Origin: Elusimicrobiota bacterium
GTDB taxonomy: Bacteria > Elusimicrobiota > Elusimicrobia > JACQPE01
NCBI GenBank assembly: GCA_016180815.1
Contig: JACPAN010000018.1
Span: forward strand, 1 to 51,075
Direction of reading: 5' to 3'
DNA: 51,075 bases
Both the position numbers and the translations under genes were made by a program. The notes under the pieces are model-generated. The model did not search any database. It had not been told where the DNA came from and was given only the letters and a program-made list of their open reading frames with translations. Shown here in pieces: positions 1 to 51,075 of the stretch. Within the stretch, counting starts at the first letter, position 1. Every line of letters begins with the position of its first letter.

Positions 1-142
1 CCGCGGCGGCGGCGGCCTCGATCATTTTAGCGGCTACGTCCGCGTCGCCGCCGTGATTAACTCCCAATTCGGCGATGATAAAAGCGGGCTGTCCGGCGCC
101 TATGGTTTTATTTTTTATCCTAACAATGTTTTGAAACGTCAT
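1..142 (-). CDS. N-acetylneuraminate/pseudaminate synthase family protein, N-terminal part (cut by window edge)
   Basis: Only the first 47 codons lie in the window. The reading begins at ATG (140-142) after a GAGGTG ribosome site and contains the motif IIAELGVNHGGD, typical of the start of the NeuB/PseI/SpsE family, which condenses phosphoenolpyruvate with a hexosamine to make nonulosonic (sialic-like) acids. Its ATG overlaps the TGA of the PseG-like gene by 4 bases, so the two are translationally coupled. The partner PseG makes a pseudaminate-type synthase the most likely version, but NeuB and LegI share this N-terminus. The call rests on a short fragment. Confidence 0.8.
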   Translation of the reverse strand, partial: MTFQNIVRIKNKTIGAGQPAFIIAELGVNHGGDADVAAKMIEAAAAA

Positions 143-1170
143 TTGACACCTCGAGAATTTAAACTGCGATCCATTAAAACTTTCGCCACCCGTCCGGCGC
201 CGGTGCCGTCGACAAGATTTAGGCCGTTGATGGACAACGTGGCCCTCATGTCCTTATCGGCGATGAATTTAGCCATTGAAGAAACAATTTCCTCTTGGAA
301 TAAACGATCGTACCGGCCGGCATAAAATGCCGCCTTCTCGCCGTGGACAAACCGGCCGATTCTGTCTTGGTGTTCATCAAGCGCCAAAAGAAGCGTGGGC
401 AAACCAAGACACATCCTTTCCCACATGGAAACGCCGATGAGTCCCACGGCCCAATCGGCTTCCAAGATAAATTGTTCCATCCGCTGCACATTTTTTTCGA
501 TCCGGTAACGATGTTTCGCAGAACGGCAGGCTTCGGTAATTTGAGCGGCATGGCGATTATGGGGCCCGAGCACAAGCGTCACATCCAGCGGACCCGCATG
601 ATCGAGCCGCTCTAACGCCTGGACGATAATCGTCGTCAAATTTCTTGTATCTGAACCGCCCAAACTCACCAAAACGCGCGTTGCCCGGGAGCAATCCCTA
701 TGAACACCCGCATCCCGCAATAGCCGGAACTCCTCGCGCAAAAGCGTGTACGACGGTCCAAGCAGCAGATGGGCGCGATCGGAAATTTTGCCGCGATACT
801 CCGCATCCGTATAGCCCGCGTTTTGATTCAAAATAATATCGGCCATCTCATTGCCCAACGCCTGATCGTCCATCACCATAAAACAAGAAGTCGCGCCGCG
901 TAAAAGGCGATACTGCGGGACGCTAAAATCATAGCCATCCATAATCACGGCGGACCAGTGCGACCCGCCCACGGCTTCAGGAGCGATTACTTTAACTCCG
1001 CTTTGGGTTAGGACCTCTTTCCAATGGCCCTGGTCGCCGCTTAACGCAAAAACAACATCGGCCCGGCCGCCGATGGCTTGCGCCAAGGCCCGGCACCGGC
1101 TGACGTGCCCGGACCCGACCTCCGCCGATGCCGCGACAAAAAAAACGAAATTTGGAATTTCCCTGCTCAT
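139..1170 (-). CDS. pseG: PseG-like UDP-sugar hydrolase (nonulosonate pathway)
   Basis: 343 residues. The N-terminus holds GSGHVSRC, the GHxxR-type motif of PseG and related GT-B fold enzymes, which release the nucleotide from a UDP-2,4-diacetamido-trideoxyhexose just before the NeuB/PseI condensation. A GGSDTRN segment near residue 170 and the ILEADWAVGLIGVSMWE stretch match the nucleotide-binding C-terminal half of the GT-B fold. It sits directly before the NeuB/PseI-type gene with an ATGA overlap, which supports the pathway. The earlier pathway genes (PseB, PseC, PseH types) are not visible here, so the exact sugar is open. Confidence 0.72.
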   Translation of the reverse strand: MSREIPNFVFFVAASAEVGSGHVSRCRALAQAIGGRADVVFALSGDQGHWKEVLTQSGVKVIAPEAVGGSHWSAVIMDGYDFSVPQYRLLRGATSCFMVMDDQALGNEMADIILNQNAGYTDAEYRGKISDRAHLLLGPSYTLLREEFRLLRDAGVHRDCSRATRVLVSLGGSDTRNLTTIIVQALERLDHAGPLDVTLVLGPHNRHAAQITEACRSAKHRYRIEKNVQRMEQFILEADWAVGLIGVSMWERMCLGLPTLLLALDEHQDRIGRFVHGEKAAFYAGRYDRLFQEEIVSSMAKFIADKDMRATLSINGLNLVDGTGAGRVAKVLMDRSLNSRGVK

Positions 1171-1191
1171 TAGACTATTCGCGATAATTAT

Positions 1192-2226
1192 TCAGCAGCA
1201 CGCGCCGATCTTAAAATACGGTTCCCATTCCTTAACGGCGCTAAACCCTTCGCCAAAATCCATCAACTCGCCCTGAAACCGGCAGAACCGTCCTAAGCGT
1301 ACAGGCTGCGGTTCCCTCACCGATAAACATCCCAGCGCCAGCATCAACGACCACTCAACATCTTTAAAACCGCAAGCCGCCCGGGCCGCGGCGAGGCTGG
1401 AAAAACGCGGGTTAATTTCCAGCAATTTAACTCCCATGGCCCCCTTGCGCACCTGTATATTGACACTGCCGCTGATTTTTATCGACTTAGCGATATTGAG
1501 GGCATAAGCTAAAACATCCTCATCATCACTAAGTTCGGCGTACCAAGAATTTCCTCCGGGACCCAATGAACGGCGGAACGCGACGGCCTGAATAAATTCA
1601 GGAGAGCTGAAAACCCCGACTGAAAATTCTCCCTCTTTGTCGTCGACGTAAGCCTGTACCACGGGAGCTTGGAATTGAGCGATCTGCTGATCCAAGGCGG
1701 AGCGGTTTTCGATGACGCTGACCCGGCGGGATCCGCTGGAGCGGCGTTCCTTGATGACGAGAGGAAAGCCATAACGGACGATAAAATCATTAAGCTGACG
1801 CGGGTCGGCCCCGTCGGCAAAGGGAGCTACGTCAACATGCCGCGCCAAATTTCTAAAACACTCTAATTTATCCCCATGGATTTTGACGAAATCTCCATTT
1901 TGGGCGATAACGGGAATTTTCGAAGGCAATATCGGCGGCCCCGCCGGATTGAGGCCGGAAAGCGCGAAAATCTCCGGTTCGCTTGCGGGGATCACCGCGT
2001 CAACGCCGGCGGCCACGGATAAATCATTGAGAATTTGAATATAGTTCTCATCGCCGGCGGCGGGAACCTTATAGAACCGGTCGACGAAAGCGCGCCCCGC
2101 ATGGCTTTCGCTCATATCGCATCCATAAAGCTCCATAGCTGGAGAGGCCAATCTTAAAGCCTTTGCGACCGCCTGCCCTAAATCAGCGCCAACCGCGGTT
2201 ATTAAAACTGAGATCGATTTATTCAT
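1192..2226 (-). CDS. CarB-like ATP-grasp ligase
   Basis: 344 residues. An N-terminal Rossmann-like pre-ATP-grasp part (ISVLITAVGADLGQAVAKAL) is followed by an ATP-grasp domain: HGDKLECFRNL, the Lys-bearing FPLVIKERRSSGSRRV loop, and the metal-binding LLEINPRFSS near residue 270. It resembles the ATP-grasp ligases related to carbamoyl-phosphate synthase large chains found in capsule and glycan clusters. It probably joins a carboxylate to an amine, perhaps an amino acid or amino sugar on the glycan; the substrate cannot be read from the sequence. It overlaps the metallophosphoesterase gene by 4 bases and precedes the PseG-like gene by 21 bases. Confidence 0.75.
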   Translation of the reverse strand: MNKSISVLITAVGADLGQAVAKALRLASPAMELYGCDMSESHAGRAFVDRFYKVPAAGDENYIQILNDLSVAAGVDAVIPASEPEIFALSGLNPAGPPILPSKIPVIAQNGDFVKIHGDKLECFRNLARHVDVAPFADGADPRQLNDFIVRYGFPLVIKERRSSGSRRVSVIENRSALDQQIAQFQAPVVQAYVDDKEGEFSVGVFSSPEFIQAVAFRRSLGPGGNSWYAELSDDEDVLAYALNIAKSIKISGSVNIQVRKGAMGVKLLEINPRFSSLAAARAACGFKDVEWSLMLALGCLSVREPQPVRLGRFCRFQGELMDFGEGFSAVKEWEPYFKIGACC

Positions 2227-2912
2227 GTCCTGGAAAAAATATCACAAAGATACGGAATAGCCGCATTATGTTGACGCGCGTCCTCAATTAATTCGGCGGG
2301 GTCAAAGGGCACTCTGAAAATTTCCGCTTTATCAGACTCAACATCCACCGTCGCATAGGATGCCGAATTGCCGATATCCCTTGGTTGTCCCACCGATCCG
2401 GGATTAATGATTAATTTATCCCCGTGCCGCTTGATAAAAGGATAATGCGTCTGTCCCATCGCGATAACGCCGGAAGAAACCTCGTTGAAGCGGTCCCATC
2501 CCTTAAAGTCCGGATAAACGCGGCCTCCCAAAGGATCCCACGGCGCGCCATGAAAACAGGCCACGCCCGCGCCTAATTCCAAATTTTGTGATACCGGCCA
2601 CGACTTCACGAGAGCTAGCGTCTCCTCGGACGCGCGCGATAAACTCCGGCTTAATGCCGAACCATACTTATCCCGGTAAGATTGCGGCGGCACCGATGCT
2701 TGAGACGCGCAATCAAGAAAAATCTGATCATGGTTGCCCCGGACGCCGACGATTCTTTTATCCCATAATGATACGCATTCTTCCACGAAAGGATAATGCC
2801 CGCATAAATCGCCAAGAAATAAAATCCGGTCAACTTCGTTAAGCAAAACATTCAACACGCGCTTAAAGGCCAAATGATTGCCGTGAATATCGGCGATCAG
2901 TCCCAGCTTCAT
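2223..2912 (-). CDS. YfcE/MJ0936-type metallophosphoesterase
   Basis: 229 residues. All calcineurin-like phosphoesterase motifs are present in order: DIHGN near the N-terminus, GDLCGH, GNHDQ, CFHGAPWD, GQTHYP and the NPGSVGQPRD motif typical of the YfcE/MJ0936 class. These give a dinuclear metal site that hydrolyses phosphomonoesters or phosphodiesters. Its place inside the glycan operon, with ATGA overlaps to both neighbours, suggests it removes a phosphate from a sugar or carrier intermediate. The true substrate is unknown. Confidence 0.85.
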   Translation of the reverse strand: MKLGLIADIHGNHLAFKRVLNVLLNEVDRILFLGDLCGHYPFVEECVSLWDKRIVGVRGNHDQIFLDCASQASVPPQSYRDKYGSALSRSLSRASEETLALVKSWPVSQNLELGAGVACFHGAPWDPLGGRVYPDFKGWDRFNEVSSGVIAMGQTHYPFIKRHGDKLIINPGSVGQPRDIGNSASYATVDVESDKAEIFRVPFDPAELIEDARQHNAAIPYLCDIFSRT

Positions 2913-3805
2913 GATAAGCTAACAACCCCTTGCTTAGCCCAATCGGGGATATCCGACCATAGATGGGACATATTGTCGGAAAACGATCTTACCCATGGAC
3001 TTAATTGGGAACTGGGCGAATACACGATCTTGTCCTCCGTTGCGGCGTCATCGCTCCACTCCACTTCAAGCCGTGAGCCGGGCAACATTTTCAAGGTTCG
3101 CACGAACGCGGCCATATCGACCGTTTCGAAAGAAGCTCCCATAAACAATCCGGACATCGCATGAACGCCCGTCTCCAGAAGGCAACGGCTCGCGTCATAG
3201 GCTGAAATATAATTTCTTTTGCTATCGCGGCGCGCCGTGGTTTTGCCGCCTGCCTGCGGGCCGTTTAAAGCCAGTAATAATAACCTGTTCCAAAACAACG
3301 TGGGCTTCTCTTGCCAGCCAAAAATGCCGGCCAGACGGATCATGGCGGTTTTTTCAGGTTCCAATAAAAGCCGCCAAGCATGCTCGGCGGCTAATTTACC
3401 CAAGCCATAAAAAGAACCCGGCTGAGGAGGCGTTTCCAAATCAACTTCCGGGCCCAGCATATACACATTAACTCCGCCCGCCAACACGCAAAAACCAACG
3501 TTAGCCGCCCGCGCCCATTGAGCGGCGTTAACGGCCATGGCCGCGTTAATAAAGAATCCATCGGGAGTATTCCAATCAACCCATGCGGCCGCGTGAATTA
3601 AAACCGCGTTTCCAGGATTGGATAGATTAATCGTCTTGCGCAATTTCTCATCAGCGCCGCCGGCTCCCAAATCCAAACCGCCGGCACGGGGAGACTTAAT
3701 GGGAATGATAACGGCATCCGGATATAATTTTCCGCAAGTTTTTACTAACTCCCGTCCCAGAAAACCCGAAGCGCCCGTAATAATAATTTCCAAGGTCCGG
3801 CTCAT
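2909..3805 (-). CDS. NAD(P)-dependent sugar epimerase/reductase (SDR family)
   Basis: 298 residues from ATG at 3803-3805, chosen because the protein then begins MSRTLEIIITGASGFLGREL, an extended-SDR start with GxxGxxG nucleotide site, and because this ATG overlaps the carbamoyltransferase stop by 4 bases. A longer in-frame reading to 3901 lies inside the neighbour. The catalytic segment is FYGLGKLAAEH, giving the YxxxK pair. Relatives act on nucleotide sugars as epimerases, dehydratases or RmlD-type reductases. Which reaction occurs here cannot be told. Confidence 0.82.
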   Translation of the reverse strand: MSRTLEIIITGASGFLGRELVKTCGKLYPDAVIIPIKSPRAGGLDLGAGGADEKLRKTINLSNPGNAVLIHAAAWVDWNTPDGFFINAAMAVNAAQWARAANVGFCVLAGGVNVYMLGPEVDLETPPQPGSFYGLGKLAAEHAWRLLLEPEKTAMIRLAGIFGWQEKPTLFWNRLLLLALNGPQAGGKTTARRDSKRNYISAYDASRCLLETGVHAMSGLFMGASFETVDMAAFVRTLKMLPGSRLEVEWSDDAATEDKIVYSPSSQLSPWVRSFSDNMSHLWSDIPDWAKQGVVSLS

Positions 3806-5610
3806 GATATGCCGACAGGCCTCTCCACTTTGGCTAATTTGCGCCCGGCGGCGTCTCGGTCCACATCGTTTAAACGCTTCGAGGATTTCCGAGAAACCCA
3901 ATAATTTTCTATCACTAGAGCGTCGACACCGCAGGAGGAGAAGGTCTTAATCGCTTCCCGGGGAGTGCAGACGACAGGTTCTTGGATATTAAAAGAGGTA
4001 TTTAAAAGCACGGGAACTCCGGTTAATTTTTCAAAGTGATCCAAAAGCTTCCAATACTTGGGATTGCTCGATGAATTAACCGTTTGCGGCCTGGCCGTGT
4101 TATCGACATGGGTGACGGCCGGGATCATATCGCGCTTTTCCCGGCGCACGGCAACGGCGATGGTCATGAAGGGAGCCTGCTGCTGAATTTCAAAATACTC
4201 AGAGGCTTTTTCTTCCTTCACGGAAGGCGCGAACGGCCTGAACAGTTCCCTTTTCTTGATCTTTTCGTTGATCACGTCGCGGATTGAATCGGACCGGGGA
4301 TCGGCCAGGAAAGAACGGTTGCCCAAAGCGCGTGGGCCGTATTCCATTTTTCCCTGGAACCAGGCGACGACCCCCCCTTCAGAAAGCAATTTGGCCGTGC
4401 GGGCAATGAGCGCGTCGGTTTCCATTTTTTCAACGGTAAAACCGCTATAGCCGGACGAGGCTTGAGCAATATCAGAATCCTGAAACTCCGGCCCATATTG
4501 AGCGTGCGTGAGCGGTTCGGGGCGTTTTCCCGTCAACCGCTGATAAAGCAACATCGCGGCTCCGAGCGCCCCGCCCGCATCGTGGGGCACGGGCGGCACA
4601 TAAATTTCCTCAAAAATGCCCTCGCTCAAAATTTTCCCATTGGCCTTGCAGTTAAGCCCGCAGCCGCCCGCAATGGAAAGTCTGCTCATGCCGGTCCTTT
4701 GGCGCAGCTCCTTGGACATGCCTAAGACGACGTCCTCAAAAGCCTGCTGAGCGGAAGCGGCGATATCCCGATGACGATCATTGAATTCAACCGTTTCACT
4801 GAGTTCCCTGGGCGGGCCGAAATGCCTTGTAAAAGAGCCTTGGAAATCTCCTTTTAGGGCAAGGATATAGTTCAACGCCGACGTATTGAGGCGATAGCGG
4901 CCGCCCGGTGAAGAGACCAAAAAATTCTCTCGTATCCATTTAGAGCCCGAGGGATCGCCATAGGGGCTTAAACCCATCATCTTGTATTCGCCATCGAGCA
5001 TTTTAAACCCAAGATAACCCGTCACCGAAGAATAGTAGTGCCCAAGCGAATGCGGCAATAAATGCTCATCGATTTTTTCCATTGAGGATCCACGCCCGAC
5101 CGCCCAGGTCGTGCAAGCCGCTTCACCGGCTCCGTCCATAATCAAAATCGCGCTGTCTTGGAATGAAGAAGCGTAAAAACAGCTGGCCATGTGGCAACTA
5201 TGGTGGTCCAAAAAATGGACGTTTTTCGGAGTCGCGCCGAAACGCTTTGTTAAATTCCCTTTTGCCTGAAAGAGGCTCATCCAGCCGGAATCCTCGCCGC
5301 GGGCATCCGTAAAAACAGTCACTGCTCGCTGGGCCATCCGAACGAAAAATCGGGGATCTAAAAGAAGGGTTTTAATCAGAAGCTTGGCCCGGTGGCCCAA
5401 TTGAAAAGGGTTCCAGTAAACGGCAACATGATCAATGTCGGCCAATGTCAATCCGCGCGTTCCCAAAACAAATTCAATGGCGCGATAAGGCAACCCCCCG
5501 TCATGCTTAATGCGGGAAAACCGCTCCTCTTCCGCTGCAGCGACGACCCGGCCGTCTTCCATTAAAACAGCCGCCGACTCAGTCATGGTCGAGAGCCCCA
5601 AAATATACAT
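3802..5610 (-). CDS. NodU/CmcH-family carbamoyltransferase
   Basis: 602 residues from ATG at 5608-5610, where the protein begins MYILGLSTMTESAAVLMEDG, the usual start of the family. Features in order: EEERFSRIKHDGG, LDHHSCHMASCFYASSF (metal-binding His residues), MDGAGE, GEYKMMGLSPYGDP, AGGCGLNCKANG, and the C-terminal YrdC-like half with MEYGPRALGNRSFLADPR and LLNTSFN. The family moves the carbamoyl group from carbamoyl phosphate, through an adenylate, to a hydroxyl on a sugar or antibiotic. The carAB genes, which make the donor, lie close upstream. It likely decorates the glycan made by this operon. Confidence 0.92.
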   Translation of the reverse strand: MYILGLSTMTESAAVLMEDGRVVAAAEEERFSRIKHDGGLPYRAIEFVLGTRGLTLADIDHVAVYWNPFQLGHRAKLLIKTLLLDPRFFVRMAQRAVTVFTDARGEDSGWMSLFQAKGNLTKRFGATPKNVHFLDHHSCHMASCFYASSFQDSAILIMDGAGEAACTTWAVGRGSSMEKIDEHLLPHSLGHYYSSVTGYLGFKMLDGEYKMMGLSPYGDPSGSKWIRENFLVSSPGGRYRLNTSALNYILALKGDFQGSFTRHFGPPRELSETVEFNDRHRDIAASAQQAFEDVVLGMSKELRQRTGMSRLSIAGGCGLNCKANGKILSEGIFEEIYVPPVPHDAGGALGAAMLLYQRLTGKRPEPLTHAQYGPEFQDSDIAQASSGYSGFTVEKMETDALIARTAKLLSEGGVVAWFQGKMEYGPRALGNRSFLADPRSDSIRDVINEKIKKRELFRPFAPSVKEEKASEYFEIQQQAPFMTIAVAVRREKRDMIPAVTHVDNTARPQTVNSSSNPKYWKLLDHFEKLTGVPVLLNTSFNIQEPVVCTPREAIKTFSSCGVDALVIENYWVSRKSSKRLNDVDRDAAGRKLAKVERPVGIS

Positions 5611-5627
5611 CTGTCTTTTAATCTCCG

Positions 5628-6464
5628 TTAATTGGATAGAACGGATTCCACCGGACAAAAATCATAATCCTCGGCAAGCTTAAGCAATTTCTCGCCGGCG
5701 CTGCTGCGGCCCATGCGGCGCATTTTATCGCCGGCCCGATGCAAGGCATAGCCGACCCCCATCGGGTACGCCAAGGGGGCAGCGGCAGGGTCAATGTCAT
5801 AGGGGTGCAGATACACCATAGGGATAAATCCGAGCGTTTCGGCCCTCGCTAATAACCGGCGAATAATAAACAAAGGGAGCAAACGAAAATAAGTTCCCCC
5901 GATCACCGTAAGCCTCTTGGGGCCAAACCCGATGGAAGGCAAAGGCACTTCCACCAACGTGCCGCCGGCCCCGGTAACAGCGACGGTGCCTCGTTGACCA
6001 TCCGGCATTAAACGGATTCGCCTGGAACTATCCACTTTGAAGCCGCAAGCGGACAACATTTCGCCAAACCAGGGGTCGCAACCATCGCTGCTGAAATGCG
6101 GCGCCCTGAATGAAACAACGGGCCGGCCCGTAACATCTTCAAGCGCGCGTTTGGCCCGCGTAATATCCAGTCGAAACCGCTGGGGGCCCAGTTGCCAAAT
6201 GCGCATATGCTCATGCCCATGGCAGCCGACACGGTGCTTGGCGGTAATTAAACTCCAAACGGAGGATCGAAGCTCGGCGGCCAACCGGCCAACGGAAAAA
6301 AAAGTCGCGCTGGCTCCGCAGGTATCGAAAAGCTCTAAAAGCATAAGCAATTGGCGCTCGATCTCTTCGGGATTGGGAGGCGGGTAGTTTCCCAAATGAT
6401 CATGCAATTGCTGGCGCCGGTAGTCTTCAAAGTCTACGGTTAAGAACGCTTTTCTTTTAGGCAT
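5628..6464 (-). CDS. Polysaccharide deacetylase (NodB-like)
   Basis: 278 residues. It begins MPKRKAFLTVDFEDYRRQQL, carrying the catalytic and metal-binding Asp (TVDFEDY), then ATFFSVGRLA, VGCHGHEHMRIW (metal His pair) and RAPHFSSDG. The C-terminal IGGTYFRLLP and MVYLHPYDIDP resemble the exopolysaccharide-associated deacetylases of the XrtA/PEP-CTERM type. It removes N-acetyl groups from an amino sugar in a glycan or lipid-linked intermediate. No signal peptide is seen, so it may act in the cytosol on a precursor. Confidence 0.87.
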   Translation of the reverse strand: MPKRKAFLTVDFEDYRRQQLHDHLGNYPPPNPEEIERQLLMLLELFDTCGASATFFSVGRLAAELRSSVWSLITAKHRVGCHGHEHMRIWQLGPQRFRLDITRAKRALEDVTGRPVVSFRAPHFSSDGCDPWFGEMLSACGFKVDSSRRIRLMPDGQRGTVAVTGAGGTLVEVPLPSIGFGPKRLTVIGGTYFRLLPLFIIRRLLARAETLGFIPMVYLHPYDIDPAAAPLAYPMGVGYALHRAGDKMRRMGRSSAGEKLLKLAEDYDFCPVESVLSN

Positions 6465-6474
6465 AACGAAACGT

Positions 6475-7185
6475 TCAGGCTGGGTGACATTCGATGGTCA
6501 TGACAACGTGCGGGTTCCACCAGAATGTCTCAAAACCGATCAATCGAAAATAAGAGTATCTTCTCATACTGGACAACACCGTTTCCGCATCTAAAGGGAT
6601 TGAGTTGAATCCCAGGGTGAGCATGCCGCCCGGTCTCAGCAAGGACTTCTCGACGATTTGCCCGAAAAGTTTGTCCAACAAAAATACGATGCGGCGATCA
6701 TAGTAGGGAAGATTCCACCAAATCGCATCATAACGCCCCTCAACCCGGTCTAAAACATCTGAATGAAACAATTCCAACGGCGCGGAATTCATTGAAGCGA
6801 CTTTCCGGGAGCTGGTAATTTCATCCTCAAAAATAGAGGAGCCGGAAATAGATAATTCTGGAAAACGCTTTTTTAAGTAAATGCCCAAAATACCGTACCC
6901 GCCGACGCCGATCTCATGAACGCGCCGCCAAGAATGCCGCGCAGCCAAATGTTTCAGCCTGCGGCCGAGCAACAGAGTGGTCACATCTCCATAAGTAAGG
7001 ACATATCCTTTCGCTTGATACTGGATCGGGGGCACCTGTATTCCAAAAATTCTCGGTATGAATTTATTTTTGAAAAACAGCCGATGAAACCATCCCTTCA
7101 AACGGGATTTATTAAGGCCGGCATAGCGCTTGGCATGCGCCCTCTGTTTAAGGAGCCTAAGATCAGAATCTAAGGTTTGCGTCAT
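6475..7185 (-). CDS. SAM-dependent methyltransferase of the glycan operon
   Basis: 236 residues. A class I fold is suggested by VHEIGVGGYGILGIYL (SAM motif I, near residue 90) and IWWNLPYYDRR, which resembles the (D/N)PPY motif of N-methyltransferases such as HemK, with WWN in front. The N-terminus is basic and lacks a known domain. The LRPGGMLTLGFNS segment is the usual post-motif III strand. In this operon it may methylate an amino sugar or an amino acid side group, but the substrate is unknown. No strong ribosome site is visible before the ATG at 7183-7185. Confidence 0.72.
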   Translation of the reverse strand: MTQTLDSDLRLLKQRAHAKRYAGLNKSRLKGWFHRLFFKNKFIPRIFGIQVPPIQYQAKGYVLTYGDVTTLLLGRRLKHLAARHSWRRVHEIGVGGYGILGIYLKKRFPELSISGSSIFEDEITSSRKVASMNSAPLELFHSDVLDRVEGRYDAIWWNLPYYDRRIVFLLDKLFGQIVEKSLLRPGGMLTLGFNSIPLDAETVLSSMRRYSYFRLIGFETFWWNPHVVMTIECHPA

Positions 7186-7212
7186 TAATCGCCATTGATC
7201 TGCGGAGATCGC

Positions 7213-8637
7213 CTAAGCTTTGATGATTTTCTCCCGGCCGGCTTTTACGTGGCTGGTGGCGTTGCGCGTGTCGATGATCAGCTGCGAACATTCCACGATC
7301 TGCTCATAATCGAAACAGCCGTGATCGGTGATAATCATCACCACGTCCATCTCTCTTAATAAGCTCTCGCTTAACGGCAAAGATTCCATGGTCAATTGAT
7401 AATGCCGCAAATTGCCGAACGAGGGAATATGTGGGTCGCTGTAAGCAACACGGGCTTCGTATCTCATGAGAAGCTCAATAACTTTCAGCGCAGGTGATTC
7501 ACGAATATCTCCGACGTCTTTTTTGTAAGAAACACCCAAAACCAAAACTTTGGCGTCCTTGATGCTGCGGCCCCGCTTATTGAGCGCTTCAACGGTTTTA
7601 GCCACGACGTATTGCGGCATGCCTGAATTGATCTCGCCGGCCAGCTCAACGAAACGCGTCACCATGTCATATTCCCGGGCCTTCCAGGTCAAATAAAACG
7701 GGTCGACGGGAATGCAATGGCCCCCCAAGCCCGGACCGGGATAAAAAGGCATAAAACCGAACGGTTTCGTGGAAGCCGCGCTGATAACGTCCCAAATATC
7801 GATCCCCATCCGGTCGCAAAGAATTTTCAATTCGTTGACCAAGGCGATGTTAACGCACCGGAAAATATTTTCAAGAAGCTTGGTCATTTCCGCGGCTTCA
7901 GGAGAGGCGACCAGCACGACTCTTTCCACGATTTGTTCGTAAAACGTTCGCCCCACCCGTTGGCATTCGCTGGTCACGCCGCCCACAACTTTCGGAATCT
8001 GCGCCAAGGCGAATTTGCCGTTGCCCGGATTTTCCCGTTCAGGAGAAAAAACCAAATAAAAATCTTTCCCGGCTTTAAGCCCGGTTTTCTCGAACTGCGT
8101 CAACAGTACTTCGGAAGTTGTGCCCGGGTAGGTTGTGCTTTCCAGGGAAATAAACTGGCCCGGCCTCAACGTTGCTTTGATCGCAGCCATCGTATTAACG
8201 ATGTAGGAGAGATCCGGTTCCCGATACGGCGTCAACGGAGTAGGGACGCAGACCAGAATACAGTCCGCCTCGCCGAGACGCCCAAAATCTGCGGTCGCCA
8301 GAAGACGCTCTTGTTGAACCAGCTTGGCTATTAAATCGGACCCAATATGATTGATATAGCTTTGACCGCTGTTGAGCCGCTTGACCTTGTGCTCATCAAT
8401 ATCAAACCCAAGAACAGGAAAACCCATATCTGCGCAGCGGATCGCCAAAGGCAGCCCCACGTAACCCAAACCGATAATCCCGACAACGGCCTCGCGGGAT
8501 TTGATTTTTTCGAGAAGCTGCGAAGATTGATGCCGATCGCCCGATGCTATATCTATAGTCGTCGTTTGATTGCCAGACGGCGCGGCTTGTTGTGTTACTG
8601 AAGAACCAGGTTGTAATCCCACGTTTAACACCCCCAA
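7213..8637 (-). CDS. Nucleotide-sugar dehydrogenase (UDP-HexNAc/UDP-glucose 6-dehydrogenase family)
   Basis: 474 residues, first gene of the glycan operon. After a low-complexity head of about 45 residues comes VVGIIGLGYVGLPLAIRCAD (NAD site), then SLESTTYPGTT, SPERENPGN and the catalytic Cys in GGHCIPVDPFYL. The motif set fits the WecC/WbpA/TviB branch, which oxidises UDP-HexNAc to the uronic acid; UDP-glucose dehydrogenase is the alternative. The start is uncertain: the reading opens at TTG, and in-frame GTG codons follow at 8631 and 8622 within the unconserved head. Confidence 0.85.
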   Translation of the reverse strand: MGVLNVGLQPGSSVTQQAAPSGNQTTTIDIASGDRHQSSQLLEKIKSREAVVGIIGLGYVGLPLAIRCADMGFPVLGFDIDEHKVKRLNSGQSYINHIGSDLIAKLVQQERLLATADFGRLGEADCILVCVPTPLTPYREPDLSYIVNTMAAIKATLRPGQFISLESTTYPGTTSEVLLTQFEKTGLKAGKDFYLVFSPERENPGNGKFALAQIPKVVGGVTSECQRVGRTFYEQIVERVVLVASPEAAEMTKLLENIFRCVNIALVNELKILCDRMGIDIWDVISAASTKPFGFMPFYPGPGLGGHCIPVDPFYLTWKAREYDMVTRFVELAGEINSGMPQYVVAKTVEALNKRGRSIKDAKVLVLGVSYKKDVGDIRESPALKVIELLMRYEARVAYSDPHIPSFGNLRHYQLTMESLPLSESLLREMDVVMIITDHGCFDYEQIVECSQLIIDTRNATSHVKAGREKIIKA

Positions 8638-8693
8638 CTAATAAAAAAATTCTTATAAACGATTTAAATTCTCAATAAGGAATTAGGGTAAAG

Positions 8694-8702
8694 AGTATAA
8701 CA
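8694..8702 (-). promoter_or_regulatory. Extended -10 promoter for the glycan operon
   Basis: In the 111-base AT-rich gap between carB and the dehydrogenase gene, the minus strand reads TGTTATACT, an extended -10 element, with no good -35 hexamer at the usual spacing. It would start transcription about 50 bases before the first codon and drive the whole run of nine genes. Nothing else is clear in the gap beyond weak AT-rich palindromes. Confidence 0.45.
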
Positions 8703-8748
8703 AAAGCGATAGGTCCCGAAGGGCAGGATGGTTTAAATTAAACAAAAT

Positions 8749-11700
8749 TTAAGTCAGCGTGAGCATCTTGGGTTCCAAATAAGCGGACCATTCATCAATT
8801 TCAAGATCATTGCTTGAAACCCGGCAAATAGCCTGGGTCAAGCAGCGGGCCAGCCACAGGTCGGTAATCAAGGGAACGTCGTAATCAATGGCCCATCGGC
8901 GTATGAAAAAACCATCCGGGCGGCCTTGATCGTCGTATTCTCTCGTCACATTAATAACTAAATCAATTGTGCCGTTTTTAAGGCAATCAAGAGCGCTGAG
9001 GTATGAACTTTTGCCGTCGCCTTTATCCACAATAACGCATTCAATCCCTTCCTCAACCAGCATTTCAGCAGTGCCGGGGGTGGCATAAATGGGCAGGCCA
9101 TATTTGGCCAACATCTTGGCTTCATCCGCAAAGCGGTATTTTTCTTCCATTTTTCCCAAGGAAAGAAGAACGCCGCGCTTCGGGTAGCGAAAACCGGTGG
9201 CCAGCAACGATTTTAATAGGGCCTCGTCACGGGTTTGGCCGAAACAAGCGACCTCGCCCGTTGAAGCCATCTCCACCCCCAAGATGGGATCGGCCCCGGT
9301 CAACCGGCGGAAAGAAAACTGGGGAGCCTTGACAGCCACATAATCCAGCTCAAGAGGATTTTTGAGAATGTGTTCCTTGGCAGGCACGCCCAACATGGCT
9401 CTGGTCGCCTCACGAATAAAATTAACCCCCATCACTTTGGAAACGAAAGGGAAGCTTCTGGAAGCGCGCAAATTGCACTCGATGACCTTGACCACATTGT
9501 GGCGCGCCAAAAGCTGCACATTAAAAGGCCCGGTAATATTGAGTTTTCCGGCGATTTGCTGGGCCAGGCGTTTGACTTGGCGAACGGTTTCAACATAAAG
9601 CTTTTGCGGAGGCAAAACCAAAGTGGCGTCGCCGGAATGAACGCCGGCGTCCTCGATATGCTCGGAAATAGCCCATAAAATCAAACGGCCCCGGTCCGCG
9701 ACTGCGTCAATTTCAATTTCACGGGAATGGCGCTCAAATTGCGAAATAACAACCGGATGCTCCGGAGAAACGTTCGCGGCTTTAGTTAAATAATGGCGCA
9801 ATTGGGCTTCGTTGTGGGCCACGCGCATGGCAGCGCCGGAAAGAACGTAAGAAGGACGCACCAAGACCGGATACCCCCCTAAAGTTTCCACCGCTTTATC
9901 CAGATCATCCAAACGGGTGGCAGAAAGCCACTTGGGCTGCTCCATGCCCATGGAATCCAATAACGCTGAAAACTTTTCCCGGTCTTCGGCCTGGTCGATG
10001 GACTCCGGCGGCGTTCCTAAAATGCGCACGCCGTGGCGATGAAGTTTTAAAGCCAAATTATTGGCGGTTTGCCCGCCCATGGAAACTAAAACGCCTTCGG
10101 GTTTTTCGACATCAACGATTTCGAGCACGGTTTCTAAAGTGATTTCGTCAAAAATCAGCCGGTCGCAGACATCATAGTCCGTGGACACGGTTTCCGGATT
10201 GCAGTTTAAAAGAATGGTTTCATAGCCTGATTCCTGGGCCGCCCAAGCCGCATTGACGCAGCACCAGTCAAATTCCACGCTTGAACCGATTCGGTAGCAG
10301 CCTGAGCCCAAAACTAAAATTTTGCGCCGGGAAGAAGAATCAGCGTCGCTTGCGCTCGCCGCGTAAGTCAAATAAAGATAATTCGTTTGAGCGGGATATT
10401 CGGCGGCTAAGGTGTCGATTTGCGCCAAATAGGGCCGCACGCCCAAACGCCGGCGTAATGATCTGATTCCTTGGGCCGATGTTTTTGTCCGCGAAGCGAT
10501 GGTTTTATCGGAAAAACCCTGTTTTTTTATTTCAAGCAAAAACGCCCGGTCTAATTGATCCTCAGAAACTGTGGATAATTGTTTGTCCAGGGCCACGATG
10601 CGCTCGATTTCCGCCAGAAAAAACCGATCAATTTGAGTCAGAGAAGCGATTTCTTCAAAAGACGCGCCTTCCGCGAACGCCTTGGCAACGGCGAAAATGC
10701 GCAAAGGCGAAGGATGTTTAAGCTCAAAACGCAAATTGTCAAAATTAAAAATATAAGGATCAAGGCCGTCAACGCCGATTTCAAGCATGCGCAGCGCCTT
10801 TTGCAGGGCTTCGGGGAATGAACGGCCGACGGCCATGACCTCGCCGACCGACTTCATTTCCGTGCCGATCCTGGTATTGGCGCCGTCGAATTTCTGCAAA
10901 TCCCAACGGGGGATTTTGCAAACAATGTAATCCAACGCCGGCTCAAAAAACGCTTTGGTCGTTCGCGTGATGGGATTAGGCAATTCATCCAAGCTGTAAC
11001 CAAGAGCTAGTTTGGCCGCCATATAGGCCAAGGGATATCCCGTGGCTTTTGAAGCGAGCGCCGAAGAGCGGGACAAGCGCGCATTAACCTCAATAACGCG
11101 GCATTGGCTTGATTTGGGATCAAGCGCGTATTGAATATTACATTCGCCGATAATGCCCAGCTCACGGATCACCTTGATCGCGATGTCCCGAAGCGATTGA
11201 TATTCTTCGTCGTTTAAAGTCTGCGAAGGAGCCACCACGATGGATTCGCCGGTGTGAATGCCCATGGGGTCCACGTTTTCCATGTTGCAGACCGTAATGC
11301 AATTGTCCCGGCTGTCGCGAACAACCTCGTATTCGATTTCTTTCCACCCATAAAGGCATTCTTCCACCAAAACCTGGGGCGAGCCGATAAAAGCGCGCTC
11401 CAGAGCTTGGCGGCATTGATTTTCTTCGTAGACAATGGCCGAACCCTGTCCGCCCAAAGAGTAGCCGGCGCGCAAAATAACCGGATAACCGATGGAATTG
11501 GCCGCTTCCAATGCCTCGTCAACGCCGGAACAGGCGCGGCTTGCGGCCGTTGATACGCCGATGGCCGCAAGACGATCGACAAAAATTCGACGATCTTCCG
11601 TCGCCAGAATGGCTTCGACAGGAGTTCCCAAAACTCGGACGCCCAAGCGCTCCAAAATTCCGGCGCGGGCCAAATCAAGGCCGCAATTTAAGGCTGTTTG

Positions 11701-11985
11701 ACCGCCGAAGCTCAGCAGCAGGGCGTCGATATTTTCTTTGACCATGACTTTCTCGGCAAAATGAGGATCGACCGGAAGGAAATAAATGGCGTCAGCCATT
11801 TTTTCCGATGTTTGGACCGTGGCGATATTAGGATTGATTAAAACCGTATAGACGCCTTCTTCTCTTAGCGCTTTTAAGGCCTGGGAGCCGGAATAGTCGA
11901 ATTCCCCGGCTTGGCCGATTTTTAAAGCGCCGGAGCCCAGGACCAGGACTCGTTTTGGTTTTGAATTGCTATTTTCTTCCGGCAT
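8749..11985 (-). CDS. carB: Carbamoyl-phosphate synthase large chain
   Basis: 1078 residues, the usual family length. Two tandem ATP-grasp halves are visible: the first starts VLVLGSGALKIGQAGEFDYS and the second KILVLGSGCYRIGSSVEFDW near residue 555. VIEVNARLSRSSALASKATG and VIECNLRASRSFPFVSKVMG are the paired metal-binding motifs. The last 140 residues form the MGS-like regulatory domain (YATPGTAEMLVEEGIECV). It makes carbamoyl phosphate from bicarbonate, ammonia channelled from CarA, and two ATP. The start is 4 bases after the carA stop. It serves pyrimidine and arginine synthesis and could also feed the nearby carbamoyltransferase. Confidence 0.98.
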   Translation of the reverse strand: MPEENSNSKPKRVLVLGSGALKIGQAGEFDYSGSQALKALREEGVYTVLINPNIATVQTSEKMADAIYFLPVDPHFAEKVMVKENIDALLLSFGGQTALNCGLDLARAGILERLGVRVLGTPVEAILATEDRRIFVDRLAAIGVSTAASRACSGVDEALEAANSIGYPVILRAGYSLGGQGSAIVYEENQCRQALERAFIGSPQVLVEECLYGWKEIEYEVVRDSRDNCITVCNMENVDPMGIHTGESIVVAPSQTLNDEEYQSLRDIAIKVIRELGIIGECNIQYALDPKSSQCRVIEVNARLSRSSALASKATGYPLAYMAAKLALGYSLDELPNPITRTTKAFFEPALDYIVCKIPRWDLQKFDGANTRIGTEMKSVGEVMAVGRSFPEALQKALRMLEIGVDGLDPYIFNFDNLRFELKHPSPLRIFAVAKAFAEGASFEEIASLTQIDRFFLAEIERIVALDKQLSTVSEDQLDRAFLLEIKKQGFSDKTIASRTKTSAQGIRSLRRRLGVRPYLAQIDTLAAEYPAQTNYLYLTYAASASDADSSSRRKILVLGSGCYRIGSSVEFDWCCVNAAWAAQESGYETILLNCNPETVSTDYDVCDRLIFDEITLETVLEIVDVEKPEGVLVSMGGQTANNLALKLHRHGVRILGTPPESIDQAEDREKFSALLDSMGMEQPKWLSATRLDDLDKAVETLGGYPVLVRPSYVLSGAAMRVAHNEAQLRHYLTKAANVSPEHPVVISQFERHSREIEIDAVADRGRLILWAISEHIEDAGVHSGDATLVLPPQKLYVETVRQVKRLAQQIAGKLNITGPFNVQLLARHNVVKVIECNLRASRSFPFVSKVMGVNFIREATRAMLGVPAKEHILKNPLELDYVAVKAPQFSFRRLTGADPILGVEMASTGEVACFGQTRDEALLKSLLATGFRYPKRGVLLSLGKMEEKYRFADEAKMLAKYGLPIYATPGTAEMLVEEGIECVIVDKGDGKSSYLSALDCLKNGTIDLVINVTREYDDQGRPDGFFIRRWAIDYDVPLITDLWLARCLTQAICRVSSNDLEIDEWSAYLEPKMLTLT

Positions 11986-11989
11986 GAAT

Positions 11990-13120
11990 CTACACCAACA
12001 AGGCCTGCCGGGTTTCCCGGACCGTATCTAAAAAGGCGTCAAATAAAAAAGCGGTGTCCCTTGGACCGGGCGCTGCTTCCGGATGAAACTGAACCGAATA
12101 AAAAGGAAACGAGCGGTGGCGAATACCCTCATTGGTCCTGTCATTAAGATTGACAAACCATGGTTCCCAATCTTGAGATAAGGAAGCGGGATCAACGGCG
12201 TACCCGTGATTTTGGCTGGTGATGTAGCAACGACCGGTGGTCAAATCTTTGACCGGCTGATTTTGGGAGCGATGCCCGTATTTGAGCTTATAGGTTTTGG
12301 CTCCGGCAGCCAAAGAAAGCAATTGATGGCCCAAGCAAATGCCGAAAACCGGAATCTTGCGCTCGAAAGCCAAGCGCAGACGATCGGCCAAGTCTTTTAA
12401 ATCAGAAGGGTCCCCGGGTCCGTTGCCGATCACAATGCCCTGGACATCCTGAAGTATGGATTCCCAAGGACGATAAAAAGGAACGCGCAGAACAGAGGCG
12501 CCCCGGCGCGTTAAAGATCGAATAATGCTTTCTTTGATCCCGGCATCGATCACCAAAATAACGGGGCCTTTGCCTTCATAGCGAATCATTTCCGGCCAAG
12601 CCGCGTCTTTGGCTGCCTGGCTCATATCAACGCCTTCCACAGGCTCATGATCGCCGGCCCGCAGCGCGCCTTCTAAAGTGCCGTGTTCTCTCAAACGTTT
12701 GGTTAGCTGCCTGGTATCGATACCTTCAAGCGCGGGCACGCCTTCGGATTGAAGCCATTCGGAAAGGCTGCGCACGGCCTCGTAATGGCTGTGGCTTTGG
12801 CTGTAGCGGCTGACGATTAAACCTTGGACCTGAATTTTTTTGGATTCAAAACGGTCGCGGGGAACGCCGTAATTGCCCTGAAGAGGGTAGGTGAGGACTA
12901 AAATCTGACCCCGATACGACGGGTCGGTCAGAGATTCGACATAACCTGTTAAACCGGTGTTAAAAACCACCTCTCCGCGAACGTTTTTCTGAGCGCCGAA
13001 AAAGCGGCCAATGTATTCTGTGCCGTCGCTTAAAACGAGTTTCGTCTCTAAAACGGAAGAAGGTTCGCTTTGTTGAACGCGAGCTGCTTCAACGGACGAA
13101 AAACCGGTCTTAGCCAACAT
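11990..13120 (-). CDS. carA: Carbamoyl-phosphate synthase small chain (glutamine amidotransferase)
   Basis: 376 residues from ATG at 13118-13120. The conserved part begins ETKLVLSDGTEYIGRFFGA, preceded by an unconserved head, so the start is uncertain; a TTG at 13187-13189 would add 23 residues. Motifs: GYVESLTDPSYRGQILVLTYP in the N-terminal domain region and the class I amidotransferase triad with GICLGHQLLSLAAGAKT (nucleophile Cys) and SVQFHPEAAPGP (His, Glu). It hydrolyses glutamine and passes ammonia to CarB, encoded 4 bases downstream. Confidence 0.96.
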   Translation of the reverse strand: MLAKTGFSSVEAARVQQSEPSSVLETKLVLSDGTEYIGRFFGAQKNVRGEVVFNTGLTGYVESLTDPSYRGQILVLTYPLQGNYGVPRDRFESKKIQVQGLIVSRYSQSHSHYEAVRSLSEWLQSEGVPALEGIDTRQLTKRLREHGTLEGALRAGDHEPVEGVDMSQAAKDAAWPEMIRYEGKGPVILVIDAGIKESIIRSLTRRGASVLRVPFYRPWESILQDVQGIVIGNGPGDPSDLKDLADRLRLAFERKIPVFGICLGHQLLSLAAGAKTYKLKYGHRSQNQPVKDLTTGRCYITSQNHGYAVDPASLSQDWEPWFVNLNDRTNEGIRHRSFPFYSVQFHPEAAPGPRDTAFLFDAFLDTVRETRQALLV

Positions 13121-13214
13121 GCTTGTGGTTTTAGCTGGGGTCGAAGGGATTCTAGCAAAATGGCCTTTAGACCTGTCGATTAAGCGCAATGAATTAAAAA
13201 GCGCGGTTTGAGCG

Positions 13215-14381
13215 TCAAATTAAAGCCGACAAAAATTTGTCGGCGGAGATGACGCGGATGCCGCCGCTTAACTGATCGATCCCCGGCCTGTTGATCACCT
13301 GGTAGGCGAAGGGGATGCGCAACTTTTCCCTGAAGTAATTCAAATTCGGGACCAATCCCTCATATTGAGTTTTGACTTCGACGGCAAACCAGGGTTTCTC
13401 ACCGACGGTGAACAAAAAATCGACTTCCCTTTTGCTGCTGTCGCGCAAAAAATAAAGTCCGGTCCGGTAGCCCTCCCGGTCATGAAGCCAATGGGCAAGC
13501 TTAAGTAAATGTGAGGCCACCATGTTCTCGAAGCGGGCCGCCGCTCCCGTCACCTCCGACCAGTCCCAAAGATACAGCTTGGGCTCTTTCTTGAGCGACC
13601 TAAACGGTCCGCGTGAAAAAGGATAAATCCTAAATTGATAATAAAAGGCCTCGAGAATATTGAGCCAGTTGGAAACAGCCCGGTGACTGACTTCCATATC
13701 CTCCCTGATCGCATTGATCGACAACAATGATCCCACCTTTGAGGGCAACATCCCGGTGAGGACCTGCATAGCGCTTAAATCGCGGATGGTTTCCACGTCA
13801 CGAATGTCTTCGCGCAGGAGCCGTTCATGCAGCTCGTTGTGCCAGAGCCGCAGTTTTCGCTCATCCTGAGCGAGCATGGGTTCGGGAAAGCCGCCGAATT
13901 GTTCCAGAATTTCCAAACCTTTGGCCGGCGCCCCCACGGGAATGTTTTCAAAGGGTTTGAGAGGGTTTTTCCTATTATTTAACTCAGCCAGGGAAAACGG
14001 ATGAAGACGATAATGACGATAGCGGCCTAAAAGCGAGTCGCCGCCTTTACGGTAGACATCCAGGCGGGCGCTGCCGGTGATAAGAAATTTATATTGATGC
14101 TTAAGGCTGTCGTATTCGCCTTTAACGAAGCGCTTCCAACGCTTGTATTTATGGATTTCATCAAGAATAATGAGATCGGCATTCTGCGGCCAGTCAGCGG
14201 CGATAATGGCGTCGCGTCCTTGTTTTTTATCCCAGTTAAAATAAGCCGCCTTCTTAAACCTTCCGGCCAGCAATGATTGGGCCAGCGTGGTTTTCCCCAC
14301 CTGCCGGGGACCGCTGATAAATACCATCTTCTCTTCAAGATCGACGGCGACGGGTGAGCTTAGATACCGGTCTTTAAGCAT
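13215..14381 (-). CDS. AAA-family ATPase with DUF4143 C-terminal domain
   Basis: 388 residues. Walker A is SGPRQVGKTTLAQSLL near residue 24 and Walker B LIILDEIHKYKRWKRFVKG near residue 70, followed by LITGSARLDVYRKGGDSL, the sensor-like motif of this family. The C-terminal DUF4143 region ends with a PD-(D/E)XK-like stretch (SSKREVDFLF, AVEVKTQYEG). Such proteins are common, often mobile or toxin-like in distribution, and have no settled role. It lies alone between carA and metH, behind its own AT-rich promoter with a palindrome, which suggests self-regulation and possibly recent arrival. Confidence 0.88.
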   Translation of the reverse strand: MLKDRYLSSPVAVDLEEKMVFISGPRQVGKTTLAQSLLAGRFKKAAYFNWDKKQGRDAIIAADWPQNADLIILDEIHKYKRWKRFVKGEYDSLKHQYKFLITGSARLDVYRKGGDSLLGRYRHYRLHPFSLAELNNRKNPLKPFENIPVGAPAKGLEILEQFGGFPEPMLAQDERKLRLWHNELHERLLREDIRDVETIRDLSAMQVLTGMLPSKVGSLLSINAIREDMEVSHRAVSNWLNILEAFYYQFRIYPFSRGPFRSLKKEPKLYLWDWSEVTGAAARFENMVASHLLKLAHWLHDREGYRTGLYFLRDSSKREVDFLFTVGEKPWFAVEVKTQYEGLVPNLNYFREKLRIPFAYQVINRPGIDQLSGGIRVISADKFLSALI

Positions 14382-14387
14382 AACTTA

Positions 14388-14416
14388 AGTATATGTTAAG
14401 TTTTGCTTAAAAGCAA
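14388..14416 (-). promoter_or_regulatory. Promoter of the DUF4143 ATPase, probably leaderless
   Basis: On the minus strand, TTGCTT (14411-14416) and TATACT (14388-14393) are separated by 17 bases. The -10 box ends only 6 bases before the ATG at 14379-14381, so the transcript would begin at or next to the start codon. There is no ribosome site in front of this ATG, which fits a leaderless message. Confidence 0.55.
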
Positions 14417-14441
14417 AATTAATATGTAAAATTTTGCTTAA
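14396..14441. repeat. Operator-like palindrome and repeated half-site
   Basis: TTTTGCTTAAAAGCAAAA (14401-14418) is a palindrome with 8-base arms, extended to about 12 with one mismatch by flanking TAAG and TTAA. The half-site TTTTGCTTAA occurs at 14401 and again at 14432, 31 bases apart, about three helical turns. The palindrome covers the -35 box and part of the spacer, so a bound protein would block transcription. The same DNA also lies just past the metH stop and could act as a weak AT-rich terminator. Confidence 0.5.
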
Positions 14442-14462
14442 TATAGAAATTGATGATTCCGT

Positions 14463-17400
14463 TTAAGCGGCTACCGCGCTTCCTACGGAGAAATAACGGG
14501 CCTGGGGATGGTGAAAGACCAGGGCAGAGACCGAGGCTTCGGGTTCCATCATAAAGCCTTCGGTTAATTGGACGCCGATGTGTTTGTCGGGTTCGAGGAG
14601 TTTAAAGAGTTTTGCTTGGTCCTCTAAATTTGGGCAGGCCGGGTAGCCGAAGGACACCCGAAGACCCCGGTATTTGGCCTGAAATTTCTCGCGGATGGGC
14701 ATGCCCGCGGGATCGGGGATGCCCCACATGGCGCGGATTTTTTCATGCAAAAGCTCGGCGAAACCTTCGGCTGCTTCAATGGCGATGGCTTGGAGGGCAT
14801 GGCTTTTTAAGTATTCGCCGGCTTCGCGCAAGCGGGTTGATTCTTCGCGGATGCCGTCGCCGCAGGTGACCACGAAGAGGCAGAGGTAATCGGGGCTTAA
14901 GTTCTTGGGACGGATGAAATCGGATATGCAAAGGCGTTCGGCGGAGGGTTGGCGGGGGAAAGCAAAAGTTTCGATGATGTCAGAAGATGGGGCTGAAAGA
15001 ATGTGGATTGAGTCCCCCTCGGAGCAACAGGGGTAAAACCGGTACACGGCGCGGGCTTTGATCAAATTTTTGGCTAGGATTTCCCCTTTTAACTCCTCAA
15101 TGCTTCGATGAAGCTCCACGGCTTTAGGGTTGCCTTCTTTAATCAAATTTTCAGGAGAGCCTTTCAGGCCCAAATGCTTACCGTACAACATAATGGGGTT
15201 GATGTAGCGGAAAATCGCCTCGATATCAAAGTTATTTTCGATATGAAGCTTTAAATCAGGGGGCGCGGGCGATAGGCCATCATGTTTGATAATGGCTGCT
15301 GCGGAAACTGCTTCCGATTTAACGGGATGAGAGCCGTTCGCGGTTTGACAAGAGAGATACTCCTGAATTTCTTTATTTTTGGCCACGAAAGCCTCGCAGC
15401 GGCCGGAATCCACCAAAGAATTAGCGGCTTCGAGACCCGACATGGCGTCTTTACAGTAAACAACAACGCTGTCATAGCGCGGCGCGATTCTGGACGCGGT
15501 GAATTTGGCGGAAAGCGCGGCGCCGCCGACTAGGACGGGGACATCGATTCCGGCGGCCTCTAAATCCTCGGCTGTCACCACCATTTGATGGGCGGATTTG
15601 ACCAAAAGACCGGAAAGTCCGACCAGCCTGGGCGCTTCTTTTTTAACGGCCTCGATTAATTGCTCCGGGGCGACTTTAATGCCTAAGTCCACGACGTTAT
15701 AGCCGTTGTTCTTCAAAATAATATGGACCAGGTTTTTGCCGATATCATGAACATCGCCTTTGACCGTGGCCAAAACAATTTTCCCCTTGGTGCCCACATC
15801 CACTTTGTCCATGAAAGGCTCCAAATGCGCCACAGCCGCTTTCATAACCTCGGCAGACTGAAGCACTTCGGCCACGATCATTTCGTTATTGGCGAATAGG
15901 CGCCCCACCTCATCCATGCCTTTCATTAAAGGGCCATTGATGATGGCAAGGGGTTTTGTGTGCTTTAAAAGCGTATCCAAATCTTCGATCAAGCCTTCTT
16001 TTGAGCCTTCGACCACGTTTTTGGGCAGGCGTTCCTCAACAGGCAAATCCTTGCGGGTGTCTTTCTTTTTCTCGGCGACTTTATCCCGAAAATGGGCCGT
16101 AAACACGGCGATTAAATCAGTGCCGGGCGGATAGGCAGGATCACCGGGGCCGCTCCAAAACAAAAGCTGCTCGGCCAAACGCTTATCCTCTTCAGGCAAA
16201 CTCGAATACCGGGCAAGCTTTTCGGTATTGACAATGGCCAGATCCAGCCCGGCTTGCACGCAATGATGAAGAAATACGGCGTTTAACACCTCGCGCCCGG
16301 CATGGGGCAGTCCGAAAGAAACGTTGGAAATGCCCAAAATGGTTTTGCAATGAGGCAAGGCTTCTTTGATTTTTTTGACGCCTTCGATGGTTAGAGCGGC
16401 CGAGCCGAAATAATTTTTGTCCCCGGTGGCGCAGGGAAAAACCAAGGGATCAAAAATCAAATCCTCGGGCCTGAGTCCGTACTTTTCCGTCAAAAGCTTA
16501 AAACTCCGTCGGGCAATGGCTAATTTTCGCTCGGCGGTGACGGCCATACCCTGGGCTTTGTCCTCGTCAATGGTGCCCACAACCACGGCGGCGCCGTATT
16601 GATGAATGAGAGGAACCACGGTCTCAAAGCGCTCCTCGCCGTCTTCAAGGTTGATGGAGTTGATAATGGCTTTGCCCGGAATTTTCTTGAGCGCGGCGTT
16701 GATGACTTGGGCGTCCGTGGAATCGATCATAATGGGGGCTTTGACTTTTTTAACCAAATAATCGAGAAAAATCCCGATATCCTCCAGCTCGTTTCGATCC
16801 GGATTGGCCAAACAAACGTCGATGACATGAGCGCCGTTTCTGACCTGGCGGCGGCCGACTTCCGCCGCTTCCTCCCATTTGGCGCCCACGACTAAATCTT
16901 TGAAGAGGCGGCTTCCGATCACATTGGTTCTTTCCCCCACCAAGATCGGACGCTTTTCATCGGTCATTTCGAAGGGTTCAAGACCCGAAACATGGCAACG
17001 ATGTCTTCTGACCAACAGCCTGGGGATTTTGCCTTGGACCAATCGGGATACGCGGCGGATATGCTCGGGCGTAGTGCCGCAGCAACCGCCCACGATATTA
17101 ATCCAGCCTTCCGAAATGAAGCGCTCCAGCTTCTTGACAAAAATTTCCGGGGTTTCATTGTAGCGGCCGTTTTCATCGGGAAGACCGGCATTGGGGATCG
17201 CCGAGACGCCGAAACGAGACAACTCGGAAAGCGTGCGGATATGATCCGTCATAAAATCCGGGCCGGTGGCGCAGTTTAAGCCGATGGAAAATAAATTGCG
17301 GTGTTCCAGCGATATGTACAGGGCCTCGGCGGTTTGCCCGGCCAGCATGGTGCCCATCACCTCGATGGTGGCGGAAATCATGACCGGGACCGAGCGATCA

Positions 17401-17984
17401 AACTTTTGAAAAGCCTGATCGATGCCGTTTAATCCGGCTTTCAAATTCAAGGTATCCTGGGCGGTTTCCAAAAGCAAAATGTCCGCTCCGCCTTCCAAAA
17501 GCCCCAACGCTTGTTCGGCATAAGCGGCTTCCAGCTGCTGGAACGTCACGCCGCCGGTCACTAAAATGGTTTTGGTAGTGGGGCCCATGGAACCGGCCGC
17601 AAAACGGGGTTTATCCTTGGTGGAATATTTGTCTGCGGCTTGCCGGGCAATTTGCGCCGCGGCCCGGCTGATCTCTAAAGCCCGGTCAGCCAAAGCATAC
17701 TCGGCCAACACGGTGCGGGTTGAGCCGAAGGAATTCGTTTCAACAATATCCGCACCCGCTTCAAGATACGCTTCATGAATTTCCCGGATCACATCCGGGC
17801 GCGTGATGTTTAAATTTTCATTGCAGCCTTCCAAGGCCGGTCCGCCGAAATCCTCGGCTTTTAAATCCCGGGCTTGAATCATGGTGCCCATGGCGCCGTC
17901 AACGACCAAAATGCGCCCATGGAGCAAATGCCGCAACTCCTCTTCGCGGCCCCGGTTTTTATACGTTACCCCAATATTGCTCAT
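14463..17984 (-). CDS. metH: Cobalamin-dependent methionine synthase
   Basis: 1173 residues, full length. Domains in order: homocysteine-binding barrel (1-320) with zinc Cys residues at 238, 301 and 302; pterin-binding barrel for methyltetrahydrofolate (about 345-615, starting at GERTNVIGSR); cap and B12-binding domains (about 645-870) with the cobalt-ligand motif DVHDIGKN at 744-751; and the C-terminal SAM-binding activation domain (YRGLRVSFGYPACPN). It transfers a methyl group from methyltetrahydrofolate to homocysteine. The gene is alone and carries a structured leader. The ATG at 17982-17984 sits just past a terminator-like hairpin. Confidence 0.98.
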   Translation of the reverse strand: MSNIGVTYKNRGREEELRHLLHGRILVVDGAMGTMIQARDLKAEDFGGPALEGCNENLNITRPDVIREIHEAYLEAGADIVETNSFGSTRTVLAEYALADRALEISRAAAQIARQAADKYSTKDKPRFAAGSMGPTTKTILVTGGVTFQQLEAAYAEQALGLLEGGADILLLETAQDTLNLKAGLNGIDQAFQKFDRSVPVMISATIEVMGTMLAGQTAEALYISLEHRNLFSIGLNCATGPDFMTDHIRTLSELSRFGVSAIPNAGLPDENGRYNETPEIFVKKLERFISEGWINIVGGCCGTTPEHIRRVSRLVQGKIPRLLVRRHRCHVSGLEPFEMTDEKRPILVGERTNVIGSRLFKDLVVGAKWEEAAEVGRRQVRNGAHVIDVCLANPDRNELEDIGIFLDYLVKKVKAPIMIDSTDAQVINAALKKIPGKAIINSINLEDGEERFETVVPLIHQYGAAVVVGTIDEDKAQGMAVTAERKLAIARRSFKLLTEKYGLRPEDLIFDPLVFPCATGDKNYFGSAALTIEGVKKIKEALPHCKTILGISNVSFGLPHAGREVLNAVFLHHCVQAGLDLAIVNTEKLARYSSLPEEDKRLAEQLLFWSGPGDPAYPPGTDLIAVFTAHFRDKVAEKKKDTRKDLPVEERLPKNVVEGSKEGLIEDLDTLLKHTKPLAIINGPLMKGMDEVGRLFANNEMIVAEVLQSAEVMKAAVAHLEPFMDKVDVGTKGKIVLATVKGDVHDIGKNLVHIILKNNGYNVVDLGIKVAPEQLIEAVKKEAPRLVGLSGLLVKSAHQMVVTAEDLEAAGIDVPVLVGGAALSAKFTASRIAPRYDSVVVYCKDAMSGLEAANSLVDSGRCEAFVAKNKEIQEYLSCQTANGSHPVKSEAVSAAAIIKHDGLSPAPPDLKLHIENNFDIEAIFRYINPIMLYGKHLGLKGSPENLIKEGNPKAVELHRSIEELKGEILAKNLIKARAVYRFYPCCSEGDSIHILSAPSSDIIETFAFPRQPSAERLCISDFIRPKNLSPDYLCLFVVTCGDGIREESTRLREAGEYLKSHALQAIAIEAAEGFAELLHEKIRAMWGIPDPAGMPIREKFQAKYRGLRVSFGYPACPNLEDQAKLFKLLEPDKHIGVQLTEGFMMEPEASVSALVFHHPQARYFSVGSAVAA

Positions 17985-18087
17985 AAAACTAAAAACCCTG
18001 TGCCCGGCGGGACACAGGTTTTTCCCTTCTTCCGCTTTAGGCCCCCGTTATAGCCGGGGCCAAGTTGGAATTAAAGTCCCGCTCGAC
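17985..18087 (-). promoter_or_regulatory. Candidate attenuator or riboswitch leader of metH
   Basis: The predicted leader of about 103 bases holds two hairpins. One (18040-18061) pairs GGCCCC with GGGGCC around a CUAUAA-containing loop. The second (17991-18023) is a terminator-like stem whose U-rich tail runs almost to the metH ATG. The leader segment GCGGGAC (18076-18082) is a perfect 7-base complement of GUCCCGC (18007-18013) in the terminator's 5' arm, so the two pairings exclude each other. This is the layout of a ligand- or factor-controlled attenuator. The motif matches no riboswitch class that I recognise. Confidence 0.6.
17991..18023 (-). terminator. Terminator-like hairpin in the metH leader
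   Basis: The minus strand reads AAAAACC, then a stem pairing CCTGTG with CACAGG and CCC with GGG around a short loop, then a run of five T. One bulged base interrupts each arm. It lies directly upstream of the metH ATG, and its 3' arm contains the only AGGG ribosome-site candidate, so it could stop transcription or hide the ribosome site. Confidence 0.6.
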
Positions 18088-18093
18088 AATTAA

Positions 18094-18122
18094 AGCATAA
18101 CAGGAGAAAAAACGGGGGGCAA
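18094..18122 (-). promoter_or_regulatory. Promoter of metH
   Basis: TTGCCC (18117-18122) and TATGCT (18094-18099) are spaced by 17 bases, and the -10 is extended as TGTTATGCT. The start of transcription would be near 18087. The extended -10 closely resembles the TGTTATACT element of the glycan operon. Confidence 0.55.
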
Positions 18123-18162
18123 GGATGGTGTCTGGCGGAAACTGATAATATAGGGCTAATCC

Positions 18163-18513
18163 ATGACAATCCGCATTATCCGTGAACCGATTTCTATGGC
18201 AGAACTCGCCAAAATGGCCGAAACCCAATTCGGCGATTTTGTCAAAGCGGTTGTGGACGTGGAACAGTCCATGATGGCGATCGGCGGCGAGCTTCACGCC
18301 GATGAAGAAACGATTCTTTTAGAAAATGGATCGCAACAAAACAATTTGTGGGGCATTAACATCTATCCGCGCAAATCTAAAAAAGAATGGATTGAATTCG
18401 ATTCCATGATCAATGTGCGGCCATCCCAGAGCAACCGCTCAAGAGGCGTTGATGACGCAGGTTTACGGGCCAAAATCGAAGAAATCGCTGAAAAACTCAT
18501 CCGCAATCCATGA
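18163..18513 (+). CDS. DUF5674 family protein
   Basis: 116 residues. The sequence has the run of features of DUF5674: IIREPISMAELAKMAETQFG, VVDVEQSMMAIGGELHADEE, LLENGSQQNNLWGINIYP and a tail with IEFDSMINVRPSQSNRSRG. The function of the family is not known; the conserved acidic ELHADEE and the RPSQSNRSRG loop suggest a small binding or enzymatic fold. An AGGG ribosome site lies 7 bases before the ATG. It overlaps the next gene by 4 bases and diverges from metH. Confidence 0.8.
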   Translation: MTIRIIREPISMAELAKMAETQFGDFVKAVVDVEQSMMAIGGELHADEETILLENGSQQNNLWGINIYPRKSKKEWIEFDSMINVRPSQSNRSRGVDDAGLRAKIEEIAEKLIRNP

Positions 18514-18839
18514 GCACGAATCATCCTGAATTGGCGGCCGGACGATGGCATGCTCTTTCGCTGTTCAACCAGCTTGGGAACGTGGGCAGCGAACTCAGCC
18601 GCGCTATTCGTTGGAAGGAAAAAGATCCTCCTCTCTTTGACGGCGCCATGACCCGGGCTTTGGAACTGCTTGATCTCACCATCGCGGACCCTCGCTGGCA
18701 TGGACGCCTTAAAGAACTGGTTCGCGCCAGAGAATTTCTCTGCGATGCCTGGCTGGGCGGCCCGGAATATGGTTCCAAGCTAGAAGATTTAAACCGCTAT
18801 TTTTTTGAGTTTGCGATGGCCGCGCGCTTAAAAACTTAG
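18510..18839 (+). CDS. Uncharacterised small helical protein coupled to DUF5674
   Basis: 109 residues; I do not recognise the family. It is predicted mostly helical, with no signal peptide, membrane segment or cysteine cluster. Its ATG overlaps the DUF5674 stop codon (ATGA), so the two proteins are likely made together and may interact. Its TAG stop at 18837-18839 touches the TAG stop of the convergent aldolase-dehydrogenase gene with no base between them. Confidence 0.7.
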   Translation: MSTNHPELAAGRWHALSLFNQLGNVGSELSRAIRWKEKDPPLFDGAMTRALELLDLTIADPRWHGRLKELVRAREFLCDAWLGGPEYGSKLEDLNRYFFEFAMAARLKT

Positions 18840-20867
18840 CTATCGGGGCATGGCTTCGGGGAGGCCGCCGTCCACGGTCAAGAGCCCGCCGGTGGTGTAT
18901 TTGGCCTTGTCCGAAGCCAAATACACAAAAGCCTCGGCCACAGCTTCGGGCTCCAAAGGACCCACGCCCAAAAGATTGCGGGAACGGTAAGAAGCCAACG
19001 TTTGCTCCAACGAAGCGCCATTTTTCTTGGCTCGGTGGCCGGCCAATTTCATGAATAACGGCGTGTTGACGAAATCCGCATTAACGGCGTTGACACGAAT
19101 GCCTAAAGGCCCCAATTCTAAGGCCAGATTTTTAGCGAGCATCAAAGCCGCGGCTTTGGACGCAGTATACGCCGCGTTTTCCTTGGCCGGAACCATCGCT
19201 GCCTTGGACACATTGACTAAAATCGTGCCGCCGGCGCCCTGTTCTTTCATCAAGCGGCTGCCGATTTGAGCCGAAAGCAAAACGCCGCGGGCATTAACTG
19301 CGAAATGCCGGTCCCAAATATCTGTTTTAACGCCAGCCAAAGGAGCCGGTTCGCAATAACCCGCATTGGCGACGATAATATCGACTCCGCCGAAAACGCG
19401 CGCGGCTTGCTCAAAAGCCCGGGCGACGCTTGATTCCCGGCTGACATCCACGGCCACGGCAGAGGCCCGGTCGGCGTCTTTGGTGTCGCGGCCGATCTCT
19501 TGAGCTGTTTCAATGGCTAAGGCAGCGTTGAGATCCGCAGCGATCACATGCGCTCCGCGCTTGGCAAAAGCCCCGGCCACAGCCCTGCCAATGCCGGAAC
19601 CGGCGCCGGTAACAAAAACGACTTTACGGTGAAACTCCGGCTTTGGGCCTTTGACCTTGGCCAACTCAAGGGACCAATAGTCCACATCAAAAAGCTCTTG
19701 TTCGGATATAAAGGAAAAACGGTCAAGGCCGCAGGCTGCTTCGATCACACGCATACTATGTCGATAGCAGGTGGCTGCCAAACGCGCGCGAGCTTTGGTA
19801 TCAGCCGCAGCCACAAGGCCCACCCCAGGCAGCAGAAGAATTTTGGGCCGGGGTTCAAGCATTCCCTGGCCGTTTTGATGGCGGTTGAAATAACGCCGGT
19901 ACTCGTTTTCATAGGAAACAAAGGCCTTTTTCAAAACAGTTTTGGCTTTTTCAAGCGGCGCCCGGGAAAAATCAAAAGGAATATACAGCGGCTGCCGGCC
20001 GCAGCGCAGGATATGCTCCAAGGTGGCGTAACCGGCGCGGGCCAAGGCCGCGGCTTTTTGCGAATGAATAAAGCGCAAAGCCTCGGCAGACGCGTCCCAA
20101 TGCAATAAAGCGCCCTTTGAAAGTCCGCGCAAAAAAGGAAACAACGAACTTAATGCTTTGGGTTGATGGGAGGCCGGAGCAAAACGCGCGGAACCGAGGG
20201 ATTGAGCGCGGCGGGAACGAATTTTAATAAAGCGTTCAGCGCGATTAATGAAGGCATGAAGCCGCGTGTAACATTCCCTTGGCGTATCCGCCCAAACCAC
20301 CAAACCATGGTGCTCCAAAACCATGCCTTGAGCTTTATCAATACGAGTAATGCGGGCCAGGCTTTTGGCTAAGGGAAAACCCGGGCGTTGATAGGGTAAA
20401 AAAACAAGGCGCTCGCCGAAAACTTCCTGCATCCACATTCCGGCATTGGGCGTATTGGTTAAAGCCTGGGTGGCAAAATCATGGGTATGCGCGATCACGC
20501 GATACGGCAAAAACGCATGTAACGGTGTTTCAACCGAAGGAGCCGGGCCCGGAGCCACGGCTGCCTTGCTCATCAAGTCCATCATGGATTCATCGGAGCA
20601 ATCATCGTAATGCTTCAAATCATCAAGAGAACGAATAGCCAGATGAGCAAAATCCTTTTTATCAACCGAGGCCAAGTCCGAACCGCTGCCTTTGACGACG
20701 AGAATATCCTGCTCGCGGCCCAAACGGTCCTTTTCTTTAACCTTGATCGAGGTATTGCCGCCGCCGGGTTGGGTCAACGTCGAATCAGCGCCGATTAAGC
20801 GAGAGAGATGAATGAGCTGGCTGATAGGGTCGGTTCCGGCCTTTCGATCATTCCACAGAAATTTCAT
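18840..20867 (-). CDS. Bifunctional class II aldolase / short-chain dehydrogenase
   Basis: 675 residues, a known two-domain arrangement. The N-terminal class II aldolase/adducin domain has GGGNTSIKV, the metal His pair in IAHTHDFATQALTN and MVLEHHGLVVWAD. The C-terminal SDR begins VVFVTGAGSGIGRAVAGAF near residue 425 and has the YTASKAA catalytic pair and GIRVNAVNADFVNTPLF. Relatives include the rhamnulose-phosphate aldolase/lactaldehyde dehydrogenase proteins of the YuxG/RhaEW type. A sugar-phosphate or deoxysugar is therefore the probable substrate, but no sugar catabolism genes are nearby. It overlaps the hydrolase gene by 4 bases. Confidence 0.88.
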   Translation of the reverse strand: MKFLWNDRKAGTDPISQLIHLSRLIGADSTLTQPGGGNTSIKVKEKDRLGREQDILVVKGSGSDLASVDKKDFAHLAIRSLDDLKHYDDCSDESMMDLMSKAAVAPGPAPSVETPLHAFLPYRVIAHTHDFATQALTNTPNAGMWMQEVFGERLVFLPYQRPGFPLAKSLARITRIDKAQGMVLEHHGLVVWADTPRECYTRLHAFINRAERFIKIRSRRAQSLGSARFAPASHQPKALSSLFPFLRGLSKGALLHWDASAEALRFIHSQKAAALARAGYATLEHILRCGRQPLYIPFDFSRAPLEKAKTVLKKAFVSYENEYRRYFNRHQNGQGMLEPRPKILLLPGVGLVAAADTKARARLAATCYRHSMRVIEAACGLDRFSFISEQELFDVDYWSLELAKVKGPKPEFHRKVVFVTGAGSGIGRAVAGAFAKRGAHVIAADLNAALAIETAQEIGRDTKDADRASAVAVDVSRESSVARAFEQAARVFGGVDIIVANAGYCEPAPLAGVKTDIWDRHFAVNARGVLLSAQIGSRLMKEQGAGGTILVNVSKAAMVPAKENAAYTASKAAALMLAKNLALELGPLGIRVNAVNADFVNTPLFMKLAGHRAKKNGASLEQTLASYRSRNLLGVGPLEPEAVAEAFVYLASDKAKYTTGGLLTVDGGLPEAMPR

Positions 20868-21739
20868 GAACGATTCCCCTGTGTTGCGTTCAACGCACGC
20901 TCACGGGCAAAAATGGTGATCAAACGAGCGAGCCGCAGCGGATTGTCCAAATGAGGACAATGCCCGAAACCTTCGGGCTCTTCGATCACAGAACCTTCGG
21001 GTAAATGCCGCTTGAAATAGCCGGCATGATTGGGCGGCATCACCCTATCCGAGCGGCCCCAAATCAACATGACGGGCATGGTAAAAGACCCCAGCTCCTC
21101 GGGCGTGAAATGACGGTCGGGCTTGGCTGATTCCAAAATATCCGTAATTAAGGGGCGGGCGAACAGCCGGTGAACACCCGGCGCGATCAAAGGCGTATAC
21201 CAGGGCGCTCGATGATACAGACGGCGTAAAAATTCCCTGGCCTGGGCCGGGGAATGGCGCGGAAAAATCTTGAAAAAATTGGCCATTTCCGATGGGCTCA
21301 TGGGCGCGCCGGCGGGGGAAACAAGAATCAGGCCGCGGGTTAAGCCGGGATGTTCAAGAGCCCATTTAACGGCAAACGCTCCGCCCAAAGAATTGCCGAA
21401 AATGACCGCCGCCCCGGTCCCCAATTCCGGCTTGAGCGCCTGAGTCAAATGTTCATAAAGAGTGTCGAGCGTCGCAAAGCGGGGCACCTCGCTTAATCCA
21501 TGGCCCGGCGTATCAAAAGCCAAAACGCGGCTGAAATCCCGGCGCAAGGCTTCCATTAAAAACCCGAATGACGTGGCCGTCGTGCTGATCCCGTGAAATA
21601 AAACGACGGGAGGCAATTCGCCGTGGCCCGGCGCGTCAAAAAAATGGATGCGGCCGCCTGACGTTTGAGCCCAGCGGCTTTGAATGCCCCGGTTGTTCAG
21701 CCAGCGGCGTCCGAGTTTTTCCGTCAATTCGATCAACAT
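20864..21739 (-). CDS. Alpha/beta hydrolase
   Basis: 291 residues with the alpha/beta hydrolase signature: oxyanion-loop VVLFHGISTTATSFG, the nucleophile elbow FGNSLGGAFAVKWA (Ser near residue 119), a cap region, LIWGRSDRVMPP with the acid Asp, and the catalytic His in EEPEGFGHCPHLDNP. No signal peptide is visible. The substrate is unknown; the family includes esterases, C-C bond hydrolases and haloperoxidase-like proteins. It is co-transcribed with thiL, which it abuts without a gap. Confidence 0.85.
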   Translation of the reverse strand: MLIELTEKLGRRWLNNRGIQSRWAQTSGGRIHFFDAPGHGELPPVVLFHGISTTATSFGFLMEALRRDFSRVLAFDTPGHGLSEVPRFATLDTLYEHLTQALKPELGTGAAVIFGNSLGGAFAVKWALEHPGLTRGLILVSPAGAPMSPSEMANFFKIFPRHSPAQAREFLRRLYHRAPWYTPLIAPGVHRLFARPLITDILESAKPDRHFTPEELGSFTMPVMLIWGRSDRVMPPNHAGYFKRHLPEGSVIEEPEGFGHCPHLDNPLRLARLITIFARERALNATQGNRS

Positions 21740-22750
21740 TTATTTGAACGCCTGATAGCCGACGGTGTTCTCATCGACAAAAATTTCCCGTCCGTCCAAG
21801 TCCGAAACCCGCACCGCGCCCGAACCCTTCATCACCCGTCCTATGGGATAGGCCTCGGGCAAAAAACGATTAACCATGCGCGCGGAGGAAGTCGAGGTAA
21901 ACAACAATTCATAATCCTCGCCCCCGTATAAAAAATAATCAACCAACGGTTTCCGGCGCATAGCCGACCACTGGCCAAGAATTTTTGGGATCGGGATTTG
22001 CCTCAAATTGACCTCAAAATCAACGCGGGAAAGCTTGGCCATCCATAATAGCGCGCAGGCTAATGAATCGGATAAATCCATGGCCGCCCGGGAGATGTTG
22101 CGCACGGATAAACGCGCGCCCTCGACCAAGCGAAGAGGAGGACGCTTATGGGCCTGGGCTAACGACGCGAACAACGCGGGCTTCTGCCCTGAATCCAAGT
22201 ATTCCAGCCCGGCTTTGGCGAGCCCGATCGGGCCTGATATCCACAGCGTTTCCCCCGGCCTGGCCTGGGACCGCAAAAGAAGACGGGCCCGTTCGGACAC
22301 CGCTAAAACAGTGACCGTGACAAACCCGCCCCCGTGTTGATGCCCATTGGAGTTCTGGGGAATTTCGGTCAAATCCCCTCCTAAAATTTTAACCCGCCAT
22401 TTTCCGGCTTCCCGGCGCAAAGCCGCCAGAAAATCGTCGAATTCCGAGGCTGGCGCCCGGCGTCCCAAGCCCATGGCCACCAGAGCCGAACAATGCTCCC
22501 CCCCGCCCATGGCCGCCACATCGCTTAAAGCCGTGCGCAGGGATTTAACCGCCAATTCCCCGGGCGACATCCACAACTTCCGGAAATGAGAATCTTCGAC
22601 CAAAGAATCCGTGCTGGCTAACAGCACCTTGCCGTCGCCTAAATCAAACCAGCCGCAATCATCGCCTAATTTAGCCTGGCGTCCCAAGGACGGCAAAATG
22701 CGCTGATGAATCAAACGGAATTCACCGATATCACTAAGTTTAGCGGCCAT
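21740..22750 (-). CDS. thiL: Thiamine-monophosphate kinase
   Basis: 336 residues from ATG at 22748-22750, where the protein begins MAAKLSDIGEFRLIHQRILP. That codon shares one base with the nnrD stop (TAATG), supporting coupling; a longer in-frame reading runs into nnrD. Motifs: KLGDDCGWFDLGDGKVLLASTD split over the N-terminal nucleotide and metal sites, SLRTALSDVAAMGG, and GGEDYELLFT in the C-terminal part. ThiL phosphorylates thiamine phosphate to the active diphosphate. This order (acpS, nnrD, thiL) is a housekeeping cluster. Confidence 0.94.
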   Translation of the reverse strand: MAAKLSDIGEFRLIHQRILPSLGRQAKLGDDCGWFDLGDGKVLLASTDSLVEDSHFRKLWMSPGELAVKSLRTALSDVAAMGGGEHCSALVAMGLGRRAPASEFDDFLAALRREAGKWRVKILGGDLTEIPQNSNGHQHGGGFVTVTVLAVSERARLLLRSQARPGETLWISGPIGLAKAGLEYLDSGQKPALFASLAQAHKRPPLRLVEGARLSVRNISRAAMDLSDSLACALLWMAKLSRVDFEVNLRQIPIPKILGQWSAMRRKPLVDYFLYGGEDYELLFTSTSSARMVNRFLPEAYPIGRVMKGSGAVRVSDLDGREIFVDENTVGYQAFK

Positions 22751-23637
22751 TAACGGTTCAATGTCTTTTTCATGGCCTCTGGGAGATGGGCCACGATGTC
22801 TTCCGCGTTCATGGACACTTCGCTTAACGCCCGGCAAGCCAAATCACCGGACAAACCGTGAAGATAAACAGCGGCCAAAACCCCCTGCAGATAATCCCCA
22901 ATGGGTACTTTACGGGCGGCCAGTTGCGCCACAAAAGCGCCCATTAATCCGGCCAACACATCGCCTGATCCGCCCTTGGCCATACCCGGATTGCCGGTCG
23001 GATTTTGCCAGGCTTGGGAACGGAAAAAAACCTTGCTTTTAAAACCCTTGAGAACCAACGCCGCGTTGGGATGATTTTTGGCGAAGGCCCGGCCCAAAGC
23101 CGGGCCCTTTTTGATCACTTCATCTTCAGGAATGCTCATCAAACGGCTGAATTCTTTTCGATGCGGGGTTAAACAACGAAACGCTTGGCCGTCCAACGGA
23201 GGCTTCACATTCAAAGCATCCGCGTCTAAAACCATGGGGATTTCCACTTCCTTGACCAAGGTCCGGATAAATTGAGTGGTTTGTTCCTGGCGGGTCAAAC
23301 CCGGGCCCACGACAATCGAAGTAACCCCGCGCTCCTTGGCATAGGTTTTAATCGTGCCTACAGCTCCCCAATCAACGGTGCCGTCCACGGTTTCCTCCAA
23401 CGGCAGAGTCAGGGCTTCGAGAATCTGGGAATAAACCAAAGCCTGAAGACTCCTCGGCGTGGCCAAAGTCACCAGGCCCGCGCCGCCGCGCAAAGCCGCC
23501 TTAGTGGTCAGCACTGCCGCGCCCAACAGGCGGCGGGACCCGGCCACGACCAGGCAATGCCCATAATCCCATTTCTGAGTCTCGGTCCGGCGCTTAGGCA
23601 GGGCTTTGCGGACAATGGCGGCGGTAACAGGCTTCAT
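22750..23637 (-). CDS. nnrD: ADP-dependent NAD(P)H-hydrate dehydratase
   Basis: 295 residues from ATG at 23635-23637, chosen because it overlaps the acpS stop as ATGA and starts MKPVTAAIVRKALPKRR; a longer reading lies inside acpS. The ribokinase-like dehydratase domain shows HCLVVAGSRRLLGAAVLTTK, the LTPHRKEFSRL stretch and the signature NPGMAKGGSGDVLAGLMGAF. It repairs hydrated NADH and NADPH. The N-terminal epimerase domain (NnrE) found fused in many bacteria is absent, so that activity must come from elsewhere. Confidence 0.93.
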   Translation of the reverse strand: MKPVTAAIVRKALPKRRTETQKWDYGHCLVVAGSRRLLGAAVLTTKAALRGGAGLVTLATPRSLQALVYSQILEALTLPLEETVDGTVDWGAVGTIKTYAKERGVTSIVVGPGLTRQEQTTQFIRTLVKEVEIPMVLDADALNVKPPLDGQAFRCLTPHRKEFSRLMSIPEDEVIKKGPALGRAFAKNHPNAALVLKGFKSKVFFRSQAWQNPTGNPGMAKGGSGDVLAGLMGAFVAQLAARKVPIGDYLQGVLAAVYLHGLSGDLACRALSEVSMNAEDIVAHLPEAMKKTLNR

Positions 23638-23990
23638 GATTCTGAATAAACCAAACAATAGGCGACCGCGTAATGATCGGAGTGAGAAAGAGTGATCGAG
23701 GCTTTCCATTTTTTTGGAAAACCTAACTTGCTCAAATCAAGGATCGGCTTGCCGTTATCCAAACGCTGGACCGTGATATCCCTCAAATTGACGCTGGGGC
23801 TGCTTAAAGCCTTCCATACGGCTTCTTTGGCCGCGAAACGCACAGCCAAACGCTCCCATTTTTTCCGGCTTTTCACGGCATAAGCCAATTCCTCTTTGCT
23901 GAAAACGCGGCTCAGGAAGCGGGGGTTTTTGCCGGCTTTTTTGATGCGTTCGATCTCGATGATATCAACGCCGGTGCCGATAATTGTCAT
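23634..23990 (-). CDS. acpS: Holo-[acyl-carrier-protein] synthase
   Basis: 118 residues, normal for AcpS. TIIGTGVDIIEIERIKKAG at the start holds the metal-binding Asp, RFAAKEAVWKAL holds the second metal and catalytic residues, and SITLSHSDHYAVAYC ends the fold. It moves the phosphopantetheine arm from CoA to acyl carrier protein for lipid synthesis. Its ATG overlaps the glmS stop by 4 bases, and its stop overlaps nnrD. Confidence 0.95.
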   Translation of the reverse strand: MTIIGTGVDIIEIERIKKAGKNPRFLSRVFSKEELAYAVKSRKKWERLAVRFAAKEAVWKALSSPSVNLRDITVQRLDNGKPILDLSKLGFPKKWKASITLSHSDHYAVAYCLVYSES

Positions 23991-26900
23991 TCAACCGTGA
24001 CGCTTTTGGCCAAATTCCTCGGCTGATCCACGTCCAATCCCTTCAAATTCGCCACATGATAAGCGAACAACTGCGCCGCGGCCACGGCCAACACAGGCTC
24101 GAAAAACTCATGCCCGGCGCCGGCCACCGCCAAATTCCGATGGCTCAATTTATCGAGACCATGATCGCCTTGGGTGATCACCGCTAAAATCCGGGCGCCG
24201 CGAGCCTTGGCCTCCTCTAAATTAGAACGGGTTTTTTCATACACCGAAGAATTCTTGGGACAGAAAGAAAACACGGGCATATCCTTGTCGATTAAGGCGA
24301 TGGGGCCGTGCTTCATTTCCCCGGCCGCGTAACCCTCGGCGTGAATGTAGGAGATTTCTTTTAATTTCAAAGCGCCTTCCAAGGCGATGGGGTACATCAT
24401 GTGCCGGCCTAAATACAAAAACCCCTTGGCTTCCTGGAATTCCCGGGCTAATTCGGCGACGGCCGGATCAAGATGGCTGATCGCGGACCTTAATTTATTG
24501 GGCAGCTCAAGAAGATCATGCGTCAATGCGCGGAATGCTTTGGCGCTTAATGTTCCCCTGACCCGTCCGAACCCCAGCGCCAATAAATATAAGGACGCTA
24601 ATTGCGCCATGAAAGCTTTGGTCGAAGCCACGCCGATTTCCGGTCCGCAACGCGTGTAAAGCGTTCCCTTGACCTGACGGGTCAATGTGGAGCCGATTTG
24701 ATTGATGATGCCCGTGGTGGCGACGCCCTTTGTTTGCGCGGCCAAACGCAACGCCGCGATGGTGTCCGCCGTTTCCCCGGATTGGCTGATGGCCACGGCC
24801 AATGTGCCGGGCTCAACGTTTCGGGAGGCATAGCGGAATTCGCTCGCGATTTCCGCACGCGCGGGCAGGCCCGCCCATTTTTCGAACAGATACTCCCCGA
24901 TCAACCCCGCATGAAAGGCCGTGCCGCAAGCCAAAAACTGAACCCGGCGCAGGGAACGGACCCGGGCTTTAGTGAGGCTGACCTCCTGAAGCAGGGAATC
25001 CAAATTTTCATCATAGGCGCGGGCGCGCAGCGTATCCTCGAACGAGCGCGGGCCCTCATGAATTTCCTTGAGCATGAAATGCTTGAACCCGCCCTTTTCC
25101 GCCATCAACGGGTCCCAGGGCACATCCTGAGGCGCGCGGCGCACCGGCGCGCCGGAAGCGGAAAAAATCTTAGGCGGCTGATGTTCCGCCAGCAAAACGA
25201 CTTCATTGTCCTCGACAAAAACGACTTTTTTGGTGAACGGAAGAAGCGCGGGGATGTCGCTAGCTAAGAACGACTCATCACGGCCTTGGCCAACGCCCAC
25301 GACCAAGGGGCAATCTTTGCGGATGCCCACGATGCGGCGCCCCCATGATTTGGACATCACCACCAGCGCATAAGCGCCGCGCAATTTTTTCAAAACCCGG
25401 CCCACGGCTTTCAAGACATCCCGGTCGGAAACGTTGACCCCTTCTTTTTTAGGCATCTCTTCCTCAAAAAGATGGGCCAGCACCTCGGTGTCCGTTTCCG
25501 AACGAAACGCATGTTTGCGTTTCAACAACTCTTCTTTAAGCTCCAGGTAATTCTCGATGATGCCGTTATGAACCAGAACCGTTTCACCCGAGCAATCCGT
25601 GTGCGGATGAGCGTTTTCTTCTGAAGGGCGGCCATGCGTCGCCCAGCGGGAGTTGTGCGACAGGATTCCGTTGGCAAAAAAATTTTCAAATTCTTCGACT
25701 TCAAGGTCGTAAACCGGTTTTCCGTTTGAAGAAATTCTTCGAACGGACACCACCTCTTGGTGGCGCACGTCAGCCGCTAAGAAACGCCTCATCCGGCCGA
25801 TCGTTTCCCGCGCCTGCGGCTCATTTTTGAACGCTTCAATGAATTTTTCAACCTGGCCATCGCTCAGGCGTCCCTCTCCGTCAAAAGGCCTCAACGCTGA
25901 TTTTTTGATTCCGGCGTCCAGCATCTTGGTTTTAATAATCGGTTTTTTAATCGGAACAGCCCAAGAAGAAAGATAAAAACCGTTGCGCTTTCCTTTAAGC
26001 GCATGATCCAACTGACGGCATTTACGATAAGACGAAAATCCGATCGCATCTCGAAATGCGACAAAGGAATCCCGGCGTGAAATCAACAAAGTCATTGATG
26101 TGCTGGGGCGACGATGGGACCTGTCCGGCTGAGATTCTCTTAACGAGGTCAAAATGCCGAAACGCAACAACCAACCCTGAATTTGCCGCACCAATTCCAA
26201 ATTAATCATGGTCAACCCGATTTGACCGGCAGACCGGGCTACGTAGCCTTCGGCATCGAATAAACCGCGCAGCAAACCTGCAAGGTGATCGCCGGGCAGG
26301 CCGCCCGCTTTCTCCATGAGTTCGCTCCGGCGCTGCGCGACATTGACGCGCATCCATTGGGCCAGGCCGAAACTGTTCATCTCCAAAAGATAGGCTTTGA
26401 CTTGCGGAATCGAGGCTATCCTGCCCCGCACATTGAAATGTTTTTGAGCCAGATTGCGATAAACTTCCAAAGTATCGCCGTCAGGGTCTTTAAAACGCAA
26501 CCCGCGCCGGCCGATATGCCCATCGCCCATCAAGTAACCGATGAATTGCATCACGCCCGGTTCCGATGATTGAGGCAGATGAACGAAACTGCCGTGGCGG
26601 CTATCCACCGGTTCGGCATCAGGCAAATTCAATCCGAGGGATTCCTTTAATTGGTTCAACAAAGGCTCGGCCACATTTCTGGATTCATCCCTGATATGTT
26701 CCATCATGGATGTGCTGACGCCGGCCATCTCCGCCACCCGCCTGCCTCCTCCATGATGCAACAAAGCCTCCTTGATGATGCCTCGCGACAGAGGACCGAG
26801 ACGGTAATATCGGGAAAGAGGAACCGGCTGAAACTTAATCGGCGCTCCCTCGCAATCCCATGACCTGGCATGGAGCAAAATGTCCCCGGGTTCAATCTCC

Positions 26901-27373
26901 TCGGCGCGTTTGGCCGTCAAATTTCCTTCGCTGTCGGTAAAAAACAAACGATGCTCGGGCGTGCAAACTAATTTGCCGAAAGGAATGCGAATTTCGATTA
27001 ATTCTTCCGGCGCCGGATGCGACCAAACTTTAGCCTGATGCGGAACGATTCTAAGGCTTTGGGGATCAAGAGCCAAAACAGTACAAACGTCGCCCAATGA
27101 ATCGGCTCTGACGGACCGCCCGTCCGCCAATTGAATCAATGTATCCGCGCTTAAACAGTGCCCCAGGGCGCATGAGCCGGCCACCGGGCGCTCGCTCAAG
27201 CGCTGCTCAAGGCCGGAAATCTTGCCGACGACGCGGACAATATCTAGTTTGCCGTTGGGAGAAAAAACGCAGATGCCCGCTGAATCATAGCCCCGGTACT
27301 CAAGACGCTTAAGACCCTCCAGAAGAATCGGGCCGGCTTGACGTTTGCCTAAATAACCGACAATGCCGCACAT
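23987..27373 (-). CDS. glmS: Glutamine-fructose-6-phosphate aminotransferase interrupted by an intein
   Basis: 1128 codons, about 500 more than a normal GlmS. Residues 1-72 begin MCGIVGYLGKRQAGPILLEG with the nucleophile Cys2. Residues 73-574 are an intein with homing endonuclease. Residue 575 onward resumes at SRWATHGRPSEENAHPH, followed by VHNGIIENYLELKEEL, two SIS domains (LACGTAFHAGLIGEY, the SQSGETADTIAALR phosphate loop) and the terminal NLAKSVTVE. After splicing the protein is 626 residues. It makes glucosamine-6-phosphate, the entry to peptidoglycan and lipid A. Splicing is required, since the insertion splits the glutamine-binding loop. It lies 7 bases past pdxJ. Confidence 0.95.
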   Translation of the reverse strand: MCGIVGYLGKRQAGPILLEGLKRLEYRGYDSAGICVFSPNGKLDIVRVVGKISGLEQRLSERPVAGSCALGHCLSADTLIQLADGRSVRADSLGDVCTVLALDPQSLRIVPHQAKVWSHPAPEELIEIRIPFGKLVCTPEHRLFFTDSEGNLTAKRAEEIEPGDILLHARSWDCEGAPIKFQPVPLSRYYRLGPLSRGIIKEALLHHGGGRRVAEMAGVSTSMMEHIRDESRNVAEPLLNQLKESLGLNLPDAEPVDSRHGSFVHLPQSSEPGVMQFIGYLMGDGHIGRRGLRFKDPDGDTLEVYRNLAQKHFNVRGRIASIPQVKAYLLEMNSFGLAQWMRVNVAQRRSELMEKAGGLPGDHLAGLLRGLFDAEGYVARSAGQIGLTMINLELVRQIQGWLLRFGILTSLRESQPDRSHRRPSTSMTLLISRRDSFVAFRDAIGFSSYRKCRQLDHALKGKRNGFYLSSWAVPIKKPIIKTKMLDAGIKKSALRPFDGEGRLSDGQVEKFIEAFKNEPQARETIGRMRRFLAADVRHQEVVSVRRISSNGKPVYDLEVEEFENFFANGILSHNSRWATHGRPSEENAHPHTDCSGETVLVHNGIIENYLELKEELLKRKHAFRSETDTEVLAHLFEEEMPKKEGVNVSDRDVLKAVGRVLKKLRGAYALVVMSKSWGRRIVGIRKDCPLVVGVGQGRDESFLASDIPALLPFTKKVVFVEDNEVVLLAEHQPPKIFSASGAPVRRAPQDVPWDPLMAEKGGFKHFMLKEIHEGPRSFEDTLRARAYDENLDSLLQEVSLTKARVRSLRRVQFLACGTAFHAGLIGEYLFEKWAGLPARAEIASEFRYASRNVEPGTLAVAISQSGETADTIAALRLAAQTKGVATTGIINQIGSTLTRQVKGTLYTRCGPEIGVASTKAFMAQLASLYLLALGFGRVRGTLSAKAFRALTHDLLELPNKLRSAISHLDPAVAELAREFQEAKGFLYLGRHMMYPIALEGALKLKEISYIHAEGYAAGEMKHGPIALIDKDMPVFSFCPKNSSVYEKTRSNLEEAKARGARILAVITQGDHGLDKLSHRNLAVAGAGHEFFEPVLAVAAAQLFAYHVANLKGLDVDQPRNLAKSVTVE
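25652..27157 (-). mobile_element. Intein with LAGLIDADG homing endonuclease in GlmS
   Basis: 502 residues between His72 and Ser575 of the precursor. Block A starts at Cys73 (CLSADTLIQLADGR). Block B is VCTPEHRLFF, with the TxxH motif. The endonuclease has two dodecapeptides, FIGYLMGDGHIG and LLRGLFDAEGYV, each with the acidic residue. Blocks F and G are VYDLEVEEFENFFA and NGILSHN, so the penultimate His, final Asn and following Ser are all present. Both splicing and DNA cleavage therefore look intact. Methanococcus jannaschii carries an intein in the same enzyme. Confidence 0.95.
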
Positions 27374-27380
27374 GCGGCCG

Positions 27381-28133
27381 TCAGGCCTCCAATGTCAGAG
27401 GATTCTCAGAGCCGGTGCGGATGGCTTCCAAGATGTCTTCCACGGCCGTGGGCAAGCCCACAAACAAGCTCCTGGCCACCAAAGCAAACCCTACGTTGAT
27501 TTGCTGCACCTCATAAACCTGAGCGACTTCAGCCACATGATCGCAGTCCAAGCCATGGCCGACATGAAGACCGAGTTCCAATTCGCGCACCAAACGTCCC
27601 GCGATATGCAGGTCCTCAAGAGCCGACTGGCGGCGGGCTTTGGAGGAGGCTTTGATATAGGTCCGGGCGTTGAGTTCGATCAAATCAGCGCCCAGGCGTT
27701 TGCCTAGACGGATATCCACGGCATTGGACTCAAGGAGAAGGCCGACTTTAACGCCTTTTTTCTTGACGCTTTCGATCGCCTTGCCCACCTCTTTTTGCAC
27801 CTCATTTTTCTGAATCTCAAAGCCTCTGGTCTCTTCGCCGGATTTTTCCGGTGAAAAAACAACGACAGCCGGAGACAATCTGGCCGCGGCCGGAACCAAA
27901 CCCGGATCAGGAGCCAAATGAAGCTGCAAAGAAAGCTTGGTTTGGCGCTTTAAATCCGCGATGTCTTTTTCCGTCAGCGGTTTTTTCTCCGGCCGCAAAT
28001 GAGCCAACAAAACATGGACGCCGGCCTTGGACAGCTCATTGGCCACGTCGGACAATTCAGGAGTGTCTTCTCCCCCCGCTTCCCTTAATTGGGCGAAATA
28101 ATCAAGGCAGACCCCGAGTTTTGCCGTAGCCAT
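27381..28133 (-). CDS. pdxJ: Divergent PdxJ-like protein (pyridoxine 5'-phosphate synthase family)
   Basis: 250 residues with a PdxJ outline: LGVCLDYFAQLREAG, LAHLRPEKKPLTEKD, LSPAVVVFSPEKS, LGADLIELNARTY, LGLHVGHGLDCDHV and a C-terminal INVGFALVARSLFVGLPTAV. Compared with the Escherichia coli enzyme, several active-site positions differ: VNIDH is VCLDY, DRRHI is EKKPL, and the Glu in NLEMA is not kept. The catalytic HLR and GHGL remain. It may be a lineage version of PdxJ or a relative with altered chemistry. It has an AAAGGAG ribosome site and a 46-base gap after glmM. Confidence 0.72.
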   Translation of the reverse strand: MATAKLGVCLDYFAQLREAGGEDTPELSDVANELSKAGVHVLLAHLRPEKKPLTEKDIADLKRQTKLSLQLHLAPDPGLVPAAARLSPAVVVFSPEKSGEETRGFEIQKNEVQKEVGKAIESVKKKGVKVGLLLESNAVDIRLGKRLGADLIELNARTYIKASSKARRQSALEDLHIAGRLVRELELGLHVGHGLDCDHVAEVAQVYEVQQINVGFALVARSLFVGLPTAVEDILEAIRTGSENPLTLEA

Positions 28134-28179
28134 AATCCGCTCCTTTTATACCGATTAGACGCTTAAAACTGAAACAACC

Positions 28180-29589
28180 CTATTCTATCGCTTTTAAGTA
28201 CGCCTGCTTTAAAGATTCGGCCATTGTTTTTAAGCCGGATAAACGCATTTCTCCTTCCAACAAAATGCGCAAGACAGGCTCTGTCCCCGAATAACGGACT
28301 AAAACGCGCCCCTTATGATCCAACGCCTTGCTCACGAGGCCCAATTCCTTGAGGAAAACCGGCAAACTTTCCAGCGGCGGCTTCTCGGCAGGGGAAGGAA
28401 CTTGAAGGCCGGCTTGAGGCATCAATGGAAACCGCGCGAATAACTTGGACGCCGGCCGCCCGGACTCAAGAAGCATTTGAACGATCATCATGGCGCCCAG
28501 ACAGCCGTCCGCGCTCGGCAACACGAACGGCCAAATAAAATGCCCGGAATTTTCCCCGCCGAATCCCAGCGCCGCCTCCTGCAGAGCTTCCAACACCCAA
28601 CGATCCCCGACCTTTGTTTCAATAACGCCGACGCCGTTTTTTTCAAGAAAATGCCTTAACGCAAAATTGGACACCTGCGTCGTCACCAACGCATCGGAGC
28701 CTTTTTCTCTCAAACGCCGCCGCTCAAGGGCCACGGTCGCCAGCACCCACTCGCCGGGCAACGCCCGGCCCCGCTCATCAACCACCACCAAACGATCGCC
28801 GTCTCCGTCCAAAGCGAAGCCGATATCCGCCCGTTTTTTGAGCACCATACTCGCTAATCGTTGAGGGTGCAACGCCCCGCAATCAACATTGATATTGCGG
28901 CCGTTCGGCTGAACCCCCAAGACATGGACCACGGCGCCTAATTCCCGAAGAAGATCAGGCAAAACTTGCGCGGCCGCGCCATGAGCCGCGTCCACGACCA
29001 CGGTCAACCCGCGAAAATCAAGATACGCGGCCAAGCGGGACTTTAAAAAATCCATATAGCGGCGCCGGGCCCAATCAGGACGCAAGGCGCCGGACAACAG
29101 GCTGGAGCCCGGCGGCGCGCGGCGTTTGCGCGCCGGCGAAGCGCGGCGTTTAAGGGCGCCGCCGAGCAATTGTTTTTCGATATCGCGCTCCCAATCCTCT
29201 GGGATTTTCTGGCCTCTGGGGCCGAAAAATTTAAGGCCGTTGTATTCAGGCGGATTGTGACTGGCGGAAATGACGCAACCCAGCGCCGCGTTTAATCCGG
29301 CCACAAGATAAGCGATGGCCGGAGTCGGCAAAATCCCCAAATCATGGGGGATAAACCCGGCTTCTTGAAAACTGCGAGCCACAAGGCCGTTGAGAACCCG
29401 GCCGCTGGCTCGCGTATCCCGGGCAATCACCAGCATGCGCTCCCTTGACGGCGGGAGAACCGACGGCCGCCGGTCGAGAAGTCCGCTGAAGGCCGGGCCT
29501 AAACGGACTAAAACATCGTTGATTAAAGGAAATTGGCCGGGACGGCCGCGGATGCCGTCCGTGCCGAAAATGCTCAGGGTGTCGGCCAT
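28180..29589 (-). CDS. glmM: Phosphoglucosamine mutase
   Basis: 469 residues. LSIFGTDGIRGRPGQFPLIN opens the protein; the phosphoserine loop is CVISASHNPPEYNGLKFFGP (Ser110); the metal loop is LDGDGDRLVVVD; sugar binding is GFGGENSGHFIW; and the phosphate loop is VRYSGTEPVLRILLEGE. It converts glucosamine-6-phosphate to glucosamine-1-phosphate, the step after GlmS. About 16 residues rich in Arg and Lys at 146-162 (KRRASPARKRRAPPGS) are an uncommon insert. The glmM, cdaA pairing is conserved widely and can link cell-wall precursor supply to cyclic-di-AMP. Confidence 0.95.
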   Translation of the reverse strand: MADTLSIFGTDGIRGRPGQFPLINDVLVRLGPAFSGLLDRRPSVLPPSRERMLVIARDTRASGRVLNGLVARSFQEAGFIPHDLGILPTPAIAYLVAGLNAALGCVISASHNPPEYNGLKFFGPRGQKIPEDWERDIEKQLLGGALKRRASPARKRRAPPGSSLLSGALRPDWARRRYMDFLKSRLAAYLDFRGLTVVVDAAHGAAAQVLPDLLRELGAVVHVLGVQPNGRNINVDCGALHPQRLASMVLKKRADIGFALDGDGDRLVVVDERGRALPGEWVLATVALERRRLREKGSDALVTTQVSNFALRHFLEKNGVGVIETKVGDRWVLEALQEAALGFGGENSGHFIWPFVLPSADGCLGAMMIVQMLLESGRPASKLFARFPLMPQAGLQVPSPAEKPPLESLPVFLKELGLVSKALDHKGRVLVRYSGTEPVLRILLEGEMRLSGLKTMAESLKQAYLKAIE

Positions 29590-29592
29590 GAC

Positions 29593-30408
29593 CTAGGTGT
29601 TTCTGCGGCCGCCGGCGGTCTGGGACTCGATGGCGCGCAAAAGGCTTTTTTTGGCTTTGTTCTGATAAAGAATGCGCAGTTCATCGAAAAGCTGATTGAC
29701 GTCAACCTCTGGATCTAGACGGCCGTTCCTGGCCACGGCGGTTTGCCCGGTCTGCTCCGAAACCACGATCACGATGGCATCGGAAACCTCGGCCAAGCCC
29801 ACGGCCGCATGATGCCTGACGCCATAGGCCTTGGAAACCTCGGCGCTGCTGGTCACCGGCAAGATACATTTGGCGGCCAGCAAGCGTCCGTCCGTCGACA
29901 CGATGATCGCGCCGTCATGCAGCGGCGAAGGCGGCTGAAAAATGGCGACCAACAGCTCTTTGGTGATGCGGCTGTCGATGGAAATGCCGGTATTGATATA
30001 GTTTTTAAGCCCGATTTCCTGCTCCAGAACGATCAAGGTCCCGATTTTTCTTGCGGAAAAATCGTCCACCGCTTTTTTAATTTGCGTCAGGAAATCGACT
30101 TGTTCCGAAAACAAAACCTTGGCCACCAGCGGACTTTTGCCCAAATCAGCCAAAGCATCTCTGATCTCCGGTTGGAAAACCACCACCAACAGCAAAATGC
30201 CGGCGAGCCAAAATTGATCGAGCAGCCAGCTGGTCACGGTGAGATTGAGCATACGCACCATATAGGTCAAAAACATGAGCACAAGCAAACCGATCGCCAC
30301 TTGCATTGATTTGGTCCCGCGAATGAGCACGATGACCCGGTAAAGGAGAAAACTGGCCAAGCAAAGATCGATAAAAATGCGGATGATCTCGGCCCAACGA
30401 GGACTCAT
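29593..30408 (-). CDS. cdaA: Diadenylate cyclase (cyclic-di-AMP synthase)
   Basis: 271 residues from ATG at 30406-30408, overlapping the folP end; a longer reading lies inside folP. Three membrane helices (about 8-29, 35-52 and 60-78) precede the DAC domain. The catalytic motifs are LHDGAIIVSTDGRLLAAKCI (DGA) and VRHHAAVGLAEVSDAIVIVV. The latter reads RHHAA where most family members have RHRAA. The enzyme makes cyclic-di-AMP from two ATP. The usual partner gene ybbR (cdaR) is not next to it. It sits between folP and glmM. Confidence 0.9.
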   Translation of the reverse strand: MSPRWAEIIRIFIDLCLASFLLYRVIVLIRGTKSMQVAIGLLVLMFLTYMVRMLNLTVTSWLLDQFWLAGILLLVVVFQPEIRDALADLGKSPLVAKVLFSEQVDFLTQIKKAVDDFSARKIGTLIVLEQEIGLKNYINTGISIDSRITKELLVAIFQPPSPLHDGAIIVSTDGRLLAAKCILPVTSSAEVSKAYGVRHHAAVGLAEVSDAIVIVVSEQTGQTAVARNGRLDPEVDVNQLFDELRILYQNKAKKSLLRAIESQTAGGRRNT

Positions 30409-31286
30409 CAGCCGGCCATCGCGGCCCAAACGCCGAGCGCGCGCCGCGTGGCGCACACATCATGAACCCGAAGGTAATCCACGTTGTGATCCGCACACCA
30501 TAAAGCCGCGGCCAATGAGCCTTCCAAACGGTCCTGGGGGCCCGCGCCGTTTAAAATCAGCCCGATGAAAGATTTACGCGAAGCGCCGATTAACACCGGC
30601 CGGCCTAGGCGCCGCTTCATTTCACTGAGATGACGCAACAAACGCAGGTTATGATCGAGCGTTTTGCCGAAGCCAATGCCCGGGTCCAAGATGACGCGAT
30701 CAAGGCTGACGCCGTTGTCCTGAACAAAACGCAGGCGCTCTTCGAAAAACGCCTCGACCTCGCCGACGACATCGTCATAACGGGGATCGGCCTGCATGGT
30801 CGCGGGGTCGCCCCGCATGTGCATCAACACGATGTTGACGCCGGGGCGTCGGTGCAGCGCGTCCAGCATCCCGTCGGGTTCGTGACGCAAAGCGGAAATA
30901 TCGTTGATGACGCCGGCGCCGCTGTCCACCGCCAAGGAAGCGACTGCGGCTTTCATCGTGTCAATGGACACCGCCAAACCGGCGGGCAAAGTCGAACGCC
31001 GCTCGTGAAACCGCCGGAGCAGCCCGCTCACGCGGCGCAATTCCTCGTCTTGGCCGACGCGCCCGGAACCCGGACGCGACGATTCGCCGCCGATATCGAT
31101 TAAATCCGCGCCTTCCCGGACCATCTCCTCAAAACGCGCCCAAGCGGATTCCCCCGTATAGCGGCCGCCGTCGAAAAAAGAATCGGGGGTAACGTTTAAA
31201 ACCCCCATGATTTTAGGCAGGGACCGGGGATGGCCGGCGGCCGAAGGCAACGAATCGATCGACGGGACGTCAGCAGCTTTTTTCAT
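30408..31286 (-). CDS. folP: Dihydropteroate synthase
   Basis: 292 residues. MGVLNVTPDSFFDGGRY (pterin and phosphate binding), LIDIGGESSRPGSGRV, VINDISALRHEPDG, MHMRGDPATMQADPRYDD, DPGIGFGKTLDHNLRLLRHL and IGASRKSFIG are all in place. It joins dihydropterin diphosphate to para-aminobenzoate for folate synthesis. It lies 6 bases downstream of ftsH. The first 25 residues before MGVLNV are not conserved, so the start could be later. Confidence 0.96.
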   Translation of the reverse strand: MKKAADVPSIDSLPSAAGHPRSLPKIMGVLNVTPDSFFDGGRYTGESAWARFEEMVREGADLIDIGGESSRPGSGRVGQDEELRRVSGLLRRFHERRSTLPAGLAVSIDTMKAAVASLAVDSGAGVINDISALRHEPDGMLDALHRRPGVNIVLMHMRGDPATMQADPRYDDVVGEVEAFFEERLRFVQDNGVSLDRVILDPGIGFGKTLDHNLRLLRHLSEMKRRLGRPVLIGASRKSFIGLILNGAGPQDRLEGSLAAALWCADHNVDYLRVHDVCATRRALGVWAAMAG

Positions 31287-31292
31287 CCGCGG

Positions 31293-33122
31293 CTAAGCGG
31301 TTTGCGGCAGAAGCTGGGGTGCGACGGAACGTATCAAATCCTCGACTTCGCGGCCGTCTAACGCCTCTTTTTCGATCAGTTTTGAAGCCAGGGTGTCCAA
31401 AGCCACGCGGCCGAGCTCAAGGATTTTCCTGGCACGGGAGCGGGCTTGTTCGATTAGTCCGCGGACCTCCGCGTCGATTTTTTCAGCGGTTTGATCGGAA
31501 TACTGATGCGAACGAACCAAATCACGGCCCAAAAAAACTTCTTCGTTTTGTTTGCGATACGTCACCGGGCCCAAATTCTCGCTCATGCCGAATTCGGTCA
31601 CCATGCGCTGGGCGAAGCTGGTGGCTTTCATCAAATCATCCTGGGCCCCTGTGGTGACCTCCCCGAAAATCAACTCTTCGGCGCAACGCCCGCCCAAAAG
31701 AACGGCCAAACGATTGAGCAGCTCCGTCTTAGTCGTCAAATACCGGTCCTCGGACGGCAATTGAAGCGTGTACCCCAAAGCAGGACCACGCGGAATAATG
31801 GAGACCTTGTGCACGGGGTCGGCGCCGGGAAGACTTTTGGCCACCAGAGTGTGTCCGGCCTCATGATAAGCGATGACTTTCTTTTCTTTATCCGAGATCA
31901 AACGGGACTTTCGCTGAGGCCCGGCCAGCACGCGCTCAATCGCCTCTTCCAATTCAGTCATCTCCACGGCCTGCTTATCGCGCCGGGCCGCCAACAAGGC
32001 GGCCTCGTTGATGACATTGGCCAAATCCGAACCCACGAAGCCCGGGGACCTCTGGGCAATGACTTTAAAATCCACGTCCGCATTAAATTTCACGGTTTTA
32101 GCATGAACCTTAAGGATATCCTCTCTGCCCTTTAAATCCGGGGCCGGGATATTGACGTGCCTGTCGAATCGGCCCGGGCGAAGCAGCGCCGGATCGATCA
32201 CATCCGGCCTGTTCGTGGCCGCGATCAACACCAGACCCTCTTTGGTATCGAATCCATCCAATTCCACCAACAGCTGGTTCAACGTCTGCTCTCGTTCGTC
32301 GTGGCCGCCCCCGATGCCCGCGAAGCGATAGCGTCCGACGGCGTCCAATTCATCGACAAAAATGACGGCTGGGGCGGTTTTTCTGGCCTGCTCAAAAAGA
32401 TCGCGCACGCGCGCCGCGCCTACGCCTACGAACATTTCCACAAATTCGCTGCCTGAAGACGTGTAGAAAGGAACCCCTGCTTCGCCGGCCACGGCCTTAG
32501 CCAGAAGCGTCTTGCCCGTGCCCGGCGCCCCATAGAGCATGACCCCCTTCGGGATTTTTCCGCCCAGGCGTTGGAATTTTTGAGGATTTTTTAAAAATTC
32601 GACGATCTCAATCAATTCTTCCTTGGCCTCATCGCAGCCCGCCACGTCGACAAACGTAATTTTCTGCTTTTTATTGGCGTTGGCCAGCTTGGCCTTGCTG
32701 CGGCCGAAAGATAAGGCCTGGCGGCCGCCCATTTGCATTTGGCGCGTCATAATAAACCACCACACGCCGAAAAAGAAAATAATCCAACCGAAATTGATCA
32801 AAATCGCGGTCAACCAACTGCGCTCGGGTTCGCCTTCGAAGCTTTTAACCTCGGCTTCCTGCATGGCTTCCACCAGCTTGGGATCGGGCAACGGAATGGT
32901 GCGAAACGCCTTGAGTTTGCCTTCGTTGTCCTTGTAATAGCCGCGGATTAAGTCGTTTCGAACAACGACGTTTTCGATTCTCTTGTCGCTGAGCAGACGC
33001 TTGAATTCCGAATACGCCACAGGCTCTTCCGTGGAAAATTTTTGGAACGCGTGCACCAGGAAATAAATAAAAACCAGAGCCAAGACCCAGAGGGCCAATT
33101 GACGGCCGGATTTATTGTCCAT
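31293..33122 (-). CDS. ftsH: ATP-dependent zinc metalloprotease FtsH
   Basis: 609 residues. A first membrane helix (about 9-25), a periplasmic domain, a second helix (about 105-122), then the AAA domain with Walker [20 protein letters not shown], Walker [12 protein letters not shown] and SRH region [12 protein letters not shown], and the M41 protease domain with [13 protein letters not shown] (HExxH) and the third metal ligand region. It degrades membrane and short-lived cytosolic proteins. An AGGAGG ribosome site lies 4 bases before the ATG, right after the hpt stop. Confidence 0.98.
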
Positions 33123-33131
33123 GTAACCTCC

Positions 33132-33707
33132 TTAAGGCTCCAGCCGCTCGCTTTTTAAAACGCCGATATAGGGCAGTTCGCGAAACCGCTCGTTGTAATC
33201 AAGACCGTACCCCACCACAAAACGATCGGGGACCGTAAAGCCCGTGTAACGCACCGGCACGAAAACTTTGCGGCGCTGGGGCTTGTCGAGCAAAACGCCC
33301 ACTTCCAAGCTCCTTGGTTCCCTGCTTAAAAGATGCTTTCTGGCGAAGGCGAGCGAAAAACCGGTGTCCACAATATCATCGATGAGCAAAACGTCGCAAT
33401 CCCGGACATCGGCCTTGATGTCGAAATTGAGTTTGACCATGCCGGTGGTGCTTTCCCCGGCATACGACGATACGCTTAAAAAATCGAGTTCTAAAGGAAC
33501 TTTGATCTGGCGCACGAGATCCCCCAAAAAAACAATGCATCCTTTGAGGATGCCGATCACAACCAAATTTTTGCCCTGGTAATCTGCGCTGATTTTTTTG
33601 GCCAATGCGGAAACGCGCTTGGCGATTTGCTCCGGGGTGAACAAAACCTCGCTCACGCCCCGAGGGGCGGGCATTCTTTTGGCTCTGGTTTTTGTGGTTG
33701 TGGCCAT
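33132..33707 (-). CDS. hpt: Hypoxanthine phosphoribosyltransferase
   Basis: 191 residues. The PRPP-binding loop is VLLIDDIVDTGFSLAFARK, preceded by LEVGV-type strands and LKGCIVFLGDLVRQI, with PDRFVVGYGLDYNERFRELP at the C-terminus for purine binding. It salvages hypoxanthine and guanine using PRPP. The tilS-hpt-ftsH order is a common bacterial arrangement and supports the name. The first 20 residues are basic and probably disordered; a later start is possible. Confidence 0.95.
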   Translation of the reverse strand: MATTTKTRAKRMPAPRGVSEVLFTPEQIAKRVSALAKKISADYQGKNLVVIGILKGCIVFLGDLVRQIKVPLELDFLSVSSYAGESTTGMVKLNFDIKADVRDCDVLLIDDIVDTGFSLAFARKHLLSREPRSLEVGVLLDKPQRRKVFVPVRYTGFTVPDRFVVGYGLDYNERFRELPYIGVLKSERLEP

Positions 33708-33724
33708 AATTAGGTCCGTTATGC

Positions 33725-34516
33725 TTATTCTACCCCTAATTTTTCGCCTAAACCAGATAGATGTTCAAGGGCCCGGGGATGGAGTTCGACCAGCTTGGGC
33801 AAAATCTCGGACCGGACCCGGCTTCGCAAAAAACGCGGGTTGTGATTCATGGGGTCACGGACATAAATGAAATCCCGGGATTCAAGGAAAGACAGGGCTT
33901 CTCTCTTGGAAACGGCCAGCATCGGACGCACCAGCAAAATACGGCCGGATGCAGACAACGGTCTTTGCTCGCGGCAGCCGCAAAGCCCGGCCAAAGACCC
34001 GCCCCTCAAAATATTGATCAACACGCTTTCCGCCTGTTCTTCAAGCGTATGAGCCGCGGCCACGCGGGTAAATCCATGGCGCCGGGCAATCAACGCGGCC
34101 GCCCGGTAACGAAGGCGCCGGGCCGCGTCTTCCAAGCTCAGCCGCCGAGTTTTGGCATAGCCGGCCACGGGAAGCCGCCGGAAATAAAAAGGAAGACCCA
34201 GGCGCCCGGCCAGGCCTTCGACCAGACGCCGCTCGCCGGGCGCTTGTTCCGGGCGCAAGGTATGATCGAAATGAGCGATCGCCAAATCAAAACGACGGCG
34301 TTGAGCCAGCATCGACAACCAATAGGCCATGGCGCTTGAGTCCGGTCCGCCGGAAACCAAAGCCAAGACCCGGTCGCCGGGTTTGATCAGGCGCACGGCC
34401 GCCGCGCGGAATTTTTTCCAGGTAACGCCCCAGAATTCCCGGGGTAATTTTGACGCCGGCGATGCTTCGGCTAGAATCCGGTGATTTTGATTGTTTTGTC
34501 CGGTTGATTGTCGCAT
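33725..34516 (-). CDS. tilS: tRNA(Ile)-lysidine synthase
   Basis: 263 residues, a short version with the N-terminal catalytic domain only or nearly so. VLALVSGGPDSSAMAYWLSM is the PP-loop ATP site, then IAHFDHTLRP, RRLRYRAAALIARRHG and VAAAHTLEEQAESVLINILRG. It attaches lysine to C34 of the tRNA that reads AUA. The C-terminal tRNA-binding domains of longer enzymes are missing. The listed start overlaps the end of the previous gene by 46 bases, and no clear ribosome site or later start codon is visible, so the first 30 residues are uncertain. Confidence 0.9.
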   Translation of the reverse strand: MRQSTGQNNQNHRILAEASPASKLPREFWGVTWKKFRAAAVRLIKPGDRVLALVSGGPDSSAMAYWLSMLAQRRRFDLAIAHFDHTLRPEQAPGERRLVEGLAGRLGLPFYFRRLPVAGYAKTRRLSLEDAARRLRYRAAALIARRHGFTRVAAAHTLEEQAESVLINILRGGSLAGLCGCREQRPLSASGRILLVRPMLAVSKREALSFLESRDFIYVRDPMNHNPRFLRSRVRSEILPKLVELHPRALEHLSGLGEKLGVE

Positions 34517-36060
34517 TGAATGTTTAGAAACAACGATTTTCCGTCCGGCGTGAACTCCGGGCCCGTGGCTTCGCAGGAATCATCCCGGAAGCGCCCGAAC
34601 AAGCACGGCTGCCCGTTGGGACGGATCACCCAAACTTCATTGCCGCCGTGCTTTTTAATATTGGCCGAAAATTGATCTTCCAGCGTCCAGAGGCTTCCCC
34701 TTTGATCGAACACAATATTGTCGGGATTGCTCATGGTCGAACCGCTGCCTTCGAAAAAAACGCTCAACGAAAAATCCTTGAGGCTCATTTTGTAAATGCG
34801 GCCGTAAGGATCCTTTTTTTTCGGATCTTTCTCGCCGGTTTCGGAAATATAGAGGAAACGCCCGCCGGGCGATAAAGCCAGCCCCTCCAGGCGGTTAAAC
34901 GGCGTCCCCCCGCGCACCGCGCCCTCGGCCCTGGCATGATAAACATCGTCCACCGCAACCCAATTCTTTTGATCCCGCCGGTAAACCTCCAGCCGCCCGG
35001 CGCTGAGATCGCCCTTGTTCTTGGGGACGAAGCGATAAAGCAACCCTTCGGAAAAATCCTCGGTCATATAAACGAAACCATCCGGCGCCACCACGGAGCT
35101 CTCGTGAGAAAACCGGCCCAAGCCGTCCCGGCGCCATTTTTCACCGGTCACATAATCAACTTCCCAGACATAGCCTTCATCCGGATAATTTTCATAAGGC
35201 TCGCGCGGAAATTCCTCATTGGTCAACACTGTGCCCCACGGCGTCAGCGAGCCGCTGCAATTGTTTCTCATTCCCTCAGCCAGCAGACGGGACTCCTTAA
35301 TGTTGCCGTCGATCAAATAATGCTTGGTCAACGCGCCGGGGCCCCATTCTTTCCTAAAATCAGCGGCCAGTTCGTGGCTGACGATCAACAACCCGCGGTT
35401 TCCTGGCAAAGGCACATAGACGTTTAAATCCGGGCGGAAAGGGAAGGAGCGGCCGTCCGCCATGCGTTGCCCGGATTCCAGCAAAACTGAGTAACGATAG
35501 CCCGGAGGCAAATCTAAAAAAGCCCCGGCATCATTCGCCGGAGAATCGAAACAAGATGAGCCGGCCTCAACTACGGAGGGCATGAACGCGGACAGCAGAA
35601 CAAGCGTCACGGCGGCCTTCAAGCTATTTTTTTTGATCAATTCAAAAACCCGCATCAAAATCATTTTGGCCTCCTGATAGATGCCGCGGCACACGGATTC
35701 CCTGGGCCCGGCCACATTAAGCACTTTGGGCTTAACAAGCGCGATAAAACCTCCTGCTTCGGCGACGGCGGCTTGCGCGAGCGCATATTCCAAATTAATG
35801 ACGCAATTGGGTTTTTTATGACGATGGCAAAGAGCCGCCGTGTATTTTGTTCCGCCGGTCAACGGCCCGCGATGAAGAATCAGGGTCGCGTCCGCGGCCA
35901 ACACGTTCATCTCGGTGCGCACCGCATACTCCGGCGAAGCGGTTTCCGTCATTTGATATTTCCTGGGCAGGGGTCCGTCTTCAGCCAATCGCCCCCTCGG
36001 TACATACCCACCGTGTGGCAAGCTCATCTCAATGGCCGCATCCAGAGCGGCCCGATCCAC
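34471..36060 (-). CDS. Molybdenum-carrier-like domain joined in frame to a secreted PhoX-like (DUF839) protein
   Basis: One open frame of 529 codons holds two unrelated proteins. Residues 1-132 match the cpYpsA-related putative molybdenum carrier family (ALDAAIEMSLPHGGYVPRGR, LTGGTKYTAALCH, VLNVAGPRES); the family's SGGQSGVD start lies upstream of the GTG at 36058-36060, so translation probably begins earlier, perhaps at CTG 36091-36093 or 36109-36111. From Met133 comes a signal peptide ending at PSVVEA, then a DUF839/PhoX-type beta-propeller (YRYSVLLESGQRM, LEGLALSPGGRFLYISE, MSNPDNIVFDQRGSLW). No stop codon separates them. An AGGAGG site before Met133 suggests the secreted part is also made separately. 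Confidence 0.8.
   Translation of the reverse strand: MDRAALDAAIEMSLPHGGYVPRGRLAEDGPLPRKYQMTETASPEYAVRTEMNVLAADATLILHRGPLTGGTKYTAALCHRHKKPNCVINLEYALAQAAVAEAGGFIALVKPKVLNVAGPRESVCRGIYQEAKMILMRVFELIKKNSLKAAVTLVLLSAFMPSVVEAGSSCFDSPANDAGAFLDLPPGYRYSVLLESGQRMADGRSFPFRPDLNVYVPLPGNRGLLIVSHELAADFRKEWGPGALTKHYLIDGNIKESRLLAEGMRNNCSGSLTPWGTVLTNEEFPREPYENYPDEGYVWEVDYVTGEKWRRDGLGRFSHESSVVAPDGFVYMTEDFSEGLLYRFVPKNKGDLSAGRLEVYRRDQKNWVAVDDVYHARAEGAVRGGTPFNRLEGLALSPGGRFLYISETGEKDPKKKDPYGRIYKMSLKDFSLSVFFEGSGSTMSNPDNIVFDQRGSLWTLEDQFSANIKKHGGNEVWVIRPNGQPCLFGRFRDDSCEATGPEFTPDGKSLFLNIQCDNQPDKTIKITGF
35662..35679 (-). promoter_or_regulatory. Internal ribosome site and start codon of the PhoX-like protein
   Basis: Within the joined reading frame, the minus strand reads CAGGAGGCCAAAATG, an ideal Shine-Dalgarno sequence 6 bases before ATG 35662-35664. 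The protein from this ATG (397 residues, 34471-35664) opens with a basic stretch, MILMRVFELIKKNSLK, then a hydrophobic core, a normal Sec signal peptide. This makes an independent secreted product likely. In the full-length protein the same segment would be an internal membrane anchor. Confidence 0.75.
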
Positions 36061-36107
36061 GCCGGATTGGCCTCCGGAAATAATCTTGATCAGGCGCGCC
36101 GGAAGCG

Positions 36108-36656
36108 TCAGCTTCCTTTGACCTCCACGATTTCGATGGCGAAATTCAAGGTTTTGCCGGCCAACGGATGATTCAAATCAAGCGTAATTTCCTTGGCGCT
36201 GATGGCCGTGACCACGGCCTGAAACGGCCGGTTTCCGGCTTGGCCGGAAACGACAGAGCCGACTTTAAGGCCGGCGGCGTTATCAAACGCCGTTTTTGGC
36301 ACCTTTTGAATGGCGCGGTCATCGCGCACGCCGTATCCTTGTTCGGGAGCGACGGTCACTTGCTTTTTCTCGCCGGTTTTCAAGCCTTCCAAGGCCGCTT
36401 CCAGACCCGGGATGATTTGACCCGAACCCTGAACAAAGGCCAACGGTTCGCGCCCCGTGGAAGAATCCATAACCTGGCCGTCGACGGTCAGGGTATAGTG
36501 CATTTTAACGTTGGAACCTTTTTTAATTACGGCGGAACCTCCCAGATTAAATTTTTGGCAGCCGGCAGCGGCTAAGACCGCCGAACAGCAAAGAATCGCC
36601 GGCCAACGAGACGCTCGCCATGGAAGGAAACGGTTAAACCCTGCCCATCGAATCAT
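36108..36656 (-). CDS. FKBP-type peptidyl-prolyl isomerase, SlyD-like lipoprotein
   Basis: 182 residues from ATG at 36654-36656, chosen for the AAGGAG site about 10 bases before it; a GTG 36 bases earlier overlaps that site. An N-terminal basic and hydrophobic segment ends in LAAAGC, a lipobox with the acylated Cys at residue 33. The FKBP domain has MHYTLTVDGQVMDSS, FVQGSGQIIPGLEAALEGLK and the inserted flap APEQGYGVRDDRAIQKVP, like SlyD. It should catalyse proline isomerisation and chaperoning at the membrane on the periplasmic side. Its stop nearly touches the following carrier-like gene. Confidence 0.9.
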   Translation of the reverse strand: MIRWAGFNRFLPWRASRWPAILCCSAVLAAAGCQKFNLGGSAVIKKGSNVKMHYTLTVDGQVMDSSTGREPLAFVQGSGQIIPGLEAALEGLKTGEKKQVTVAPEQGYGVRDDRAIQKVPKTAFDNAAGLKVGSVVSGQAGNRPFQAVVTAISAKEITLDLNHPLAGKTLNFAIEIVEVKGS

Positions 36657-36741
36657 CAAATTGGAACTCCTTTTTATTAAGGATGATGCCACCCAACAAT
36701 CCCATATTTACGCCCAAGCGTCAAGCCGCCGAATGACGGGG

Positions 36742-37812
36742 CTATTCAGCTGAGCCGGCGACGGTTTGAAGAATGCCAAAATAAACAAAAAGAAGCGCAA
36801 ATCCCAACGGAACGGCGAATTTGGCCCAGTCGCGGCTTTTAATGCCCAATTTGCTCGCGGCAATGATATTGGGGATATTGCCGGGAATCAACATGCCTCC
36901 TGAAATCAACAACCCCAGCAAAAGAAACTCGATTTTCGCCAAGTCCATTTTCGGCGAAATCTCGGCCGCGGCCAAGGTGGCGTTATCCAAAACCGCGGAT
37001 AAGATATTAACCCAATAAAGAGCCGCGGCCGGCCAATGAATCAAATAGCGGTCCACCAAGGGGCCAAACCCCTGGCCCAACAAAACCAGGGCCGCGACGA
37101 ACGCGTAAACTTTGCCCGCGCGCACGATGATATCTTTGATGTTTTCCGGCTTATCCTCAACCAAACTTTGCGCGGGGCTGACCTTGCGCCCGATATAGAC
37201 GCCGGCTAACAGCCCCAACCCTAAAACGCCGGCCGCCACCCACGGCCAAAGAAGGCGCGCCAGGAACAAAAAATCGGCGTGGTAAGGGGGACCCGCCAAT
37301 TTAGCCGTGGCAATGGTGGCCAACGGCTCGCCGATGGGCGTCAGCACCGCGCCTAAGCCGATGGCGTAGCAGGCGATGATCACCACCTTGCGCTCATTAT
37401 CGCGATCGATGCTCAATCCGGTGATGACCTCGGCTAAAACCAGAGCCGCGATAATGGCGGTGATGACGCTCGAAAAAAAACCCAGGCCCGCCACCAGCAA
37501 AAAAAGAAAGGTCTTAAGCCCGATTTTTTCAGCGAACCTGGCGACATTTTTGCGGATCGCGTCCCGAATCGCGCGAAAGACGAAACCGAAGACCAAAACC
37601 GCGAACGAAATCTTGACCGGCTCAAGAAGAGCCTCGGCGATCAAATGCCGGCTCCATAAGCCGCTCACGGTCACCGCGAGCGAGCCCATGACCAACAGAA
37701 ACGCCTCCAGCTCTTCTTCGACCCAGCGCACCGAAAAAGGCAGCAGCAGCACCAGGCCCAAAATCGTACCCAGGCCGACGATGGTTAAAAGCTCATTGAT
37801 TTGTCCGATCAT
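36742..37812 (-). CDS. DUF1646 family membrane permease
   Basis: 356 residues, with about ten hydrophobic segments. The N-terminal LTIVGLGTILGLVLLLPF and VEEELEAFLLVMGSLAVTVS, the middle VIIACYAIGLGAVLTPIGEP and the late LLGLLISGGMLIPGNIPNII resemble the DUF1646 family, distantly related to ion-transporter and arsenite/anion permease folds. The repeated ALTP/PIGEP and IPGNIPN loops may be the two substrate hairpins. The substrate is unknown. It overlaps the end of the antiporter gene by 4 bases and so is made with it. Confidence 0.78.
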   Translation of the reverse strand: MIGQINELLTIVGLGTILGLVLLLPFSVRWVEEELEAFLLVMGSLAVTVSGLWSRHLIAEALLEPVKISFAVLVFGFVFRAIRDAIRKNVARFAEKIGLKTFLFLLVAGLGFFSSVITAIIAALVLAEVITGLSIDRDNERKVVIIACYAIGLGAVLTPIGEPLATIATAKLAGPPYHADFLFLARLLWPWVAAGVLGLGLLAGVYIGRKVSPAQSLVEDKPENIKDIIVRAGKVYAFVAALVLLGQGFGPLVDRYLIHWPAAALYWVNILSAVLDNATLAAAEISPKMDLAKIEFLLLGLLISGGMLIPGNIPNIIAASKLGIKSRDWAKFAVPLGFALLFVYFGILQTVAGSAE

Positions 37813-39071
37813 GGCGCAGGTTGCGCTTCGCGATCAGCCGGCCCGTTGTCGGGATAACGGGCGAATACCTTGCGAAAAAAACCCGGCAAATGATCCTTCT
37901 CGACGGCAAAACTCAGGCTCGCGGCCGCGATAATGCTGAACAAAATCACGGCATAAACCACGTCCTGGATGATGACGCCCGATTCGAGACCTTCTTGCAA
38001 CGGCAAGGAAGCCAGCACGGCCGCGGCCAAACCCTTGGGCGCCATGACCGCGGCAATGGACACATCGAAGCGGCTGATCGCTTTTCCCAACGACAGGCGC
38101 ACAACCGGGATTCTCAAGGCGAAAATGATCACGGTGAAAACCAGGCCGGCCAGGACCAGGACGAAATCATTGAGACGAATGGAAAGGCCGATGTAAACGA
38201 AAAAGAAAGTCTTGATCAAAAATACCGCCTCCGCGAAAACGGCTTTTTCAATGTCGTTGAGGTGCATGGTCTTCAAATTGGCGAATCGCCCGGTCAAGGG
38301 CAGGCGGATATTTTTGGCGTTGCCCAAAATCACGCCGAAGGCCAAGGCCGTGATGGCCCCGCTGTAGCCCAAAATCTCGGCGATCCCGAAGAGAACGAAA
38401 ATAAAGGCGGCGGTGGTGAAAATATTGTTTTCCAATTGGCGGACTCGCTCCAAGATCACCGACCAGAAAATGGCACCGATGCCCCCGATGACCGTAGACA
38501 ATAAAAAAGACGCGATGATCTGCCCCAGCATCAATCCCGGGCGGACCTCGTTAAACTTGACCGCCTGCAACAGGCCCAAGGTGACCACGATGCACAACAC
38601 GTCGCTGAACGTGGATTCCAAAACCAGCGCCGTTTTCGAGCGTTCAGCCAGGGATAAACGGCCGACCATAGGAATCACGATGGCCGAGGAGGTGCCGCCC
38701 AAAATGGCTCCCAACATGAGCGAATCCAGCGAGGCGAGGCCCAGCAGCAGATAGACCGCCGGGGCGACGATGATCACCGTGACTGTAAAATTGACCACCA
38801 TCAAGCGAACCCCGGCGCCCATGGATTCCTTGAGCGTGGCCGCGTTTAATTCCAAGCCGCTTTGAAAAAGAATAATCACCAACGCGATCATGGTGAAAAC
38901 GCCGCCCACGCGGCCGAACGCCTCGGGCGTCACCAAGCCGAACACCGGTCCGATTAAAAGACCTAAAAACACCAGGGGCAGAACATCTGGAATCCGGGTG
39001 CGATCGAACAAGGCTGTGAATAAATGCGCCAGGAAAACCAAAAGGCCGATCGAGATGATGACGATAGCCAT
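37809..39071 (-). CDS. Cation:proton antiporter (CPA1/NhaP type)
   Basis: 420 residues from ATG 39069-39071; a longer reading to 39131 adds 20 residues with no ribosome site. About twelve membrane helices. Family features: FLAHLFTALFDRTRIPDVL, FLGLLIGPVFGLV, FQSGLELNAATLKESMGAG, and the LEST(F)SDVL stretch with the ion-binding region. It exchanges Na+ or K+ for protons. The cytosolic RCK/TrkA domain found in Kef-type versions is absent. Co-transcribed with the DUF1646 gene, it may set ion balance. Confidence 0.86.
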   Translation of the reverse strand: MAIVIISIGLLVFLAHLFTALFDRTRIPDVLPLVFLGLLIGPVFGLVTPEAFGRVGGVFTMIALVIILFQSGLELNAATLKESMGAGVRLMVVNFTVTVIIVAPAVYLLLGLASLDSLMLGAILGGTSSAIVIPMVGRLSLAERSKTALVLESTFSDVLCIVVTLGLLQAVKFNEVRPGLMLGQIIASFLLSTVIGGIGAIFWSVILERVRQLENNIFTTAAFIFVLFGIAEILGYSGAITALAFGVILGNAKNIRLPLTGRFANLKTMHLNDIEKAVFAEAVFLIKTFFFVYIGLSIRLNDFVLVLAGLVFTVIIFALRIPVVRLSLGKAISRFDVSIAAVMAPKGLAAAVLASLPLQEGLESGVIIQDVVYAVILFSIIAAASLSFAVEKDHLPGFFRKVFARYPDNGPADREAQPAP

Positions 39072-39078
39072 GGAGCGG

Positions 39079-39107
39079 ATTATGTCAAAGTAATAAAGAA
39101 CGCACAA
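39079..39107 (-). promoter_or_regulatory. Promoter of the antiporter operon, possibly leaderless
   Basis: TTGTGC (39102-39107) and CATAAT (39079-39084), extended as TGACATAAT, are spaced by 17 bases. The -10 box ends 7 bases before ATG 39069-39071, and no ribosome site precedes that ATG. The region is shared with the divergent histone gene, whose own promoter is not clear. Confidence 0.4.
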
Positions 39108-39154
39108 AATGATAATTTGTTCCATCCGCATAGCATGAAAGGAGGTTCTCTTCT

Positions 39155-39346
39155 ATGGCCAAAGGCAAAGAAATGTTGATCGTCGGCAGCAAAGTCAAGG
39201 CGCTGCTCAAAAAAGCGAAATGCAATACCGCGGGCGACGCGCTCGAGGGATTAAACGGATGGGTTTACTGGCTGGTGGATGCGGCGGCCAAACGCGCCAA
39301 AGCCAACGGCCGCAAAACCGTCCGCCGCCACGATTTTCTGGCTTAA
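39155..39346 (+). CDS. Bacterial histone-fold protein
   Basis: 63 residues, with an AAAGGAGG ribosome site 9 bases before the ATG. SKVKALLKKAKCNTAGDALE forms a first short helix and loop, then LNGWVYWLVDAAAKRAKANG a long central helix, then RKTVRRHDF, the loop and last helix. The ANGRKTV.RHDF ending is the histone-fold RKT...D signature shared by archaeal histones and the bacterial proteins of the Bd0055 type. It is rich in Lys and Arg and should bind DNA as a dimer. It has no tail. A plus-strand enzyme gene follows within 8 bases. Confidence 0.88.
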   Translation: MAKGKEMLIVGSKVKALLKKAKCNTAGDALEGLNGWVYWLVDAAAKRAKANGRKTVRRHDFLA

Positions 39347-39353
39347 TCAACAT

Positions 39354-40541
39354 TTGACCTACGACGAGTGGCGCCGCCTCCTGCGGGAGGAGCGACTGCC
39401 TGCGGCCGTCGTCGATCTCGACGCCTTTGATCGAAACGCGCTTCTGCTCGCCCGGCTCGCCGCCGGAAAACGCCTTCGCCTGGCCACAAAATCCATCCGC
39501 GTTCCCCAGCTTTTAGCCCGGGCGCTTTCGCTGAAATCCGCTTATCAGGGCTTCATGTGCTACTCGGCGGAAGAAGCCCTTTGCCTGGGGAATTTCGGCT
39601 TCGACGATCTGCTGATCGCTTATCCCACGCTTCGCCACCGCGACTTGGCTTGCCTGGTCGAACTCAAACGCCTGAACAAACACGTGAGCCTGGTTGTCGA
39701 CAGCGCGCAGGGCATCGAGGCCCTCGCGCAAGCGGCGGCCCAAGGAGCGGGGCTGCTGCGCATCGTCATTGAAGTCGACGTGTCCGCGCGTTTTCCCGGC
39801 GATGTTCACTTGGGAGCGCGGCGAAGCCCGGTTCGAACCCCGGAGGACCTGATGGCCTTCGATGAAATAATCGCGCGCCGTCCCGGCTTGCAATTAATCG
39901 GCTTGATGGCCTATGAATCCCATATCGCGGCCATGATGGACAACAGCCCGGATGGATATCTTCCACGGTTTGCTTTGCGCCGGGCTAAAACCTGGACCGC
40001 GCGCCAAGTCGCCCGCAAGCGGCGCGAATTAGCCGAAGCTTACCAACGGCTTGCCCGCTCCATGGAATTATTCAACGGAGGCGGCACAGGAAGTTTATCC
40101 TTTGCCGCTCATGAACCGTGGTTGACGGAATTAAGCGCAGGATCGGGGCTGATGGGGCCTAGACTCAACGATTTCTATTCGAATATCCGTCCTGAGCCGG
40201 CCTGTTTTTTCGCGCTGCAGGCTTGCCGGTCGCCTAAACCAGGCATGGTCACTTGCCAGGGAGGGGGTTATATCGCTTCAGGTGCAGGCGGCCGCGATCG
40301 ATGGCCTCAGCCTTATCTGCCTTCAGGATCAACGCTCACCGCCCTCGAAGGCGCGGGCGAGGTGCAAACCCCGGTCAAACTCGGCCCCGGAGAAAACATC
40401 GCCTTGGGTGATCCCGTTATTTTCCGCCATGCTAAAGCCGGTGAATTGGCTGAACGGTTCCAGGAATATATTCTTGTATCCGGCGGCGTGATTTCAGGCC
40501 GGGCTAAAACTTATCGCGGCCTGGGTTGGTGTTTTTTCTAA
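39354..40541 (+). CDS. PLP-dependent D-threonine aldolase / D-serine deaminase-like enzyme
   Basis: 395 residues if TTG 39354-39356 starts it, giving LTYDEWRR, the family's usual beginning; an ATG at 39279 would extend into the histone gene. Neither has a strong ribosome site. The alanine-racemase-like barrel shows VVDLDAFDRNALLLARLA, the PLP lysine in LRLATKSIRVPQLL, and GFMCYSAEEALCLGN. The C-terminal DTA-like domain ends HAKAGELAERFQEYILV. It probably cleaves or deaminates a D-amino acid; the exact one is not certain. It converges with the rhodanese gene after 10 bases. Confidence 0.83.
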   Translation: MTYDEWRRLLREERLPAAVVDLDAFDRNALLLARLAAGKRLRLATKSIRVPQLLARALSLKSAYQGFMCYSAEEALCLGNFGFDDLLIAYPTLRHRDLACLVELKRLNKHVSLVVDSAQGIEALAQAAAQGAGLLRIVIEVDVSARFPGDVHLGARRSPVRTPEDLMAFDEIIARRPGLQLIGLMAYESHIAAMMDNSPDGYLPRFALRRAKTWTARQVARKRRELAEAYQRLARSMELFNGGGTGSLSFAAHEPWLTELSAGSGLMGPRLNDFYSNIRPEPACFFALQACRSPKPGMVTCQGGGYIASGAGGRDRWPQPYLPSGSTLTALEGAGEVQTPVKLGPGENIALGDPVIFRHAKAGELAERFQEYILVSGGVISGRAKTYRGLGWCFF

Positions 40542-40551
40542 ACCAACCGGC

Positions 40552-41088
40552 TTAACAACAAGACCGGGGGGCGTCCGAACTTTTATTCCAGGGCATCCTG
40601 GCCAAGAGCCCGGCCATCATGCAGGTGCCGGATAAACCAGCGAACAGCAGCCCAGCGCCGGCAACGGCAGCCACCCACCACAAACCGGGAATAAGTCCAC
40701 CCAGCAAAGCCAGACCACCGGCCACGATTTGAACTTGACGCATAATGGGGATGGTTCCGCGTCCGCGGCGGACGGGGAAACCCGCGCGCTTCCAAGCCTC
40801 AAGGCCGCCCTCAACATGGGACACGCGCTCAAAGCCGGCTTCCTTAAGCGTCCGGGCTGCGTCCACCGAAGAAATCCCGGCCTGGCAAAGAACGAAAACC
40901 TGTTTGTTTTTCGGCAAAGTCCCTATCGCTTGATTTAAAAGGCTGCTAGGGACATTGGCCGTTCCTTCGATGAACTCGTATGCGTATTCAGGACTTTCGC
41001 GCACATCGATGACTTGGGTATCGGGCCCGCCCAGGGCCTCGCGCACGGCGCCCACGGAAACCGAAGCAACGGCAAGGGTTATTTTCAT
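40552..41088 (-). CDS. Rhodanese domain protein with DUF2892 membrane tail
   Basis: 178 residues from ATG 41086-41088; a longer reading overlaps the ABC transporter. The rhodanese domain (about 1-110) has VIDVRESPEYAYEFIEGTAN and the active loop VLCQAGISSVDAARTL with the sulfur-carrying Cys. The rest has two membrane helices (QIVAGGLALLGGLIPGLWWV and the following run) of the DUF2892 type, ending in DAPRSCC. The domain order is known in sulfur-handling proteins; here it may carry sulfane sulfur at the inner membrane. It follows macB by 22 bases and may be co-transcribed. Confidence 0.87.
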   Translation of the reverse strand: MKITLAVASVSVGAVREALGGPDTQVIDVRESPEYAYEFIEGTANVPSSLLNQAIGTLPKNKQVFVLCQAGISSVDAARTLKEAGFERVSHVEGGLEAWKRAGFPVRRGRGTIPIMRQVQIVAGGLALLGGLIPGLWWVAAVAGAGLLFAGLSGTCMMAGLLARMPWNKSSDAPRSCC

Positions 41089-41110
41089 TGGTAAATTATA
41101 CCACCCGGCG

Positions 41111-43066
41111 CTATTCGTAGCGCAAGGCTTCGATAGGGTTGAGTCTTGAGGCTTGACGCGCGGGCCACAGTCCGAACACAATGCCCACCCCTGCGGAAAA
41201 CAAAAACGCCAGCAGCACGGCGGAAACCGACACCATCACCGTCCAGCCGGCAAAATAAGCCATGGCCAAGGTGATCAGCCAGCCCAAACAAATCCCGATC
41301 GTCCCCCCGGCCGCGCTGACCACCACGGCCTCAATCAAAAATTGGGCCAAAATATCGCTTCTTCTAGCGCCCACCGCCTTTCTTAAACCGATTTCCCTGG
41401 TCCTCTCCGTGACCGAAACCAGCATGATGTTCATGATGCCGATGCCCCCAACCAGCAGCGAAATCGCGGCGATGGAAGCGAGCAGCAGCGACATGGTGCG
41501 GCTGGTTTCCGAAAGCGCTTCCTGGATTTCCGCCATATTGCGGATTTCAAACGATTCCTCCTGGGATTCGCCGAGACGATGGCGCGATATCACCAGGCTC
41601 TTGACGTTATCCTGGACGCTTTCCAGACTTTCGGCGGAGGCGGCTTCGATATCGATGGTATCCACAAAATTTTTGCCGAGCACGCGGCGCATGGCGGTGA
41701 GGACGGGAATGATTGCGGTATCGTCTTGATCGCGCCAGGAGGTGGCCCCTTTTTCAGGAAGGATGCCGATGACCTGAAAATTGATGCGGTTGATTTTCAT
41801 GAACTCGCCGATCGGGTTGACGCCTTCGCCGAAGAGCTCGCGCGCGGGCGTCAAACCCAACACCACGACCCGGGCTCTTTTTTGATTCTCTTCTTCGGTG
41901 AAAAACCGGCCGATTTGCGGAATCGAAGCGCGCATGGGCGCGTAATCCGGGGTGGTGCCTTGAATCTGCGTATTCCAATTTTTATTGCCGTAAACCAGTT
42001 GGGCCCGGCCGGATATCGACGGCGAAACCTTGCGCACGTCAGCGATGCTCTCCCTGATTTCCTGAGCGTCTTGAAGGGTGAAGCGGGTCACGGATCCCGC
42101 TTCCATGGACACGCCGCCGGAACGGCGCGACCCGGCGCGCAGGGACAACAAATTCGAGCCCATGGACGCCAAGCGCTGCTCGATGGATTTTTGAGCGCCC
42201 TGGCCCAAAGCCAACATGGCGATCACCGCAGCCACGCCGATCAAAATGCCCAACATGGAAAGAGCAGTGCGCACCTTGTTGGCTTGAAGCGCGCGCAGGG
42301 CTTGGCGAAAATGCTCGAGGACTTCCGTGGGCCGGATATGCCCGTTGGTGTGCTCGATGCGCAAGGGTTTGGGCGCCGGGACTTTGACCGAGGTTTTGGC
42401 GATGCGTTCATCGGATTGAATCATACCGTCCCTCATGCGGATGACGCGTTTAGCGTGGCGGGCGATGTCCTCTTCATGAGTCACCAAAATCACGGTGATG
42501 CCGGCATCGTTTAAGCCTTGAAGGATGCCCATGATTTCTTTCTCGCTTTGCGAGTCGAGATTGCCGGTGGGCTCATCCGCCAAAATAATGGCGGGCTCAT
42601 TGACCAAAGCCCGCGCAATGGCCACCCGCTGCTGCTGGCCGCCGGAAAGCTCGTTGGGCTTATGAAAAGTCCTGGCGCCCAGCCCCACTTTTTCCAAAAG
42701 CCGCGCCGCCAGCATCGGATCCTTGCCGTTTGGGGTGTACAGCAAAGGAAGCCGGACATTGTCCAAGGCCGTGGTGCGGGCCAACAGATTGAACTGCTGG
42801 AATACGAACCCGATGGTTTTCCCCCGCAGGGACGCGAGTTCTTCTTCGTTGAGCTTGGAAATCTCACGGCCCACCAACTGATAAGAGCCGGAATCGGGAA
42901 CATCGAGCAAACCTAAAATATGCATGAGCGTGGATTTGCCCGATCCCGAAGGCCCCATAATGGCCACAAAATCCCCGGCGTCGACGGTCAGAGAAACGCC
43001 GCGCAGCGCGGCCACGTCCACGTCGCCCATCCGGTAAATTTTCTTGACGCCGGAAATCTTAATCAC
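41111..43066 (-). CDS. macB: MacB-type fused ABC transporter (ATPase and permease)
   Basis: 651 residues. The N-terminal ATPase has Walker [16 protein letters not shown], the Q loop, signature [15 protein letters not shown], Walker [14 protein letters not shown] and HEED. After a linker, the permease begins near residue 270 ([20 protein letters not shown]), then a periplasmic domain and three C-terminal helices, the FtsX/MacB-type plan. It works as a mechanotransmission pump pulling substrates through TolC from the periplasm. The ATG overlaps the macA stop by 4 bases. The substrate (macrolide, lipoprotein or peptide) cannot be told. Confidence 0.94.
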
Positions 43067-44067
43067 GAACCGTTTTTACCTCCTCTTTTTTGACCGCCTG
43101 AGCCGCCGCCTCGGCGGCCGCCGAACGGAGAAAACGGATTATTCCCGCCTTTAGCGGCGCCGGCGCGCGGAAACGCGACTTGGCGCACCAGCACTTTCTC
43201 GCCTTCGTTCATGCCGGAAACCACCTCCACGCGCTTGCCGTCGGAAACCCCCGTTTTAATGTCCCGGGTGTCGAGCCGCTTTTTTGAAGCTGAAGGCAAA
43301 AACACCCGGGTGTGACCTTTTTCGTTTTGCAGCGCTTCCGCGGGCAACAGCAAAATATTCTCTTTAACGGCGATGATGAACGTGACGTTGGCGGTCATGC
43401 CGCTTCTCATGAAATCCGGCACCCGCGCCGGCGCCACTTCAACCTCATAAACGGTCACGTTATTGACGGTTTTCGCTTCATAGGCGATATGATCCACGCG
43501 CGCGGGAATTTCCTGCTGCGGGTAAGCGTCCAGCTGCACCTTGGCCTCCTGGCCGACGCGAATGGACCCGATATCCGTTTCATCCACCTGGGCCTTGATG
43601 ATCAAACGATTGGACATGACCAGCACCGCGTCTTGGCTGGTCACGGTTTGACCCGGTTCCACGGCGCGGGCAATGACGATGCCGGATAACGGCGCAACCA
43701 GCGGGGTGGGTTTGTACAAATTTTCCCAATGAGCCAACTCTTCATCGCCTTTGGCGCGCGCCGCGTCCAACAGCGCGGCGCGCTCTGTGGAACTCATCAA
43801 AGCCAACACCTGGCCTTTCCTGACCGCTTCCCCTTCGCGGACGCGGATTTCCTCGGCCCGCCCAGCGATCGGCGGCTTGATCTCCACGCGATTTTGCGGC
43901 TGGGCCACGCCCGTGGCCAGAATCGTCACGCGTAAATCCCCGCGCTCAACCGCCACTTCGCGGAAACGCGGTTTATCATCGGCGGCTTTTTTCCATCTTA
44001 AACCGGCGACGGCCCCAAAAACCGCAAGCGCGGCGGCCGCCATCCACAATTTTTTATTTTTCAGCAT
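43063..44067 (-). CDS. macA: MacA-type periplasmic adaptor
   Basis: 334 residues. It has an N-terminal membrane anchor (LWMAAAALAVFGAVAGL), the lipoyl halves split by EIRVREGEAVRKGQVLALMS and VAPLSGIVIARAVEPGQTV, a beta-barrel region (GQEAKVQLDAYPQ) and a membrane-proximal domain. The alpha-helical hairpin between the lipoyl halves is only about 30 residues (STERAALLDAARAKGDEELA), much shorter than in MacA. The tail after residue 300 is Gly-, Arg- and Lys-rich. It couples MacB to the TolC channel gene that precedes it. Confidence 0.9.
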   Translation of the reverse strand: MLKNKKLWMAAAALAVFGAVAGLRWKKAADDKPRFREVAVERGDLRVTILATGVAQPQNRVEIKPPIAGRAEEIRVREGEAVRKGQVLALMSSTERAALLDAARAKGDEELAHWENLYKPTPLVAPLSGIVIARAVEPGQTVTSQDAVLVMSNRLIIKAQVDETDIGSIRVGQEAKVQLDAYPQQEIPARVDHIAYEAKTVNNVTVYEVEVAPARVPDFMRSGMTANVTFIIAVKENILLLPAEALQNEKGHTRVFLPSASKKRLDTRDIKTGVSDGKRVEVVSGMNEGEKVLVRQVAFPRAGAAKGGNNPFSPFGGRRGGGSGGQKRGGKNGS

Positions 44068-44068
44068 A

Positions 44069-45313
44069 TTACAGACTCCCTTTGCCCTGAACCCGGTCCC
44101 AGGCGGCTTGGGCGTTGGCCGCGTCCCTTAGAGCGGACAACCAGGACTTCTGGCTCGCAATCAAATCATTTTCGATCAAGTCCCATTCTTGAAAAGAAAT
44201 CAAGCCGCTGGTGTATTGGCTGCGCGCGATTTGGGCGCGCACGCGCGCCGCCTCCAAAAACTGTTCCTGCACCGCGGTGCGCTCGGCCGCATCCTGATAA
44301 AAAGCGAACGCGTTTTCCAGATCAAGGGCCGAGCTGTATTGCGCGCTTAAAAAATCGGCTTGGGCGCGGCGGCGCTCGGCCCGGGATGAAGCGGCCCCGA
44401 AAAAATTGCCGCCGCCCGGAAAAAACGGAAAGCTCAACGAAAGTCCGGCGGACAATCGCCTGGGTTGCTCCGGCGGCCATTGTTCCCCGGAGCGCGACAG
44501 GGAAACCGACGCATCCAAATCAGGATAAAACCGGCCGTCCGCCGCGGTCACGCCCGCTTGCGCCGAACGGACCTGGGCCTCGGCGATGCGGTAAACCGGC
44601 GTGCGCCGCACAAGCTCCATAAAATCAGGATTGCCTTGAGGCGCCTCCACGGCCCACAAGCTGCCGGTTGCGGCCACGACCTCGAAGGGACCGCGGCCCA
44701 ACACGCTTAAAAGCTCGCGCTGCGCCACGCGCAGGGCGCGTTTGGCTTGGGCCACTTCAAATTCCGCCTGTTTCCACGAGGCATTGCTGCGCAGATAAGA
44801 GCCCCGGTGCTCGCGCCCGGCCTCGTAGCGAAGTTCCACCAGGCGCGCGTTCTCCCGGCGGCGCGCCGCGATCTCCAAAGTCAACACCGTCTGTTCCTGA
44901 GCGTATAAAAGAGCGGTGAAGGCTCGACGTAATTCCAGAGTCACCCGGGCCGCGGCGTCTTCATAGCCGGCTTGCGCCGAATCCAGGGCAGCCGACGTAC
45001 GGGATCGACCGGCGTAATCACGGAATCCTGAAAATAAATTCTGCCTGGCGGATAAACTCCATCCATATTCCCGGCTTGAAACGCCCAGTCCCAAAGTGCG
45101 GTTCTCGGATGTATCGGCCCCCCCGGAAAGCTGCGGCAGAAAAGGACTCAAGGCCGCCTGGCGATCGATGCGCGCCTTAGCCAACGCCGCCCGCGCCGCC
45201 TCAAGATCAGGGTTGCCGGCCGCGGCCTCGGCAAGGCAAGCGTCCCAGCTTAAAGGCTCTCCGGCGGCAGGCGCAGCCAGCGCCAATGTGAAAAAGATCA
45301 AAAAACGGTGCAT
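44069..45313 (-). CDS. TolC family outer-membrane channel protein
   Basis: 414 residues with a signal peptide ending at APAAGEP. The sequence alternates coiled-coil repeats with Ala-rich stretches, in two similar halves (WDACLAEAAAGNPDLEAAR and FYPDLDASVSLSRSG), the TolC/OEP pattern. It forms the outer-membrane duct of the MacAB pump encoded next in the same direction, 1 base away. Its start is 12 bases after the Spy-like gene. Confidence 0.92.
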   Translation of the reverse strand: MHRFLIFFTLALAAPAAGEPLSWDACLAEAAAGNPDLEAARAALAKARIDRQAALSPFLPQLSGGADTSENRTLGLGVSSREYGWSLSARQNLFSGFRDYAGRSRTSAALDSAQAGYEDAAARVTLELRRAFTALLYAQEQTVLTLEIAARRRENARLVELRYEAGREHRGSYLRSNASWKQAEFEVAQAKRALRVAQRELLSVLGRGPFEVVAATGSLWAVEAPQGNPDFMELVRRTPVYRIAEAQVRSAQAGVTAADGRFYPDLDASVSLSRSGEQWPPEQPRRLSAGLSLSFPFFPGGGNFFGAASSRAERRRAQADFLSAQYSSALDLENAFAFYQDAAERTAVQEQFLEAARVRAQIARSQYTSGLISFQEWDLIENDLIASQKSWLSALRDAANAQAAWDRVQGKGSL

Positions 45314-45324
45314 CGCTGCCGCGG

Positions 45325-45819
45325 CTAATCCGCGTCCTTCGGACGCTCCCTCTTTTTTTCACGGCCTTCTTTATCGTGCCCGCGTTTTTTGCCTTTTTTG
45401 GCGCGCATTTTTTCGTGAAATTTTTTGCGCTGCTCCGGGGTTAAAATCTCGCTCACCGCTAAAATTCCCTCCAAACGATGATCCGCCAGTTTGCCGTCGA
45501 TGCTTTTTAGCTCGCCGTGAATGGATTGGATTTTGCCCTTATCCATCTCGGATTTTTCAAGCTCCCCCCTCAAGGCTTCCTTTTTCATGCGACGCTCTTC
45601 ATGAAGCGCTTCGGCTTTTTTCCGATGCGTTTTCCGATGCTCCTTTAGTTTTTTATCCTGCTCATCGGTCAGATTCAATTCTTTTTTCATGCGATCAAAT
45701 CTGCCTCTCCAATGTTCTTTGTTGTTACGCCCGCCATGGCCGTCCTCAGCCGACAACGGCCCTGATAGAAGCGCGGCGCACAACCCCGCGAACGCGATGG
45801 AAACGATTCTTTTGCTCAT
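45325..45819 (-). CDS. Spy/CpxP-like periplasmic protein
   Basis: 164 residues. A signal peptide ends near SGPLSAED. The mature protein is almost all charged helix with two LTxxQ motifs, LTDEQDKKLKEH and LTPEQRKKFHEKM, which define the CpxP/Spy family. The last 25 residues are a Lys- and Arg-rich tail (KKGKKRGHDKEGREKKRERP). Relatives act as periplasmic chaperones or stress sensors. Its place between an anti-sigma factor and an efflux pump suggests it senses or answers envelope stress. Confidence 0.88.
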   Translation of the reverse strand: MSKRIVSIAFAGLCAALLSGPLSAEDGHGGRNNKEHWRGRFDRMKKELNLTDEQDKKLKEHRKTHRKKAEALHEERRMKKEALRGELEKSEMDKGKIQSIHGELKSIDGKLADHRLEGILAVSEILTPEQRKKFHEKMRAKKGKKRGHDKEGREKKRERPKDAD

Positions 45820-45840
45820 GGTTCCTCCTTCTCAGGCTCC

Positions 45841-46317
45841 CTATAAAAAATACTCTTCGATGGCGGTGCCGATCGAACGATCGTCATCCTCCCCAGATGC
45901 TTCGCCCGCCACCCATTCCTCAAAATCCAAATCCGCTCCCGGCTCAATCTCGGCGCCGGCCAGGGTTTCCTCGGAAACAGGCGGTTTAGGCTCAGGTTGC
46001 GCAAAATAAAACGCAAACGCCAAAGCCGCGGCCCCGGCCAGCGCCAGTCGCGGCCGCCGACAAAGACGCGCCCACCAACCGTCCTCCTGTTTTTTTTCGA
46101 TGCGGCGCATCACGCCTTCGGCAAAATCACCCGGCGCTTCGATGTTGCGCTTGGCGAATAAAACTCCGGCCGTTCGACGCCATGAATCGAGCTCCCGGGC
46201 GCATTCACGGCAAACGGTCAAATGAGCCTCCACGGCGATTTTTTGGGAAGGATCGATTTCCCCGTCGTAATAGTCGTAAAGAAGCTTGTTTAAGGTATCG
46301 TGATCCGAACGGCTCAT
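45841..46317 (-). CDS. Anti-sigma factor with zinc-finger (zf-HC2) domain
   Basis: 158 residues from ATG 46315-46317, chosen for the GGAGG 5 bases before it. The N-terminal zf-HC2 domain holds HLTVCRECARELDSW (HxxxCxxC), the zinc-binding site that grips the sigma factor. A membrane helix (about ALAGAAALAFAFYFA) follows, then an acidic Glu-rich tail on the far side (EEYFL end). It holds the neighbouring ECF sigma factor inactive until a signal is received. The gene overlaps no neighbour; the gap to the sigma gene is 33 bases. Confidence 0.9.
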   Translation of the reverse strand: MSRSDHDTLNKLLYDYYDGEIDPSQKIAVEAHLTVCRECARELDSWRRTAGVLFAKRNIEAPGDFAEGVMRRIEKKQEDGWWARLCRRPRLALAGAAALAFAFYFAQPEPKPPVSEETLAGAEIEPGADLDFEEWVAGEASGEDDDRSIGTAIEEYFL

Positions 46318-46350
46318 TTGCGCCTCCAATTCTTTAGACGCCGGGAACGG

Positions 46351-46902
46351 TCAAAAAGTGTCGCGGGCTTTCAGCAGCGCTTGGCGGGCGCGGCGCAGGC
46401 GCGCTTTCACCGCGTCAAGCGAACAATCCAAAGTTTCGGCGATTTCTTGATAACTTAACCCCTGAGCCTCCCTGAGCGTTAGGATAATCCGATAATCTTC
46501 CGGCAACGCTGATAACAGACGCTCGATCAACTCGGCATCCTCGGCCGAACGGGCGTTGGCCACCGAATCGGACAACAGCCGTTCTATTTTTTGCGCATGG
46601 CGCTCCATCAAATGATCCAAGGACTCGGTTTTTCTCCGGCTCTTGGCTCTGAGCAAATCCCGGCAATGATTAACGCCGATGCGATACAGCCATGTGGCAA
46701 AGGAAGAATCCTCGCGAAAAGACCCAAACGCGCGATAGGCTTTAAGAAAAATTTCTTGAGCCGCGTCCTGGGCTTCGGTTTGATCGGACAATAAGGAACA
46801 ACACAGGCCGAACACATCCCCCTGATGCTTTTTGATCAGCAGGGCAAACAGCTCTTGTTGCCCCGAACGGACGCGCCGGATAATCTCGAAATCTTCGATC
46901 AT
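46351..46902 (-). CDS. ECF-type RNA polymerase sigma factor
   Basis: 183 residues from ATG 46900-46902 with a GGGGGAGGG ribosome site. Region 2 contains DAAQEIFLKAYRAFGSFRED and FATWLYRIGVNHCRD; region 4 contains LPEDYRIILTLREAQGLSYQEI and VKARLRRARQALL, the helix-turn-helix for -35 recognition. Together with the anti-sigma factor it should drive the operon that follows: Spy-like protein, TolC, MacA and MacB. The divergent galT gap (58 bases) shows no clear ECF-type AAC box. Confidence 0.95.
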   Translation of the reverse strand: MIEDFEIIRRVRSGQQELFALLIKKHQGDVFGLCCSLLSDQTEAQDAAQEIFLKAYRAFGSFREDSSFATWLYRIGVNHCRDLLRAKSRRKTESLDHLMERHAQKIERLLSDSVANARSAEDAELIERLLSALPEDYRIILTLREAQGLSYQEIAETLDCSLDAVKARLRRARQALLKARDTF

Positions 46903-46960
46903 TCCCTCCCCCAGCAAGCCCTCTATTCTATAAACCTTGAATTTTAGGCAAGATCAAATC

Positions 46961-47992
46961 ATGCCCGAGCTCAGACGCGACCCTATTTACGGGCGATGGG
47001 TGATTATCGCCACGGAACGCGCCAAGCGGCCCATGGAATTCCCGCGCGAAGACGATCCCCCGGCCAATGAGTCCGATTGCCCGTTCTGCGAAGGCCATGA
47101 AGGCAAAACGCCGCCGGAAATCATGGCCTATCGTCCATCGGGCGGCGCCAAGGACGGACCCGGCTGGTGGGTCCGCGTGGTGCCCAATAAATTTCCGGCG
47201 CTTCAAACCGAAGGCGACTTAAACCACCGGGGCGAAGGGGTTTATGACTGGATGGACGGCGTCGGCGCCCACGAAGTCATCATCGAAGGCCCGGCGCACA
47301 CCCATCAATTTCATGAACTCGAAGCCGCCAAGGCCGAGGATGTGCTGTGGTCCTACCGCGAACGCATACTGGATTTAAAAAAAGACCCGCGGATGCAGTA
47401 CATTTTGATTTTCAAAAACCACGGCAAAGCTGCGGGCGCGAGCCTAAGTCATCCTCATGCGCAATTGATCGCGCTGCCCATGGTTCCGGTTCTGGTCAAA
47501 CAGGAACTCAGCGGCGGCCGTCAGTATTATGAATTCTGCAAACGCTGCCTTTTTTGCGATCTCATCAGCCAGGAGATCAACGTCAAAACGCGCCTGATCG
47601 AAGAAAACGAGGGCTTCGTGTCCTTTGCGCCGTTCGCCGGCCGCTTCCCCTTCGAATGCTGGATTGTTCCCAAGCGCCACGAAAGCCACTATGAGAACAG
47701 CCCAAAAAATATCCTCGTCCAATGCTCGGGCATCCTGCGATCCACCCTTAAAAGAATGGACGTGGTCTTAAAAAACGCGCCGTTTAACTACATCATTCAT
47801 TCGGCTCCGCTCCGGGAAGAATCCATGGCCTCGTTCCACTGGCATATCGAAATCATCCCCAAACTCACCCAAGTGGCCGGCTTTGAATGGGGCACGGGCT
47901 GCTATATCAACCCCACACCGCCGGAGAATGCCGCCGATTACCTGCGCCGGGCCGTGGACTCCGGCGCGTCGACCGGACATGGCTCCCGTTAA
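46961..47992 (+). CDS. galT: Galactose-1-phosphate uridylyltransferase-like protein
   Basis: 343 residues from ATG 46961-46963; a TTG 24 bases earlier would give a longer form. The GalT/HIT fold is shown by DPIYGRWVIIATERAKRP, zinc Cys pair DCPFCEGHEGKTP, a second pair CKRCLFCDLI, and the catalytic GASLSHPHAQLIALP (HPHxQ). Standard GalT exchanges UMP between UDP-glucose and galactose-1-phosphate. Its neighbours here are glgA and glgC, not galactose genes, so a related ADP- or UDP-glucose phosphorylase role is possible. The start codon of glgA lies inside its end. Confidence 0.86.
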   Translation: MPELRRDPIYGRWVIIATERAKRPMEFPREDDPPANESDCPFCEGHEGKTPPEIMAYRPSGGAKDGPGWWVRVVPNKFPALQTEGDLNHRGEGVYDWMDGVGAHEVIIEGPAHTHQFHELEAAKAEDVLWSYRERILDLKKDPRMQYILIFKNHGKAAGASLSHPHAQLIALPMVPVLVKQELSGGRQYYEFCKRCLFCDLISQEINVKTRLIEENEGFVSFAPFAGRFPFECWIVPKRHESHYENSPKNILVQCSGILRSTLKRMDVVLKNAPFNYIIHSAPLREESMASFHWHIEIIPKLTQVAGFEWGTGCYINPTPPENAADYLRRAVDSGASTGHGSR

Positions 47993-49439
47993 AACGCGCT
48001 TGAAAGTCCTTCTCGCGGCCAGTGAGATGGTCCCCTATTGCAAGACCGGAGGGCTGGCCGACGTGGTCGGCGCTCTGGCCGCGTACCTGCCGCCTCATGT
48101 CGATTTAGCCGTGTTTCTGCCCAGGTACAAAGCCTTGCGGCAAAACGACACATTCGCCGCGCTTGACGACGATTTCGTCGTTCCTCTCGCCGGACAAAAA
48201 GAACGGGTCAGGCTTTTTAAAAATGCTTCCGTCTTTTTAGTCGATCATCCCCTGTTTGACCGTGAAGGGCTCTATGGAATCGGCGGGCGCGATCATCCCG
48301 ACAATGCGCGCCGCTTCACCTTGTTTTCCCGCGCGGTCCTGGAAGGGGCCAAATCGATCGGATTCAAACCCGATATCATCCACGGCCATGACTGGCAAAC
48401 CGGGCTTATTCCGGCTTATTTGAAAACGCTCTACGCCCAGGACGCTTTTTTTCACCGCACCGGCAGCCTGATCACCATTCACAATATCGCCTATCAAGGC
48501 GTTTTTCCCCAAGAAACGCTGCGCGACACGGGCCTTCCGCCCGAGGATTTTCATATGCATAAACTGGAATTTTACGGCCAAATGAACTTTCTTAAAGCGG
48601 GCTTGGTTTATGCGGATTACATTTCAACCGTCAGTCAGAACTATGCCCGCGAAATTAAAAACTCAAAAGATAAGGGAGCCGGGTTGGAAGGCGTCCTTCT
48701 GGCGCGCCGTGATGTTTTAACCGGCATTTTAAACGGCATCGACACCAATATCTGGAACCCACAAACCGATCCCTATTTGTCCGCCAATTACGATCCTGTT
48801 AAGAATATCGGCGGCGGCTTAACGATAAAAACGCAGAATAAAACCAAGCTTCAAAAAACCTTGGGCCTTAAACCTGACCCCAAGGTTTTTTTCTTGGGCA
48901 TGGTCAGCCGCCTGGACCCCCAGAAAGGCATTGATTGGGCGATTGAAGTTTTGCCCCGCTTCTTAGGCGAGGGCGCGGTTCAAGCCGTCATTTTAGGCAC
49001 GGGCGATCCCGCCTATGAAAAAGCCGCGAAGGAATTATCCCGGCGTCACGGCAAAAGCTTCAAGGCGGTTTTCGAATTCAACGATCCCCTGGCCCATCAA
49101 ATTTATGCGGCGAGCGACGGCTTTTTGATGCCGTCGCGCTTTGAACCCTGCGGCCTGGGTCAAATGATCGCCATGCGCTACGGCGCTCTGCCCATTGTCG
49201 CTCAAACCGGAGGCTTGGCGGACACGGTAACCCCGGATAAAGGTTTTCTCATGGATGATTCAACGGCCGCGGGCTTAAGCCGCGCCATCGTTCAAGCGCT
49301 CGATTGTTATCAAAAGGACCCGAGCCGATGGAAAATAATGGTCAAACAGGCCGCGCAAACTGATTTCAGCTGGGCCGCGTCCATCAAGCGCTATCTTGAG
49401 CTTTACCGGCTGGCGCAAACAAAGGTCGCGGCAAGCTAA
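47979..49439 (+). CDS. glgA: Glycogen synthase (ADP-glucose type)
   Basis: 486 residues from ATG 47979-47981, overlapping the galT end by 14 bases; a longer reading lies in galT. It opens VLLAASEMVPYCKTGGLADV, containing the KTGGLADVVG nucleotide-sugar motif. Later come IIHGHDWQTGLIPAYLKTLY, ILNGIDTNIWNP, GMVSRLDPQKGIDWA and FEPCGLGQMIAMRYGALPIV, the GT5 donor site. It extends alpha-1,4-glucan from ADP-glucose made by GlgC, encoded convergently next to it. Confidence 0.96.
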   Translation: MAPVKTRLKVLLAASEMVPYCKTGGLADVVGALAAYLPPHVDLAVFLPRYKALRQNDTFAALDDDFVVPLAGQKERVRLFKNASVFLVDHPLFDREGLYGIGGRDHPDNARRFTLFSRAVLEGAKSIGFKPDIIHGHDWQTGLIPAYLKTLYAQDAFFHRTGSLITIHNIAYQGVFPQETLRDTGLPPEDFHMHKLEFYGQMNFLKAGLVYADYISTVSQNYAREIKNSKDKGAGLEGVLLARRDVLTGILNGIDTNIWNPQTDPYLSANYDPVKNIGGGLTIKTQNKTKLQKTLGLKPDPKVFFLGMVSRLDPQKGIDWAIEVLPRFLGEGAVQAVILGTGDPAYEKAAKELSRRHGKSFKAVFEFNDPLAHQIYAASDGFLMPSRFEPCGLGQMIAMRYGALPIVAQTGGLADTVTPDKGFLMDDSTAAGLSRAIVQALDCYQKDPSRWKIMVKQAAQTDFSWAASIKRYLELYRLAQTKVAAS

Positions 49440-49457
49440 GGGTCTGCGACAGACCCT
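49439..49457. terminator. Hairpin between the convergent glgA and glgC stops
   Basis: AGGGTCTGCGACAGACCCT is a perfect stem of 8 bases with a 3-base loop. The stop codons of both genes sit at its edges. It has no T tract on either strand, so if it ends transcription it is an imperfect bidirectional terminator. It may instead protect RNA 3' ends. Confidence 0.5.
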
Positions 49458-50670
49458 AACGCCGCGCCCGAGGCAAAACCACCAGGCCGTTGGCGCCGAT
49501 AAAATAGCGTTCTCCGTCTTTTTTGGGATCGAACCCGATTTCCGATCCGTCGGGCACCACGTTAAAACGGTCCACGATCGCTTTTCTGAGGCGGACATTT
49601 TTTCCGATGGTGACATGATCCATGATCACGGATTCCTCGATTTGGGCCCCGGCCCTCACGCGCACGCCGCGGCCCAACACGCTGCGGACAATGCGGGCTC
49701 CATCGATTTGGCAGCCGTCGGCCATCAACGTATCCTCCACGCTTCCGCTAAAAAAATGACTGGCCGGGCCTTCGAAATGGGAACCTAAAATCGGCCACTG
49801 AGGATTGGCGAGATCAAGAACCGGTTTGCGTCCCAAAATATCCATATGCGCCTGCCAATAATCCTCGAGCGCGCCCACGTCGCGCCAGTACCAAGGCGCC
49901 TCATGCGCCTGAGCGCCGGGGATTCTGTTGATTTTAAAATCATAAACATAGACTTTTCGGTCGGCGATCAGCTCCGGAAAAATCGTTTTGCCGAAATCAT
50001 GGCCGCCCTGGCGGCGCTGGCCCTCTTCCAAAATGGAAATCAAGACATCCCGGTTGAAAAGATAATTGCCCATGGAAGCCAGGGCCTGATCCGGCTGGCC
50101 CGGCATGGCCTTGGGTTCACTGGATTTTTCCTCAAAACCGACGGCCCGGCCTTGCCCATCCACCTCCATGACGCCCAAACGTTTAGCCTGCTCCAACGTC
50201 ACGGGGATCCCGGCGATGGTCACATCAGCCGCTTTCTCCATATGGAAGGCGATCATCTGGCGCACGTCCATCCGGTACACATGATCCGCGCTGAACACGG
50301 CCACCAAGTCGCAGCGAAAGTCCTTGACCAAATTGATGTTTTGGGCCACGGCATCGGCCGTGCCCCGGTACCAGGTTTCCCCTTCCATCATTTGAGGCGG
50401 CACCACCGTCAAAAATTCCCGGCTGGTCAATCCCCGCGTCGGCCAGCCTACCCTCAAATGTTCGATCAACGATTGAGAGCGGTATTGAACCAACACATAA
50501 CACGCCGTGATTTTGGAATTCATCAGATTGCTCAGGGCAAAATCAACGATGCGGTATTTGCCGGCAAAAGGCACCGCGGGCTTGGAGCGCTCCTTGGTCA
50601 GAGGATACAGCCGCTCGCCCTTGCCCCCGGCCATCACAATCGCCAATACGGAAGGTTGAAGAGAAATCAT
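49456..50670 (-). CDS. glgC: Glucose-1-phosphate adenylyltransferase
   Basis: 404 residues. The N-terminus has VMAGGKGERLYPLTKERSKP, the nucleotide and regulatory site, then FAGKYRIVDFALSNLMNS. FSADHVYRMDVRQMIAFHM and MGNYLFNRDVLISIL follow, and the C-terminal left-handed beta helix begins near residue 290 (SVEDTLMADGCQIDGARI, VIMDHVTIGKNVRL). It makes ADP-glucose for GlgA. An AGGTG ribosome site precedes ATG 50668-50670. No promoter is clear in the 37 bases between the start and the tRNA terminator. Confidence 0.95.
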   Translation of the reverse strand: MISLQPSVLAIVMAGGKGERLYPLTKERSKPAVPFAGKYRIVDFALSNLMNSKITACYVLVQYRSQSLIEHLRVGWPTRGLTSREFLTVVPPQMMEGETWYRGTADAVAQNINLVKDFRCDLVAVFSADHVYRMDVRQMIAFHMEKAADVTIAGIPVTLEQAKRLGVMEVDGQGRAVGFEEKSSEPKAMPGQPDQALASMGNYLFNRDVLISILEEGQRRQGGHDFGKTIFPELIADRKVYVYDFKINRIPGAQAHEAPWYWRDVGALEDYWQAHMDILGRKPVLDLANPQWPILGSHFEGPASHFFSGSVEDTLMADGCQIDGARIVRSVLGRGVRVRAGAQIEESVIMDHVTIGKNVRLRKAIVDRFNVVPDGSEIGFDPKKDGERYFIGANGLVVLPRARR

Positions 50671-50707
50671 TGAAGCACCTAAATCATGTTAGCTTAAGGG
50701 AGGCCCG

Positions 50708-50738
50708 AAAAAAAATGACCGGCGGAAATGCCGGTCAT
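50708..50738 (-). terminator. Terminator downstream of the initiator tRNA
   Basis: The minus strand has ATGACCGGC, a 6-base loop, then GCCGGTCAT (stem 9 bases), followed by a run of eight T. It is a classic intrinsic terminator for the tRNA gene. Confidence 0.9.
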
Positions 50739-50747
50739 TCAAAAAAA

Positions 50748-50821
<74 letters not shown>

Positions 50822-50863
50822 AAGTTATTTTAGCAAATCCCTCTCGGAGAACCGGTCCAATCC

Positions 50864-51070
50864 TCAATAGAACCGGCGGAGATCGATGATTTTTATTTTT
50901 CCGCCGCCGAACAATAGATAGACGGCCAGAAGCACGACGGCCGCGCCGAAAATAATCAGCGGGATGCCGACGGCCGCGCCGATGATGGAAATGGTCAATA
51001 GGCCGCCGATCAAACAAATGGCGAGACCGATGGCGATCAGCGCCAAGCTCAGCACGGCCCTGGCCGCCAA
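50864..51070 (-). CDS. Small two-helix membrane protein
   Basis: 68 residues if ATG 51068-51070 is the start; the window ends 5 bases later, so upstream codons are possible. Two hydrophobic helices are seen, LALIAIGLAICLIGGLL and IIGAAVGIPLIIFGAAVVLL, joined by a short turn, with a small basic tail KIKIIDLRRFY. No family is recognised. It may be an inner-membrane peptide. It is unlikely to be a shadow of another frame since the composition is clearly membrane-like. Confidence 0.6.
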   Translation of the reverse strand: MAARAVLSLALIAIGLAICLIGGLLTISIIGAAVGIPLIIFGAAVVLLAVYLLFGGGKIKIIDLRRFY

Positions 51071-51075
51071 GCGGC

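Follow-up and report, generated by a model that had tools for sequence, protein, structure and literature searches.

The closest described relative of the element reported here is the intein of Methanocaldococcus jannaschii GlmS (Mja GF-6P), which a first-pass annotation of the locus had named as residing in the same enzyme. This proved correct: in a Methanocaldococcus genome with a 1,664,970-bp chromosome (G358), which we take to be M. jannaschii, glmS is interrupted by a 499-aa intein at GH/C...HN/SRWATHG (slashes mark the ends of the intein). Comparison with our locus places both inteins at the identical point of the same host protein, with lengths of 499 and 502 aa, although the M. jannaschii host is euryarchaeal. 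The inteins of its congeners (L017, L023, and L056) belong to a different clade of the intein tree from ours, and the one that was aligned with ours (L017) lacks the helix-turn-helix segment described below, while otherwise aligning throughout at 31% identity. More distant relatives, such as TliVMA (PDB ID: 7qss) and PI-PfuI (PDB ID: 1dq3), likewise consist of a Hint domain with a nested LAGLIDADG endonuclease, but occupy other host proteins and insertion sites and share 17-18% identity with our intein. Both TliVMA and PI-TkoII are known to have accessory domains of the helix-turn-helix kind (PMC8966425), so this part of the architecture is not new.

The intein analyzed here lies in a stretch of 51,075 nucleotides from an Elusimicrobiota assembly (contig JACPAN010000018.1, hereafter the window). 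The minus strand at positions 21740-29589 carries the gene order glmM-pdxJ-glmS-nnrD-like-thiL, and the features of the interrupted gene are as follows.

23987..27373, minus strand: glmS precursor open reading frame, intein-interrupted, 1128 aa (open reading frame, domain matches; the sole glmS of the genome)
27158..27373, minus strand: N-extein, GlmS residues 1-72 (MCGIVG...CALGH), with catalytic Cys2 (TIGR01135, alignment to E. coli GlmS)
25652..27157, minus strand: intein, 502 aa, Cys1 to His501-Asn502 (profile matches, alignment, AlphaFold2 model, PDB fold matches)
26864..27157, minus strand: Hint N-terminal half, with the Cys1 nucleophile and block B CTPEH (Thr66, His69) (Cys1 and His69 invariant; model)
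26633..26797, minus strand: helical accessory domain of the Cro/C1 helix-turn-helix type, intein residues 121-175 (modelled as four helices)
25988..26572, minus strand: LAGLIDADG homing endonuclease core, intein residues 196-390 (Pfam, alignment, fold matches)
26513-26548, minus strand: first dodecapeptide, QFIGYLMGDGHI, with the putative catalytic Asp212 kept
26246-26281, minus strand: second dodecapeptide, AGLLRGLFDAEG, with the putative catalytic Asp301 kept
25772..25960, minus strand: second helical module, C-terminal to the endonuclease core, intein residues 400-462 (model shows helices at 405-460)
25652..25771, minus strand: Hint C-terminal half, with block F (Asp484) and block G (His501-Asn502) (TIGR01443; Asp484, His501, and Asn502 invariant)
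23990..25651, minus strand: C-extein, SRWATHG...SVTVE (domain matches, TIGR01135, alignment to E. coli GlmS)

The region 23987-27373 is a single uninterrupted frame of 1128 residues, in which homology to GlmS is confined to residues 1-72 and 575-1128, with 502 residues between. The in-frame insertion at 25652-27157 claimed in the first-pass annotation is exact to the nucleotide (Cys73 starts at 27157 and Asn574 ends at 25652), and its removal does rebuild a continuous enzyme: the resulting protein of 626 aa (68.5 kDa) matches the TIGR01135 glmS model in a single stretch over its whole length (1-607 of 607, 759 bits) and is gap-free across the junction when aligned to E. coli GlmS. The N-extein supplies the catalytic Cys2, which becomes Cys1 once Met is removed, and the C-extein supplies the splicing acceptor Ser+1, the remainder of the glutaminase domain, and two SIS domains. 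In GlmS, glutamine is bound and closed over by an Arg-Trp (RWATHG) loop, and it is this loop that the intein interrupts, as had been claimed. Splicing is required before glutamine-dependent activity, because the precursor splits the loop from its domain. The genome (39 contigs, 99.5% complete) encodes only one glmS; thus, if GlmS is needed, the intein must splice.

The inserted protein (56.3 kDa) is recognized by profiles of both its functions. The Pfam family Intein_splicing (PF14890) matches the open reading frame with an E-value of 3.6e-18 (66 bits, cut-off 35.8), and LAGLIDADG_3 (PF14528) matches it with 4.4e-19 (8.7e-20 on the intein alone). The NCBIfam intein_Nterm match begins at residue 73, and intein_Cterm (TIGR01443) matches at 553-575. 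Among 26 aligned homologous inteins, which share 26-61% identity with the window intein and are homologous along their length, the invariant columns include Cys1, His69, Asp484, His501, Asn502, and Asp301 of the second endonuclease motif, while the first motif keeps its Asp212 in the window intein and its nearest relatives. The splicing signature is complete (Cys1, Thr66-x-x-His69, His501-Asn502, and Ser+1). An AlphaFold2 model built from the 26-sequence alignment (pLDDT 93, pTM 0.90) finds bifunctional inteins as its top PDB matches (TliVMA, 7qss, E = 2e-22; PI-PfuI, 1dq3; PI-TkoII, 2cw7; and PI-SceI), and its fold matches also include the LAGLIDADG endonuclease I-DmoI; the PF14890 match and the likeness to solved inteins agree on a Hint fold. 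The accessory segment is matched by each of Pfam HTH_3 and HTH_31 in 8 of the 26 homologous inteins, with no Pfam HTH match to the window intein's own domain. The second helical module probably contacts DNA. The claim that this bacterial GlmS contains a full-length intein, homing endonuclease included, is thus upheld by the profile matches, the invariant splicing residues, and both dodecapeptides with their Asp residues; the element is very probably a canonical bifunctional intein of class 1 that parasitizes glmS by homing.

Inteins at this site are widespread. A degenerate junction pattern, HN[STC]RWATHG, which requires His-Asn, was scanned in public genomes and retrieved at least 42 loci in which the end of an intein is followed by SRWATHG; this number is a lower bound, as most of the Methanocaldococcus carriers found later fit the pattern yet are absent from the scan output. 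By record title, 23 of these loci are archaeal, 16 fall in five bacterial phyla (Omnitrophota 9, Patescibacteria 3, Chloroflexota 2, Abditibacteriota 1, and Elusimicrobiota 1), and three are labelled only 'bacterium'. One of the latter (L040), placed with Nitrososphaerota in both trees, is probably mislabelled. In the genus Methanocaldococcus, glmS is interrupted in 10 of the 13 genes recovered. Among Elusimicrobiota, a GlmS intein was found in two of 341 genomes, that of the window and G003 (locus L038, the Elusimicrobiota record in the scan), which is the other carrier in the window's family and has an insert of 61% identity at the same codon. The glmS gene is uninterrupted in two members of the same family (G001 and G002) and in the other members of the class examined, which rules out the insert being an ordinary domain of GlmS. 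The intein was also searched against plasmid records, with no match, and against phage records, where a single remote match (23%) in a phage terminase gives no indication of carriage by phages; viral contigs, searched by protein and by junction pattern, yielded none. The GlmS site is therefore a shared homing site rather than a new one, given the identical M. jannaschii site and the 42 public carrier loci. The first-pass suggestion that a bacterial GlmS intein at this site may be undescribed holds in part: no paper describing one was found in the literature searched, which was open-access only and so makes this absence weak evidence, but the sequences themselves are public and span at least five bacterial phyla.

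Other inteins were seen in these genomes. The window's own genome carries a second one (L140, G000:C2 near 54157) in a B12-dependent ribonucleotide reductase, with the junctions NPC/FAGD ... AGN/CGEK and Gly in place of His before the terminal Asn. The sister genome G002, free of the GlmS intein, encodes an intein-like Hint domain (L134, G002:C59:584-1780; VEG/C ... HN/T) inside a repetitive structural protein, which may be a bacterial intein-like element. Elsewhere in the class, a gyrase-like protein frame contains one intein internally, together with the end of a different element (L011, G035), and a DnaE-type DNA polymerase contains an intein (L012, G011).

A further question is the stage of the homing cycle at which the window intein stands. 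Mini-inteins of 144-247 aa occupy the same GlmS site in L048, L019, L035, and L042, with most of the endonuclease lost in L019 and L048, while L017, L030, L039, and L055 have lost the first catalytic Asp; the mini and Asp-less forms show endonuclease decay at one site, as the homing cycle predicts. With such relatives, it is possible, though we doubt it, that the window copy too has reached the stage of fixation and decay, with splicing still working and the endonuclease already dead. The distribution by itself fits a recently active and a decaying endonuclease alike. Against decay, both dodecapeptides and both Asp residues are intact in the window intein, in L038, and in the Omnitrophota relative L018, and the model covers the entire endonuclease domain of the window copy at high confidence. 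The window intein is real and intact, and constitutes a bacterial addition to the known GlmS-site inteins.

The history of the intein differs from that of its host protein. In the intein tree, the window intein, L038, and L018 (Omnitrophota, JACQRD010000084) are joined with a support of 100/100; L018 is the nearest relative outside the phylum, with 51% identity over the full length at the same site. In the GlmS tree, the window GlmS falls in its own family (100/100) inside Elusimicrobiota, whereas L018 GlmS groups with Omnitrophota and is not related to the window GlmS as their inteins are. The AU test rejects (p = 1.1e-6) a topology in which the three GlmS proteins are kept together, and the ratio of intein to extein distance is 0.62 for the window and L018, compared with 1.80 for the window and L038 and a median of 1.32. 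Because the three inteins are sisters and their GlmS proteins are not, the intein must have crossed between Elusimicrobiota and Omnitrophota, in one direction or the other, the Omnitrophota side of this transfer being a single lineage (L018). The GlmS tree is poorly supported inside the window's family, and the window and L038 either inherited their inteins from a shared ancestor, G001 and G002 having lost theirs, or acquired them separately. Two other Omnitrophota inteins (L029 and L050) group with those of Methanocaldococcus at 100/100, and this placement in the tree suggests a further transfer, between domains.

The residue following the intein is uniform among carriers. Ser was found at +1 in all 42 scan loci, although the pattern allowed Thr and Cys, and also in all eight interrupted Methanocaldococcus genes read (among them L131, the gene of the intein L056). 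Empty sites in Elusimicrobiota mostly contain Thr; Ser is present in six of 197 genomes of good completeness, which belong to two families only: the window's own, where both empty members (G001 and G002) have Ser, and f13, which has Ser and no intein. Ser can thus predate invasion, and its presence in the empty sister genomes was rejected as proof of a past intein loss. The Ser of the window's family fits either co-conversion of the neighbouring codon during homing, the sisters having lost the intein afterwards, or a Ser already in place that made invasion easier. Among intein-free Methanocaldococcus GlmS proteins, L133 reads GHSRWATHG and L132 reads GHTRWGTHG, so that Ser occurs at an empty archaeal site as well.

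A very probable course of events can be drawn from these features. Translation would yield the 1128-aa, 125-kDa precursor, in which the RWATHG loop is apart from its domain and glutamine should not be bound. Cys1 would then attack the preceding His-Cys peptide bond, the N-extein would be passed to Ser+1 of the C-extein, and Asn502 would cyclize with the assistance of His501, ligating the flanks as ...GH-SRWATHG... into the 626-aa GlmS. The nested LAGLIDADG endonuclease is predicted to cleave the insertion site of intein-free glmS genes, probably with guidance from the helical accessory domains; repair of the cut gene would then copy the intein in, along with the flanking Ser codon. The presence of the intein in Elusimicrobiota is very probably the outcome of sporadic inheritance or acquisition following a transfer between phyla. 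We infer that splicing and DNA cutting do occur, that the Ser codon is co-converted, and that splicing is ordinary and unregulated.

It had also been suggested that GlmS activity waits on splicing, which could couple it to a cell condition. On this reading, the intein would be a post-translational switch that delays GlmS maturation, and with it the supply of cell-wall precursors, until redox, temperature, or metal allows splicing. Its position in the glutamine-binding loop should leave unspliced GlmS glutaminase-dead, and Cys65, beside the block B Thr and common (not invariant) among the homologues, could in principle pair with Cys1. Such a switch is nevertheless improbable: two sister genera have the same enzyme with no intein, the intein is not co-inherited with its host protein, the extein Cys at -5 is absent from L038, no accompanying regulator was seen, and the endonuclease is kept and looks intact. 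A selfish element explains the intein-free sisters, the discordant inheritance, and the kept endonuclease with no need of a regulatory role, and the suggested coupling was not sustained. Slightly less probable still is that this lineage has turned the intein into a true regulator, whose condition-dependent splicing at the glutamine loop controls entry into the synthesis of amino sugars and peptidoglycan precursors at its first step. The chance that the locus is a contig artefact, or a foreign contig in the bin, is negligible in spite of the 39-contig assembly, and an assembly artefact was rejected: the window extein groups with its own family at 100/100, the order glmM-pdxJ-glmS recurs in the independent assembly G003 with its own divergent intein (61% identical, at the same codon), and 42 public loci have the same junction.

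The GlmS homing site is used across both prokaryotic domains, and the M. jannaschii intein is no longer an isolated archaeal curiosity. Its carriers are mainly uncultured groups (Omnitrophota, Patescibacteria, Elusimicrobiota, Micrarchaeota, and Nitrososphaerota). The use of one GlmS site in two domains and the cross-phylum transfer, neither of which was found in the open-access literature searched, should be useful to specialists. Full, endonuclease-decayed, and mini forms, together with empty alleles, are all available at a single site, a set well suited to testing the homing cycle, transfer between phyla, and the reason for the constant Ser+1, and the new natural splicing domains are useful for protein engineering. 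For the hosts that carry the intein, the maturation of GlmS depends on splicing.

Follow-up and report, generated by a model that had tools for sequence, protein, structure and literature searches.

The window analysed here, a stretch of 51,075 nucleotides that represents one whole contig (JACPAN010000018.1) of an Elusimicrobiota genome assembly (GCA_016180815.1), carries on its forward strand a gene for a 63-residue protein (39155..39346, +), which we annotate as an alpha3 histone of the face-to-face (FtF)/HLp type on the basis of its open reading frame, a match to PDB sequences, an AlphaFold2 model, a Foldseek search and purifying selection. The frame consists of an ATG start, 63 codons and a TAA stop, and the opposite strand across the same positions is broken by a stop codon. 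Direct reading of the sequence reveals a strong ribosome-binding site, AAAGGAGGT (39138..39146, +), spaced by 9 nt from the histone ATG when measured from GGAGG, and GGAGG-like sites also precede most of the relatives of the gene; such a site would be compatible with high expression of the histone, although it does not demonstrate it. Relatives sharing 68%–79% identity with the protein are encoded in nine other genomes (L001-L005, L008, L009, L049 and L050), and comparison of the window histone with six of the nine yielded dN values of 0.18–0.21 against dS values of 1.2–2.4, the latter near saturation. Given these relatives and the mostly silent nature of the changes, 39155-39346 is a real gene.

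The histone gene is flanked on the opposite strand by the genes for an Na+/H+ exchanger (PF00999) and a DUF1646 membrane protein (36742-39131, −), arranged in tandem with an overlap of a few bases, and is followed by a gene for an alanine-racemase-N (PF01168) enzyme (39354-40541), the first usable start of which is a TTG at 39354, 7 nt past the histone stop codon. The original prediction had correctly placed an enzyme close downstream and had further proposed a divergent promoter region shared with the antiporter; the divergent arrangement is indeed present, but a simple scan found no sigma-70-type promoter on the + strand, and the shared region is therefore to be understood in a positional sense only. 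We compared neighbours across 13 contexts (the window, L001-L005, G057, G059, G236, G228, G007, G017 and G032), with open reading frames picked mechanically by length and some of them probably wrong. Runs of shared neighbours were confined to G057, G059 and G236, all from one genus, and the other shared neighbours were single pairs at differing distances, mostly of the ABC-ATPase and sensor-kinase kind, as labelled by reading. At E 1e-20, none of the 12 relatives searched contained a match to the racemase-like enzyme; the antiporter had matches in 3 of the 12, none of them from the same family, and at E 1e-40 the exchanger was not found in three genomes of that family. The neighbours are thus not conserved beside the relatives, which leaves a link of the histone gene to the antiporter or to the enzyme unsupported.

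The AlphaFold2 single-chain model, built with the largest of the three chosen alignment subsets (A1, 11 rows; A2, 11 rows; A3, 20 rows), has a mean pLDDT of 90.2 and displays all three helices of the histone fold, at residues 11-20, 27-50 and 58-61, in agreement with the helix, long helix and short final segment that the original prediction had read from the 63 residues. Helix alpha1 (codons 11-20; 39185..39214, +), delineated from the model, the alignment and published contacts (PMC12701072, PMC11317129), carries S12, K13, K15 and K19, which correspond to positions reported to contact DNA in HLp of Leptospira perolatii (9QT0, 9QT1, 9QT2; PMC12701072) and/or HBb (Bd0055) of Bdellovibrio bacteriovorus (8CMP, 8FVX; PMC11317129, PMC10627809). 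The central helix alpha2, defined by the model and the alignment, spans 24 residues with R47 near its end (codons 27-50; 39233..39304, +), and the truncated alpha3 of the model has only four (codons 58-61; 39326..39337, +). Alpha3 histones are described as histone-fold proteins with a shortened alpha2 and an alpha3 of only 3–4 residues (PMC11390915); the four-residue alpha3 and the top structure matches, themselves alpha3 histones, place the window protein among them.

Searched against the PDB with Foldseek, the model had only four matches below E 0.001, two HLp chains and two HBb chains, the best being 9qt0_A (TMq 0.86, rmsd 0.6). According to Foldseek and VIA-align, the model superimposes on HLp at 0.6 Å across 56–57 residues (TMq 0.86–0.88, Z 8.8–9.1), on HBb at 1.3–2.1 Å (Z 8.3–8.6) and on the archaeal HTkC of Thermococcus kodakarensis (9F2C; PMC11390915) at 0.8–0.9 Å (Z 8.2); the Z-scores of the first seven VIA-align rows spread over less than 1 and are to be read as tied, so that HLp is set apart by rmsd and identity, and the histone-fold proteins that come after these three have Z of 6.6 or lower (VIA-align). 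Sequence searches against the PDB ranked HLp (9QT0; E 1.1e-11, 47.6 bits) ahead of HBb (~1e-5, 29 bits) and HTkC (0.004, 20.8 bits), and a profile of 11 relatives kept this order (66.7, 52.6 and 39.0 bits, respectively). With histones, and no non-histone family, as the closest matches in both sequence and structure, the protein is a stand-alone bacterial histone-fold protein, as had been proposed; its noted richness in Lys and Arg translates into a net charge of +9 (K+R-D-E). Pfam and NCBIfam offered no family for the window histone at E up to 10, and across the 20 A3 sequences Pfam most often gave weak hits to families of the histone fold (CBFD_NFYB_HMF in 6, DUF1931 in 5); PHROGs returned one weak match (E 0.073). 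Two other histone classes were considered and rejected: the DUF1931 or double (pseudodimeric) histones require two folds per chain and the 63 residues hold a single one, and phage histones are defined by a C-terminal helical tetramerisation domain (PMC11390915), while the window chain stops two residues past alpha3.

FtF histones, reported as the only histone group to span bacteria and archaea (PMC12701072), are defined by a torus-shaped homotetramer, and the residues reported to build it in HLp are R49, N53 and R55, with R55 and D62 forming a clamp (PMC12701072). The structure alignment sets window residues 5-61 on HLp 7-63, and with this two-residue offset HLp R49, N53, R55 and D62 correspond to R47, N51, R53 and D60 of the window histone, all identical. 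These residues lie in a tetramer and loop-2 motif, R47...N51-G-R53-K54-T55-V-R-R-H-D60 (codons 47-60; 39293..39334, +; from the 54-row alignment described below and the HLp residues of PMC12701072), which includes the RxTxxxxD signature of alpha3 histones, the RD clamp (R53-D60). The HLp contact positions K15, K17, K21, T27, G29 and T57 are likewise identical in the window histone (K13, K15, K19, T25, G27 and T55), whereas T56 is replaced by K54, and two further tetramer contacts of HLp, S52 and T61, are not kept (A50 and H59). R48 and N52 of the FtF profile are reported to be missing from bacterial dimer histones (PMC11390915); both are present in the window histone, as R47 and N51.

We aligned the window histone with all histone rows kept, 54 in total, comprising 10 rows of type A, 3 of type C, 2 of type D, 36 of a second type (31 from the window's class and 5 from the genomes of L001-L005) and 3 PDB references; A to D are labels of this analysis, the window type being A. 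All 15 of the A, C and D rows have R47, N51 and R53 together, and likewise T55 and D60. Among the second-type rows, N51 is present in 0 of 36, R47 and R53 in 4 of 36 each, and the R47/N51 pair in none. The net charge is +7 to +9 in A rows (+17 in L004, which has a tail) and +2 to +4 in the 36 second-type rows. HTkC, a solved tetramer, has E at position 51 of this alignment, and N51 is accordingly not strictly required for the tetramer.

In the full tree, a branch supported at 92/81 separates the A, C and D types, HLp and HTkC from the second types and HBb. When columns 47, 51 and 53 and the loop-2 insertion were removed, the A type, the three C rows and HLp still formed one branch (95/97), and the two D-type rows and archaeal HTkC shifted to the other side; on these reduced columns the best tree did not unite the 17 FtF-type rows (the 15 plus HLp and HTkC) in a single clade (14% of bootstraps), yet such a clade was not rejected either (AU p 0.32). 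The histone trees rest on about 60 columns only, the branch of HLp is long (1.2–1.5), and the supported grouping of the window histone with the FtF class is one with a single bacterial FtF reference, HLp.

Several features of these rows deserve mention in their own right. The D-type proteins (L035:1453-1623 and L040:1136-1294, the start of the latter probably placed 4 codons late) end in SNGR(R/K)T(I/V)RP.DL and group with the archaeal FtF histone HTkC; in genome G009, unlike in the A- and C-type carriers, a D-type gene stands alone as the one histone match. Cysteine occupies position 23 in 10 of 10 A-type rows, and many FtF-type relatives have cysteines at or near the C-terminus (CACA in L002, L003 and L005; ICC in L010 and L012; YICK in L011; CTG in L049); both could possibly be related to redox or metal chemistry. 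The Oligoflexia relative (L004:3932-4180) has a Lys/Arg-rich N-terminal tail of ~20 residues, and positively charged tails are reported on most bacterial FtF histones (PMC11390915).

The genome of the window (2.85 Mb, 39 contigs, 99.5% complete) encodes, in addition to the window histone, a second histone and one HU/IHF protein. This second histone (59 aa; G000:C11:5533-5703, also L007:1495-1674) has an extra loop-2 residue and lacks R47 and N51, and its relatives constitute the common histone of the phylum; in 28 of the 31 second-type rows of the window's class the clamp arginine is replaced by lysine. We tentatively assign it to the dimer type from its lack of the R47/N51 pair, its place in the tree and what has been published on Elusimicrobiota, an assignment weaker than that of the window histone: the single-chain model is of low quality (pLDDT 76, with loop 2 and alpha3 unformed), and among PDB sequences it, too, matched HLp best (38.9 bits, versus 34.0 for HBb). 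The copy number that the original prediction left open can thus be given as one gene of the window type and one divergent second histone in this genome.

Window-type relatives are rare, being present at E 1e-8 or better in 7 of 247 genomes of the phylum (A-type in G000, G057, G059, G228 and G236; C-type in G007 and G017), and the three other genomes of the family, 81%–91% complete, yielded no A-type match. With a cut-off of E 1e-12, the second type occurs in 61 of the 247, including all seven A- and C-type carriers. The genomes of L001-L005 likewise have two histone matches each, the second without the R47/N51 pair in every case, and that of L001's genome, from a record labelled Elusimicrobia, falls inside the second-histone branch of the window's class (100/99), in line with an Elusimicrobiota origin of the window. 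The window histone is 75%–76% identical to its counterparts in two Lindowbacteria and one unassigned bacterium, 70% to that of the Oligoflexia and 70%–79% to those of its own phylum, whereas for the same pairs of genomes the identities between second histones are 48%–53%, 36% and 58%–69%, respectively. The FtF-type histone is therefore as similar across phyla (~75%) as within the phylum, unlike the second histones, a pattern suggestive of horizontal transfer; judging from these identity patterns, the A-type gene has probably spread between phyla. The tree by itself does not prove transfer, since a topology uniting the six A-type rows of the phylum to the exclusion of the other four could not be rejected (AU p 0.20), and no transfer vector emerged, as no copy of the window histone was found among the phage records, plasmids and viral contigs searched.

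The gene product is most likely a bacterial FtF alpha3 histone of the HLp kind, which would form a tetramer and wrap DNA. Since the prediction covers single chains only, the tetramer is deduced from the residues, and we infer the dimer, the wrapping and the abundance of the protein from homology. Two chains would pair through alpha2 in a histone handshake dimer, and two dimers would then assemble face to face into a closed, ring-like tetramer, with R47, N51 and R53, in the last part of alpha2 and in loop 2, making the contacts. DNA would be gripped without sequence preference by K13, K15 and K19 of alpha1 and by loops 1 and 2 (N24/T25/G27 and K54/T55) and would wrap around the tetramer over ~60 bp, by analogy with HLp, which is reported to wrap ~60 bp (PMC12701072). 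In the cell, the protein would serve as an additional architectural protein beside the divergent second histone and the HU/IHF protein.

The constant company of the second histone invites the rather unlikely alternative that the window histone operates in mixed particles, pairing with that protein in heterodimers or heterotetramers instead of forming a homotetramer. All seven genomes of the phylum with an A- or C-type gene also have the second type, compared with 54 of 240 others (Fisher p 4e-5, uncorrected for the kinship of the genomes and hence only indicative), and so do all five genomes reached via named contigs. Such co-occurrence, however, might simply mark lineages that tolerate histones, and the second type lacks the R47/N51 pair and, in the window's class, has an extra residue in loop 2. 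Furthermore, between phyla the second histones are only 36%–53% identical to that of the window genome, a divergence that the A type does not share, and co-evolution of the two is therefore not apparent.

That the window histone is instead a Bd0055/HBb-like dimer that bends DNA, as originally predicted, appears improbable. HBb is a clear relative, as the search and Z-scores given above attest; its contacts S9, K10, K12, K16, N22, T23, K52 and T53 have identical equivalents in S12, K13, K15, K19, N24, T25, K54 and T55, and loop 2 reads RKT, the HBb or nucleosomal form rather than that of HLp. Nevertheless, sequence, structure and both trees all bring the window histone closer to HLp than to HBb, and it retains the two residues that bacterial dimers are without; all four lines of evidence, the residues included, place it with Leptospira HLp and not with the Bd0055 type. 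The notion that the protein acts as a local regulator of the adjoining antiporter or racemase-like gene, prompted by its position between them and the 7 nt to the enzyme start, is very hard to credit, given that these neighbours are absent beside its relatives, that one histone fold fills all 63 residues and leaves no room for a further domain, and that the solved relatives are general DNA binders.

The family of the window histone, an FtF histone in the reading that we favour, is known, and histones in this phylum are not new either, persistent histone genes having been reported in Elusimicrobia (PMC10627809); the pairing with a second histone and the sharing across phyla are the points of moderate interest. 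The searched text of PMC11390915 and PMC12701072 mentions Elusimicrobiota for dimer and IHF histones and not for FtF histones, nor does it describe an FtF-plus-dimer pairing; the latter paper structurally characterises only one bacterial FtF histone, and the genus it comes from is reported to contain no other histone. With FtF-type and dimer-type histones in one genome, it becomes possible to examine whether the wrapping and the bending kind share out the chromosome or intermingle on it, and for what reason bacteria acquire a second histone. As a tentative proposal, which we consider doubtful but worth stating, a horizontally spread wrapping histone might be kept only where a resident dimer-type histone exists, resulting in two-histone chromatin alongside HU. 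If true, wrapped tetramer particles would occur together with bent dimer sites, or there might even be mixed particles, a bacterial counterpart of histone variants.

Among the characterised systems, HTkC is an FtF tetramer histone that shares R47 with the window histone and is close to it as a monomer (0.8–0.9 Å), but is only ~33% identical, has E at 51 and groups with the D-type rows of the window's class rather than with the window histone. HBb has the same alpha3-truncated fold, SK motif and RKTV loop 2, and most of its DNA-contact positions are kept in the window histone; by contrast, it is a DNA-bending dimer without R47 and N51, with ~37% identity and an rmsd of 1.3–2.1 Å. The closest counterpart is HLp, also of 63 aa (~52% identity, 0.6 Å as a monomer), with the same tetramer residues (R, N, R), RD clamp and alpha1 lysines; it is reported to be a tetramer in solution, to protect fragments of 35–72 bp and to reorganise the E. 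coli nucleoid (PMC12701072). The two proteins differ in loop 2 (RKT in the window histone, RTT in HLp), in two extra residues past the final F and in W36 and W39 of alpha2. Their genomic settings differ as well, Leptospira reportedly having just one histone and lacking HU (PMC12701072), whereas the window genome combines its HLp-like histone with a second histone and an HU/IHF protein.
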